64,000 bases of DNA, from contig JAJEKV010000072.1 in NCBI GenBank assembly GCA_021234155.1, positions 6,305,676 to 6,369,675 on the forward strand, in the 5' to 3' direction. The notes below the pieces were generated by a model that saw only the letters and a list, made by a program, of their open reading frames with translations, was not told where the DNA came from and made no database searches. The position numbers and the translations under genes are program-made. Below are positions 1 through 64,000 of the stretch, piece by piece (the stretch's first letter is position 1; each line of letters begins with the position of its first letter). This DNA is from Isoetes taiwanensis. Lineage: Eukaryota; Streptophyta; Lycopodiopsida; Isoetales; Isoetaceae.

Positions 1-789
1 AAAACATTGGTCTCTCTCTCTATGCCGTCATAGGCACAACACTTTTTAAAAATTGTCTTTGCTTATGCCACCATGGGCACATCTCTTTTTTTCATTTTCC
101 TGTTTTTCTTTTGGAACGAAAATTGGTTTTTGCCTATGTAAGTATAGGCACAAATATAATGTCTGTTTCTAGAAGCATCTACACTCTCCTACATTTTATT
201 TTATCATGTCTTTTGGTTGTATCATTAAATACGGAAGGTTTTAGCTAGACTCGTCATTGTTGCCTTGGCTTTATTTGCACCTGAGCCACCACTGCATAAC
301 TTGCAGACCATATACCCCCTCAAAAAGAAAGAAAAAGCGGAACGACGATTTCTAGATAACTTGTTTGCTGCTCTTGTACATCATGTTGCGTTTTGTAGTT
401 TAGATCTTTTTTGTCTAATCAAGGTGCTATGCGCGCATAGGCTTATGTTATTTTTATCGTACGAATGACATGTTTGACAACCTTGTTTGCGCTTTTTATA
501 ATGATGTGTATAAATTAATGTCATCATGTCTTACAAAAAACCTTCATATGAACTTTTCAAAGTGTGGTTCTTATATCATTTATGTACTCTATTTCTTTTT
601 ATCTAGTTTTCTAAAAGAAGCTAAATTTGTTAAAATTATTTTAGTAAAATGACCCTTCAAATGGAAATTTTATTTTAAAATATGTTAATTTTCTTCTTTT
701 GACCCCTCCAAAATAGCACCACACTCCTACGAAATAGGGCCTTTTTTAAAGTTTGAGGCCAAAACTAGCATATTTTAGGGAATCTTAGG
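1..789. other. AT-rich non-coding stretch
   Basis: I see no gene here. The first 25 bases contain a short TC run, and two ORFs of 60-67 codons are AT-rich with no recognisable motif. From about 690 onward the text loosely resembles the segment just upstream of 47085, so this may be the eroded flank of the same kind of element. Confidence 0.5.
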
Positions 790-850
790 GAATATTCTTT
801 TATTAGTGCAACTACAGGTCATTAGTGCATTTGCTAGGTCACCTTGTTTA
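790..850 (+). repeat. Fragment shared with the DUF7869-like element at 47.1 kb
   Basis: About 45 bases at 806-850 match 47081-47131 with few differences. The shared text reads QVISAFARSPC at 47.1 kb, where it begins the recognisable coding region of a transposase-like gene. Here the reading frame is lost just downstream, so this looks like a truncated copy of that element's first exon and its upstream flank. Confidence 0.55.
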
Positions 851-964
851 TAGCCTAGATCAAAGCCTACCGCCATATCACACGAACATCCAGGAAGAAA
901 CTGGATCAAACCCTCACGCCATCGGCTTTCATGGGTAATTTCAATAAAATTTTTTTAAGTTTAT

Positions 965-1085
965 AAAAATGGTTTATAAGTTTCTACGGGGGTAAATACC
1001 TCGGCTACCGGGGCTCTCTGCCTTCGCCCTCGCCCTCCCTATTTGGCTGGCGGTATTTATCCCGTAAAACCTATAAACAATTTTT
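965..1085. repeat. 121-bp imperfect inverted-repeat (MITE-like) unit
   Basis: Bases 965-1000 and 1052-1085 are imperfect reverse complements. Both arms share AAAAAT, GTTTATA, ACGGG and TAAATACC in order. The loop is GC-rich and contains a CGCCCT repeat. There is no coding capacity. The structure fits a small foldback or MITE, but no target duplication could be assigned with confidence. Confidence 0.5.
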
Positions 1086-1616
1086 ATATAATACGTGAAA
1101 ACAATTTAATTGACCATTCACCGGAGGAGGTTATCCACATGGATTAAAACCCTAATAGGGCAAATTTATACATGTATACGCCAAGTTCAGGGAATGCTTT
1201 CTTGAAATCTTGTTTTCCACGTTCTTTATCCCATTTATTTTAGGCGCAATATGAGAAAGCGGGTTGAAGCTTGCTCATGATGCTCTGAGGGTTTACAAAG
1301 ATTTTTTCGGTGCTTGGCGGTCCCGGTGATGGAGTAACGACCTCCGATATTTAGCATCATGGGTACGCTTCGCTATGTTAACCGTTGCTAAAAGCGACCT
1401 TGGGGTATGCCAATTTTGACATGATTTTTGCCATCATAGCTTTTTGATGATAAGAAACTTCATCTTGTTTGCTCGTTATATTCCTTACCTTTGTTACCTG
1501 GCGCGGTTTATCGCTTCGAGCCTTGTAAAGGTTCTTGGTTTTGAAACTTTTATTGTAAAGTTGTTTATAGTTCGTCACGGGAAGAAAGCTAGGTAATCGT
1601 TTGAGTCCATAGAGTA
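1086..1616. other. Non-coding stretch
   Basis: No gene or repeat recognised. Small ORFs on the minus strand here run into the TRIM next door and have no motif. Confidence 0.5.
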
Positions 1617-1621
1617 TCTTA

Positions 1622-1797
1622 TGTTGGAATGTTGGAGCATGTGTAATGGGCACACATGAAGAATGACTTCAGTGGAGGAGTGCCGAAAGCCCATCAAAGG
1701 GCCGTGCTTCGGTGGTAGAGTACTTGGCTTGCAAGCAAAAGAGGTCTGGGTTCGATCCCCACTGTCCACCCAATCATAGGAGACTCATTTCTCAACA
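1622..1797 (+). repeat. 5' LTR of the TRIM
   Basis: A 176-bp direct repeat with TG..CA ends. It matches 1983-2165 with scattered substitutions and short indels, for example AAGAATGAC here against AAGAAATGAC there. It is preceded by target duplication TCTTA. Confidence 0.9.
1699..1772 (+). other. tRNA-like sequence in the 5' LTR
   Basis: The order of elements is that of a tRNA: a D-arm with TTCGGTGGTAGAG, an anticodon-like loop CTTGCAA (TGC, alanine-like) and a T-arm with GGGTTCGATCCCC. The 3' part TCCACCCA would pair only partly with the 5' end. GGTTCGATCCC is a good RNA polymerase III B box. Imperfect stems make a working tRNA unlikely. An internal promoter for element transcription is more plausible. 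Confidence 0.7.
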
Positions 1798-1813
1798 TGG
1801 TATCAAGCCATGG
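1798..1813 (+). other. Primer-binding site of the TRIM
   Basis: TGGTATCAAGCC follows the LTR end without a gap. Many plant LTR retrotransposons use TGGTATCAGAGC, complementary to the initiator-Met tRNA 3' end; here one base is missing. Confidence 0.8.
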
Positions 1814-1974
1814 TCCCAAGTTGAGGGTGCTTAACCGCCCGGGATAATCCCGATGGTGAAGGGGTGAGAATGAGCAAAAGCTTGGCGATGGAAAGCCCAA
1901 CTCCTGATGGTGGAGTTGCAGGGAGGGAACATGTGGATTGTGGTGAAGGGCTGGAATGGATTGGTGTGCCCATT

Positions 1975-1982
1975 AAGGGGAA
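1975..1982 (+). other. Polypurine tract of the TRIM
   Basis: AAGGGGAA lies immediately before the 3' LTR, the expected place for plus-strand priming. Confidence 0.75.
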
Positions 1983-2165
1983 TGTTGGAATGTTGGAGCA
2001 TGTGTAATGGGCACACATGAAGAAATGACTTCGGTGGAGGGGTGAGAATTTCTTGAAAGCCCATCAAGGGCGGTAGCTTCGGTGGTAGAAGTACTTGGCT
2101 TGCAAGCAAGAGGTCCTGGGTTCGATCCCCTGTCCACCCAATCATAGGAGACTCATTTCTCAACA
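1983..2165 (+). repeat. 3' LTR of the TRIM
   Basis: A 183-bp copy of the 5' LTR ending CTCAACA, followed by target duplication TCTTA at 2166-2170. It carries the same tRNA-like sequence. Confidence 0.9.
2068..2140 (+). other. tRNA-like sequence in the 3' LTR
   Basis: The second copy of the tRNA-like block, 73 bp, with GGTGGTAGAAG, CTTGCAAG and GGGTTCGATCCCC, ending TCCACCCA. The acceptor ends GGGCGGT and TCCACCC pair at most positions. As in the first copy, the A- and B-box regions are preserved. Confidence 0.7.
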
Positions 2166-2170
2166 TCTTA

Positions 2171-3814
2171 ATGATCACATTTTGCTTGTGTGAATGATAT
2201 GCATGTAATCTTATGTCTTGTTTAATTTCTTGCTTGCACTCATTTCTAATTTATGCTTCATGCTAGAGTGGCTTAGCCCCGATGCATGCATGTATTTTAC
2301 ATTCCACTTCATTGATTTTATCGTTGTATCTTGTTGATAGGTTCTTTGAGACTTCTAGCATGCAATTTTAGAATTAAGTGTTGTTGGATTACATATTGTA
2401 TTAGGTTCTTGAGGGAGCAAACTCTTATAAGCGTGGAATTTTTCAGAATTGGATAAGAAGATCCTTGGCATTGTCTACATACATCATTGCAAATCAGAGG
2501 TAAAATGAATTATTTACTATTTCACTAGCTGTACAAGGCTAGAATTTGCATAAAATTTGCATAGAGTTGATAGTTGCACTTTCGAAATAAATAAAAGGAC
2601 GGGTTTTCTATTATACTAGTCGCCTTTCTCTGTATTTTCTTGTATGCAATGTAATAATTTCTGAACCTGGGCAAAAGTTAAGCTCATCATTTTTTGTAGC
2701 TATTTGCTTTGCTTATATACCTTCTATGTCTCTGCCATTGCCAATGCGTAGAGTCACGTTCTTGAATCGTAGTAAACTTAAACCAAAGCTAGCAATAATC
2801 ATTTCCTCGCATTTCTTTGCTTGCCCCAAAAGCCTTGTTATCGTCCTTTTCCCCGAGCATTCACAAAATTGTGAGTTTATGCGGTGTGGCTCTGCCATGA
2901 TGTCTGCCGGACACGCCATTCTATTACTATATCTTTATAGATAAAGAAATAAAAACAGTTGTAGTTGGAATAAAAAGAAATGAAAGGAAACTAGAATTTA
3001 TGTCTTTATTTGAAAAATATTTAAGTGTTGACAAGGAATTGAGCACTGAATTTGCATTGTCAGCATGTATGTGTGCTCGCATGCTTTCATGGAAGCAAGC
3101 GGAATCTTTTTACTATGTTTTGGAGCTTCTGTCATCTTTTTACATAAACCATAGAGGATCTTGTTCATATTGGGTAGATTGTTATCATTTTGATTCTCTT
3201 GTATTTGCTTTTAATTGAAGATCTTTTATCTTGGGTATATCTAAATGATGTCTTGACAATCAATAGTTTGTGATATTTTGTATAGGGACGAGATTCTAGA
3301 GTTTAATTTTGTATAAGGACGAGATTGCAGAGTTCAATGATGATATATAGTTTGTATAGGGATGGGTCAATTGGAATTATCAGGGTTCAAATCCCTGAGC
3401 ACTCTTTATATGCACTAATATGCATCTATATAGTTTATTAGATATTCGATATCAATTCTCATTGCTTTACAACCAGATGTTTTAGTGAAATAAACTCCTT
3501 TTGAGATTAACAATAAAATGTCAATATGATATGGAATCAACAATTATTAATTTGTTGTATAAACTTATACCAATTTATGCTTTAAAATAACAATGGAAAA
3601 TTAACGATTTTTTGCAAAAACTAACCCCACTCACGTAATAGAAAACATTAAGAATTGGATGGAGAAACTTATAACAATTATTATCTTAAAAGAAGACAAC
3701 AGTTTTCAAGTTGACCATACCTTATTACATTTATTCAGTTATGCCCTCGGACACACACTTGACATGTATATATACATTGATGTATACTTGTACAATTTGA
3801 CAGCATTCTTATTA
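2171..3814. other. AT-rich non-coding stretch
   Basis: No gene recognised. A short local duplication around 3285-3365 repeats TTTGTATAGGGACGAGAT-like text about three times. Small ORFs at 2713-2944 overlap on opposite strands and carry no motif. Confidence 0.45.
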
Positions 3815-3960
3815 CTGCCACGGTTTTTCCCTCGAAAATCCTTCGGGTCAGGGGTTTTTTTAACCCGGACAGTAATAAGTTTGCTGCGCTCCTTATGGGT
3901 CCCATAGGCCGATTGGCCTCAGTGGACGATAAAAAATCATTCTCATTCTCATTCTCATTT
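3815..3960 (+). repeat. SINE-like 3' end with a CATTCT simple-repeat tail
   Basis: A GC-richer block (TTTGCTGCGCTCC, GGTCCCATA, GTGGACGATAAAA) ends in about three copies of CATTCT. A related block ending GTGGACGAAAAA plus an ATCTT repeat lies at 58181-58300. Two unlinked copies that share an end but have different short tandem tails fit a SINE or LINE tail. No 5' promoter boxes were identified. Confidence 0.4.
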
Positions 3961-4424
3961 ATGAAACTAATATTAATTGCATTGTCAAAACAACATTGAT
4001 TTTTTCATTTATTAAGTATGTCAAAATATGAAGCAGTTACTACTTTGATGAAAAGACCATTACTAGTTAGCCTATTTTTCTCAATAACAACATTGACATT
4101 TTATAATATTGGTTTATTCAAAAAAATGTATATAACTTCATTAGGCAAGCACTTGAAGTTGCACCAATAAACCATTGCTAATTTTTTGACCCAATACTTA
4201 AACAAAGTACTACTATTAAACTACATAGTTAACTACCATAAAATATTATAACCGTAAATGTGATAAAAAACTGAAAAAATAAATCATAAGAACGAACCTC
4301 ACCATATAAGGATGCCTAGTTATTCAACATATTAAACCACAAAATAATATTGCTTTATTATGGTGGTTTCATGCAAAAATTGCTGCAGAAAACTGATAAC
4401 AGTTATTTTTTGGGAGTCTTGTGA
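3961..4424. other. AT-rich non-coding stretch
   Basis: Nothing recognised. Confidence 0.4.
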
Positions 4425-4720
4425 AACCCCATTGAAGGTGACGCATCACCCAAGAGGTGTCGAGCTCATGCCTTGCCCTCACGCAGTGGCAAACCATTAA
4501 GCCTAGCCCACTAAGATCCCTGGTAGGCTTTACACACCAGAGGGATCAATCAGTGATAGGACAAGTCCCCCTTATTCCACCGGTCTAACCCCGCCACCCA
4601 CAACCAGGCAGGCTCCTGTGCATGGGCCGCATTAATTGGGAGTTAGTGAGGCTATCTAGGATAATCTGCTACAGAGGCTTTCAGGGTCTCTACCCCCCTT
4701 CCCAATACATAGGAGAGCAC
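4425..4720 (-). repeat. Possible tRNA-derived SINE
   Basis: This compact GC-richer block sits in AT-rich DNA. Read on the minus strand it contains GGCTTAATGGTTTGCC, which resembles a tRNA A box, and GAGCTCGACACC, which weakly resembles a B box. No tail or target duplication was found. It could equally be another repeat type. Confidence 0.25.
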
Positions 4721-5535
4721 ATAGTGAAATCACCAGCATCATCAAAGGATTGAAATGTAGAATAACATCTAATCTATCTACTTAAACATCCATAGTTAGG
4801 TTCTTTCGTTAGAGCTTGTGATCTCAGAATCTATAAGGCCTCTAAGGCTGAACTAACATGCTAAACCAGCTCATTGCCGAGCTAAAGGCGGCATTGCACA
4901 ACAGAATGACCATTTACCTGATCCCTGACTCGCTCCAACTCCTCGGAATGCGTCCATGCCTTCATTCCGGCTGAAGACGGCTGCTGCTGGAAGATCTGTT
5001 GTGCAAATGCGGCTTATCGGAGCCTGCCAAAGCGAACTAGAATTTTGGCTTGGTCGGAATAGCCGATCGAAGGAAGCCCTAAATGCGAAAGAAGAAGGTT
5101 TAGGGTTTAAGGAAAGCCCTTATATGGGAACTTTTAGGGTTAGGTTTAGAAGGGATCCAGCAATGGGTTATTGCCACTTGGCAAGGGGGGGGGGGTTTAG
5201 TTGTATATGTTTATTACACATGCACAACTTACGAGGTTGCCCCCTAGGTGCAACGCTTTACGTATCGCCAGTACTTGTCATGATGACATGTACGTGTGAC
5301 GTTGCAGTATAATATATGTATTCAGATTGTATATTATATTGGAACATCACAACAGTGCCAAGCATAATCAGGGCTAAGGCTGAGATCAAAAGGAAAGGGC
5401 AAACCAGTCTGAGACATAAATCTGAGATATAATCTGGTGACATAACCTGGCAAGACAATGGCAAGACCTGGTGGAGATTACTCTGGGGACCAAGTTTCAT
5501 GGCCAGAAGACCACCCATGTTTTCCAAGGAGAGCA
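4721..5535. other. Non-coding stretch, no supported gene
   Basis: A 118-codon plus-strand ORF at 4956-5312 has no recognisable motif and ends in low-complexity text with a run of nine or more G. I see no other support for a gene. Confidence 0.35.
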
Positions 5536-5885
5536 AAGTATACTAGATGTCGTGTATATGTCGCGCGCGATATCACGTAGCACACGACGCGATGTCAATG
5601 ATCAATACCCAGATCACGCACCTGTTGGTGTCACGTGGCCTCAAAGTACTGACACATGGTATATACAGTATTGCGATGCCACGTTGCATGACGTGACGCC
5701 GTTGATGCCCTAGCTGGCGTGACACACGTGGCCTTGTCATAGTGATGTGGTGGTAGACGTCAGGTGTCGCACTAGATGTCGCATGCGACGTCTTTGCGAC
5801 GTGACGTTGCTACTGGTGATGTTGACATAACCTGGTCACGTCAAATGCGATGTCACATGACCCAGACATCGCTACCCCACGTCGC
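5536..5885. other. CG- and ACGT-rich block
   Basis: About 350 bp crowded with ACGT cores: GTCACGTGG, ATGACGTGACG, ACACGTGG, AGACGTCAG and GCGACGTGACG. It also has repeated GATGTC and GCGATGTC words. ACGT cores are the binding sites of plant bZIP and bHLH factors, but the words look like decayed copies of a short repeat. No flanking gene was identified for it to control. Confidence 0.4.
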
Positions 5886-6203
5886 TAAATGCCCATTTTC
5901 TTGTTGTGGAAATTTCTCCACAATATAAGCTATTACTTACTTAATATTGCTCATTCGTCAAAAGGACATCCATATAGGATGCTTGCATTCTTATATTTAC
6001 AGTTGCTAGTTGTTGCAGCAAATGCTCAATCCGGCTACCAAATCATAGCTCTCTTTCCAAAGCTTGAGAAATTTGTTGATGCATTCCCTACCATAGCTTA
6101 TTTATCTCCCCCCAGCCATAACTCTAATTAAAAGGTCATATTACTTTGAAGTAAGAGCTAAACAGGAACAAAGATTTTTTTATTTATTTTTATTTTTTTT
6201 TTT
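5886..6203. other. Non-coding stretch ending in a T-rich run
   Basis: Nothing gene-like. It ends in a T-rich run at about 6174-6205. The 17-mer AACAGGAACAAAGATTT at 6161-6177 recurs at the right flank of the LINE near 31658. Confidence 0.4.
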
Positions 6204-6542
6204 TTATTATACGTAAGCATGGAAACTGAGAGTTATGGTGCACTTGTGGAACCATGGGTGAATATTTAGCTAAGGTAATTTTTATGAAAGATGGAGGCTA
6301 ATATGAGTTGATACATCTGTGCACTTGTTAAACCATAAGCTGAATTCACGCTTTATGCAGACACTTTCTGGGGCTCCTGGCAATTTTCCAAGCATGAGAT
6401 CCAGGCACTTGTGAAACTCTGAAATTTAAGGGATAAGGGATTATGTTGTTTAGGAAATTCATTGCCATTGAAATTTTTCTTTGGGCATGTTTCTAAACCT
6501 AATTGTATTGCTCAAATCTTTTTGTAAAACTTCAGAAAAAGC
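6204..6542. repeat. 339-bp direct repeat, copy 1
   Basis: This copy aligns with 9080-9418 at a constant offset of 2876 with no indel. I found one substitution (ATTGCC here, ATCGCC there). The repeat lacks TG..CA ends, primer-site or purine-tract signals, so it is not a normal LTR. It is bordered by T-rich runs, on the left here and on both sides of copy 2. Confidence 0.85.
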
Positions 6543-9079
6543 AGGGTCGTTGGATCTAGACTCTAGGTTCAGATATTACAAACGAAAATTAGGGTTTGCA
6601 CAGACGGCCATGGTCAGCACTCCACCGTAAGGTATCAGGGTTTTCTTATTTAGATCTGTGAGCAGATTTATAGCAATAAGCATCTGACGAAAAATATGTT
6701 GCCCGGATCTGAGCGTTGTTGGATTTCCGATGTGTTCTTCTAGCCGAGAATTGAGAATGAACATTGAGCAGTTTGGATTGGCGAAATCCTACTTGAAAGC
6801 AAAGACATGGCTGCTCCTGCATCAACTCTTAGAGTCCTGCTGCATCTGCATCGCTGGGCATCCCTTCATAATTATTGATTGTGTTGGATCAATTTCCATT
6901 AAGACAGCATCTCTGTAGACTGAGGCAAACTTAGAGCAAGCTGAAGACAGCACCGGATATGATTCCATGGAGAAAATACTTGATCTTCAACATATACTCA
7001 GGTCTGGGATTATGTTTTTACAGTTATACATTTAATGTACATATCCTGAATGATCTTGAAGAGTAAATAGCTTAAGACTTTTATCTGAATTTGCACAGCC
7101 ATGCAGCTTCAAATTTGAGTAAAGGATATTTGTACTTAGTACATTTAGCTGAAGAACACTTTTCCAATGTAAATCTAACGGCTGCATCCTCATAATCATT
7201 AAGTGGCAGTTATCCTAATTCGTTTTTGTTTATAACAGAAGGCTTTACTAGATCTGACCATTTGGTTGCACTATTGAACAAGTCTTTTAAGCACATAAGT
7301 CACTCTATCTTTTGCTGCAGAACATGGCCTGCAACAACATGGTTATAGATTACAGACATGAACTACAAATTTGCTCCTCTTATTCGTTATTGCATGTAGT
7401 TGAGGGCATAAATCCTTATTAATTTTAAAGCATGAAGATCTCTGCTGTAAGGGGCTGAGGGCATAAATATTAATGCATTTGACATAGACAGGAGCTTTTG
7501 GCTGGTAGCTTGCAAACCTTGCTTGGGACTTGGCAATCACATGGATCAGGATGAACATAGAGTGCTAAAACTATAGGAAAGAGTGCTAAAACTATAGGGC
7601 CATTGGGAATATAATATGTTGTGAATATCTCAGTGGTATGCAGTATGTGTTTGTTTACATAATTATTAAGGTAGAAGCAGAACTTGAATTTCGGTGCATA
7701 GAATAAATGTTTTAAAGTGCTTAAAAATAAGCCTGACTATACACTCACATGCAGCTTAGAATATGCCTTGCACTGCCTCACATAAGTGTGGGACCTATTA
7801 AGGTCATGCATTTAGAATTCGCTGCAGTAAGTGCAGAAATGCAGTGCTCCCTTGAACAGGATAATCAGGAGCAGAAAAAAGTTGTGCTCTGCCCGAGTTC
7901 TAGGGAGTTGGAATATTTCTAATCTTTTTTTGTTAGTTACAAGTAAGGTGAAGGGTGATAAACTTAAAAGACCCCATGACACCTGCTAGTAGCTTAGGCG
8001 TTTACCCATGTTCTTGGCTAACTGTCCTCTGGTTCTACTGCAGGTAACAGGGTCTTTTACTCCTTGCTATGTTTCTTTAGCATGTTACGAATATTTTGAA
8101 ACTGCTCAAGGCAGTTGCAGATGCTCAAGAGGAGTGTTTCAATACAGTTCAAATGACATTGGCTGATGCCTTAATTTTACATGGTATTTTGTTATGTACT
8201 TATTTTGTTACATGGTATTTTGGCTGATGGCCTACTTTTTACTGTACAAGGCAATCTCTGCTATAACGAAATGTAGCATTGTAGAAATGTCTAAGGATTA
8301 TGTTTCATGACTACAATTAAAAATTGGAAGTTTCTTATGTAACTATGTCCTTGGCCTAAGTTCAAATGCACCTGGTTGATCTTAGGGCTGCTTATTGAAT
8401 AATGCCTTGTTCTTGCAAAGATCATGTCATGATTAAAAGTTATGAAGGTCTTTGGACCTGATTGACTTAAAAGGTTTTTTATTCTTATCCCCAGTTTATT
8501 GGTTATACCAATAGCCAAGGCGTGGTTACTTTCAGGTGATGTCTTTTCTCTTATTCTATTTTACTAAAAATGTTCATTTCACTTATATAGGGCATTGGCA
8601 TTGGCGAGAGCTATGACAAGAACAAACTAGCAGAAAGAAGGAAAATGCTTTGAGAAATAGAGGATGAGAGCTATGATACGAATAATCAAGAAGAAATAAA
8701 GAAATCCATTCGGAAATAGAGGTAACAGGACAGTTGTTATTGATGAAATTATTTCAATAGAACTTGACATGGAAACTACATTTGGCCCAGACTAGCATTC
8801 GTACCAAGGGAAATATTTGTTTATCCTTGATAAGAAAGATGATATTCTGAAAAATCCAAGTGAGCACATTGTTGTTCACTTGTTTGCCATTTGGCCCATT
8901 CAAAGAAAAATATTTACCATCTGTAAATAGTAAATAGTAAGGTAAAGCTGACTTTAAGATTTTTTGCAGTATAGGAGGGGTAGGGCCTTGGTGCAACAAG
9001 GTCCTACTCTCCTTGTTGCTGAAATTAAATATCACTTTGGCCCATCCTGACCTACGGTTGGAGGCAGGTTTTTTTATTA
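6543..9079. other. Spacer between the 339-bp repeats
   Basis: About 2.5 kb with no recognised gene. Several short ORFs (6576-6764 minus, 7343-7558 minus, 8291-8518 minus, 8754-9131 minus) have no motif. It contains one copy of the 7945/12131 dispersed repeat. Confidence 0.4.
7945..8072. repeat. Dispersed repeat, copy A
   Basis: Similar to 12131-12252. Shared text includes AAGGTGAAGGG, GGCTAACTGTCCTCTGGTT and CACTGCAGGTAAC-like words. The role is unknown. CTGCAG followed by GTAAC looks splice-like, but no flanking exon is recognisable. Confidence 0.55.
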
Positions 9080-9418
9080 TTATTATACGTAAGCATGGAA
9101 ACTGAGAGTTATGGTGCACTTGTGGAACCATGGGTGAATATTTAGCTAAGGTAATTTTTATGAAAGATGGAGGCTAATATGAGTTGATACATCTGTGCAC
9201 TTGTTAAACCATAAGCTGAATTCACGCTTTATGCAGACACTTTCTGGGGCTCCTGGCAATTTTCCAAGCATGAGATCCAGGCACTTGTGAAACTCTGAAA
9301 TTTAAGGGATAAGGGATTATGTTGTTTAGGAAATTCATCGCCATTGAAATTTTTCTTTGGGCATGTTTCTAAACCTAATTGTATTGCTCAAATCTTTTTG
9401 TAAAACTTCAGAAAAAGC
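9080..9418. repeat. 339-bp direct repeat, copy 2
   Basis: Nearly identical to 6204-6542 with no length change. It is followed by a run of about 18 T. Confidence 0.85.
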
Positions 9419-10066
9419 TTTTTTTTTTTTTTTTTTATTATTATAACTAATGGGGAATGCATGTACCCTTTGATGTTGAAAATCTTAAAGAACATGGTGG
9501 TTTTTTGGCCAAGACGTAATTTAATGCGCCCTGTAAGCTGATTTTCCAATCAGTGGTTCCAAAGATATGGATATTGTTGGTTTATATATTGAACCAAAAA
9601 TTGACAAAAGAAACATTTGGAGGCTTGTTGATCATGACCTTTAAAGGCTAGACAAGATAAAAATTAAAACCAAGTTATAGTTCAACTTGGAGCCAAAGTT
9701 AATTTTACGTTTTACAAAGCCATGGGAGACATGGCGTGCTTAAGAAATGACTGGTTATGGAAATAATGTGATTGGATTTTGAATTAGGGTTTCGACCAAG
9801 AAGTTTATCAAGGCAAAAAGACAGTATGATTAGGTATAATTATCCGGAGCAGATCGGCGACCTAATAGGTGTGACCCGGCTGTTAAGGATGGATCTAAAA
9901 TTCGGCATTGATTCTTCTCTTCTAGTTGCGTACTAATGATTCGTTGCTATGGGTCGGAAGCCTAAATGTTTCTACGAGGAAACGGGTTGAGGAAATGGCT
10001 GGGTCTGCAAGATCACAAGCAAGTTTGTGCCTCATGGCAGAATTATAAGCAAAACAGCACAAGGCA
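9419..10066. other. Non-coding stretch
   Basis: Begins with a T run, then AT-rich sequence. No gene recognised. A GAATTAGGGTTTCGACC segment near 9780 resembles plant 5' leaders, but no clear coding exon follows. Confidence 0.35.
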
Positions 10067-10402
10067 TTGGCTCGCAAAATCAAGCTTACCAGGTCTGGAA
10101 GCTTTAGATTATGTTATTTCTTGAATTTCTTTGAATGCTCTTTGAGTAGGGATAAAAACATGTCAGGTTCATGCTCAGTAACGATTTTGGCTCTTAAAGG
10201 GAAATGTGAATCTATCTTAAAGTTGCTGGAACATGCAGATCAGGCTAGCAATACAAAAGGTCTAGCAGAAAACTCAAGATCTGTGGAAGAACATGTAGAT
10301 GAGAAAACGATCTGTGGCGTTAGCACTCTAGCAGCTGGCCAAACTAAGGATTATCCGGCATCTGCAATTCAGGTTGGATGCATAGTCAAATTTATATTAT
10401 AG
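10067..10402 (+). CDS. Unidentified ORF, possible exon
   Basis: A 111-codon ORF with balanced amino-acid composition, unlike the low-complexity ORFs around it. It contains KGKCESILKLL and a hydrophilic middle. The reading passes CAATTCAG followed by GTTGGATG near 10370, which could be a splice donor, so the true exon may end there. I recognise no domain and see no partner exons. It may be chance. Confidence 0.2.
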   Translation: MARKIKLTRSGSFRLCYFLNFFECSLSRDKNMSGSCSVTILALKGKCESILKLLEHADQASNTKGLAENSRSVEEHVDEKTICGVSTLAAGQTKDYPASAIQVGCIVKFIL

Positions 10403-12630
10403 CTTATTTGCTTGGAAATGGTAGCATATTATGGCTTAGAGTATATGTGATTGCACTATGGTACAATGACTATGGTATATGTTTAGGCTGGTTGCTTGTA
10501 CTTAAAGGACTGTGCTTATTATAAAGTTACAGTTACTATAGGCTTCTAATTGCACGCCATAGAATATTCCTTGGCTCTTAAATTGGCAGAGAAATGGGAT
10601 AACAGAAGAGGCTGCTGAGTATGCATTTGGAAAGCTAGGAATAATTATGCCAACTTAAATTTGTAACTATAGAGTCTCTCAGGCACCTCTCAGGTCTGAC
10701 TACTTCCATTTATTGAATCCTTTTAAGAAATGTGCGCTTTAAATTATGATAAAGCTTGAAATTCAGATCAGTTTTGGCTTAGTGAATAATGCTTTAGAGT
10801 ACATATTTTTGTGCCTACAAGGAAGAGCCTAATATGTTTGAATAGGATGTTGTATGAACTCATGAAGCATGTGATGGACTTACGCAAAGAGAGTAATAAG
10901 AAACGTCAGCCTTAATAGCATTCGTTATGGATATTATGCATGCATCTGTGGCGGCTTATGCTATCACTTGATCGTACTTTCTATTAAATGGTCCCATATG
11001 AAATACATAGTACCTGAACTGTCATAAGGCAATGCTTTATTACTTTGCTTTGCTAATTTAAGTTGGCTAGGATTCCAGCAGATGTTTGCGATGTGTGCAT
11101 TGATTTGTGCATTGCTAACTTTTGTTCAAACATGATCCTTATGCCAATAGCGATTGCCATAGACAGCATCATTTTCTGCATGCTCAGCCATGTAATCACA
11201 ATATGATTTTTTCTTAGCTTTTGGCTTCTATTCATTCAAGTTTGATACACCTGCTTGTTCCCAACATTGTGGGCAGTTTGACATTCTGCCCTTGGTCTGT
11301 AAGAATAGCCTAGACATTGATTACACGTTCATGCATGTTACTGGCCTGCATGACTGTTTCCAGCTGCTTGAGGTAGGTTTCATGATTTATATTACTGGCC
11401 AAATATGGTGGAGGTGTATACATTAGATTCTGCCCGTGCATGATGAAATATGCTGATATGGTGTCCAAAGAAAGTAGATGAATAATAAAAGGGCATTTGC
11501 CTTTATGAAACGTAACATGATTCTAGTAATAGAGATTTTCGGGACATGACCTTAACATCTAACTCTGTGTGCTAGTGGCATAGCTGACTAACATACTATG
11601 GGGGATCTCCGATATGGTGAATGGACACTTGGGAGAAATGTGCCATGGTAAATCAAATAATGACTGGAGTTTTGACAACATATTTGTGGGCCTGCAGGGG
11701 TAGGAAGCCATCAATATATTAAATGAGTAACATACAGTTATAGGCATTCCTAATTCCTAAGGGAAGTACAAATGTCTATTTGCTGAAAACAGTAAGATTT
11801 GAATCATGATTTTGGCTATGATCTATCATTAACTTAAGCATATATATGAGCATCCTGTTTGCATCACCTTTGGTCCTATTGCCTAAATGGTATAAAATGC
11901 ATTAGGTTGGGTAAGCATTTGCTGATGCATAGGGTTGTACAGGACTGCCATTGCTTTCTATTTGTAACTTGAACATTTTGAACTGGTCTAGGCAGGTTTG
12001 GAACTTGAACATTTTGAGGTCCTTTTTTTCTCTAATGCTTTATGCCTAAATGGTAACAAGGCTATAAACATGGTATGCTCTTGCTGATACATGATTGGAC
12101 ATACTTGCATTTTTGGTTGTATAAACATGCAAGGTGAAGGGCGAAAAGCCCAAGAGATCCGTAGCTTACCTGCTAGTGACTTAGGCTCTTACCCTTCTTA
12201 GGCTAACTGTCCTCTGGTTTCACTGCAGGTAACGGGATTTCTTGCTCCTATGTGTGTTTTCCCATTCAAGTTGGAAAAGCTACAAGACAAGACGAGATGA
12301 CATTGAAGATATGTTTTTGACAAGTCTGCTGAGCACTCTATGATGTTGATTTGGAAGATAAAGAAACTTCTAAACTGTATTTTTTTATCTATTCTAGAGT
12401 CGATTTCTTTACTTTCCTAAAGGTAAACATGATGTATTGACCGAATAAATTAATTGAATTGACAAAAGGAGATGGTTTTTGGTAATTTATTTTGCGATGA
12501 TAAATGTTAACCATTCTTAAGGCTTAAGTCAAAATTTACACCTGTTTTGGCTTAAGGCTGCATATTGGCCAGAAGTGGTCTTTGCAAAAGTCCATGGAAG
12601 GTAAAAGTCTGTTGAACAGATTTTAAAAGG
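10403..12630. other. Non-coding stretch
   Basis: No gene recognised apart from the dispersed repeat at 12131-12252. It ends with GAACAGATTTTAAAAGG at 12614-12630, the candidate target duplication of the LINE. Confidence 0.4.
12131..12252. repeat. Dispersed repeat, copy B
   Basis: The counterpart of 7945-8072, with substitutions and small indels. Confidence 0.55.
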
Positions 12631-12644
12631 TTTTTTTTTTTTTT
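12631..12644 (-). other. LINE poly(A) tail
   Basis: A run of 14 T on the plus strand marks the 3' end of the minus-strand LINE. Confidence 0.8.
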
Positions 12645-12783
12645 GAAGGACTTGAGTCTTTATTATCCAGAGAAAGTTACAAAGTACAATGGGGACTAAT
12701 AACTCAGTGGAGAGAATGTCCACTAGAGCAAAACCACCCCACTCAAATACAACATCTAAACAATATGAAGAGCAAGCAAAAAC

Positions 12784-14590
12784 TCATAAGTAAGTATGAA
12801 TCTGAAGATATTGCTCCCAAATATGGCTCTTCACCTCATTAGCAATTGATGAGCACCTGAATGCTTTGACAATTCGTTGTTGGGCATCAAGAAGGACCTG
12901 TGCATCTGAACAAGCAAGACCTTTGAATATGAGAAGATTCCTTCTTTTCCAAATGGACCAGATGATCCATGCAGAAGCCAAATGAAACGCTCTTTTTGCC
13001 AAATTATCCCAACTACTTGGATAAACTGCTCATAACACCTGCTGGCTATTCAAATTGCAATGAAAGAGGCCTTGAAGCCACAACCAAGCATGTCTGACAT
13101 GTCTACATAGGAAGAAGCAATGTTCAATTGTCTCTGCCCCTCTCAGGCACATAAGGGACAAAGTGCGGATACACCTCGACTAAATCATGCACCGTAATAT
13201 TAACGCTGCATAACGATGAGTGACTTGCCACCATAAAACAGATACTTTGGGATGGAGTAGTTTATCCCATACCCACTTCCATACTGCTTTCTGTCGATCC
13301 CTGGGAATGACCAAAGGCCACTTAGACGAAGGAGGCAAGACGTCGGCATCAAGCAAGACCTTGTACAACGAATTCACCAACTTATCTGCTTTGACATGCT
13401 CATGAACTACCCACGGCTGGGGGTCATCCACTTGTGCTACTGGGGGAAGAATTGAAGACACCTTCTGCCAAATAGCTCGATCCCACCTTAAAAGGAGGAA
13501 CTTATCTCTAAACTCCTCCCATGTCAGAAACTGCCTTTGATTATTATACCAATCAGATATCATATGCACACCTGCTGCTCTCCATCGACGTTGCGTCAAT
13601 GGGTGGACTGAAGCAACCAGAGGACCACCATCCAATGGAATCCACCAACAACTTGCAGTCATGCTAGTGTGCGCAAGATGGTGAAACTGAAACAGAGATT
13701 GTACAGTCTCCCATGCAACTAGCAATCCTCTAAGAAATGGGGATGCATTAGGGTATGCCACGCTGGATAGAACAGAGCCCAGGGAAAAGTGGCCTAAGAG
13801 ACCGAGACCCAAAAGAAATGCACATCCGCAAAGACTGGTAAACAAGGAATCATGGGGACTCATCCACATTATTCAAAATTCTCCAAATGAACTTAGAAAT
13901 CATCACCTTGCTCGCAAAAAGAAAATTGATCATTCCAAGGCCGCCAAAATGCTTTGGCAACATGCACTTTTCCCAATCGACTTTGACAAAGACACCCTCC
14001 TCTGTTCCCCGGATGAAGTTCCTAACAACCCCGACGAAAGTCAGATCTTTGACCGTGGAGCCAACATGAACGAAGCCATGTACACATGGGTGCCGCTTAA
14101 AACCGACTTAGCCACAAAAATTGCCCCGCCATGGAAAGCTTCATTGGACCACCAAAAAGGTGCTTTTCCAAGCCCTTAATCATCACTCCCACGCATCTCC
14201 CCGATGAGATATGAACACCTACGAGGGATATCAAGAAGTTTGGTTGCTTTTACCATGGGGAAGGATCTTCCATGGAAAGGTAGCTACACATGGTGGAACC
14301 GGAGAGTCCAATGCCCATAGTGTTTGTACATACGCCAACCCACAAAAATACCGGATGCTAGGGAAAAGGAATCCAACAAGGAAATGGCATTCTGCAAATT
14401 TTGCTCATCTGCCCTCAGAAAAAGGAAAGTGTCATCCACATATTGATTACAGATCTCCTGCGACCCATTGTTCATAGGAAGACCATGCAAGATTCCCTCC
14501 CAGGCGGCAAGAGAGAAGACACAGCAAGGACCTCACCCACAACAGAAATAACAATGGAGCTAAAGGGCAGCCACGGCGGATGCCACGCGA
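12784..14590 (-). pseudogene. LINE ORF2, 3' part: RT core and C-terminal zinc-binding region
   Basis: From 14590 downward the minus strand reads RGIRRGCPLAPLLF, then, in another frame, QYVDDTFLFLRADEQ (14284-14490). The latter is the catalytic YxDD box of reverse transcriptase followed by its strand. At 13180-13280 it has WKWVWDKLLHPKVSVLWWQ, the zf-RVT type segment found near the end of plant LINE ORF2. The last 73 codons (12784-13002) contain SAWIIWSIWKRRNLLIF, also typical of that end. At least three frame changes occur. Only about 140 bp of 3' leader separates the final stop from the poly(A) run. This is the downstream half of the ORF2 that begins at 24836. Confidence 0.8.
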
Positions 14591-14594
14591 CCCA

Positions 14595-14619
14595 AACAAG
14601 ATTAAGTATTAAACGGGAG
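14595..14619 (+). repeat. Left terminal inverted repeat
   Basis: Starts AACAAGATT and ends ATTAAACGGGAG. A degenerate direct copy of its inner word, AAACGAGAGC, follows at 14630-14639. Confidence 0.7.
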
Positions 14620-14947
14620 CAAATCATTGAAACGAGAGCAAAAGGAATATTCATAAAGATTCCCCTTTTTTTTTACGAAAAAGGGGGTAAAATGAGGTTA
14701 AAAAAAAAAAAGATGCATGAAATTCTATTTTGACCCCCCAAATGACTAAATTTTTTTTTTTTATGAAGGAATTGACTTTTTTAAGTGTCACTTTTCTTAG
14801 CAAAAAGAATGTTCTTAAAGTATGTTTTAAGAGAGAAACTCTAATTTCAGAGGATAAAATATTTAACAAAAATTGAAGTAAGTCCATGAATTGAAACTGT
14901 AGTATTCTCAAAATTTGAAGATAGAATCTTCATATTCACATCAAAAT
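14620..14947. other. Left subterminal region
   Basis: AT-rich with A and T runs and no ORF of interest. It separates the terminal repeat from the C-terminal coding end of the minus-strand gene. Confidence 0.5.
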
Positions 14948-17900
14948 TTACAGGTCTTTTTTTCTAAGACTTCGATTATGTGCAAAAGTGTGAGGAGTGA
15001 TGAGAGAGGGATCCGGGGCGTCCTCATGTTCATTTATGCCATCGTCATCACCTTCACTTCTTTCAATCACTTTCGAGGAAGTGCTTGAGTTATCTTCCTC
15101 ATCACTATCAACAGGCGGTGAAGCATTGTCACCACCTTCTTCATCATCTTCTTCATAATTACAAGCTTTTTTAAGCAAATTGATAGTCTTCCGCGTGAGG
15201 CGATTGTCGATTTCAATTTAAAATCATAGCACAATATAGTCCGCGTCATTAAGGTTCACTTTCGTCCCTACAACCCACCTTCTTGGACTTTCTCCCTTTT
15301 CCTTGGCTTCTCATTTCTAACTCATATCTACCTTCAAAAGCATTTTACGGCGTGTTGCAAGCCAATGAATCTTGAGTTTAGTGACTAAGCCTTCCTCCTT
15401 GATCGTGTCAAGCACTTTTATCCGATCGAGCGACCTTTGTCATCCTCCTCGGTCGGAAGAGCAATTAGCATACCTTTGGTAATTTACGTGATATTACCTT
15501 GGGGCTCATTCTGTACGTCTTGGTCCGGGTACATGACTCGGTCCTCCTCGTCTTCTACTTCGGTGCAAATGTAGCACCGCTTGGACCCGCTTGGTCTTTG
15601 GGGGTTGATGGAAGGTGTTAGGCCATTGAAATGGTTCTTGCAAGCTGCCTTAGAGCTATGTTTTGTACAACAATTTTTCGTTAGAAAGAAATTACTCCAC
15701 CACATCCGATCTTCTTCTAAGAAGTACTTAAAGCTTTGGAAATTCCATTTTCAATGGCTTTTAAGGATGACTCTGGGTACTTTTCTTCCTTGGACTCCTT
15801 AGGATTTTTGAGAGGAAGTTGCTCAAAGACGCTTCTATGAAGGAAGTGTCCGGAATATATTTAAGGAAGCGTAATCCCTCCGGGCGGACTCCAGGTCCTT
15901 AGTTGTGGTATACTTCTTCCCCAGAAGAAGCTTTGGCCATCCTTCAAGTAGAACTTGATATGATGTTGAAAGGTGAGATCATTCAACTTGTTCCGCCTTT
16001 TGTTCTCTGTTTGAACGTTGAGAAAAAACAAACTCTCTGAAATCGCAGCCTCTTTAAGAAGATGGAATTCACCGGAGTAGGAGTGTAAGAATCTTCAATA
16101 ATTCGAACTAAAAGAAGGAAGACGAAAAGCCTTCTTCCTTCTAAAGGCGCCTGAAAAAATCTCTTTGAACATTTGGTCAATCTGATCATGAGTGTGGCCT
16201 ACAAGTAAGAAACCGAGCTTCACTTTTCTAAAGATCCCTAGCTCCACTAACATGGCACAAGATGCAAAGAGTGTTTGATTCTTGTTCTCCCTTGTAGTAT
16301 TGTCAAGTTGCGGATAAAAGCACCGGGTGGTAATTGCTCTTGCTCGCATGGGACCTTGTTAAGAATTGTAATTGTGAGGTTGGGGTCACCATGCAAGTTT
16401 GGATACGTCAAAAAAAACTTTGCACCTTAGACTTCCTTTGAAGACCATAGCTCCTACAAGGTGGACCTTAACAAAACATTCCTCCGCACATCTTTTTAGG
16501 AATGTTCAAGAAATGTGGTAGAGTTGTTTTTTTGTCCATTCCATCAATCACAAATGGACATGTATTGCGGTGGACGTTCAAGAGCTTTTTTCTATGCTTG
16601 GCAAGCTTTCTTCTCTACTCTGCTTGTTGTTCACGATGTGCCGCAAGGTTCCGTTGCACAATATCCTGTAGAAGAAATCAGGTCAAAGCATTTTCTCTAA
16701 AACAAGTGAGAGATTGGAGAACATGAACTTACTTCTTTCGACCTCTCGTCTTTTGCGGTTTCTCGTTGACTCTTTAATTCTCGCACACCTCGAGCAAACA
16801 AACATTCTATGTTTTCTAGGAATTTTCACAAGACCTAATTCACTTTTCCACACACGGTGAAGTGTGAGTAAGAGATGTCTTTGGCCGAGTGCAAGTCTCT
16901 TTGTACTCATTAAAACATCTTTTTTGTGATGTTATCGGTTAAATGATACATGTTCTTTGTTAGGTAGCTTCTCACATGTTTCTCTAAAATATTTCTCCAT
17001 CCAGACACAAGAAGAAAGGGCATGCATGGTTACAACTCTTCTTGGTCCACAATGATCATCGATTGCTTTTGGATTTTTGTCCGATCTTTTGTGTATTCTA
17101 GACATTCTTGTGGACCCTAAACGGTGGACAACCATAAAACATTTCGGCAAACTTCTTGGCGGTTAATGTAGTGCAAGAAGGTGTTCTTGGCTGCAGTCTT
17201 ACATGATAAGCTAAGTAGGCATTCAGTGCGCCAATGTCATGGAACTGTAGTTGTCTCTAACTGCCGTAATTTAGCCATGTTAAGTCCGTTGATGCAACCC
17301 AATGAGCAGCAGATTTAGTTCTCAAAAGTCTCCTCATTTTTCTGTTCATCCATAAGATTTCTTCTTCTTGCAGAGGAGCAAGCCCTCAAACCAAAATCCA
17401 CCTTGAATTTCTTTGAAGATTGGCTTGAGAACATGTAATCTCTTTGTTCCTCGTTGGTGTCTTCATCTTCTCGTGAAACTTCTACTCTGGGGGTGCCTTC
17501 CTCTCTCCGAGTGGTGTGCTTGTAGAGGAAAAGCAGACCACGTGAAGTTGTTCCCTAATAGGCGGGGGGTGCGGTGTTAAAGGGTGGTGATGGCCCATAA
17601 GAGGTTGTGGCATCACCGTTCTTGTACCATCTTGAAAAGGAGTTCTTGCAAACATCTCCTTTAGAGCGGACTGAATTCTCGCAAATCCATGTGTCACAAC
17701 CGTTGTTGTGTGAAGAGGAGTGCATCTTTGGAGCTTAGGTCCTCATTTGTAGTGAAGTCCCGTGAGAGAAATTGTAGTGAATCTCACAGCCTTACGTGTT
17801 TTCTGTGTTCCTTGTATTTTGCACGAAGGAGGCGAAACTACAAAAGGGGGGGGTAGCTTGTTCTTGAGCACCCTTTGTTGTGGAGCTTCTGCAGGTCCCG

Positions 17901-18230
17901 GGGATGGAACAAAGGGTGGTGGCAGCCCGCTCCGAACTAGTGGTGATTCTTTGGAAGGAGATGCCAGTGTGCTGTCTACAGGACTTGGTGACGGTTGGAA
18001 GGGTGGTGGAAGTCTGTTACGTGCTGGACTCGGTGTGTCTTCGAGAAGCAAGAACGATGAAGCAGAGGTAGGAGTCGGAGAATTCCGGTCTTCAGAAGAA
18101 CGACGTTGGTCCCAAGCGTGTCCTCGTAACTGCGATTTAGCTTGAGACAACGAAAGGTGGTGGAAGTTTGTTGACGGCGGTTTGTCATCTTAAGAACTCG
18201 CAAAAAGATTGTAGAGTTTAGATAATGTTT
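14948..18230 (-). pseudogene. DUF7869-like, RNase-H-type transposase remnant
   Basis: The minus strand reads, from 18230 down: a proline-rich N-terminal region with about four repeats of LPPPF-x-x-S (17.8-18.2 kb); a helical segment with WMEKYFRETCEKLPNKEHVS (about 17.0 kb); VWKSELGLVKIPRK followed by MFVCSRCARIKE, a zinc-finger-like C-x2-C (about 16.8 kb); FVIDGMDKKTTLPHF (about 16.55 kb); LDNTTRENKNQ and FLLVGHTHDQIDQMF (16.35-16.15 kb); and an acidic Glu/Asp/Ser tail (14948-15178). DGMD, DN..ENKN and GHTHxxID in that order are hallmarks of a widespread repeat-associated family I know as DUF7869-like; the number is from memory. Their spacing suits an RNase-H fold with acidic catalytic residues. 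Many frameshifts break the gene. It is divergent from the methyltransferase gene. Confidence 0.7.
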
Positions 18231-18239
18231 CTCTCCGCA

Positions 18240-18605
18240 GCTTTTCTTATTCGAATACAAGCCCGCCTACTAAAAGTAGAACTTCCCCGCAACAATTAAG
18301 CGAAAGGCAAACTAAAAGCTATTCCCAAATACACTAGAGCGAAACAAGAAGGCCAAACGTATTCCACTTCACATAGAAAACGAAAGCAAGACGGAATGGA
18401 CACCTTTTAAAAGGAAATTTTGGCGCCTTGGCCATGTATTCCATCCGAAATTTGAAGTCGCCACGCGCCAAAATATAATATAATTCGTGAGCTGTATTCC
18501 GATACTCATAGAGAAAACATGGAGAGGTGAGTAAGAAAGTACAAGGTACAATCATTTGTGTGTTCCGTTTTTATTCCCATACATTACGCTTTCCTTCCCT
18601 AAAAA
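18240..18605. promoter_or_regulatory. Divergent intergenic region with decayed palindromes
   Basis: This region lies between the 5' ends of the two genes and holds degenerate relatives of the array motif: TTATTCGAATACAA (about 18247), CGTATTCCACTTCACA (about 18359) and TGTATTCCGATACTCA (about 18494). It presumably contains both promoters, but I cannot place a TATA box or start site. Confidence 0.4.
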
Positions 18606-18821
18606 GTGTATTCCGTATCACTTTCGCCGAGGGAGATTTAATGTGTATTCCGAACACTTTCGCGCCGAGGAAGGCGTAAGTGTATTCCGGAATACACTTC
18701 GCCTTGGAGGAAAGGCGAAAGTGTATTCCGGAATACACTTCGCCTTGGAGGAAAGGCGAAAGTGTATTCCGGAATACACGTTCGCCTTCCCTCAAAGGCG
18801 AAAGTGTATTCCGGAATACAC
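18606..18821. repeat. Palindrome array 1, period about 41 bp
   Basis: The 18-bp perfect palindrome GTGTATTCCGGAATACAC occurs at 18680, 18721, 18762 and 18804. Two half-decayed copies start at 18606 and 18643. The spacers are themselves foldbacks: TTCGCCTT and AAGGCGAA flank a 6-7 base centre. The array is thus an alternation of two palindromes, placed just upstream of the methyltransferase gene. The core TTCCGGAA also fits the TTCnnGAA layout of heat-shock elements, so regulatory use cannot be excluded. Regular spacing and perfect symmetry favour a protein-binding iteron array. Confidence 0.9.
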
Positions 18822-18994
18822 ATTCGTGTTCTTTTGTTTTGTAAGTTTGTTTTTCCGTGATTTTTGTAGTGACTTTAGGTGTTTTTTTGCTTTTTAAAAC
18901 TTGTTTAGACCTGTTTTTTTGTCAAGATTGCAGTGTTGTTTTGGCATTTTGGTCCTCTTTTTGCCCTTGTTTTTTCCTTTTCGCAAGACATTTT

Positions 18995-19008
18995 GTATTC
19001 TGGAATAG
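18995..19008. repeat. Single palindrome-family site
   Basis: GTATTCTGGAATAG lies between array 1 and the first recognisable exon, probably in the leader or a leader intron. Confidence 0.6.
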
Positions 19009-20426
19009 TTTTTTGCCACTGCTTTCTCTAACAAGATCGTGTTTACACACAATTTGCACAGACAAGAAGGCAGCAAGAAACAACACAAGAGGACCGTTAA
19101 AATCCCAACGAAACCGCACCCACAGAGAAGGGTTGAGGAGACATCTGCCGCCATCTACGAAAACTTTCAAACTCAATGGTTTTTTACAAGGGGTACTTCT
19201 GGAAAGTACAGCACACTTACTTTCCTACATGTCTGTCGGAGTTCTGGAGCAAAAGGTACGATGAGAGGGAATTTGTTTGCATGGGCACCATCCAAATCCG
19301 TGGAGTGAAGTAGGTCGGGGAGTCCGGCCAAATGAGGGAGACCGCCTCTTTTCAGACATCCCAAGGCTTTATTCATGTTGATGAATCCTATTTTAGAGTG
19401 GTGAAAGTAAATCCTCGTCCTCCAGACAAGTATGTTGCTCACTACATCAAGAAGAGGTCGCCGATTGCCATCATCAACTATGTTCGGAGCTAATAACGAG
19501 CGAAGACTTCCCCTACAAATGAAGTCCGAGGCAGGAAGAGGATGAGCAACCGAGCCGGCAGTTCCTCATCACAACTGAGAGTCCATCACAACCCGGGAAA
19601 AGGCCACCGGCCACCACCACCAAAGAAGCGGCCAAGGGACACAATTGTCGCTAAAGAGCCTAAAAAAAGCGACGGCCTTAATTGCAGCAGAGGATATTTC
19701 GAGGAACCTAAGAAGAAGAAGGGGAAGGGTAAAGCACCCGTGTTGCTATAAAGGAAAAAAAAAAGTTGACAAGACAAATGAAAAGATGGAAGAGATTAAC
19801 TTTTGCACAAGTTTGTGCAAGGTGTAATTTATTTGCCGATCCACTTCAATGAAGCTTCCACCGAAAAAATGAAGCGGGTGAAAGGCCACTTTCGTGTTCG
19901 CAAAATTTATGCCGATCACTTAAGGAACTCCGAAGACGTAATAAGGAGCAATCCAAATGCTCATGTGGCCCCAATAGTTGTCCTTGTTGACAGGGGAAGA
20001 GTACAAAACCCCCAGACTATGACGAGAAAAACGCAGACCTACACTCACTACGCCTTGGGAGGCAATCACGACTTTAAGGCAAGAAGGCAACTTTATAAAG
20101 AGAAGAAGAACCCGAGGTACCTCTCCGGCCCTCATATTTGTTTCTTTGGTCTTACCGATGAAGAAGCGAAAATCGTTGCCAACACCCACAATGCTGACAA
20201 CGAATATAAACTAAAGATGAGCTTCGTCGACAAGATCCGGTTCATGCACAGGGAGTACGTAATATTCAAGGAAAAGTACGGTGAGGACCTGAAGAAGCCA
20301 GCATTTTCCTTGGAGCTTAAGGAGGCGTGTGCTATTGAATGCTGCCTGAAATATGACGAGGCCAACAAAAGGCAGTCTCTCATTGGCCACGACAACTGGT
20401 TCCAGTTAGCTTTTAGAGATGGCAAG

Positions 20427-20488
20427 GTAAGCACAAAATGTATTCCAGAATAGCAAATCAACTATTTAACGTGAATCTTCTTGAACAG
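20427..20488 (+). other. Intron 1 of the methyltransferase gene
   Basis: GTAAGC...GAACAG, 62 bp. It joins the ParB-like exon to IWELQDQIFTMFERG and contains the palindrome-family site TGTATTCCAGAATA at 20439-20452. Confidence 0.7.
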
Positions 20489-20783
20489 ATTTGGGAACTC
20501 CAGGACCAGATATTTACAATGTTCGAGCGAGGGGAGTTAAAGAGCAAGGGAAAGGAGACAGCTAAGAAAAAAAGCTCAGACGTACCCAAAAAAGAAATGA
20601 CCATTACCGCTCTCAAGGAAATGCGAAGTTTTCTCCGACCTTGAGCTTCTCGAGCAGCTTCTCCAAAAAGTTGTTGATAAGGAGTTTAGCCTAGAAGAAA
20701 TGTCAAAGGAATTACACAAGTAAGTTCTCTGACACAAACATTAGTTATTGCATGTTAGATTCCCAAAAACATCGGCGTGGCTA

Positions 20784-20964
20784 GTGTATTCCAGAATACA
20801 CATGCCTTTCTTTACACGGGCAATGTGTATTCCTAATACACATTGCTTGTCTCTAGAAAGGCATTGTGTATTCGGAATACACATTGCCCGTGTGAAGGAA
20901 GGCATGTGTATTCCGGAATACACATTGCTCCTCTGAATGTTGGCCTGTGTATTCTGGAATACGC
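20784..20964. repeat. Palindrome array 2, period 41 bp, itself inverted
   Basis: Five copies of the GTGTATTC..GAATACAC palindrome start at 20784, 20825, 20866, 20906 and 20947, a spacing of 40-41 bp. Their centres differ (CCA, CT, CG, CCGG, CTGG) while the arms are kept, as expected under selection or recent spread. The spacer after copy 1 is nearly the reverse complement of the spacer after copy 3, so 20784-20923 can fold into one large hairpin. The array lies inside intron 2 of the methyltransferase gene. Confidence 0.9.
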
Positions 20965-21052
20965 ATGCGTTCCTTTAGAGAAGCAATGTGTTTGTCCTGT
21001 AGTAGAACTATTTTCTGCATATTGTTTCGAGGTAGCATCACAAGTTAACCGG

Positions 21053-21072
21053 TTTGTATTCCAGAATACAAA
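21053..21072. repeat. Single palindrome in intron 2
   Basis: TTTGTATTCCAGAATACAAA: perfect 9-bp arms around CA, with T replacing G in the outer arm. Confidence 0.8.
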
Positions 21073-21296
21073 TAGCTTGACTTGTATTTGTTTTTTCTTT
21101 TACGCTTGCCTTCATTCTTTCGTTTAAACTCATTGTTTCCTTAACGCCTTGCGACCAAAAAACGCCATAACATGTCAAACATGTTTGATGGAGCAACTAA
21201 ACGTCGACACATGGGAAAGGTGCAAGGAACTCTACCCAATTGCCACATCCGACGAAATGCGCATTGTCCAATATTCACCAAATTTTGAGGGGCTGG

Positions 21297-21364
21297 GTAA
21301 TTACACTTAGAATTCCTTCTCTCCGCACAAACTCTTCGACAAATTGTTGTTTTGTTTTTCTTAG
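21297..21364 (+). other. Intron 3 of the methyltransferase gene
   Basis: GTAATT...TTCTTAG, 68 bp, between SPNFEGL and EQKKNKDLPEG. It contains only a half-site, AGAATTCC. Confidence 0.65.
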
Positions 21365-21810
21365 AGCAAAAGAAAAATAAAGACCTACCCGAGGGCTTTA
21401 TGAATTTGGTTAGAACAGCACGGGAAGAGAGGTCGTTAGCTGAAAGAAGAACTGTTGAGCCAGAACCATCCGACTACGAGAGATTCTGCATGTTTGATCA
21501 AAACAATTTATATTCAATCATTCATGGTGATTGCAACGAACCTTGTCGAACGGTTAAGCCACGGGAGGACTTTACTTTGGTTATTGCTGATCTTCCCTAT
21601 GGGTTTAAGCTTAAAGACGGCAGATATCGGCGACCAGCCCTTCAAATTTTCAGAGTTTAATGCTTTTATTGAAGGAATTAAGCGATCTCAACGGCCAAAC
21701 ATTGGCGTTTGAATTCACGCTCCATTCGAGCATGCGATCAGCTTGGTGGAATCAGCTTTCAAAAATCACTTTGGTTCTCCGGTTCGCAGGGATATGAAAA
21801 CCTTTGTTCA

Positions 21811-21942
21811 GTAAGTCTTATTCCAGAATACAATTACTTTTCTCTTTAATTACGTAGTGTGTATTCCGGAATAGTATTTCCTGTTTCTGGTTTTCGAAGT
21901 GTTTTCTTGTTTTTGCTAATATCACTTTATATGCTTCACTAG
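21811..21942 (+). other. Intron 4 of the methyltransferase gene
   Basis: GTAAGT...CACTAG, 132 bp, between KTFVQ and YKTNINYHGGG. It contains two palindrome-family sites: TTATTCCAGAATA (21818-21830) and GTGTATTCCGGAATAG (21859-21874). Confidence 0.75.
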
Positions 21943-22606
21943 GTACAAAACGAACATCAACTACCATGGTGGAGGACCAAGGTTGCTCAGCAAGGTAGAG
22001 TACCTTCATGTAGCTTATTGGAGTTTTGATGGGAAGAGGACCATGGATCACTTTAACACTGCCGCCTGTCAAAACTTTTCAAACGTCCTAGAGTTTCCAG
22101 CAGTCTTACAGAAATTGCAGGACCCAAGTGCACAAGGCAGGATTGTGAATCACTACCAGAAACCACAAAAGCTCATCAACCATCTCCTGGACATGTTCTC
22201 GCGGCGTCCGGAGATTGGGTACTTGATGCTTTCTCCGGGTTCTAGTACTACTATCGCATGTGCACTTAAGAAGGGCCGCAAGCGTAGCCGTGGATATTGA
22301 TAAGGAGGTCGTGCATTTTGTGAAGATGAGACTGGCTGCCTTACCTACTTTACCGGATGAAAATCGGAGTTAGGGGCCAAGTCTTCATCCGATTATGCTA
22401 AACTAACGTCCTCGAGAGATCTGACCTCCATTCTCCACTCACTAGACGATGAGGCAACCTTTGCAGAGCTTAAAGAAGTAGCTTTAGCTACCATTCCGAA
22501 GAACAAGGAGGATACAAAACTCAAGTCTCCAACAAAGGAGCGGATAGAAACGAGAAGGACGAGATGGCGTAGAGCAAAAAAAAGAATGAGGAGGACTATG
22601 ATGTAG

Positions 22607-22941
22607 ATCTTTGACTACTGCATATTAAAATTATCATTATTTATTACAATGAATCTTCAATATTGATGTACAACAATTTATTAAAAACATAGTACTTTTT
22701 TTTCCTTTCTATTCTGGTGCTTGTTTTTTGTAATGCTTTCAGTCTCTTCAAGTCTATGCCTAAATTTTGCTATTTTTATGATTTGTGTTTCATAAGTACA
22801 AAGTTTTCGTCTAATAATGGGCCAAAATGGCATGAAAAAAAATGCAAACCTCTAGAAATTCTTAACAACTATCAAAAAAGGCTTATTTTAGAAACTTGGT
22901 GTTTTTTTAAAGGGAATCTTTGAAACGGGAGTGATGCAACA
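22607..22941. other. Right subterminal region with end hairpin
   Basis: AT-rich and without a gene. AAACGGGAGTG at 22923-22933 is the exact reverse complement of CACTCCCGTTT at 22940-22950, so the right terminal repeat can form an 11-bp hairpin with a 6-base loop. The left end lacks this. Confidence 0.7.
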
Positions 22942-22966
22942 CTCCCGTTTAATTTGCAATCGTGTT
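22942..22966 (-). repeat. Right terminal inverted repeat
   Basis: Read on the minus strand it begins AACACGATT and ends ATTAAACGGGAG. It matches the left end at 20 of 25 positions. CCCA follows at 22967-22970. Confidence 0.7.
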
Positions 22967-22970
22967 CCCA

Positions 22971-24836
22971 CCTGAAAGAATGCCGAGGGTTCCCCTTGAA
23001 GAGAATAGAAGAGCGAGCAGAATAATGAAGCCTCATGACATCAGCTGTGAATTGTGCACCAAAACCAAAGCGTAAGAGACATCTCTCTAAGAAGGCCCAG
23101 TCAACACTGTCATATGCTTTTGCAAAGTCCAGCTTCAAATATACAATTTCATGGCCCTGAAGTCGAGCTCAGTAAATACCTTCATAGGCAGCAGCTACAT
23201 TGTTTAATATGCATCGTCGTGGCAGAAATCCTGACTGTGTAGAGGATATGGAATCAGCAAGAATATCCTGAAGCTTTTCTGCATAAGCTTTGGCAAAAAT
23301 CTTGTACACAGAAGATAGTAAGGTGATAGGGCGCTAGCCCGAAATTGTTGAAGGTTCCTTACACTTAGGAATAAGAGAAATGCAGCCTGAGTTGAGAATT
23401 TTGTCTAGACGCCTTTGCCTCTTGAAATCCTGAAACGCGTCGTACACATTATCGCCAACACAATCCCATAATTCCTGCAAGAACTCCACGGGAATACCAT
23501 CAATTCCAGGACACTTTCCTTTCTTCAAAAGGAAGGTAGCATCTGCTAGATCATTCACCGTAATCTCTGCTTCTAGAGTAGCTCTTTGTTCTTCAGATAT
23601 AATAGGATGTATCTTTGCCAGTAATGCCTCCTGAAAATCTGATTGGAAGGGAAGACGACGAGAAGCAAAAAAGGAAGAAAAGTGGCCATGCAGAAAGAAC
23701 TTAAGTTGCTGAGGATTAGAGATGAGAGGCCCATCTTGAACTTGGAGAGACACCATCGCAGAAGCTTGTGTCCGAATTTTTGCAGCTCTAAAAAAGAAGC
23801 ATGTGCAACGATCCCCCTCTTTGAACTATTGCAGGCCCGCTTTAACTCGAGCGTGATGAACTTGCTCAGCTTCCATCTGTCTAATGCTGGCCAAAATCTG
23901 CTTCTCCTGCTGAGCATCTGATGGTACAACAGACCTGCAAGCCATTAATTGTTGGTACAGAGCAATCAAAATCCCTCGATTAGCAGCAACTCGCTGACGA
24001 CCCCAATTCTTAGCCAAGGACTTCACGGCAGCTAGAGCATCAACAATCCCAGCCATTCCTTTCCTTCTCACAAATGCAGAGGACCAGGCTTGCTTGCATC
24101 CATCTTTAAACTCCTCATCCTTCAAGTATAAAGTGTTTAACTTGAAATAAGTCTTGGTCCTGCTATGCGATCCATCCTGAGAACTGTCAAGCATGTTTTG
24201 GCGAGAGAAATTATGCAAGTATGTAGCTGCCAATGCATTATAATAGCCCCTGTCATGACGTGCATATGCTCTACCAGCCTCAAGCCAGCCATTGCACCAA
24301 GTGAAGGTTCCATCGCCATCCACCTCTACCAAGCCACAGTCATGTATCAAGCACTGCCATTGTTCATGTTCAAAGCCTTGGATTACTTCTGATCCTCTGC
24401 CGCACCGATCCACTTCCAACTCCACCATATTGAAGTCACCCACCAGCAACCATGCAACATGAGCCCCCAGTCGAACTAGTTTGGATCTCAAAGCAGCCAG
24501 AGTGCACCTCTCTGATGAGGTCTATTGTGTGCATACACATTCACTAGTCCCCACTCTTGACCCTTATCAAACCACTTGATAATGATCCAGCGACCAAATC
24601 TGTCAGCATGACTGAACGTGACTGCTATATCATGTCTCCATGCTGTAAGGACCCCCACTTTTGCCGAGTCTGCTGCAGCCACCAAGACGTTATATTTCCT
24701 ACCGATCACAGAAGCTACCTTTGTGCTCTTGTAGACAATAGAAATCTGAATTCATTCTAGCAAGAGCCATGGAAAGTCTTCTCCTTTTAGTTGGGGAGGA
24801 AGCAACACCCCGAACGTTCCAAGAAACCAGCTTCAT
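22971..24836 (-). pseudogene. LINE ORF2, 5' part: endonuclease and start of reverse transcriptase
   Basis: ORF2 starts at 24836 with MKLVSWNVRGVASSP and LQEHK, the APE-type endonuclease N terminus. It continues with LVNVYAHN (about 24.5 kb), VAWLLVGDFNMVELEVDR (about 24.4 kb) and FTWCNG, the middle endonuclease motifs. The reverse-transcriptase part has KKGKCPGIDGIPVEFLQELW (about 23.5 kb), LISLIPK-like text and LDFAKAYDSVDWAFLERCL (about 23.1 kb, with the first catalytic Asp region FAKAYDS). It breaks off at 22971, where the 8.4-kb element is inserted, and resumes at 14590. Combined length without the insertion is about 1,220 codons, normal for plant L1 ORF2. Several frameshifts are present. 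Confidence 0.85.
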
Positions 24837-26207
24837 AATGCAGGGGGGTCTGGTGGACGGTGTTCCAAATCCGTGGAGTCACTATTAGCAGATGATACTT
24901 CCACCTGATCAGCCCAGGTCAGTCCAGAGGATGCAGGAAGGGTTGTAACAATGGTAGCCACTACTGGTTCAGCTAGAGTAGCACACTCAACAGGAAGAGA
25001 TTGTGGTGCAATAGTGTTTCTCCGACGGGCAACTCTCTTCATATGAGGGATGGACCACTCACCTCGAGATGCTTCCAGTCGTTCTTGTTTGCGAGCAATG
25101 ACTGCAAGCCTCTCACGTTGCTCATCAAGAAGAGCATCTTGGGACACAGAGGAGGCGGGAGGAGAGGGAGAAAAAGGGGCAGGAATAGACACAGGAGCAG
25201 AGGCAGGTTGGCTAGGACCCGAAGCTGCCAAGACTGGAGAGGGATCAAAGGAAGATGGAGACACTTGGCCATGGGCTGCAGATGTTGCAGGAGCAAAGGG
25301 AGGTGTTCTTCTAATGCAAAAACTAGAGAATGCCTCAGCATCAGGAAACATGTCTGCAAGCTCAGGACCATTAAGTAGTGACAAACTATATTTGAAGAAC
25401 AGTGGACCACTTTTGACCACAACAGATTTTGGGAGAGATGCATCAGCTGGAAGAGAGACACAAATACGAGGACCATTCACAATAGAGTGAGCAAGATGGA
25501 GACCCAAGCCACTAGCAATAGCCATCATGAACTCTGGAACTTGCAACTCAATAGGAAAATCTTCCAAGGCAAACCAGCATGGCATCCGAAGTGCACTAGT
25601 CCTGCTAGGCAAAAAGCCAGGAGTGTATACCTGATACAAAAGATAGTGCCCCCATAAAGGATCTACTCCCCGCTCCACCAGCTTATCAACCGCTATGGGA
25701 GACCCAAACATGATTAGGAAATAATTGTTTTCCTTATCAAGGACCTTCAAAGACTCATGCTGGGGTAGACCCAATCTCTGTAGATGTTGCTTCTAAGATC
25801 GACAAACTGACCAGTAAAGTGACACACAACAGCATGAGAGACAAGATTCTGAATACACTGCAAATGTACCCCGTGATCAATCTCAACTACAGGAAGCCCC
25901 GCCTGTGTGAAAGCATTGGTGCACTCATTAGTCTCATAAAAGACACTCTCTGAAGGGAGTTGAATGTCCATCTTATCTTCCGCAGCCTGTAACTCCTTCA
26001 AGTATGCAGACACTTCCTTCTTATTATTCTCCATCATAATATTCACAGTAGCCGTAACACGAGCAGAGCGTATACCAGATGTCATATCACGCTTTATCCA
26101 ATCACTAAAGCGTGCACGTGACACACGAGCAATTGTATCACTAGAGGTCCAAGGAGCAGGAGCAGAGGCAGGAGTAGGCAGAAGACCCGCAGAAGAGGAA
26201 GGAGTGG
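24833..26207 (-). pseudogene. LINE ORF1, 3' part
   Basis: From 26207 down it reads a Ser/Pro/Ala-rich segment, SRARFSDWIKRDMTSG, VEIDHGVHLQCIQNLVSH and, after a frameshift near 25780, NNYFLIMFGSPIAVDKLVERG and MPCWFALEDFPIELQVPEFM. The latter resembles the DUF4283-like nucleic-acid-binding part of plant LINE ORF1. A proline/alanine-rich linker and a basic KRVARRRN segment follow. The stop TGA overlaps the ORF2 start as ATGA at 24836-24833. The 5' part of the same ORF lies beyond the CACTA insertion. Confidence 0.75.
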
Positions 26208-26284
26208 CACTACAAGAGAAGGGGTCCATTAGTGTCATTGATTGTGTCGATATTTGGCCTAAAATGGCAACTTGAATTTTTTTA

Positions 26285-26860
26285 ATAACTGACGCTATGG
26301 ATGAGGCAACCCGGTGACACAAATGTGGCAATGAGAACGTCATATATAATGTCAGCACATTTGTCACTTATAACGTCATAATGTTTGTCACTTATAACGT
26401 CAGAGGCAATGTCACCTTTAACGTCAAATATAGTGTCAGAACTTTTGTCACCTACAATGCCACCTTTTATGTCAAATATAGTGTCAGTACTTTTGTTACG
26501 TACAACGTTAGTGGCTACATCACCTGTTACGTCAAATACGGTGTCACCTAGAAGCCAACTATAATGTCAAGCATAATGCCACTATTAACGTCATTGGTGA
26601 AGTCGCTTATAGAGTCGTATGTAGCGTCATCTATAGTTCCACTTACAACTTCGCATATACAGTCGCACACCACTCATAATGCTAAATTATGTCAAACCTA
26701 GTGTCACCTCTAATAGCATCTTTAATGACACTTATAAGACATCTATTTCCTCAATACCAATGTCACCTATGTTGCCAATATCAATGTCATTTATTATGTC
26801 GTCTATATTGTCAATAATAATGTCATTTCTTGATGCATTGTTGCGATATAATTAGTTTTT
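26285..26860. repeat. Left subterminal repeats of the CACTA element
   Basis: Many degenerate copies of a short unit such as TGTCACTTATAACGTCA, with variants TGTCACC, AATATAGTGTCA and ATGTCA, about every 15-35 bases. In known CACTA elements such subterminal words bind the small element-encoded protein. Confidence 0.7.
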
Positions 26861-27512
26861 CTTGTGGCACTAGTAGCTTTTTTACTAGGCCGAAATTGGG
26901 ACAATATTAATGTTAATGTGTATTGTGTCACTTCTATCATTGGATGATATAGATGTCATTGTTTATGTCGTGGTTAAGGTCATAGATAGTGACATCTAGA
27001 GAGCCAATTATGCTTTAACAAAATCATTACGAGTGACCATTCAATGTCAAAACAATGGATTTTGTAATACAATCTTATAAATTAAACTAGCCGGATGCAT
27101 AAATTCAAGAATTGCTTTGTAATGTTTTTGTGATACAAAGCTCCCGAGCTTTTATCTACTCCATATGTGTATAACATGCAAGTTTTCAAAGGCGTGCAGT
27201 CTTGGGATGAAAAGGCATGCTTCAATTTACCCCATCTATAGACTTCAAACAGAACCTAAATTGTCGAAAGCTTTTTGCATAGCGGATGTGTGTAAAATGC
27301 TACTTCAAAGGCATTAGGAGCACATTGAACCTTGATATATTATCTTTGAATGTCTTGTTGTTCCCCAATACAATGCCCAAATCAGATCCTCAATCCTCAA
27401 GCCCAACCATTCAAATTGGGCAAGCTCTTTTAGCCATACACATGTGATTATTTTAGCATTTACAGAAAAATTTGAAGAGCATTTTTTTGAAACCTAATTT
27501 TAAGAGTTTTAC

Positions 27513-27740
27513 TTACCGACAGAGGCCATGTAAAAATATCAATATCCCGTGATAGAGTTTAGAGAAACAGTGGCGTTGATACTTTCGTCTAACAATACCG
27601 AGCCAATCGAACATCTTCTTCTCTTGCATTTCGGTTCTCAAATCATTTTGTTTCTCTTGCGAATCCGCATTCATGAACCCGCATGCATTGAAAGAAATAA
27701 GAAACAGAGTCAGTATATGCATTCGTCGAGCCATAGAAGC
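27513..27740 (-). pseudogene. Possible captured first exon with signal peptide
   Basis: The minus strand from 27735 reads MARRMHILTLFLISFNACGF, a plausible signal peptide, then a charged segment (ADSQEKQNDLRTEMQEKKM). A GC-richer leader lies upstream (27750-27960). The composition differs from the AT-rich CACTA interior, so this may be a host gene 5' end carried by the transposon. I recognise no family, and there is no further exon I can join to it. Confidence 0.3.
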
Positions 27741-27960
27741 TAAATGACGGATTTTGATGTCATCTAACCCAATCTGCAAACTTGGGCTTCTGAGAACTGG
27801 CAGCATAGAACATGCAAGCAATTACAGATGGCTTCACCATGGCTTCCGGTGGCATCACGGCATCCCACTCCATACGAAAGCTTCTGGCCGCATTTCTTGC
27901 TCTCGGGCAGCTGCAACCCTAGCGAGCAACCCTAGCTAGCAGGGGCAGCTGGCTACCGCC

Positions 27961-28631
27961 AGCAACAGGGTTTCAAATCCATGTCTTCTTTTGAAACCTA
28001 GTAATTATTCATCAGTGCCGTTGTAAATGCACGTTTAAGGATTAATGACTTCACATGGAAATAGGCACAGCCGGACATGCCTATAAGAGGAACAAATAAC
28101 CCTAATTTGGTTCAAAAAGCATGAGCAGATCAAGGCATATATTCACTTATTGTAGAACAAACATCTGAAATGAATATAAACTAGCAAAAATATGGGCAGA
28201 AGGAAGTAAAGGAAGCGAGCATCCAAGAAGCTATTACGAATGCTTGCATGGAGGTTGTCCAATTAGGGAAAAAAAATAGAGAGTTTTTATCATGGGCAAG
28301 TTATTGATATGTACAAAGGTGAATATAATCATCTGAGCCCGATGTTATGCTGGAGATCCATGTTTGCCAGAGATTTATCATTAAACGACGATCTTGGTAG
28401 ATAGTGGACTGGTTTAATGGAGATTTAGAAGGCAATGACATTATAATCGAATGGACCCAGAATATGGGCTGACGGGGCAAAATTGACACATTAGCTTTAG
28501 CTCCAGTGCCTAAGAAATGGAAAGGGGTCAGGCAGTCTTTTGAAGACAAGTTGAATTCTTTTCTATAAGCATCCCAACATTTTTGCTGTAAAGAATGCAA
28601 TATGTCAGTTTCCACTCTGATACAAATCTTT
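27961..28631. other. CACTA interior, unrecognised
   Basis: No recognised gene. A 104-codon minus ORF (28301-28615) has normal composition but no motif. Confidence 0.35.
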
Positions 28632-28860
28632 TACAGGCAGAAAATGTGTTTCCAATCAAGAGTGCAGGCACGAGCATCTAAGATTTTGCTTCAAATTTAC
28701 AAAATTATACTTGTTTTAGTTATACCTCGCCTTTTATGATTGACTACAAATATTTCACAGGTAAAAAATGTGTTTTCCAATCAAGAGTGCAGGTACGAGC
28801 ATGTAAGTTTTTGCTTCAAATTGAGAAGTTGTTATAGTTATACCTTGCCTTTTATGATTA
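28632..28860. repeat. Tandem duplication in the CACTA interior
   Basis: Two copies (28632-28739 and 28757-28860, offset about 125) share CCAATCAAGAGTGCAGG, GCTTCAAATT and GCCTTTTATGATT. They differ by substitutions and a short internal deletion. Confidence 0.7.
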
Positions 28861-30589
28861 TCTGTTGGATTGCAGGGCACTTTGTGATTGTATTATTTGA
28901 CCTTGAGTTGGAATCTTGCAATGAGTGCAACATTATTTATCCGTAACATGTACTTTACAAAACTGATCACATGTCACTCACAAGGCAATCATCATGAAGA
29001 AAGATTCATAAGGAAGCAATATTGGAAACATACATGGCAGGGAAATAGGCATGTTAAGCATGGGAGGCTGGAATGAAGTAAACAAGTATGGGATGTGGCT
29101 TGATCAAACTTTATCAAGGCAGAATCGTTTCATGGTTAAGGCAGACTACTGCTTTAATGTAGCGATCACATGGCTAAGTTTTTCTGCGGGTCACTAAACT
29201 CTTGAAATCCGCAGCCGTTCACATGCTGCTGACCTTTTTTGTGTGCAAAATTTTCTTGTATGGTCTGCTGAATTCACCCGATTGGTTAAGCACTTCTCAA
29301 CCAGACACAAAATTTCGACTCAGCTCGCGCGCCGTGAGTGGCGCGATGCTGAATGGAATTTTCTAAGCTACTGATGAATGGCCCAGTGCTGTCTCAGCGC
29401 TGAAAAAAACTCTTTCATGTGAACGGCCCATAATATTCATCAGTTGAGCATAGCAGACATGAACCAAATAAATAGAGCAGATATAGATCAAATAATAGAG
29501 CAGACAATTTCTTTATTCCAACATCTTTTTTGTTATTTTGTAGTGCAATAATAGAGCTTACTTTTTTTCTGTATCTCTTACCATCACTTTTGTATGGATG
29601 TAGAAATCTAACTTCGTTTTATTTCTTATTTGCAGATTCTACCATCAAAAGGCACAATGATATTATCCTATTTCCTCCATTTTAAGCTTGGAGGAGCACA
29701 ATTTAGTGGGTGATTTTCTAGGCTTGAGCTAGGACATCTTATGTATTCATATAGATTATTCATGATATAATAATGGCCCAAAATTCAATCTCTGTAACAT
29801 GATGGTTAATGACATCTCTAATGTACCGCTATCATGAGTAACTAATAACTTGCAAGATAATCGTGTATTACAGTGCATCGCTATCATGTATCTGGTCTCA
29901 ATTCTGAAATTCCTAGGCAACATTTTTAAATTTGTTCTGTTCTTACTCTACTTTCTTCAACAATCCGATCAGGGACGTCCACGTCTCTGAGATTGATGGC
30001 TGAAATGAGCCTGGCAAACCTTCATTTTAAGAGAATGGTTTGCCGGGGCAAATTCTGGAGCGTCAACTACGGCCTCCGCTTAATGGCCTTGGCGTCAACC
30101 CAGCGAGCCATTCCCTTATACATACAAGGGCAAGATTTAATTACCAAAATTTGCAGGAGCATTTTGGCAGTTTCCTAAAATTATATTAGGTGGGTTGATT
30201 AGTTTTGCTCATTTATATTTGGTCTTGGAGAGGATGAAGCCTATGGACTTTCCCACAGTTTTTAGCCATTAGACAAACCCCTTATGGCCAATATACGATC
30301 ATTTTCTTTGCAATATTAATACCAAAAGAAGGTTCATAACATGTTGCGAAAATTCCCATGCATTTCAAAAACATAAGAAAACTTCTATATGGCCTCTTAC
30401 TATTTGTAGCCATGGAAACCATTCAGATCCCATCTTTATAGCTTGAATCTGGAATTATCCATTACACACAATGAACATCAGTACAACCAATTAGTGTTAG
30501 TCCTTCCTTTGTGCTATTCATAATATCACTATATGAACTAACACAACATTTGGACACAACTACTAGCACAATATTTGACAACATTGATG
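28861..30589. other. CACTA interior, unrecognised
   Basis: AT-rich with no recognised gene. A GC-richer patch at 29960-30180 has a 61-codon ORF but no motif. Confidence 0.4.
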
Positions 30590-31100
30590 ATAGTCATAGT
30601 AACATCTATTATGGAAACATTGACGGAATTTATGACACTAATGGTGCTATTATATTTAATGCCAATACCACCACCTATAATGTTAGTATTGGGCACTGAC
30701 ACTAATAATGATCTTATATGTGTAACAACTCCTGACACTATACTTGATGCTAATAACAACATCTATAACATCATTAGTGGGTACTGACATTGATACTGAT
30801 GTTATATGTGTAACAACTACTGGCACTATACTTGATGCTAACAACACCACCTATAACGTCACTAATGGGCACTGACACTAACACTGATGCTATATATGTA
30901 ACAACTGGTGACGCTATAATTGGTGCTAATAGCAACATCTATAGTGGCATAGCAAAGTTACTGACACTATTGGTGACACTAAGAGTGAGGCTATATGTGA
31001 CACAAAATGTGGCACCTGTAGCACCACTCTGTAAAAAATGTCACCAATAAGGTCATGTGTATATTTTCTAATGTTTAAGTGACGTTTTCATGACACTAAT
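30590..31100. repeat. Right subterminal repeats of the CACTA element, 88-bp tandem
   Basis: A tandem unit of 88 bp is clear: GGGCACTGAC or GGGTACTGAC starts at 30691, 30779 and 30867. Each unit contains ATATGTGTAACAACT and ACCTATAACGTCA-like words, the reverse complement of the words on the left side. Confidence 0.8.
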
Positions 31101-31120
31101 GAACCCATTCTCTTGTAGTG

Positions 31121-31493
31121 TAGTAGGCAAAAATCCAGCAGAGGCAGCTAGAGAATGGGAAGCATGAGGACTAGGATGTACATGAGAATTAGGACCCGCA
31201 ATTGCAGCAGATGAGGAAGCAGTGAGAGGCAGAAATTGTTGCAAAGTAGTGGATACACTAGCAGAAGGATGTGCAAAAGCAAGAGGATTGAGACGTGAGT
31301 TGGCAAGCAAGGACGGGGGAATTGCAGAAGCACTAGATTGCATAGGGGAGGCAGAAACAGAAGAGAAAGCCATGGAAGCAGAATTGACAGAAGAAATAAC
31401 AACTGAGGAAGACATACCAGGGTTAACCATAGAGGCCGAAATGGGAAACCCCAAATCCGGCACTGATTCCGATGTTGGGCTGCTTGATGCCAT
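31121..31493 (-). pseudogene. LINE ORF1, 5' part
   Basis: ATG at 31493 starts MASSSPTSESVPDLGFPIS and continues with a long Ser/Pro/Ala-rich, low-complexity segment up to the CACTA insertion at 31121, where the frame continues at 26204-26207. About 170 bp of LINE 5' leader lies upstream, to about 31661. Confidence 0.7.
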
Positions 31494-31661
31494 ATACCGA
31501 CGGAAAGCCTAGAGTCCAAGCTTTCCAACGCACCAAAAATCTTCCAAATCCGACACCCGAGGAGAGAGATACACACAGAAACGGCAAACGGCGCCTCACA
31601 TGGCGCCCACCCAACGAAACGAACTCCCTTTTTCCCAACTCAATTGTTTCCAAGCAAACAG

Positions 31662-33014
31662 GAACAAAGATTTGAAGGATCTACGTAAAGATATGTGAAA
31701 TTCCTGGAATTTCTATGCAGAGGTCTTGAATATACAATTGTGAATAATGTTAAGTAGAAGCTTTACATGGATCTGCCACGAACATCACTCTATATGCATA
31801 AGGTCGGCGCATCATATCCAGGTTCAATCTCTGCTGGCAGAAAGAACTGTACCATCTTGGATTGTATGGAAAAATCATATCAATGATAGGGAATATATGT
31901 TCACAATACGCAAAAACCCCCTTGGTTTTCCAAATCACCAAAAAAGGTAGAGTTTCTATTGTCACTCATCTCCAGGGAGCCCAGACTCCAAGTTCATCTG
32001 ATGACCATCCTCAAGCATGGTTTATCGCACTTGGCAAAAATGATTCTAACGCACTCCAATTCAGTTTATTACTATGCTAATGTGAGCATTATCCCACCAT
32101 GTTCATGATCATACATTTTGGGATGCCTGTAAATATACAACGGGAGGAGGTTTATCCTGACACAACACTGGTTTATCCCAACACAAAATGGTGGCAATGA
32201 GAGCTATCGGATGGGCATATTTGCCCTTTGTTTCTCAATCTGGACCATAGATGGCGATTTTCGTTTGTGGGATATGCTTTATACAAGTTTTGGCATACTG
32301 TATAGTGAGGGTTGTAAAACACTATAAGGTTTGAGGCAACGTACTAAATAGTGTTGATTTTGTACATGTGTTATATGATTTTAGCGTCTCTCACTGCCCT
32401 ATATCATCTCCCATGTGAATATGCAACCAAACCAAAGGGGATTTCGGGGTTTTTTATTTTTAACTGTTAGATGTAATGGTAGTTATGTGTTGGCGATCAT
32501 TAAAAAAATATTTGGGCTCTTCGGGCCCTAACAAAACCAAACATAGGTGAACACTCAACACCCAAGACCCTAATGATAGATGATATATCATAGCATAAGA
32601 ATTCGAACAAAACATAGGTGTTTAAATTAGCGAATAAAACAAAAATTAGCTTATAAAGGGGAGATTTTTTGTTTTGCAATAAATGAGGTATATTACATTG
32701 TAAAACGACATTAAACACAACAATATATAATTATGCACAAAACTTATCTATCTTTAGCTAACCTGCATGTTTGCATTGTTAGTACGCGCCATGAACTAGA
32801 GAGATATATAGCATGATTGATGACAAAATAACACGTATATGTAAAGAGATGAGACAATTTTTCTATATAGATAAATTTTCTGTCATTGCCTAAGTGATAA
32901 TATTGAGGCCTCCAAAATCATCTGTTGGAAATGTTGAACGGCATGTTTTCCTTATCCATATTAAAAAGATACAGATGTAATAGCACTCCAAGATATCACA
33001 TTTTTCGATGGCAT
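31662..33014. other. Non-coding stretch
   Basis: Begins with the candidate LINE target duplication GAACAAAGATTTGAAGG (31662-31678). Otherwise AT-rich with no recognised gene. Confidence 0.4.
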
Positions 33015-33140
33015 TTATTTAAAGCTCTCAACAGCCCCTTTGAGCTGTTCTTTCCTGGCATAAGCAGCAATTATTATATTCCACGAGACCGCATCGTGCA
33101 GACGCATTTTTATGAATATGTTTTGAACATCATTGAGATT
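33015..33140 (-). pseudogene. PPR protein fragment
   Basis: The minus strand reads NIFIKMRLHDAVSWNIIIAA, then AYARKEQLKGAVESFK. This matches one pentatricopeptide repeat of the PLS type, whose usual text is F..M..RD.VSWN.MI..YA..G....A...F. Only about one repeat is present and there is no start or continuing repeat, so it is a fragment. PPR-PLS proteins act in organelle RNA editing in land plants. Confidence 0.75.
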
Positions 33141-33828
33141 TAAGGGAAGATATTCGCCAATAGTGAAGCGCCCTCTCTGGCGCACCCCTACGTGGCATTT
33201 TGAATGGTCAAAATGGCCCATTTTCAAAGCTGAGTTGGCACAGTTCGTGACTGTTATGTGTGTTGGCCCAAACCCTAAGGGTTTTCAGACAAAAAACAGA
33301 TGGTTATATGCTCACGACAATGGAGCGGGAATTTTTTCGTGATGGCGCGGGATCTTCTCCTGAGTGTTTGCGGTTGTCCCTTAATGGTGCTTGTTAGGAT
33401 CTTGCTGGAGACTTCACTTGCCTACCAAAATCAGGTATCCTAACAATAGTAAAAATATTTAGCCCTGATTTCATGCATACAGACCGTGGCAATGGTTTAG
33501 GGGCGCGGCTTCTACCTAATGCATCCAAAAAAGCATTCCAATCTGCTGTAGAAGGTCCAGATGCTCTAGTATAATGGATTGATGACATGTTTCCATCTCA
33601 TCCTTCCTTTTTTTTTTCCTCCTTTCTCTAATTTTAGCGCCTATGTAGAGCTTTTGTGTATCTGATGGCTGAAATGCCATGTCTTCTTGGATTGATGGCA
33701 TGGTATGCTTCTAGCCTTTGATTCAATTACGTTTGAAGGAAAATTCTTCTATAAATACTTATGCGTCCTTCTCTTCCAGCATTGCACCTTCTCTTTGTTT
33801 GCTATAACTCCTTTCTTTCTTTGTTGAT
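33141..33828. other. Left flank of the pogo-like gene
   Basis: Holds the presumed promoter and left end of the element. I could not find a matching terminal inverted repeat on the right side, so the element limits are not set. Confidence 0.35.
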
Positions 33829-35249
33829 ATGAATCTCAGGAACAGATCATATGCTGTGCCTCCACAAGCTCCTTCAGTAGCTCCTGAAAGTCTAGATGAT
33901 GTAATTCCTGCCCCTTCCAGCAAGAAGAAGAGGTCTTCAAGGCCTATTATTCTGCAACAACAAGATTTGCATGAAGAATTGGGCCCGAAGAAGGTCAGAT
34001 ATTTCAAAAGGGGGACCTGGTCCAAGGAGAACTTGGATAAGGCAATTGATGCTATTGATGATGGAATTTTATCCATCACAAAAGCTGTCAATCACTATGG
34101 CATACCACAAACCACCCTTCGAAATCATCTCTATGGTTTATCTCTCAACAAGTTTGGTGCTATTCCAAAGGGATTAACCATAGAGGAAGAAGAGAAATTG
34201 CTGAATTTGGCCTTTCAATTGTGTGAAAAAGGGAGGCCATTCACACTTGATGTGATGAGGGAGAGGGTTGGTCAGATGACAATAATAGGCAAACATGCTT
34301 TAAGCATGGATTGCCTGGACCTAAATGGTGGAGGGGGTTTAAGAAAAGACACCCTGATCTTGTATTAAGATCCACACAATGTGTGGAGGATAGAATGAAG
34401 GCAATGACCACACACAATTTGCAGAATTTTTATGGCACTCTAATGAAAGTGTATGAAGATTTGCAGCTAGATCCTTCTAGGATATGGAATTGTGACAAAA
34501 CTGGAGTACAAGCTGGAGATAGACATGGTATGTTTTGGCAAGGAAAGGTAAAAAGGAAGTTACTCAAATAGTTCCTGTAAATAGGGAATGGGTTACTGTC
34601 CTTGTTTGTGTTAATGCTAGTGGCATAAAAATTCCTAACTTGTATGTTTTCAAGGGGAAAAGAATCAGGGATACAAATTTGCTTGCTGGTTGTGACGCTG
34701 GCGCCATTCTTAGCTTCCAAAAAAAAAGCTTGGATCACTGATCTTTTATTTGAATCATGGTTGGATCATTTTAGAAGACATGTTCCAGGAGGTGTTTCCA
34801 AAGATAGGCCACATCTTCTAATTTGTGATGGCCATGGGAGTCATGTGACTCTTGAGACCATCATCAAGGCAAAGGAGATGGGACTTCACATTTTGAATCT
34901 GCCAGCATATACCAGTCATCGTCTTCAGCCCTTAGATACAAGTGTTTTTGGGCCGTTCAAGACTAGTTTTAGGAGGCGAAGAGCAAAGTTTGTGCATGAT
35001 AAGTATGGTATGAAACCATCAAAATAAGATATTGCTTCTCTCATTTCCAATGCAAGAATTTCTGCATGCACTTCAGCCAAGATAAAGGCTGGATTCTCCA
35101 CAACAAGTATATGGCCTTTTGATAATTTGAAAGTACAATCTGATCCTGTAGCTGATAGAATGCATGCCGAGAGGATGGCCAACCATGTAATCATAAATAG
35201 TGATGATGATGCAGATTCTGATGTAGCAGAAGATGGACCAGTTGTAGAA

Positions 35250-35327
35250 GGTAAATTATGTGATTGCTTTTCTTATTTTATTTTATTTTGCATTCCTCTT
35301 ATCTAACACCACTTATTTTTCAAATAG
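35250..35327 (+). other. Intron in the pogo-like gene
   Basis: GTAAATTATG ... TTTTTCAAATAG, 78 bp, between DGPVVEG and APAVEEQG. Confidence 0.65.
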
Positions 35328-35440
35328 GAGCTCCGGCTGTTGAAGAGCAAGGTGTTATTCTACCAGCAGCAATTGATGTAGGCAATGAGCCTATTCTGCC
35401 AACTAATGCAGGTTTTGAACCTATTCTAGAGGGGCAACAT

Positions 35441-35593
35441 GATATTGTTTTACCTGCCAGGTCTGATCAGCAAACTAATACAACAAATAATGATATTGTT
35501 GTACCTGCCAGGTCTGATCAGCAAACCAATCAAGCAAATAGTGATATTATTGTACCTGCCAGATCTGATCAGCAAACCAATCAAGCCAATCAA
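35441..35593 (+). repeat. Three 51-bp coding repeats
   Basis: Units at 35441, 35492 and 35543 each encode DI-V-PARSDQQTN plus four residues. They are nearly identical, so the array expanded recently in the transposase tail. Confidence 0.9.
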
Positions 35594-36322
35594 GGTAAAA
35601 AGAGTAGGAGAGCCAGAATTCCAAATTCATTAAGTAATAGGTTATATGTTTCTGCAGATGATGTTATTATTGCCAGAATTGAGTTGCAAAGGAAACATGA
35701 TGAAGCAGCTAGAATTAGAGAGGAAAAGGAAGCTGAGAGAAAGAAAATACAGGAAGGGAAAAGAATGGAAAAGGAGATGGAGAAGAAGAGGAAGGAGGAA
35801 GAGAAAAAGAAAAGAGAGGAAGCAAAGAAATAGAGGGAGGAGGAGAAAAGAAAAGCGATAGAGGATAGGAGGCCAGGAAGGCCAAGAAGAGAAAGAAAGG
35901 CTAAAAAATATACAGATTATGATATGGATACTGATGATGGTGAAAAAATGCAGGAGGAATATGCTTCAGACCATAGACAGCAGCAAGAAGTAAGTGAGGG
36001 AAATGCAAATTTGCAGCAGAGCCAAGGACTTGAACTTGTAGTTGACTTGCATGTTGATGAACAACATGCATTGCTCCAGGACAGCCAGCCACCTATTGAG
36101 GAAGAGGATATGATAGGTTGTAGTTTGGAGGAGACTCACATGTGTTCATGGAACCAACATTGCAGGGAAAAAGAGGACCAATTGGCTGAAAATATTCAGC
36201 AAACACCTTCTTCATGTTCTGATAGTTTTGATGAATCTGAAGAAATTCAGAAAAAAACAAAAGCATTGGATGATTTGTATCGAGCCGAGGCACATAACCA
36301 TTTGTTAAACCTTGGCCTTTGA

Positions 36323-36849
36323 TGATAGTGTAAGATTCTTAATGTAAGCAATGTAATTCTTTGATGATTTGGGGTTTAAGCAATGTAAATTGATATTGTT
36401 TATTGTTGTTTTCAGTTGCTTTGAGTTAATTGGTTTAACTATTAACCATCATCCAATTAAATTGGGATTATGTCAACTCCAAAATCACGCCAACCTGCTA
36501 TTGTCTTCTAGGGGGGTTTTGTTTTTTTTAATCTTTTTTTTTGGACTTCAAAAATAACATAAGGTTGCGATTCACGTGTGACTTTTCATATGCGAATTGA
36601 AATATGCAAAAATGAAGAGCAAGTTGCTAACATAGATGAGACCAAAATTGCTTGCTCGATAGATGATAATATTAGGTTTGATAATAACAGATTGCATTAT
36701 TTATGGGGGCAATTCCTGACATCGAAATTATCGATACATGGCACAAATATCATACAAAAATATCATATATTCCAATAAACCATTAAGGGATCAATCCATG
36801 TTTTTCCACGTGTTTAACAAGATGTGGTTCCATGTCAGCCGTTCTATCC
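36323..36849. other. Right flank of the pogo-like gene
   Basis: AT-rich with T runs around 36520-36545. No gene or clear inverted repeat. Confidence 0.35.
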
Positions 36850-37440
36850 AGTTAAGTACGAATCTAACACTTCACCCACCCTCTTCCCCATAGCCAAATT
36901 ATGCATAATAGACACAAACTTCACCGAAAATCATCATGCCGCAAAGTTTTTGGATCGTAAGATGGTGGATTCGTGGCTGCGTTTGATTGTAGAAGCATTT
37001 GAGAGCATCATCATCCACTATGATTATATCATCCTTATTCTCGATACCAAGTTCGGTCCATCATGTTACTCAAGTGTTTGATGAAGATAGGCTTGCATGT
37101 TGGATCCGAGGGGATTAGTGAACTTCACACATTTGTTCTCGATCCCAAAGGTCAACCAATGTCTACGCGATTTCCCCCCCTCCAAAGTATCCTTGATGTT
37201 CCTTAGTTCCATGGATGACCAAATACCAACTCGAAATAACCTGAATGCCTCAGATAGCATCTCCTTCAAGTCGCGGCCGATAGATCCACTTGGTGTTTGA
37301 TTCTCTTTGAGGTGTCCATGAAACCGTTTCTAGCCACTTTATTTTTCGGAAAAGTCTTGCAAAGGACTTCGTTTAGGTCGAACACCACAACCTTCTTAGA
37401 AACGAATGGAAGCTGAAACATCAAACATGTATCCGTCGAC
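36850..37440 (-). pseudogene. FCP1/NIF-like HAD phosphatase domain, fragment
   Basis: The minus strand reads KKVVVFDLNEVLCKTF (37340-37400), IYRPRLKEMLSEAFRLFRVG with IWSSMELRNI (37200-37290), LTFGIENKC (about 37150) and, in a shifted frame, IVDDDALKCFYNQ (about 37000). This is the order of FCP1-type HAD phosphatases: a DxDx[TV]L nucleophile motif, RP-x-L-x-x-x-L, the GIW[TS]S strand and a final DD motif. The nucleophile motif reads DLNEVL, with Asn where the second Asp is expected, so catalysis would be impaired if this is not an error. Several frameshifts are present. FCP1-like proteins dephosphorylate Ser residues, for example on the RNA polymerase II tail; the substrate here is unknown. 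Confidence 0.65.
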
Positions 37441-40212
37441 CAAGAAGATACTTATAACACAAATAATACAAACGCTTCAAGCGTGATTTGAAAATAGTCA
37501 TAACCAAATCCAAGGCCATGCGTGATTTAGTTTGACAACGAAAAATAATCAAAGCACGCTTTGGCGATTTAATTCAAAGGTAATACAAATTAAATCACGC
37601 TGTAGCGATTTTTGTGGGCAAGGCCATACCTATCATCTTCGGGCCACGCCATTTGCCCGTCATATTCATTCTCCTTCTTCCACCCTTAATCTTAGGTCTT
37701 CCTCCAATCGCTAGAACTGTTATTTTCCTTAGTTAAATTTCGTCCTTCACTAACCATTATTTTACTATTGATTTGGCACCTTTGAATCACTAGAGCCGCC
37801 TTCGTTGCCTTCATTTTCTAGCTCACATCAATTAGTTCATTGTTAACCCTTGTGGATCCTACTCTATTGCTTGCTAGATCACCCGCAATGTAAGGCAAGG
37901 ATATTCCTGCTCGGGCCATCCGCGATGACTTTTGAGCAGCCGGTTAGCAGTTTATTTGTTCATTATTACTTTCCTTATCGTGCTACGATTACTAGTTCCC
38001 TCACTCAAGCAATGTCCACTTTCAAATTGGACAAGTTCAATAGACTTTTGATTGCTGATGATTTCAGGTTGCCATAAGGGCCTTTTAGGAGATTTGGCAA
38101 GCACATGCATGAGGAATGGTTCAAGAAAGTCTTTGGTCTGCCCATCACCACAAAGTGACATCTTCTTGCACCCATAAGAGCCTCCCTGCAATATAAACCT
38201 CCAACATGAAGCTCCAAGCAGTTGTTGCATCAATTGGAGCAAAATGCCCTCACTCAGGTAAGTGCGTAGATGGGGAAATCCATTTTTATTTAAGGGCCCT
38301 TCTCCTTAGTTTGTAGCCCTACTTGATTTCCCACTTAGGGGGGTCCCATCCTCATCCTCTTCCTCGACCATCCCTGCTCGACGATCCCCATCCATATGAA
38401 AGAATATAGTTCTAAGTCCGGATCATCTTAGAAGAAAACATTCCCTGCAATCGCTATTGTCACCCCCGGCCTTAGCAATATCATATTCCTCTGCCCCATC
38501 ATGATGGAGACGGTAATAAAGATCACATGTGCCATCTTCCCGCTTCGTCAGCCATTATCCTTAACATCATATATTAGGGCATCCCTCCCTAATAACTTTG
38601 AGGCACCCATCATGAGCAAATGGATACGATAGTGCATGCAGCATGTGACAACCGTATGTGACAAACGATGACAATAGTGAAGGACCTATACAAATCCTGC
38701 AAGAAGTAAAGAAGTCCTTCCTTCGGGTTCATGCCCATGGCTCTCTCCCACCCCTCGGTCCAACACAAAGAGTGATATTTTTTTGGCCGTGGTTGATTCT
38801 CGCAAGAGACCTTTTGTACCCAATGGAGACCAATACCGGACAAAGGTGCCTTCCAAAGAATCTTCACAAGGGCCACTTTTTCTTCTCTCAACCTACCAAG
38901 TACCTTTAGGGGGTAGAGAGTCTCTTATGTTTTGTATTTTTAGCTCCTCCAATTTTAGGAAGTCCTTTTGACCGTAATACAAACTTCTTGATGTCAATAC
39001 ACCCACCTTGTATTTGTCCAAAGAATCCAATTCCTCGATAATGCCACATCCCCGAGTAGTTTTGTAACTCAGCTCCTACAAACGACTTCATTGTATCGCA
39101 CATCCTTTATATATGGTCGCAAAGACTCAACGAAGGACATCCTATCCTTGGTGAAAGCACCCTCTTGTATAAGACTTCCTTCTTTAAGACTGGGTCTAAA
39201 CCCAAATGGTCTCAAATACTGCCTAGCCCCCCTGAAGTCTTTTTCATCTCTCTCACACATTCAAGTCAAAGATGCTTACATCAACAGGGGCACCCCACCC
39301 ATATATCCGGCAGCTTTCCTGTGCATAAGCCGCCCCGCATTCATTCCACCCCGCCATACCGCATCCTTACAAAACACAATCTTATACGAACGTCATATTC
39401 GACCGCTAGATGAGCTTTCTCAAGGATCTGCGAATGTCATCCACCTTTTTTTTTTGATTTTCTTGCGCTTTTCTTCTCTCAGATAATTGTTCAAGGACAG
39501 AAGTCCGCCTCCAAAGAAGCCTTTGAAAGCTCGACTTTGACCTCGCTTCTCGTTGGGTAATGGGCAGCCATATTCCACCCATCGTTGATTCAAGGGCGTA
39601 TGCTTTGCTCCACGTATGGACCGCCAAAGTGCATTTGAATCGAATCAAGACGAGACAAGAAACACGGCGCACTTCAATAGGAAAAGATCAATCCTCAAAG
39701 CACGGGCGCGACATGAATTAAATACCAATGCAATTCACGCGGTTGCGTTTTCGACGTTGAATTCACGCCAGCGCTATTTCAATGAATTGAAAAACGCCAA
39801 GCGCAGCCAAATCAAATCAATTCACACCAGTTTTAACATTTCACACGCCTGGCCCGAATCGGGTTTGATTTGATTGTACCGGGCGGATTTTGGTTTCATT
39901 ATTGTGAAATCACGCCGGGCGGAATTGGTTTCATTTGAATGAACGCCCATGGAATATGAAAGTGCTAACATCCCAACACACGCTAGTTACCTTTTGTATA
40001 GAAATGTCTTCCCCATTTCATTCAAAGTTGCACTAATCTCAGCCAAATCCGCAGTGAAGTATTGGCATCCAAGATAATGCACCTCCTATAATGCATAGTG
40101 ATTGTAGAACGCTTTGGCCCCGCTTGTTCGCCTCGCTCGATGAGGGCCTTCAGGCCTCAACACAGTCTGCCCGCCGATGACGCGTAATGCCAATTTAATG
40201 TTATCCTTAACA
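37441..40212 (-). other. Broken minus-strand coding text, family unknown
   Basis: Several minus-strand ORFs have normal protein-like composition: 37952-38242 (with GCKKMSLCGDGQTKDFLEPF), 38610-38891 (CWTEGWERAMGMNPKEGL), 38906-39260 and 39406-39672. They may be exons or a decayed gene, possibly the N-terminal part of the FCP1-like protein. I recognise no domain. A CG-richer block at 39700-39960 repeats ATTCACGCC-like words. Confidence 0.35.
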
Positions 40213-41090
40213 TTACGCCCCTCGGTTCGGCCCACTCACCCGCTTGTTCGGTAGATCATATCCCAAGGTAACACATCCGCCGGCATAGGCATTTGACCGA
40301 TTACTAATCATGCTCAACAATCTCCATGGCATGTGCCGGATCATATCTTCTACTAACATAAATGGAGCTTGGTGAACTTGGATGAGGGACTTCACATGGA
40401 TCGCAAAAGTTCCCTTAAGACCCAATGGATAATGGTCACTGCATTTATTCAACTTGTTCATGGCTCCCCAGTCAGCACACACACCCCACCTGTTCATTCT
40501 CAAAAAAATAAAAATCCATGCCTTCATGGTAACCCCAGTTGAACATCCTTCCCTAGATCTAGGACTCTTTTAGAAGCTTTCAAGTCACCTAATTCTAGCT
40601 TGTCGCAAAATAGTGACGGTGCCTTCCTTAGTGAACATGCCTCACGCACGTACCTGCCAGAACCCCTTGGCAAATAGATATTGGGCGAATCGTACATTGG
40701 TTGGCCAACCATACTTAAAAACATGTCTCACCGCTCACATCCGGCTTTCATGAACGATCCTTGTATGCGAGAGTTTCACAAAGAGTAAGTCCGAGCGCAT
40801 CTTTCTTCCGGCTTCTATGTAATTCCAAGAGCAATTTGGTAGCAGGTGTCATCTTCTTTCCTCACAAGAGATTAGGATCCCTTGTTTGGTCATCTTGTCC
40901 GCTTCCTTTTTCCTCGAGAAGAGAGTTAAGTCGAGCTTGCCATTTGTCTTGGTAAGGTCAACGCATTCACTCCGGCACCCCTCGGCCCATTTCCCTCTTC
41001 AAAATGTGCGGCCGGTTGCTATAAGAATCGGCCCTTCATCATCATCTGAGATCAGATATGGTACCGTGATTCGTCGTCTACCCTTGACTT
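40213..41090 (-). pseudogene. Unidentified frameshifted minus-strand gene remnant
   Basis: Successive minus-strand segments (40955-40761, 40724-40524, 40527-40213) read as one protein with frame changes. Segments include LDLTLFSRKKEADKMTKQG, DKLELGDLKASKRVLDLG, WGVCADWGAMNKLNKCSDHY and WRLLSMISNRSNAYAGG. The composition is that of a real protein. A resemblance of W-x-VC-x-D to gypsy reverse transcriptase does not hold further along. Family unknown. Confidence 0.35.
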
Positions 41091-41595
41091 TTTTAAGTGA
41101 TTAGAACCCCAATTATTAGGGTTTTCTTCCCTTGGGCAATCGTAAAAAGAAGATGAACATTTTTTATAGTACTTTTTCAGAATCAGAGATCACGCCATTA
41201 CGGCATTTAAACCTAAATTAGTACAATTCACGCCATGTTGGTAGCTCCTATTTTGACCATGCTATGCGATTTTGAAACTAAATTAGTTTGCATCCACATT
41301 TTAAGCTACATACCCTTTATGAATTTATATTTCACACTATTTAACCCTCATTGAACATTGCTATCTCCAACTGCCTAACAACACCGATATATTCTATATA
41401 TAAAAATGAGCAAAATTATGTTCTACAAAACGGACAATCGAAAGCATTAACTGATGGTAATACTTTAAAATTCATGCAAAGCATAATAACTCAAACTCAT
41501 GTAAAGTATATTAACCAAGGCAAGGAAATATCTCAAATTCATGCAAGCATAATACTCTCCAATAATGCTGTGTATTCTGTGGGCAAATTAAATAC

Positions 41596-41728
41596 CTTGA
41601 ATAGGGTTCGTATTCCCCGTATTCCGATCAACGCCCTCAAAACTTGAGAAGAGCTGGTTTTGAGATTCCTCTTCCACCGCTTCCTCGCCCCCGGTCCGGC
41701 CGACCACCCTCTTGGTTTTAGAAGACAT
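41596..41728 (-). CDS. Possible N-terminal exon
   Basis: ATG at 41728 (minus) opens MSSKTKRVVGRTGGEEAVEE and ends at CAAG with a donor GTATTT at 41595. It is hydrophilic and GC-richer than its surroundings. It could be the first exon of the minus-strand remnant further left. No domain is recognisable. Confidence 0.3.
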
Positions 41729-42045
41729 CTCCGTGAGTCGCCTAGTAACAGTAGCCTGGTCGCTGACACACGCTCGAGCTGCTCGAAGAAATAACTTTTT
41801 TTACCGCATTTAGGCAGCGTTTTCACCGCATGAGAGAAATTTGAATTTCAAGAAAACACAAAAATGCGCCAAATATTCTTTGACACATACAAATAATAAT
41901 GACGAAGACCCGTCTCACGACTTTCTTTCATATTAAGTTTTAAAACCAATCTATCCCGCCAAATTTATCCCGGCCAAAACATAGTTAACCTAATCTTTCT
42001 TTCTAATTCAATTTTTCCCGACCGCCAGAGTTTCCATAGCTACTC

Positions 42046-42303
42046 ATGGATTTCGGTGAACTCAAATCAGCTTTCTCAAGAATGGCTAATTCACTGTACT
42101 CATCTCATTCCTATAGCTTGAACATTAATTTCAATAGTAGGTGTCCTAATAGCAATTTTTTCAAAAGTCTCGAAGATGAATGTTTCATGTTAACTACAAA
42201 TCGAAAAAGGAAAGTAGGATTATGCAAGATCGACTCCATCGATCCGATCAGAACCGCCATGGAATTCGCCGGGATAAGTATGTCCGAAAGTTACGTTGAT
42301 TAA
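42046..42303 (+). CDS. Unidentified small ORF
   Basis: An 85-codon ORF starting MDFGELKSAFSRMANSLYSS with mixed composition. A second short ORF (MDEAFTSADTPGGD...) starts just downstream in another frame at 42313. No family recognised. It could be part of a host gene or chance. Confidence 0.2.
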   Translation: MDFGELKSAFSRMANSLYSSHSYSLNINFNSRCPNSNFFKSLEDECFMLTTNRKRKVGLCKIDSIDPIRTAMEFAGISMSESYVD

Positions 42304-44738
42304 TCACGCGCTATGGATGAAGCTTTTACCTCGGCAGACACCCCCGGTGGGGATACTTCTGGAGAAAGTGTTGGAACATTTGTTGCATGGCCAAGAAACC
42401 GCTTTTAAAAAGGTATGTAAATATGTATTACATTGTAGAAATATAGAAGTAGACAAAATTTGTTGTATTCATTGGAAAAAAGTTTACAATTGTATATAAT
42501 CTCGATAAACCGGATAAACCAAAAAAAATCCCGACTACTTATTTCAAGCCCAGCCTACTAAGTAGCGGCTATCGATAATTCCCATTTCCATAGCTGGTCA
42601 TAGTGAATTGATCGTAAACCCCCAGAAAACACCGTGCTCTAGCTCCACCTCCCCCCGCCGCTTCCACCTCCACCTCCCCTCCTCCTCCCCGCCTCCATTG
42701 GTTGAACCCTCCATGCATCGCAGTAGCGCCTCGGTAGTGGTTCCATTGGTTGAGCCATCTCCATTGCATCAGATACCCTGTGCGGTAGTGGTTCGTGGTT
42801 AGCATCCGGGCATAGAGGGCTAACCACTAAGAAACGCAGCCTCATTTTGAATCTCGAAATGACGGATGATGTAGATTCACTCTCATCAATGCATGTACCG
42901 CATTCTTGGTGATTAGATAAGAGGGCCAGCCTCGCAGTAATGTAGGGCCCCCAGAGTTCGTGATCTTATCATTGCCTCCGGCTTCGCCATCATCATTATT
43001 GATCCAAGTACCTGTGGATTGCAAGATCGGGTGCTCCAAAATGACCGGTGCTCTACGCGTTCAATCGGATCGGAGATTGGTTTTAAACTGAGTCAGTCAG
43101 GTGGGATTGCGGCCCAAATGTAATTCCAATGCATCTTCGCCACCAACCGGGTGATTAATGTAACTTGGCATCTATCAATAGGAAGTGAGCTGAGTATATC
43201 GTGATATTCACGCCTCATGGCTTATATTTATTTATTTATAAACTTAGAAATCAAGAGACACGCCTCGCCTGTTTTAGCGTAGTGCTGAAAAGTAGGGGAT
43301 AAAATTGTTTGCACGCCAAATGGTAAACCGCTATATAAAAACTATACGCCGGAGAGGGGTAGGGAGAAACCAGACATGGGATAATAAAAGGCCGCAATTA
43401 CTTCACACGGCCTTTATCTATTTACTTATCAATCAGCATGTGTTTTTTTCCCTCTCTCTCCGAAAGCAGTGCCGAGCGGTATTCATGTTGAAGGTTGTTG
43501 TTAGCATAAAACACGCTTTAGCGTGTTTCAAATATTATCTTTCGTTTTTAAATATTATCTTTCAGATTTTTCTAATGCTTTCTACTACACTTATTCATAA
43601 TAGAAACTTGCAGATGCAATAGCATGATTAATTCAGAAGAGAAACCAAGAATTTACCCGAACAAAAAGAAGCATGAAGTTTATAAAAACTATTCTGGTTT
43701 CATAAACATCATCTCCCCCGCCCTCGAAAATGCAAAAGCTTATCTTCTTGGATTAAACCCCATTGAGATGAAACTTTAAAACTAAATGAAAACTAACCTC
43801 TGAGTTCGAGGTCGGAAGGATTCAAGAACGGAAGGACTATGCTTGTGGTTTTTAATTCGAGGCTTTTCGATCTGCAGACCTTAGTCCTCCTGCGCTAAGA
43901 TGCAGAACTAAAAGGCGGAGTCTTTTAGTAAGTTAGGAATTGCCAAAACCAAACATCTAACATTGTCAATATAAATCAACCGCCACCAATCGAGGGCGAT
44001 CCAAACACGCCAGGTTTAAACCGGCAAATCGGGATGAAGGAAGGGAAGAAAAAATGTAGGAACTTTGAGAGCGTGAAATGGATTTATATAGGCATAATTA
44101 GAAATAAGTTAGCGAATAATTGATTGCTTGAATTAACACGCCATGCACGGCTCTTCCCGCCGCATTACGACATGTATATGGTATATATGGAGAATATTGC
44201 ATTTCATGCAATAAATTCTCACGACATTTTATTCCATTTATTGCATTCAAAAAAATAGAATTTAAAAAATTTTATATAGGCTAAATTAAAAATGATTTTA
44301 AAGGCAAAATTATCAAGTCTAAAAAAATGACATGTAAGGTTGGGGAATTGTTTTAGGTCGATAGAAAATTTCCCTATGGTTACCGCGGATGAATCGTAGA
44401 ATTCTCATGTAGTTGATTTATAGTGTTCCCCAGGACTTTGTTGAGACAAAATTTGGCAGAGACAAAGTTTAGAGAGACAAAATTTGGTGTAGACAAAATT
44501 TTAGAGAAAACAGCTGGAGCCAAAATAATTGAGAATACAAATTTGATTTTTATTCAAAAAATTTATGTACGTAAAACTGTTTGAAGACAAAGTTTATGAA
44601 GAAAACTATTTGATTTCATTAAAAATGGGCTTGTATGTACAGATGTCCAAGGTTTGGAAGCAAATGCCCAAGGCTTTCACACAATTTTACAAAAAAATGC
44701 CCTGAGGCGCGTCCAAATTTCAAGAAAGGAAACAAAAA
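42304..44738. other. Non-coding stretch with a CT-rich patch
   Basis: No gene recognised. A CCTCC-rich patch at 42640-42705 gives Pro/Ser or Gly-rich ORFs on both strands that are composition artefacts. Confidence 0.4.
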
Positions 44739-45300
44739 ATGGGCCGCCTGGATCGATCACTCTTCTTCCACCGAATAAATAAAGAAGAAAGAAAGGTGTT
44801 AGAAAAAAAAGAAAGGTGCAAAACAAAAAGAAATCACATGCAAAACCCGGGTTCATCTCTCAACCACCCAAAACTGGCCAATTGTCACCTTCTTCCTCCG
44901 GAATCCTCCTCCTCCCTCCTCCTCCTCCTCCTCCCTCCTCTTCCGAGATTTCATTCTTCGCTGTGGTCGGGCCAACCCTGAAGTAGAGCCGGTCAGTGGT
45001 GCTCTTGAGAGGACATCCTCCTTCTTTTCTAACTTCTAATCCTCCTCTCCTCCTTCTCATCGAGGAGGAATCGTGAGGAGCTCAACTTCCTCCTTCCATG
45101 TCCATGTTCTCTTCCTCCTCTTCATCGAGAGGAACCAGGAGAATTGGGCAAGAAAAATCTAGGGGGTTAGAGGGTTTTTCTAACCCGACGCCTTTGACGA
45201 GACCTCGGGTTCTTTTCATGAAGTTCGAGCGCTGAGGCTGAACGCCTATGGCGGCAGAAAAAAAATTTGGACGTAATGGAGGTCTTGAGAGAGCGGAACC
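44739..45300. repeat. CCT/CTT-rich low-complexity tract
   Basis: Bases 44880-44945 are nearly pure CCT repeats, with more CT-rich text to 45130. ORFs here encode Ser/Leu/Pro or Gly/Glu runs and are not genes. The tract could belong to a 5' leader, but no gene was found. Confidence 0.5.
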
Positions 45301-45640
45301 CGGATTTTATATAGGGTTAATTAGAAATTAGCTGGAATAATTTATTGCCTCAAATAACAGCGCGAAAATTCCCGCCAAATATAATATCATCTAGGGTATA
45401 TTATTATGGATAATAAATCTCAATGTCCATCAATATATGTTCAGAATCATATATCCAAATTTTCGATAATTAAAATTAGATATATTTATATAAATGTTAT
45501 TTCCTTGTTGTTGCCACGAAAATTTTGTTTTTTAAATGATTTCGCTATCATTGTTATTATTCACTACAACCCCAACATTTGGTCCACGGCCGAAAAACAA
45601 ATAAAGAAAACAAAAAATACGGAGTTTTTTTTTTGAAGAT
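45301..45640. other. AT-rich non-coding stretch
   Basis: Nothing recognised. Confidence 0.4.
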
Positions 45641-45870
45641 TTGAAAACCCCACATGGAAGTTATATGGAGGTGTGGTTTTTCAAGAATATGTCAGAAGTT
45701 TTTCTTAGGAGTCGTAGCTTTTTTTAAGAATGTGTGGTTTCTAAGAAGGTGTAGTTTCTTTTTTAGGATGTGTTGTTTTCTCAAAAGATGGTTTTTGAAG
45801 GATGTTGTTTTTAAAGTGTTTTTTTTAAGGTAGTTTTTTTTTGAAGTGGTTTTTTATAGTTTTCTAAACC
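45641..45870. repeat. Degenerate GT/T-rich tandem repeat
   Basis: Units such as AAGAATGTGTGGTTTCT, AAGAAGGTGTAGTTTCT and AGGATGTGTTGTTTTCT recur about every 25-30 bases, then decay into T-rich text. Confidence 0.6.
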
Positions 45871-47084
45871 ATGTATGACCGTTGTCCACAGCGCCATTAC
45901 TCCAATGTATCTGCATAAAAGAGATGTATGCATGCTTGGACTCCTAAGGTGTCCCACCTAAAATTGTTTTGTATCTCTGAAACCATGGCTCCTGATATGT
46001 AATAAGCACGGCAAAGATTTCGGCAGATAAATAGTACACAAGTTTCAACCCGATTCTGAACATGTAATTTCTTTACTTCTTCCTGCTCTGCTTTTGCTAA
46101 GTTTCTTAAATAAATGAACGGGCAACAGGGAAGGCCGAAAACAGAGCGTATACATGAAAATAAATTTGGGTTTCCGGTTAAACAAATTTAGCTTCCGGTT
46201 CTGACCTGATAGAGAAGCTTACCTGATAAGACCTGAAGAAATAGGGTTTGGAAATACAGCTGAAATCTGGCGTTGATGGCCTGCAGTCTGGCGCTGATGA
46301 TCTTAAACACATGAAAGTATGATAAGCCGATCTTTGAAACAAAGTCTGGCGATTGCCGATTTTGGGACAAAGGGGAAGACTCTAAACAAAGAAAATATGC
46401 CTTCCTATGCGCCAAGATAACACATCACGAAAGATTTGCCCATGTGCCATGGGCACTACCTACTGTGTCCTTTTCCTACCTACCCATTCTTTTTCCACTA
46501 CCTACTGGTTTTTTCGAATCTTACTAGGTTCTTTTCCTACTAGGCCCTAATTTTTTTCTGACAACTACTACTAGTTTTAGTTCCTGACCTCAGACATGTG
46601 CATATATGGACCTCTAAACCAAGGATATTTTATTTTAAATGGATATCTTTTTATTTATCTTTTTACCTCTTCTGCATAATAAGAAAAGCTATGCCATGCC
46701 AGATAGCTTGACAATTTGTTTTTTTCTAAATGGTATTAATGTGCACATAGCATGCCAGAACATTTTAGGATGGGTATACATGCACAATGTCTTGGTGTGT
46801 CTTGTTTGTCGCTTGTCTTGTTTGTCGCACATTTTAGCCTTTAGTTTTGGTCAAGATTCTAGTGGTTCTTCAATTTCTCCATTTTCCAGGTACATCCCAA
46901 ATTCACCTAAATGTGATTCTAATTTTACACCTAATTTGGAGGTGTAAAATTAACAAAGCAAAAATTTCCAGTAACTTTGGACCCTAAATGGGTCAATGCA
47001 ATTGTAAATTGAGGGCCATTTTTGTAATTGACCCCTAAAAGTGGCAAAATTTAAGGTTTTTAGGAATTTTGAAAGATTCTTTTT
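45871..47084. other. Non-coding stretch
   Basis: No gene recognised. A short tandem duplication of TCTTGTTTGTCGC lies at about 46799-46829. Confidence 0.4.
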
Positions 47085-48760
47085 GTGGTGCAAATGCAGG
47101 TCATTAGTGCGTTTGCTAGGTCACCTTGTTATATGACTGACCAACTATCATGTAGATCATGTTATTGGATGTGGAGGACTTTATCTGCATTGGAACCCAA
47201 TAACTATTTATGTATTATACATGACAAGATGGACCAAAGAAAAGACTTGTCTTCCACAATTCAAGTACATACCAAAGTCATGTGGAAGATCATGCCCTTT
47301 ACAGTCTCAATGATCGGGCAATCTTGCATGGGCGTAATCAAACCTACTATGGCCATTTTAGTTTGGAGTTGTGGAGTGATGGTCCAGATTTTCATATTGG
47401 GAGTATCATGAGGTGTTTGAGAACTATGAAAATGGATACAATGGTCACCTCCTGTGACTCTTACATGCCAGCCAGCACTACATAGAGCATTGTTAGATGG
47501 AAACCCTAACAATATTGAAAAGTTAGCAAGGCAAGGTTTAGGAAGCATGGGTCTAATGAACATGTTGGAGCTTCAACTTCACGTGTTAAACCCTCAAGAT
47601 CTACCTAAAAGGTTTCTCTTTGCTACTTGATAATTGGCCGGCCAAAATAAGAACAGTGGATGTTTTCTTTCCTATCCTACTTAACAGCCGTGGGGATATT
47701 TGAAAGAGTTAATTTAGGGTTTCTATGCCCGGCATACCCATGAGGATGTGGATGCATTATTTGGCAAATATAGTTGTATACCGGCTACAAAACAAAGGAC
47801 CAACTTTCCTAGGCTAATGGAAATCTTGCATGAATGCACTACTCCAAACCCTATAGCTTCTCTCATAGAAGAAGTGCCCGATTGGAAGAGCTTTGTGGAT
47901 GGTTATACATTGGATCTGAAGGTCATTCCGTGCCTCCGCAGTTCACTTTTTGGGTGAGAGATGTGGGATTCCAATCTTCCAATGGAAGATGAGACCTTCG
48001 TGAGGATGAGTGGAGAGGAGGGGAGGAAATATGGCGAGATGAGAATGGCAAGTCTATGATACCTCTAGGTCAACCAAAAGCTTTAAAACCTACTAAAGAA
48101 GTGAAGCAATTGGGATTGACTAAGGAAGGAATCCAAGCCTATATAAAGCATTATAAACCAATCCGTGATGACACCAACCGTGCCTTGGTGGCTTACCGGA
48201 AGAAGGTGATTAACCCGGTTGGGGGAGGATAGACACATCCCTGATGAATTGAAAGAAGGGTGGTTGCCTAAAACTAGTGGGAAGACCTTAGCAGGTGCCG
48301 AGGGATTTTGATGACACTGTAAGTAGCATTTGCAGCAATATGCCTCCTCCTTCCCGACAAACACTATGTTGGTCCTTAGAACAATAGGCCAAAGTTTCTA
48401 GGCATGGATGCTTATGAACCTTTCATCGACTTGGAATGCCACCAATTTGTGGTAGTAAAGCCAGCAGATTTAGATACATATCCAAAGGTGGTTGGGGTTC
48501 ACTATCTCCTGATATTTGCAAAGAAGAAAGTAATATTAACTTCAACCATAAAAATGGTGGAATGGTGGTGTCCAAAGGCATCGGGCTTGACCAATGTATC
48601 TGATAAAGAAAGGTACTCAGATTGTTGGACAAAGAGATGGAGGAGAAATTCGAAAGTGATCCTCGATCTTTGGCTAGACTATGAAAGTGTTTTGTACTCA
48701 TGGACTCCAAACACTATTCCAGCTAGAAATGCAGAATTACAATACCTCGTGATGTCGTGA
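47085..48760 (+). pseudogene. Second DUF7869-like, RNase-H-type transposase remnant
   Basis: The plus strand reads QVISAFARSPC, then EPNNYLCIIHDKMDQRK (HDKMD at about 47220), YYGHFSLELWSDGPDFHIGS, QDLPKRFLFAT with DN and NKNSGC in a second frame (about 47630), GHTHEDVDALFGKYS-type text at 47733-47772 (first residues degenerate), PRLMEILHECTTPNPIASL, VPDWKSFVDGY and, after more frame changes, MIPLGQPKALKP, HYKPIRDDTNRALVAYRKKV and FIDLECHQFVVVKPADLDTYP. The key motifs have the same order as in the gene at 16 kb (DGMD, DN..NKN, GHTHxxxD), but the sequence is clearly different, so this is another family. Many frameshifts and stops are present. No methyltransferase partner was found near it. Confidence 0.75.
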
Positions 48761-50978
48761 AGAAGGCTATGATATTTGGGGGGTGCTTGAAGAAAGTTGA
48801 ATAACTATGTAAATTTTGTTATCACGCTTTTATGATATGGTGCTATATTGTGAAATATTTACTATTTTGTAAATAACATGATATTACGCTTTCATAATTT
48901 TGAGGTGAAATGTGTGAATTTGAATATGCTACTAAAAACATGCAATATGAAATTTGTCCCAAAAATTAAGACATAAACCCAATTTAATTGAATGATGGTT
49001 ATAACCGGTTTTCCTTTTCTTCCATCTCACATTTTAATCTTCCATTCATGGTTTTTTTGTGAGATGACGCTTTCAAATTTAGAGAATCCAACATGTCGTT
49101 GAAATGGATATTTTGCATTTGAGGGTAATAGTTAGTTTGTGGATTATGCTTCAAGTAGAGGAAACATTTGTATTTGGTCTCTTTGTATTCTAAAAGAACT
49201 AATCTGTTATATTCCATCGCATAACGTAATTTATTTTGGCCTTCATCTTCGCGGTAATGCCGCAACAGTTTAAGATGGGACCATTCGCATCATGAAGCTC
49301 AAAATCAAGGTCCATAGCATTTGTTTGGCACGCTTTCAAGGTATCTGCTTAGTGCAAGCTTTCAACCTTTGGGTTTCTCCAAATCCATCTTCAAAGTGTT
49401 TGGCTTTAGAGAGAAATTTTATATTATAATATTATCAATGTCTTCCAAATTTGGATTCATAATTTGGCATGTGTCGCTCTTTATATTGATGTGTCGCTTT
49501 TGTTAATGAATCAGTTCATGCACATGTCCTTATATTCTTTATCTATCCAAAACTATGTTATTGGTGCACAATCTCGCAGTGACACAAGAAAGGGTTTGTT
49601 ATTTCATTATTCTCAAATTTTGCTACTATTATATCCTTTAAATGGCATTCCTCACTTTTAAACATCTTCAATTCTAAATGGAATTCTCGCTCTAGAACTT
49701 AATAGATCTTCATATAACGTTAGACTATAGCAAGAGTGATGTCCCTCCATGGAGTTTTATTCCTCCTCTTGATCAAACAGATCTCGCAGAGTAGTTAACA
49801 TAGAATGAGTGCAACAGCTTAACATAGAATCGCTGGAACAATTTGTGCATCATAGAAATGCCCGGAGCAAAATGAAATCGGGGCTTGTAGTGCACCACCG
49901 TTAATGCTATAGTAGTAGGTACATGTCTAAATAATCTAAGCTAATTGGATTGCCTTCATGTTGTGCGTGTGTCCGATGCTTTTGCATATATGTTTTATGG
50001 CCTCCACTATTGTTAATCCAGATAAGTCTATTTCGCTTAAGCCATAGGTTATTCTTGAAGAATCTGCAAAATTTTGTCAGATAATCTTCTAGAGTTGAGG
50101 TAGTTTAGAGTTGTTGAATATGTTTTGATTGTGAATGCAGATCTATTCATATTTGCAACCGCTCTATGGTTTGGAATTGCTATCCTTGGCTGTCTCTCCA
50201 TGCAAAAGAGATGCTCAACACCGCGGAAGGTGCAACCTCGTGGTACTCTTTTTATCTTAAAAAGAGATCTATGTCATTGTGGAGACTACACAATTTTCGC
50301 TTGATAGGCATAAAATGGTGCTTTTTGCGTAATTACAATGGGAGTTTTAGGGCCAACATATGTTATTGGACCGTAATTTTCATTCCTTGGTTTTTCTTAC
50401 ATGGCTGCTATCCCATGTGCGCATGATGACCAAGGGATTAGACTCCACCTCTTGCCCGAGTTTAGTATCAAGATATTTGCTTGAAGCTATGAAGATCCAA
50501 CATCAAGATTTCATGCCGCTATGGTGTGCAATCACTCATTTTGTTGCTTTAATGATCATCTCTAATGCATTTAATTGTTTTATTGTGTCAGAATCCATCA
50601 TTGTGCTGATGTGTGGTGCACAATGTGATGTTTGGTTGTAGAGATGGTCATCACATTCAATCAAGGTGCATCTTTTCTTTAATCGCCATTGTAATAAATG
50701 TGCCTTCAATAAGCTTCAAAGAGAAAGGTTATACACATTGTCAATGAAATATTTTTGCATCTAACTTCTGTGATATACATTGTAGGCCATTGTGGTAGCT
50801 AATCGTTTATACATGTATCCTACCCATCCCAAGATGTACATACATAAGCATGGGTATGATGATCAGCAATTCTATAACCCTGCATTTCCAACCGAAGTTG
50901 AACACAAGTGACGGATCTGCTAACAAATTGAGCCAAAGAATAAGCTTTTCACAAATTTTTGCGTAAGAGCCTCTTCTA
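48761..50978. other. Non-coding stretch
   Basis: No gene recognised. Short ORFs have no motif. Confidence 0.4.
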
Positions 50979-51017
50979 CATTCTAGAATGGGACTCGCAA
51001 GAAACCAACAAACCGCC
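50979..51017. repeat. Short repeat with CATTCTAGAATG palindrome, copy A
   Basis: CATTCTAGAATGGGACTCGC and the following text AAGAAACCAACAAACC recur at 51662-51697. Confidence 0.75.
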
Positions 51018-51490
51018 TCGATAGATAGGCTTCTCATTCATCTCAAAGAGATTTTCTACAATGAGGGATAGTGGGTAGCCGCACACATGTAACTACCCAC
51101 CTAAAAAATAAAGGGAAAATCCAATTAGATCATTTGGACCCCAAAAAAAATACAATGCTAATAGATGAGTGGTTGATGTACCGCCGAAGCTTATCACCGG
51201 GATTAAAAACCTCACCTTTTCGGTTTTCGAGGAAAACCCTAGTGATAAGCCTTCTCGCAAGGGCTTAGACAAACGTGAAGGCATAGAATCGCCCCAAAAA
51301 CCCCCGCGATGGAGAAGTCGAAAATGATGCCGCCGCCAACCTGTACCGCACATCACCAACACAACAAACAGAAAACATACCGTAGAATAGCATCACCCAA
51401 ATGGGTGGAAAGCATCACCCAGGTGGGTGGAAAAATATGATAAACGGAACTTGTACAAAATATAATAAACAAAGAAGGGGGGAGGGTGGG

Positions 51491-52018
51491 TTCAAGAGAA
51501 TAAGGTAACGCCTGAGAGAAGAGGAAGCTACCGATGAGTCGCGGATGGATAAACGCCACCAAATAGTCAATTTTTAACCAAAACCGGCATACCGCGATGC
51601 ATGCATGACATGCATGCTCGCCCCATTCTAGAATGGCGATCCGATGTTCTGGATCGATGCGATTCTAGAATGGGACTCGCAAGAAACCAACAAACCTACC
51701 GACCATCGAGAACTTCCTTACAAACCAGGATCGAGGACTTAAGGTCAGTTGTGGACGAGGCCAAAGGCCGTAAAGGATAGCAAGAAAGATACGCCAATTG
51801 TTAAACCCAGCAGAAGAAGCCCCTCCCCGCCGGAAACAATTCAAGAGAATAAGGTATCACGAGAGAAGAGGAAGCGCCGATGAGTCGTGGATGCGTAAAC
51901 GCCACCGAAATAGCGTCAATTTCAACCGTAACGGGCATGCGCCGTCGCGATGCATGCATGACATGCATGCTCGTCCCATTCTAGAATGGCGATCCGATGT
52001 CTCGGATCGATGCGATTA
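51491..52018. repeat. Direct repeat pair rich in palindromes
   Basis: 51491-51661 and 51840-52018 are copies with substitutions and indels, offset about 349. Each contains GATGCATGCATGACATGCAT, CCATTCTAGAATGG (51623-51636 and 51976-51989) and GATCCGATG..CGGATC-like foldbacks. ATTCTAGAAT occurs five times between 50979 and 52545. Confidence 0.75.
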
Positions 52019-52572
52019 ATACTTTGAGTGTACCAATCCATCCCATATTGGCGTAGGATATTGCCTGCACGGATGCCAATTTTTGTATGTTCGCATGAAA
52101 AAAAAGAGGTATGGAACTGGAATTTGGGTTCACTAGATATCTAACTCTTTACATTATATGCAAATATTCATAAACATGCATTTTCTTTTGTTCTTAGCCT
52201 AGCAATGAGTGTCAGGATGAGGCTCTGGCACTATGCCATCATCATCAGGTTTTCTTTTAAGCATTTGTGATATGGGTCTGAATCCTTGCCAATCATAGAT
52301 TGAAGAAATGGTTGAAGCATGTCTTATTTAGGGGCAAAGGGCTTCTGTAGTAGCAGATCACAACTATTGTCTAATTCCATGACGATGAGTCATCCAACCA
52401 TTGTCTTTAGAAAATCAGCTTCATGCAAAGACGTATCCTTTGATGATGCAAAAAATGCATTTGTATGAACTAGCTTTCACATTGCATTGTTGTTCCTAAT
52501 TTCAATACTCCGCACCCCTCGCTAGCAACACATCAATTCTAGAATGGAAAGGAGCAAGCCCTTATCGAATCA
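52019..52572. other. Non-coding stretch
   Basis: No gene. A further ATTCTAGAAT palindrome is at 52536-52545. Confidence 0.4.
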
Positions 52573-53043
52573 TTGGGCTTCATGCAAAGCATGATAGTTA
52601 TTCTTCTATATTTGCTAGGCGAAATTTTCTTTTCTTCTTTTCTAGCAATGGGTAAGAGCTTTCTTCTTTTCAACTCCTTGGTGAAATGGATATGGTATCT
52701 CAGAGTAAGTTTTAATAAATATATGTATTTACTCTCTATATACTTATCATACTTTTACTTTGTCGCGGCATATGTACTATATCACAAGATGATGGAGCAC
52801 AAGATCATATATAGTGCTCTTTACCTGTATTGGTCACAGATCTGCATATCCGACATCCTTATCTTATCACGAATTAAGGCTAGATTTGGTATGTTCTTTG
52901 TTGTGGCATGCCTATTCCATTTTTACATGTACAAGCAAGAAGCGTTGTTTGGTTTAGGAAAATGCCATCCGATTGTTCATAACATGATGCTTCCCTCAGG
53001 CAACATGGCATTTTCCAAAATTGAGAAGATTATAGATACTTAA
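52573..53043 (+). CDS. Hydrophobic ORF, doubtful
   Basis: A 156-codon ORF with several runs that could span a membrane (LLYLLGEIFFSSFLAM, YLLSIYLSYFYFVAAYVLYH, FFVVACLFHFYMY). AT-rich DNA often gives hydrophobic ORFs, and no family was recognised. Confidence 0.2.
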   Translation: MGFMQSMIVILLYLLGEIFFSSFLAMGKSFLLFNSLVKWIWYLRVSFNKYMYLLSIYLSYFYFVAAYVLYHKMMEHKIIYSALYLYWSQICISDILILSRIKARFGMFFVVACLFHFYMYKQEALFGLGKCHPIVHNMMLPSGNMAFSKIEKIIDT

Positions 53044-55154
53044 TAGAATTTTACATGCTATAATAACATTTCCATCTAAGGAAGGAACCATGATAAGATC
53101 TATAGAAATGCTCCATGACACTGTGACATTGATAGAATTCAACCTTGGGAATATCCAGTTCAAACCAACTACGAGGGAGATAAACAAGGTTTAAAGCATT
53201 TGACTTCAATTGTCATGGTTATTGCTGTTTTTGTAACTTCGAGGTTCTGTGCTATTAGCATAAAATTCTCAAAGGACTAGAGGTAAATAAACGAGACATT
53301 TTCTCTACTATGTTTTTCTTCATTATGCTGTTAAATTGCTGAACAGAGATGGATATAGCCAGCGATGAGCACAAATGCCTCTCTGCTCAGGCTCTTCTAC
53401 ACAATATTTTTGATACAAGCCTTTTGATCATGGTGGAAATGGAAGATTTGTAACTACTTGATAAATACATCTTTAGATGGATCCAAGAAAATGGCAAGCT
53501 TGAAGGCATTGAGTGTATAATTTTGCGTTGAGCAGATGCATGTTCTATGTGGGTCGTGTTTTCAATCCAGTTCCCATCTTTCATGTAGTTAACGTACATC
53601 TGATGCTACTAACTTCTACATTTCTATTATAATCATAGATTCAAGAAGCTTCAATGGAACTAGGACTTCAATGGTTGTTATTCATGGCTGCACTTCTTCT
53701 CATGCATGTAAAAGTAGTCACCATCAGCCAAGGATCTCCCATGGACATCCGCTTTCTAAGAGGTTTTGTACCTACATTCTCACAACGTGGGTAGACATGT
53801 TTGTTGGAATTTTCTTAACTCATTTTGCAGGCATTGGACAATCTTTTTTATTGATAACAGCTTTATCATTGAAGAATCATTTGCAATGTCTTAGTCAATT
53901 ACGGCAAATAGTAGTACAATACTATTCTCTCCAAGAGTCATGCCCTCAAGTAATGGATGAATTCAAGCTCCACCGGGTGTAATTAAGGGAGGTGATTGTG
54001 TTCTTTGTTTACTCATTGAATCTCTCTTATATTATTTAACCATTATTTCTTTAGAAAATCAAGCTTCCAATTGCTTTTGTTCTTAACTTTTGCATTGTTC
54101 CATGCCCACCTCGTTATATGCATTTAGCTAAGTAATATTTATGACACCTTTTATACTTATGACTATTATTTTTCGAAGTTGTTTTCTCATTTTCACTATT
54201 GCACCTTTAGTAAGCCCCCCCGGCAAGCCGACATATAAATGGTTCTATATTTATAGTAAGCAGCCTCACATTTCGTGGAACATATGTCAATTGTGGTTAT
54301 GCCAAGTGTGCTTCCTTATTTACCATAATACCACCCACCAATAGCCGTCATATGCCATAGGGCCCGAGAGCCAAGTCGTGGAAAAAGCTAATTGTATTTG
54401 CATTTCCTTAGAAGTGGACCTACTTCATTTATTGAACTATTGGTAGTAGCCGAGATTTGTCATACTTTGTAGTGACATTGTAGTGACAGATGAAATGAAA
54501 TCCATCTTCGCCTACTCGATTTGTTTCAGAGGTCAATTTGCATGTCTAAATCGGATGCACCAATATGGAAAGGCTTAATGTATGGTTTAACATTATGTTG
54601 TAGATTCATTTCGTGGATTGAGTTATATATGCTCTCCAGCTTGCAAAGCTCTTTGAAGTTGTCTTTGATATATCAGACTATACTTGGAGCTTGTGTGCAT
54701 TTTCTCGCCAATTTGGCAACATGTAGATAGAACTAAGTGGCTCTTCATTTTAGGTTGTCTACGCTTTTAAACCATTTAATATAAGGTAAAATAGAAAGGC
54801 TATGCCGGAGCTGGGATTGATTCGTTTCTTAGAGTAGTGGATCAAGAGAGATTGAAGGTAGGTCCAGGTTTTGAAAAAGGTGATGGGCCCGGCCACTTAT
54901 TCCAATTGTTGAAAATGTACATCTTCATATCCAGGCTTCATAATTTGTTTTCTGTTTTAGTTGGTCAACATTGAAACACTTGCATACGCAATTGCAAGTT
55001 TTGAAGATAGTGCTTGATCTGTGGAAATGGATTCTAGGAAACATGTAGATGGTTTGAAGCATCTTGCAAATTTAATGATCATGTAGATGGTTTGATCTAT
55101 TCTATTCTATTCATAAGTACCCATGAAGTCGTCCAACAATTTAAGGTTGTATTT
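53044..55154. other. Non-coding stretch
   Basis: No gene recognised. ORFs at 53671-53982 and 54521-54730 lack motifs. Confidence 0.4.
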
Positions 55155-55405
55155 GGGCAAAAGTATGCTGGTGGGTATCAAAAGCATGCGTCCGGACGCA
55201 TGCTGACAGCACTCATATAGCACCCCATATGGCAGCTTGTTTAGGGTGTTATTGGTACTAGCACATGGTAATTAGGTAATCAATAGAAATATGTAACAGC
55301 TCCAATGAATGACAAGTGGAATACTATGATAGAATAGTACATCCAGGGTGCTGATCTAAGTGCTGGGGCCGCGTTTTTTTGATACCCACCAGCATACTTT
55401 TGCCC
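55155..55405. mobile_element. 251-bp MITE with 29-bp perfect inverted ends
   Basis: Starts GGGCAAAAGTATGCTGGTGG and ends with its exact reverse complement; the arms reach about 29 bp (to TATCAAAA). ATTT flanks both sides (55151-55154 and 55406-55409), a 4-bp duplication candidate; 3 bp inside it cannot be excluded. A second perfect palindrome, GCATGCGTCCGGACGCATGC, lies at 55184-55203. There is no coding capacity. The superfamily is not assigned. Confidence 0.88.
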
Positions 55406-55966
55406 ATTTACCTTTGCAAAGTGAAAAGAGGAGATCTTCTTTGCTGGCTAGCCTAAAACCAATTTTTCTAAGGCTCTTTGCTTCATCTAATCTCAAACAG
55501 ATTCTAACATTTTAAAATGTGTTGTTGGCACTTTAAAAATTCAAAGCTAAGAATGTTATAGGCATGGCACTCCTGACATGACATCAATACATTGTCTAGG
55601 TTTGTCTAATGTCGCCTTTACAATAATCCTAAGCTACATGAGATTTCAAAAGTGGGATGTCATTGTACAAAATCATGTTGTGTTCATGAACAATAAAAAA
55701 TAAGCTCCTTAACCAATCGGATGTCATGTCCTATTGAGCTATTACAAGTCTCAGATTTTGTTCTTTTTAATTTTTAAACGTGGTTGTTACAAGGATCCGC
55801 CAACAAGAAAAGATCAAAATTGAAACCAGACACATGGAGGCCCCAAAACAAAAGGCAATAAGAGTTTAGATAATGACATTGTATATCATGAGTAGTTGTA
55901 TATCATGGAAGTAATTCAAATTTTCATACCTTGAAAGACGTAAAACATCGCTACTATAGTCACTCT

Positions 55967-56095
55967 CTCCTTCATATATTGTTATAGAATCTAGATTCCT
56001 TTGAGTTATGGTCAAAGCGCTAACCATGGTCGGCCTCCTTCATATATTGTTATGGAATCTAGATTTCTTGGAGTTATGGTCGAAGCGTTATAATA
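55967..56095. repeat. Tandem duplication, period 68
   Basis: Two copies starting CTCCTTCATATATTGTTAT and running through GAATCTAGAT and GAGTTATGGTC, differing by a few substitutions. Confidence 0.8.
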
Positions 56096-57237
56096 TAAAC
56101 TGTAAGATGAATCAACATATAATCAGGATGGATGAAAGTATACGCAGTTGTATTTGAAGAGTCACATCCATAATATGTGTAAAGGTTAAACAACACATCG
56201 CAATAGGATGGTCTCAGACTATGAAACATGGCGGCATTTGGGAATAGGAAGTTGAATGGCTCTCAATTTGCAATGGCCTATCCAGTACCAATGTAGTACT
56301 GGCATGTTCTCAAAAACTTGATGGGGTGGTAGTACACAAGATTCTTTGCCATGTTCTCGAAAGCGGGTGGATAGTACACAACATCTTTTAACTTAAACTT
56401 CTTTGACTTTTATTTGAAATAAAGTTGGGTAAAATAAAAACAAAGTTTCCAATGGAGATTTTCATCTATTATACTTTCAATTTGTATCATAATTAACTTT
56501 TTAGAACATTTTATACATCCGTGCTTTGGCATGGAGAGGTGTTAATAGCTCAAGGTAGAGATTAAATAGCTTAATTAAATAGAGGCATAAAATATCAATC
56601 CCCATTAGGACTTGCAGACAGAAAGTGTCCCACCATTCCATCCCTTGACAATTTAAAAGAAGCATAGAAGATCCCTTCAATGAAGGAATTCGATAATGCA
56701 ACAAGTAGCCAATGGTTAATTATGCGACTTAAAACACAAGAAATGTAATCACAAATTCCTTTATATTGTTAATTGGCTTAAAACCCTAGGGCCATGTAGT
56801 GCTTTTTCACGCAAGAACACGCTTTTTGCATAACTTTTGATCCGTGACTCCGCTGTGTGAGCTTATTGGCGCTGGTGTTTTTTCCAGGATCGTCCGATGG
56901 TGTATGGTATGCCCATCTTTGGTTATGTTTTCCGTGGTCAAACAATCATGTTCCGCCGGCTTTGGTAGGGTTTGCAGTGATTGATATTGTGTTTCAGATC
57001 TTTTAGATTAAGGCTTCGCTTTGATTTAAATTTGGTATATAGCCGCTTTGATTTCATTTGAGAGCTTCACCATGACAGAAAAGGGCCAGTAATAAGGGAG
57101 AGATTTGGTGTAAGGATGGCTAGGGAAAAGAAAAAGCCTCCCACTCAGGGAATCATTGTTTGTACAGAGGTCCCTCGCCCCACAAGTGCTCGGTCTAGCA
57201 TACAGCTCCATGGTGGGCAAGCTAATTCCAAGTAATA
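56096..57237. other. Non-coding stretch
   Basis: No gene recognised. Confidence 0.4.
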
Positions 57238-57549
57238 ATGGATTTGCCATCTTCTCTTTTTGGTCCCCAGCGGCCTCTTCATATCGGCACAAGCAGTGCG
57301 GTACATTTACCTTCCAAGATCTGGGAGGATCTCCAAAGTGCTCTTAGACCCGTAAGTCAAGTGTTTGCTTTACTACACTTCGTGACCTGTGTACAACTCA
57401 TTCATTCTCGAGGGAGGCATGACAGCCACATCTATGATCGTGGTTCATTGAGAGATGGACACACTTATTACAGCTTAATACATGCCTTCGTTCCTGACCC
57501 TAAAGCCCAAAGTGTGTGGGCACAAGTGATGCCTCAAGATTTACACTAG
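57238..57549 (+). CDS. Unidentified ORF
   Basis: A 103-codon ORF with protein-like composition: PSKIWEDLQSALRPVSQVF, HDSHIYDRGSLRDGHTYYSL. No domain recognised, no clear splice sites. It may be a piece of a decayed element continuing to about 58050, where the sequence is GC-richer. Confidence 0.25.
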   Translation: MDLPSSLFGPQRPLHIGTSSAVHLPSKIWEDLQSALRPVSQVFALLHFVTCVQLIHSRGRHDSHIYDRGSLRDGHTYYSLIHAFVPDPKAQSVWAQVMPQDLH

Positions 57550-58180
57550 ATACGTAATTGCCCACGTAAGAAACATTGTGTTGAAGCGAAGTGCATATTG
57601 GAAAGGGAACATGTTGAGGTGGGCGCATATACATCTCCACAATCCCAAGGGGACCTGTGAGTCGCAGGGCCGCTAGCTTAGCGCATGTGATCGTGCTACC
57701 TCAATATCTTCGCTACTAGGAGCCCGAACTTCATGTGATTATAGGGTTGCAGAGGCGTAAGATGATGCCCTTTCCTCGACATGGATGCCGCTTTGGATTT
57801 TTTCACTGATGTCATGCATGTGAAGGTTGGTGGAGTTGTTCCGCTACTAGGTGGGAGCGCAAGACCTCGATCGCCCTCGCCATCTTTTGGTTCGGTTTCA
57901 AGACACTCTTAGCCGCTTTTACATGTTCTTCAAAGATGGAAACCATCTCAAAGGGACTAGTTTTCTCAAGACATGTGAGGACCTCTCCCCTTCAATTGTG
58001 TAACCATAAGGAGGAGCTCAGAAGGTGAGGGCAGCCCGCCAAGAAAAAGAAATGGGCAAAGGTGGGGAGGCGAATAATTATTTTAGATCAATGGCCTTCC
58101 AACTTTGGACCGCTATGTCTAGATAATTTTAGAAGCATAAATTTACCACTAGCCTTTTAATATTTAGTTATTGTGTTTGG
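57550..58180. other. Unassigned GC-richer stretch
   Basis: No ORF of note in any frame, and no motif recognised. Confidence 0.35.
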
Positions 58181-58300
58181 TGATGGGGCCTAGTCCCTGT
58201 GTTTTAGATGGGCTGCTGTTCTTGCATTCGCTGGCCCCATAACCCGCTGGGTTCCCGTGGACGAAAAATTTTTATCTTATCTTATCTTTATCATATATAG
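58181..58300 (+). repeat. SINE-like 3' end with an ATCTT tail
   Basis: GGCCCCATAACCCGCTGGG, then GTGGACGAAAAA and an ATCTT/ATCTTT repeat. It resembles the end at 3815-3960. Confidence 0.4.
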
Positions 58301-60207
58301 ACATAAAAAAACATGCATGCAAAAGTGAAAGCAATCACTTCTTATTGGAAAATGATCTAAACAATCTAAATTCACAGCTTCTATAGAGGGAAAGGATAGC
58401 CGACTAACATTTGCTCATGGCATTGTGTTTCTCATATCCATATAACCATATTAATTTACAGTACATAGGGATTGAATGGTAATATCTTAGCTATCATTCT
58501 TTGTTTAATTATAAACTTTCACTCTGCAACATCCTATATTATAATGTTATTGTGTAAGTGTTGGACCCAGCCCTAATTTGGGCGGCCCAGATTTAATGAA
58601 ATCAATGTAGGAGATCAATGTAGGCGGCTATGGCACCTTTGAGCACTGTGGGCTTCGAGCAGATGCTTGGCTCTATGTCAGTCGTGCAAGTTTCCACGTC
58701 CCTAATACAGGATATGCAGGGCATAGGACCGGATATGCAATTTAACCGCTTATCCATCACTTAGAAAGATAGATGTCTGCGAAGATTTAAAGGGAAATAC
58801 TTAGAATAGAAGATGATTCAGAGATGCGGAAGTAAATTATTGGTTTAAGCCTGTCTTTCTGTTTTTCTTTAATCACTAAATCATAGAGAGCAGAGTGCAC
58901 TTGAATTTAAATTGCGGATCCAAGAATTCATAGAGTCGAAGGAGAAGATGGTTGATGCTATTTTGTATGTCCCGCCATCATGGAGCGTAACACACATGAA
59001 GGATTTACAACATGTCATAGCCACACTTGCTCTAAAAGCAAAAACAATGCCCATCTTACAAGGTATGAGGCCAAAAAAACTCTATAAAAAGGCAAACTAT
59101 TCAACATTGTAATTTTATAGGTGCTTTTGATGATCGGCAAGTTGGAAATGATTTGTTGTTGCTTAAGGTGGAGTTCAATAGGCTATGGGATGACAAAAGA
59201 GTCGGCATCGCGATATCTATCTTCAAGTCGGGCTTTTTGGGCGCTTGGATCATCATGTTTGGATGAAGGGCCCGCTATGGTGCCGGGCCGCTAAATAAAT
59301 GTGCTCCTTTGTCCGCCATATTGGAAAATTTTAATCACCGGTGCTACTTTGTTTAGCAATGCACCATATCGAAAAAGATCGTGGTTCCGTGGAAGGATTT
59401 GGGTAATTCGAGCTCCAATTTGAGTTTAACAAACGCCAAACGTAGAAGAAATGTGGAAGATATGGTATCATGAGAACCACCATCCAAGATATATCCGCCA
59501 TTAGCATCTCTCGACATTTTAATAAAAGATATACCGATCACCCTTCTAAATGTTTGTTCTATTGGGCTTCTAACAACTGCTCGCACTCTGGCCATGGCTA
59601 TGGCGATGTGCAATTGCTCGTAGCCACAAGTAGATTAAGAAAGCTTTTGCATATATGTATGCTTCGCGGATGAAATGATGATGCCGGCCGGTAAAATGCC
59701 ATGGGCGTGGTTAGGCTAGATAAAGCAAATAGGGCGAGTTTTCGCGAAGTTTCGAATTGACCGATGCATGTAAGGGCGCAGTTTTGATGAGATTCGCGAC
59801 CGGCCACATGCATGTACTCGCTAATGGCGCATCTAATCCGGGCGTAAGATGTGAACAAGGGATGGATTGGCAAATCTAAATACCAAAGCAAGAAATGATG
59901 ATATTCGACGATTTCATCAAGTTAATGCCTTGCACGTACCATCCGGTTTCACGATCAAAGAGTTTCGATTCTGCCCTTTCCTTGTGGCTTACCGCTGTGG
60001 TGTATCTTCAAGAGGCCGAAGTGCCGCCACTCAATTTATCATTTTCTTTTATCCGCTAGCATAATCAATCTTCTCTCAGAAACATTGCAGCTTCAAAGAA
60101 AGCTTCATTTGTGTTAGCTTATGCCCCGAGAAGGTTGATTTATTACACATGCAGGGATTTAATGCGCTTTGGTTTTTATCATGTGCTTATAGCTTTGGTT
60201 ATGGCCG
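58301..60207. other. Non-coding stretch
   Basis: No gene recognised. The stretch 59150-60060 is richer in CG dinucleotides, but its ORFs carry no motif. Confidence 0.4.
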
Positions 60208-60505
60208 ACTTATTTAATAGCCGTAACATGTAATGACTTCGCAGACGCCTACTTCCATGTTGACGTATAAAAAATTAGATGAAAACGATTGCAACAACGT
60301 TGTTTATCTTAAACTTATGCAAGAAGATGAATAATGCCCTTCATCCGATGATTTTCGTTATTTCATCATGTCCAATGAAGGCTTCAATCGCTCCTTGCTA
60401 CTTCCTTATTTAGCAGCCTGTAACATGGAATCACTTCTCGTGACTCTCTTCCGTGTTGACGTATAAAACCTAGATGAAAAAAGATTGCAAACAACATTGT
60501 CTCCG
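60208..60505. repeat. Direct duplication, period 196
   Basis: 60208-60305 and 60404-60505 share CTTATTTA, GTAACATG, TGTTGACGTATAAAA and GATTGCAA. They differ by indels and substitutions. Confidence 0.7.
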
Positions 60506-61194
60506 TCTTTTACCTTTTACACCTTTTGGACCGACATTTTTCCTGATTTCAGATCATGCTATGGTGACCTTTATGCATATCATGGAAAGTGGCACCAAGG
60601 GTTGTGGGAGGTAATTTGAATTAGTTCGCCATATTGCTTACGTAAGAGTTGAAATTATCTTCTAAGTCGCGGGCGATGCTCATGTAGGTTATCGTTAGTG
60701 ATAAGTTAGTGATAAATTCGTGGCTCAACGCAAAATCTATGAAATTCAAGGATGGATACATGATATTATTGGAAAGCCTTGTGATGAGTTAAAGAAAGAC
60801 CCGCACGCTATTTTCTCGAACGGGTATTCTAAAATTGCTTAGGTAGTTATGGGGACACATGCATGCATTGGTATATTACATGTATGGTAATGTTCTTGAA
60901 GTTGTTTCTGACCATAAAAAACTTGATTTGCATGGTAAGATCTAACTATTCTATTTCGAGATTGACGACACTCCATTCATCCTAAATAAGTAGGTTTCCA
61001 TGGGGAGCATATAGGAGTAAACCAAAGTTTTCAAACAACTTAACTGGAGATGCAAACTATACCTATTGCACGGTGGTTATGTGATTGAAAAAGCCAAGAA
61101 TTTTGAAATGCTTATATTTTGTCCATTTTAAAATGTCAGAAATGTTTTTAATGATAATTCCATTTGGAGATATTCTTAAATGAAATTAAATTGT
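60506..61194. other. Non-coding stretch
   Basis: Nothing recognised. Confidence 0.4.
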
Positions 61195-61345
61195 TAGGGC
61201 AATCGATACTGCTCATGCAAGTTCACAACCTCCACACATGTTCACATGTTCATGCAACTTTGCAACCCTCCACACATATTCACAAGATTATTAAATTGTT
61301 TGTCTAGGCAATCCAGACTTTGCTTTATGCAACTTCCCAACCCTC
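61195..61345. repeat. Local degenerate repeats
   Basis: AACCCTCCACACAT-like and TCATGCAACTT-like words recur two or three times, as does ATTAAATTGTT plus GGCAATC. Confidence 0.55.
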
Positions 61346-61842
61346 AAGAGATATTTACAAGATAAACTTTACAACCTTTCTCAATGAGAACTCATTTGCC
61401 AAGACCTTTGCCCATGCTCCCAACAATGACGCCGAAATTCCTCGAAGATACAATTCAATATCCCTTTTTATAGCCTCTCCATTTTACTTTTTGTCCCAGA
61501 AATTGTGCATTGGTGTGTGCCTAAAGACAAAACGACGGGATTCTTATGAGTAAGGAGGTACTACCTCTTCAATGTGCAATTTTCAAGATGTCAACAATTA
61601 AATGATATTTTAAAAATTTTTGTTATAATAAAAAGTTTATTGCACACTTTTTCCATTGCAATAAAACATTTACAGATTTCCAACTGATGCCCAACAACGC
61701 TGGGCACCATTACTAGTATAGTAGTAATGTGAGACATTCAAACAGAAAAATAGTTACATTCTCATTTTAGTTGATCCCTTTTTTGGGTTGCCCCTAGGGG
61801 GCAAACCTTTGTTTTGGAGTTTTGGCATATCCTAGGTATATG

Positions 61843-62133
61843 CTAGAATATTCCTAGGATATGTTGGTGATCATTCCAAACCTCCCGCTTCCTCAAACTC
61901 TCTGGGTCACCAAAACCGTAAGGTGGAAGTGGAGTTAGTGGTGAGCAAACACTGGCAAAGGTCGGATTTGGTGGTATTGCGGAGGCCTTCGCAGCAATCC
62001 GGCGTAGGAGGAGGTGGGCGGCTTCCAAACACTGAGAAAAGGCACGGGAATATTTGGCCCGAGCATTTTTAATCATCTCTGCATTCAGCACCGCTGCCAT
62101 CACCACCATGGTTAGTAACGCATAGCTCTTCAT
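61843..62133 (-). CDS. Candidate small secreted protein
   Basis: From ATG 62133 a 96-residue ORF opens MKSYALLTMVVMAAVLNAEM, a good signal-peptide-like start. The mature part has two Cys (SQCLEAAH, SVCSPL), a basic helix (HLLLRRIAAKAS) and a Pro-rich then charged tail (PPYGFGDPESLRKREVW). I chose this ATG because the 15 codons upstream are not part of a typical signal peptide. No known peptide-hormone or antimicrobial family fits. Composition differs from the AT-rich surroundings, which supports a real gene, but no homology is claimed. Confidence 0.35.
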   Translation of the reverse strand: MKSYALLTMVVMAAVLNAEMIKNARAKYSRAFSQCLEAAHLLLRRIAAKASAIPPNPTFASVCSPLTPLPPYGFGDPESLRKREVWNDHQHILGIF

Positions 62134-62178
62134 TTTATGCCCTTTGATTTGGAATGAAGAATAGAATGACGGAAGCAA

Positions 62179-62483
62179 AGATTTAAGCAGGCTTCAATAA
62201 GGCATGCATTGGCACTAGCATGTGTCCCGTGGAGTATTTTTCGAACATGGCGTGCCGCCTTTGGAAAGATATCTCCTGAACATGACAAGTAAGTCTCTTT
62301 TACATATGGTCTCCATGATAGCCTAGTTCAATATGCTTATGTATTGTTGATAATATACAATATGCCATATCCCATTCCATTTAAAATTAAGACAAAGATT
62401 ATGGCCTAATTCCCACTAAGTGCCGGCTTTAAAATTAACATAGACATTATGCCCTCTTGAGCAGTAGATAGGCACTTTAGCAA
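62179..62483. other. Non-coding stretch
   Basis: Possible upstream region of the small minus-strand ORF. No clear promoter element. Confidence 0.35.
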
Positions 62484-62854
62484 ACCAAAGACAAAACGCT
62501 GAGCAAGAAATTGCTTCATGCTTTTGTACACTTCCTTCTTCTCGATTCAAGGTTTTGTACTTTTGAATCAAATGCTTTGATAGCGAAAGTAAAACTTCCC
62601 GCTAGGAAATGAAGAACCATTATAGGCACCAAAGAAACCCTTTTATCGTAAACAACTCAGATTTCGATAAACAACACAAACCAAGACAAAACGCTGAGCG
62701 CAGCCCGTTTCATGCTTTTTGTACACTTCCTCTTTCTGATTCAAGGTTTTGTACTTTGGAATCAATGCTTTGGATAGCGAAAAGTAAAACTTCCTCGCTA
62801 GGGAAATGAAGAACCATTATAGGCACCAAAGCCGAAACCCCGCTTATCGTAAAC
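62484..62854. repeat. Tandem duplication, period 196, differing mainly by indels
   Basis: 62484-62653 and 62680-62854 are copies. Most differences are one-base changes in homopolymers (GCGAAAGTAAAAC against GCGAAAAGTAAAAC; CTTTTGAATC against CTTTGGAATC). This suggests either a recent duplication or uneven sequence quality. Confidence 0.8.
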
Positions 62855-64000
62855 CTTGATTTTTGTTTTTTGTTTCGGGTCTGAACTTTTCTCATCGGCT
62901 ACTTTGCTTGAGGGATTGATGCTTTGAAGAGCTTTTGCCACCATTTGGCCATGTTTGGTGATTGTTGAATGAAGTTAGGGTAATAAGGATGATGCGGCTT
63001 TTAAATTGAAGATGGCTTAAAGGCCAAGTAAATATGAAAGCGTAACTTGGTTTGACCATGCAATAGTGTGTAGGAAGACCCGCAATAGCATTGCAAATCA
63101 TGTTAGATCTACAAATCATGTTAGATCAGATCGTGAGACTACAAATCATGTTAGATTCAATCGTATTTCAAAATATATGCTAATATTTTAATCAATTACA
63201 AATCAGATTCTCGGTCCGTCCATTCATTCAACAGATAAAGATGATTATATTTTCACTTCCAAGATGAATACTATGCCAAGTTATCGTCATCAGCCCGCAA
63301 CCTTGAGTATTTCACTTTTAATGCCATATTTTCCAAATATCTATCCTCAAATGTCTAGGTTTCCAAACTAAAATGGAAAGAAAATGAATTTCTCGCTTTA
63401 TCATTTGAGAAGTCATGTCATGCTGATATATAGGGCGTTGATGAAGACTTTATGTATGTTAACAAATTGATCACCAAAGATTTATAGAAATCTGGTATTG
63501 TAAACATGACAATAGCACTTTCAAACCAAGCGCCCCAAGAGGGCATTTCTCCATTGTGCCCGGCCAACGCAGATTCGCATGGGCCTCAGAAAAAGATATT
63601 ACATAAAAGTTTTTCTCGAAATCAAAACATGTACCAGCTTCCAACTAGGCATAAATAAAGCATAGTAAGGGCAATGTAAGACAAATAACGATAACATAGA
63701 ACTTAATTTGCCATTTCAAGTGCAAGCTCACCAACCTCTCTCCAAGCAATGAATATTTCACTTGTCACAACCACACTATGTGGTTCAACGACTGAAACAC
63801 GAGATTGTATTATCACAATGAGTAAAAATGACAAATGATAGCTGAATGCCTAGAATTTTACTCATCAAGAACAACTTGTAATCGACCTTTGTTCCGCTTC
63901 AAAGAACCTCATCTTGATGATCCAAACTACCTACATTTTGAGCATGCTTTTTAGAAAGTCACTTTTTGGTCTGATTGGGCTAGCCTAAACATCATGAAAT
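62855..64000. other. Non-coding stretch
   Basis: No gene recognised. ACAAATCATGTTAGAT occurs three times at 63094-63156. Confidence 0.4.

Follow-up and report, generated by a model that had tools for sequence, protein, structure and literature searches.

A DNA transposon of Isoetes taiwanensis with a ParB-like/methyltransferase gene and family-specific palindromes as candidate target sites

The window, a 64,000-nucleotide stretch of the Isoetes taiwanensis contig JAJEKV010000072.1, contains a degenerate transposon copy of 8,372 bp at positions 14595–22966. The copy is bounded by imperfect 25-nt terminal inverted repeats (80% match; 14595–14619 on the plus strand and 22942–22966 on the minus strand) with AACAA at the termini, and it is flanked by a CCCA target-site duplication at 14591–14594 and 22967–22970. 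Between the ends lie two genes on opposite strands, a DUF7869 gene on the minus strand and a ParB-like/methyltransferase gene on the plus strand. A sequence-only reading had proposed these ends, flanks and genes, and comparison with sister copies bears it out. An inverted repeat arising by chance was considered and rejected.

The element is present in very many copies in the genome, of which we sampled a family of 17 loci: the window, nine close copies (L005–L013) and seven more divergent ones (L014–L020). Both ends were present in 13 of the 17 loci, the window sharing its ends with the 12 others. By BLAST, homology to the window begins no more than 11 bases from 14595 in eight of the nine close copies, the left end being absent from L009, and stops no more than 5 bases from 22966 in all nine. 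Among the divergent copies, L014, L015, L017 and L018 (4/7) have both ends, L016 has the right end only, and neither end was seen in L019 or L020 within the stretch taken. An exact 4-bp target duplication flanks 12 of the 13 two-ended elements, the window counted, with three of four bases matching in L011. The two genes lie between the ends in 13/13 two-ended copies, which rules out capture of a flanking gene; in none of the copies examined does the methyltransferase fall outside. When the window flanks were joined with one CCCA, all 40 LINE copies scored, from 471 candidates, matched uninterrupted across the junction at 90–92%. The LINE pieces on either side are therefore one interrupted copy, as first suggested, and not parts of different copies. 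LEAFY, which marks the plant lineage, was found as a family in the same genome. With its inverted ends and a target duplication of fixed length, 14595–22966 is a single terminal-inverted-repeat DNA transposon of a plant.

The DUF7869 gene, broken in this copy, occupies approximately 14985–18188 on the minus strand, with limits placed by eye. Part of the DUF7869 domain, including a GHTHDQID motif, is found at 16095–16358 (minus strand; Pfam E = 1.2e-24), and we presume the protein to be the transposase. As to a DDE/D transposase with an RNase H-like fold, acidic motifs were seen in it only by eye. Its AlphaFold model, with a pLDDT of 37.6, was too poor for a structure search, and PDB profile searches with the transposase and ParB-like alignments gave no meaningful match. 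EnSpm/CACTA elements have CACTA termini and 2–3 bp duplications, and this placement was ruled out by the AACAA termini and the 4-bp duplication. A viral or Polinton-like element was considered and set aside, as inspection of the frames showed no further long conserved ones between the ends. The 4-bp duplication is consistent with the Sola superfamily, being the length stated for Sola2 in the excerpted text of PMC3627910; the element is not filed as Sola.

The ParB-like/methyltransferase gene spans 18519–22614 on the plus strand, with frames broken in this copy and six exons predicted from splice consensus and from homologous open frames in sister copies. The putative first exon, ATGGAGAG, at 18519–18526 (plus strand) and followed by GTGAGT, occurs in 10/10 close copies, the window counted, and in a variant form in L020; a pattern search did not find it in L014–L019. 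Exon 2 (19062–20426, plus strand) encodes an N-terminal domain, a basic low-complexity stretch and the ParB-like domain. Further downstream, the exon at 21365–21810 (plus strand) carries ADLPYGF, and the last exon at 21943–22614 (plus strand) carries the stop codon and a motif that reads FSGSGTT in sister copies and is broken in the window copy. We take these to be methyltransferase motifs IV and I, respectively. The splice sites suggest that the ParB-like and methyltransferase parts form one transcript.

In the window copy the methyltransferase scores only E = 0.096 against Pfam, because its frames are broken; sister copies reach 1.1e-17 and 3.6e-19, and one scores 70 bits against a cut-off of 26.7 for the N6_N4 methyltransferase family. 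Motif IV precedes motif I, the order of beta-class amino-methyltransferases, and an alignment to CcrM extends over 245 query residues (E = 1.3e-11). On this basis the enzyme is a beta-class amino-methyltransferase, closest to CcrM. It resembles CcrM and other beta-class N6-adenine methyltransferases in motif order and in aligning over most of the domain, but differs from them in having DLPY/DIPY in place of DPPY, in the ParB-like fusion and in being encoded by a spliced plant gene. Prokaryote genomes yielded no confirmed methyltransferase relative among 33 stretches, IMG/VR gave five weak relatives (best segments 23–40%), and phages gave 901 records, the 15 listed being at 22.6–27.1% identity. 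These matches point to no particular donor. In two regions of phage DNA with a methyltransferase gene, no ParB was annotated next to that gene.

The ParB-like assignment is less strongly supported, and we hold it with moderate confidence. The NCBIfam ParB match (E = 1.4e-4) lies far under the curated cut-off, and profile comparison gave E = 8.5e-5 for ParB versus 0.17–0.78 in ten controls. An AlphaFold model of the domain (pLDDT 58.5) had no significant Foldseek or VIA match, ParB being absent among the structure matches listed, and this part of the protein had no phage match and no PHROG.

The gene is accompanied by arrays of a 14-bp palindrome, GTATTCCGGAATAC (up to 2 mismatches). Five sites lie in predicted intron 1 (18682–19008), one in intron 2 (20440–20453), four in intron 3 (20786–21069) and two in intron 5 (21818–21874); 12/12 sites of the window element are thus within predicted methyltransferase introns, and the transposase half and the surroundings of the ends are free of them. 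Every family has a 14-bp palindrome of its own, arrayed within and next to the methyltransferase gene. The window-family word has 5–18 sites (up to 2 mismatches) in 17/17 loci; it is absent from four loci that represent two other families, and these have words of their own. Among 20 further DUF7869 places, 15 have one repeated palindrome kind each and five have no palindromes within the stretch taken; L023 has palindromes and no methyltransferase match within the 9,951 bases taken. Genome-wide, the palindromes are more frequent than control words: GTATTCCGGAATAC occurs 3,720 times versus 3 for a matched control, and GTATGAATTCATAC is only modestly above its control (64 vs 11). The commonest spacings, 41–42, 32 and 21 bp, lie close to multiples of a full helical turn, and other common ones, 28–30, 48 and 112–115 bp, are not; tandem duplication may account for part of the array spacing. 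The family-specific palindromes are a new observation, and they are candidate target sites of the ParB-methyltransferase.

The C-terminal methyltransferase exon of L006, compared with those of L014, L015 and L020, gave pN of 0.07–0.08 and pS of 0.72–0.78, values that show purifying selection on the methyltransferase. Between close copies, or where copies are broken, dN/dS was 0.5–1.1. Trees of the transposase (L011 and L017 left out) and of the methyltransferase (13 loci; L005, L007–L013, L016 and L017 left out) show the same split into the four families that were sampled, one of which is represented by just one methyltransferase sequence. For this comparison, five palindrome-free places were put into the AAATTT group; the AAATTT label otherwise needs five changes on the transposase tree, because these places sit among its rows. 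In four families the two genes have been inherited together, and selection has preserved both.

We read the palindromes as putative self-recognition sites of the ParB-methyltransferase. The sequence-only reading had proposed that the element modifies its own or host DNA, and such methylation is putative here as well. We give an even chance to a model in which, with DUF7869 as the transposase, the ParB-methyltransferase would recognise the palindrome of its own family, methylate adenine (or N4-cytosine) at or near it, and so mark the element as self. In the face of host silencing, such a mark could maintain the divergent promoter and the methyltransferase gene in an active or self-limited state, and self-marking of this kind would explain the joint divergence of recognition words and proteins. 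More speculatively, and with some doubt on our part, each plant transposon family may hold a private, bacterial-style address, its ParB-methyltransferase and 14-bp palindrome co-diversifying so that binding and methylation (N6-adenine or N4-cytosine) by the enzyme would be confined to copies of that family and separate from the host 5-methylcytosine system.

The binder could instead be the transposase, through its N-terminal region, or a host transcription factor driving the divergent promoter, because palindrome kinds also group on the transposase tree; the N-terminal part of the transposase is strongly divergent between families, at 36–52% identity. The methyltransferase would then have another site of action, such as the ends or newly replicated DNA, in the way of Dam in bacterial elements. 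This arrangement seems unlikely to us, and the intronic placement of every site in the window element, away from the ends and the transposase half, argues against it. It is rather improbable that the enzyme methylates RNA, protein or host DNA at large and that the palindromes have nothing to do with it, being promoter or small-RNA features: RNA methyltransferases and others appear among the weaker matches listed, but the top-scoring solved relatives are DNA adenine methyltransferases, and the palindrome words differ by family in step with the protein. Lastly, the methyltransferase gene could be a passenger that does nothing for the element, given that many single copies are broken, the window's among them, and that close or broken pairs show the ratios given above. 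We assign this reading very little weight, because the gene is under strong purifying selection between subfamilies, with conserved catalytic motifs and open frames in many copies, and is co-inherited with the transposase in four families.

Bacterial ParB/parS systems combine a ParB protein with perfect palindromes in arrays; the plant element has in common with them a ParB-like domain and arrays of perfect palindromes, a likeness by analogy only. The sequence-only reading was aware of no earlier description of such a gene pair in an element, but there is precedent: for the Ectocarpus Sola-1 transposon Sola1-1_Ec32, the excerpted text of a 2025 paper (PMC12477816) describes a ParB-methyltransferase gene opposite the transposase, and it cites similar proteins from transposons of green and red algae (Iyer 2011; Petroll 2025). 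Both Sola1-1_Ec32 and the plant element are DNA transposons with a ParB-like/N4mC/N6mA methyltransferase gene opposite the transposase; the likeness is one of described gene content, and Sola1-1_Ec32 differs in its brown algal host, its 21.5-kb length and its Sola-1 membership. By gene layout, the plant element fits this algal accessory class of a single gene, ParB-like plus N4/N6 methyltransferase, opposite the transposase. Self-binding and self-modification have already been proposed for Sola1-1_Ec32, and the palindrome arrays are the plant element's, with no mention of such arrays in the excerpt (PMC12477816). Mariner elements in algal viruses carry methyltransferase and endonuclease genes (Bao and Jurka 2013, PMC3627910); as excerpted there, they resemble the plant element as eukaryotic DNA transposons with a methyltransferase, but differ in transposase, in methyltransferase type and in having a nuclease partner.

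These findings bear on the question of whether mobile elements of plants and other eukaryotes make use of methylation at adenine or at N4 of cytosine. In one genome, candidate sites with four defined sequences number in the thousands and are linked to an enzyme under selection, and the hypothesis put forward for the algal element is therefore directly testable. If recognition words change with the protein, the arrangement would recall restriction-modification or partition systems, here within a transposon of a eukaryote.

The element spans positions 14595-22966 of the window, and the inverted ends, CCCA duplication and two genes reported by the sequence-only reading were all found in place. 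By BLAST, homology begins within 11 bases of 14595 in eight of nine close copies from the same assembly (L005-L013) and ends within 5 bases of 22966 in all nine. One of these, L009, has the exact right end but no left end: in its first 1046 bases, different sequence replaces roughly the left 560 bases of the element. Among seven more divergent copies, both ends are present in L014, L015, L017 and L018 and the right end only in L016; neither was found within the stretches taken for L019 and L020. Counting the window's, 13 elements have both ends; an exact 4-bp duplication flanks 12 of them, and in L011 three of the four bases match. The flanking LINE pieces might have come from different copies; they did not, since the flanks joined through a single CCCA (204 bases; 471 candidates in the assembly) align at 90-92% with every one of the 40 LINE copies scored; in 36 the match runs the full 204 bases, and in the remaining four it begins at base 4-6. 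The interrupted LINE is a single copy, into which the element jumped.

The minus-strand protein matches Pfam DUF7869 (E 6.6e-51 in L011, 2.5e-54 in L021, a locus of another family) and contains, by eye, the motifs VVIDGMDQ, LQLDNTTRENKN and GHTHDQIDQMF. Because of its position and copy number it is taken for the transposase; its fold prediction was of too low a quality to confirm an RNase H fold, and no mention of DUF7869 was found in the literature searched. In the C-terminal third (L021:1543-3342, minus strand; also L006, L011 and L014), a conserved block, KGMLVAV...FWLAKVLDVVREEG...LKVHWMR, had no match in a Pfam search and looks like a Tudor or chromo-barrel chromatin reader.

The plus-strand gene is spliced. 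By pattern search its start, ATGGAGAG followed directly by the donor GTGAGT, occurs in all ten close copies (the window's and L005-L013), with a variant in L020 and no match in L014-L019; a similar ATGGACC followed by GTAAGC was read by eye in L014. An acceptor matching the first donor was found by pattern in five of the ten, and in the copies inspected the later introns begin with GT and end with AG, with the exception of the exon 4 start, which was left unfixed. The protein comprises an N-terminal domain, a basic low-complexity stretch, a ParB-like domain and a methyltransferase. Conserved over about 110 residues, the N-terminal domain is seen in the first open frames of L048 and L045 and at about 19062-19480 in the window; it had no Pfam match in the one copy searched, L009. 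Motif IV (ADLPYGF or ADIPYGF) precedes motif I (FSGSGTT), the order of the beta class, and the joined exons of L014 match N6_N4_Mtase (E 3.6e-19) and align with CcrM across 245 residues (E 1.3e-11). The ParB profile NCBIfam TIGR03764 matched L009 (E 1.4e-4) and L046 (E 0.045), both far under its curated cut-off, and did not match L021 or L048; a Pfam search of the element proteins gave no ParB match. Profile-profile comparison of the element alignment with seven ParB sequences gave E 8.5e-5 at a probability of 60%; the controls, eight shuffles and two further element alignments, gave 0.17-0.78. Together, the TIGR03764 match and this comparison support, less strongly, a ParB-like assignment.

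Between subfamilies, synonymous sites are near saturation while amino-acid differences in the C-terminal exon are few (L006 versus L014, L015 and L020: pN 0.072-0.077, pS 0.72-0.78); for the motif IV exon of L006 and L014, pN is 0.137 and pS 0.84. Ratios of 0.5-1.1 in close or broken pairs, such as L006 with L009, are expected because copies decay, and the ParB exon gives 0.3-0.65 in some pairs. Judged from these sequence comparisons, the methyltransferase gene is hardly a passenger. Searching with the C-terminal exon gave 3,647 candidates, the best 150 of which, all at least 77% identical, include many that are open. By eye, at least 17 methyltransferase and DUF7869 matches pair on opposite strands, 5.5-6.2 kb start to start, a lower bound because it draws on the best 150 of 3,647 and the best 150 of 9,906 candidates, respectively. 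A DNA search of the 1.658-Gb assembly with the methyltransferase half (2.8 kb) gave 2,048 candidates; among the best 40, 33, including the window's, begin at base 1-6 of the query and reach its last base, and additional places match partially. Both LEAFY exons are matched at two loci of the assembly (C907:50543582-50545048 and C1059:8322247-8323663), and many partial LEAFY-like fragments occur besides (28 matches altogether), pieces possibly spread by mobile elements.

Allowing up to two mismatches, GTATTCCGGAATAC occurs 12 times in the window element, each time inside an inferred intron of the methyltransferase gene (introns 1, 2, 3 and 5). All 17 loci of its family have 5-18 such sites (L016 without an exact one), block-shuffled controls have 0 or 1, and four loci of other families (L021-L024) have none. 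Several copies have one or two additional sites in the divergent promoter, directly ahead of the inferred first exon; in the window this promoter is about 330 bp long, with the transposase start read by eye. The methyltransferase sides of the other families carry GTATGAATTCATAC (L021, L022) or GTATAAATTTATAC (L023, L024). At 20 more places chosen from the DUF7869 matches listed, 1.35 kb was taken each; 15 show repeated perfect 14-bp palindromes of a single kind per place (GTATAAATTTATAC in 10, CTATGCGCGCATAG in 4, GTATTCCGGAATAC in 1), and five show no repeated one within that length. The transposases of these five belong to the GTATAAATTTATAC clade, and the places may be broken elements, since the methyltransferase gene, too, is missing from L030/L049, the one place of the five with its methyltransferase side retrieved. 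Exact counts in the assembly, word and reversed word, are 12,556 and 17 for GTATAAATTTATAC, 3,720 and 0 for GTATTCCGGAATAC, 1,551 and 0 for CTATGCGCGCATAG and 64 and 11 for GTATGAATTCATAC; the control palindrome GTATTGGCCAATAC, equal in composition to GTATTCCGGAATAC, occurs 3 times. All four words share the form [GC]TAT-N6-ATA[CG] and, being loop-free and perfect, are more suggestive of a DNA-binding dimer than of RNA hairpins. Spacing peaks at 42/41 bp in the window's family (TCCGGA), at 32, 30, 21 and 41 bp in AAATTT, at 40 bp in GCGCGC and at 100-115 bp in GAATTC; several spacings are close to whole helical turns, unlike 28-30, 48 and 112-115 bp, and part of the pattern could stem from tandem duplication. 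In the GAATTC family (L021-L022, about 4772-4794 and 5348-5372), single GGTATAAATTTATACC and GGGATTAATTAATCCC stand beside the family's own word, perhaps as relics of a changed recognition word.

The two genes stay paired across these families. Four of the five best DUF7869 matches were taken (L021-L024): in two, a clear ParB-methyltransferase (44-66% identity) lies at the corresponding position and in the corresponding orientation, L024 has a decayed one, and L023 has no match within the 9,951 bases taken. Five additional methyltransferase sides yielded the gene in three (L046-L048), an open frame with the N-terminal domain only, by eye, in L045, and none in L049. Both the transposase core (25 rows) and the joined methyltransferase pieces (13 rows) give trees that split TCCGGA and GCGCGC from GAATTC and AAATTT; each family with more than one row forms one clade (support 87/91 to 100/100), with GCGCGC a single methyltransferase row, L024 a long branch and the transposase bootstrap unsettled. 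The five palindrome-less places, lying among AAATTT rows in the transposase tree, were grouped with that family. Within a family the halves can apparently recombine, with pS between L006 and L014 at 0.245 for the transposase core and about 0.8 for the methyltransferase half. Compared with L005 and L006, L014 is about 88% identical in the transposase half and about 68-72% in the other, and the halves seem to have been exchanged via recombination near the divergent promoter.

That no element with this gene pair had been described, as first supposed, does not hold: PMC12477816 describes Sola1-1_Ec32 of Ectocarpus, with a 1104-aa ParB-like and N4/N6 methyltransferase protein opposite the transposase, cites similar proteins from green and red algae, and proposes self-binding and self-modification. 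Bao and Jurka (2013, PMC3627910) report algal-virus Mariner elements that carry methyltransferases, and 4-bp duplications in Sola2. Titles and abstract openings, a source that leaves most subscription literature outside and shows little, gave no land-plant case or family-specific palindromes.

The anatomy, past mobility, selection, co-inheritance and family-specific words of the Isoetes elements are established. As the main rival, the palindromes would be bound by the transposase or a host factor instead. We infer that the ParB-methyltransferase would recognise its own family's word and methylate there. For the words we favour a role in regulating expression and silencing rather than direct participation in cutting, because those of the window element sit in the methyltransferase gene and not at the ends.
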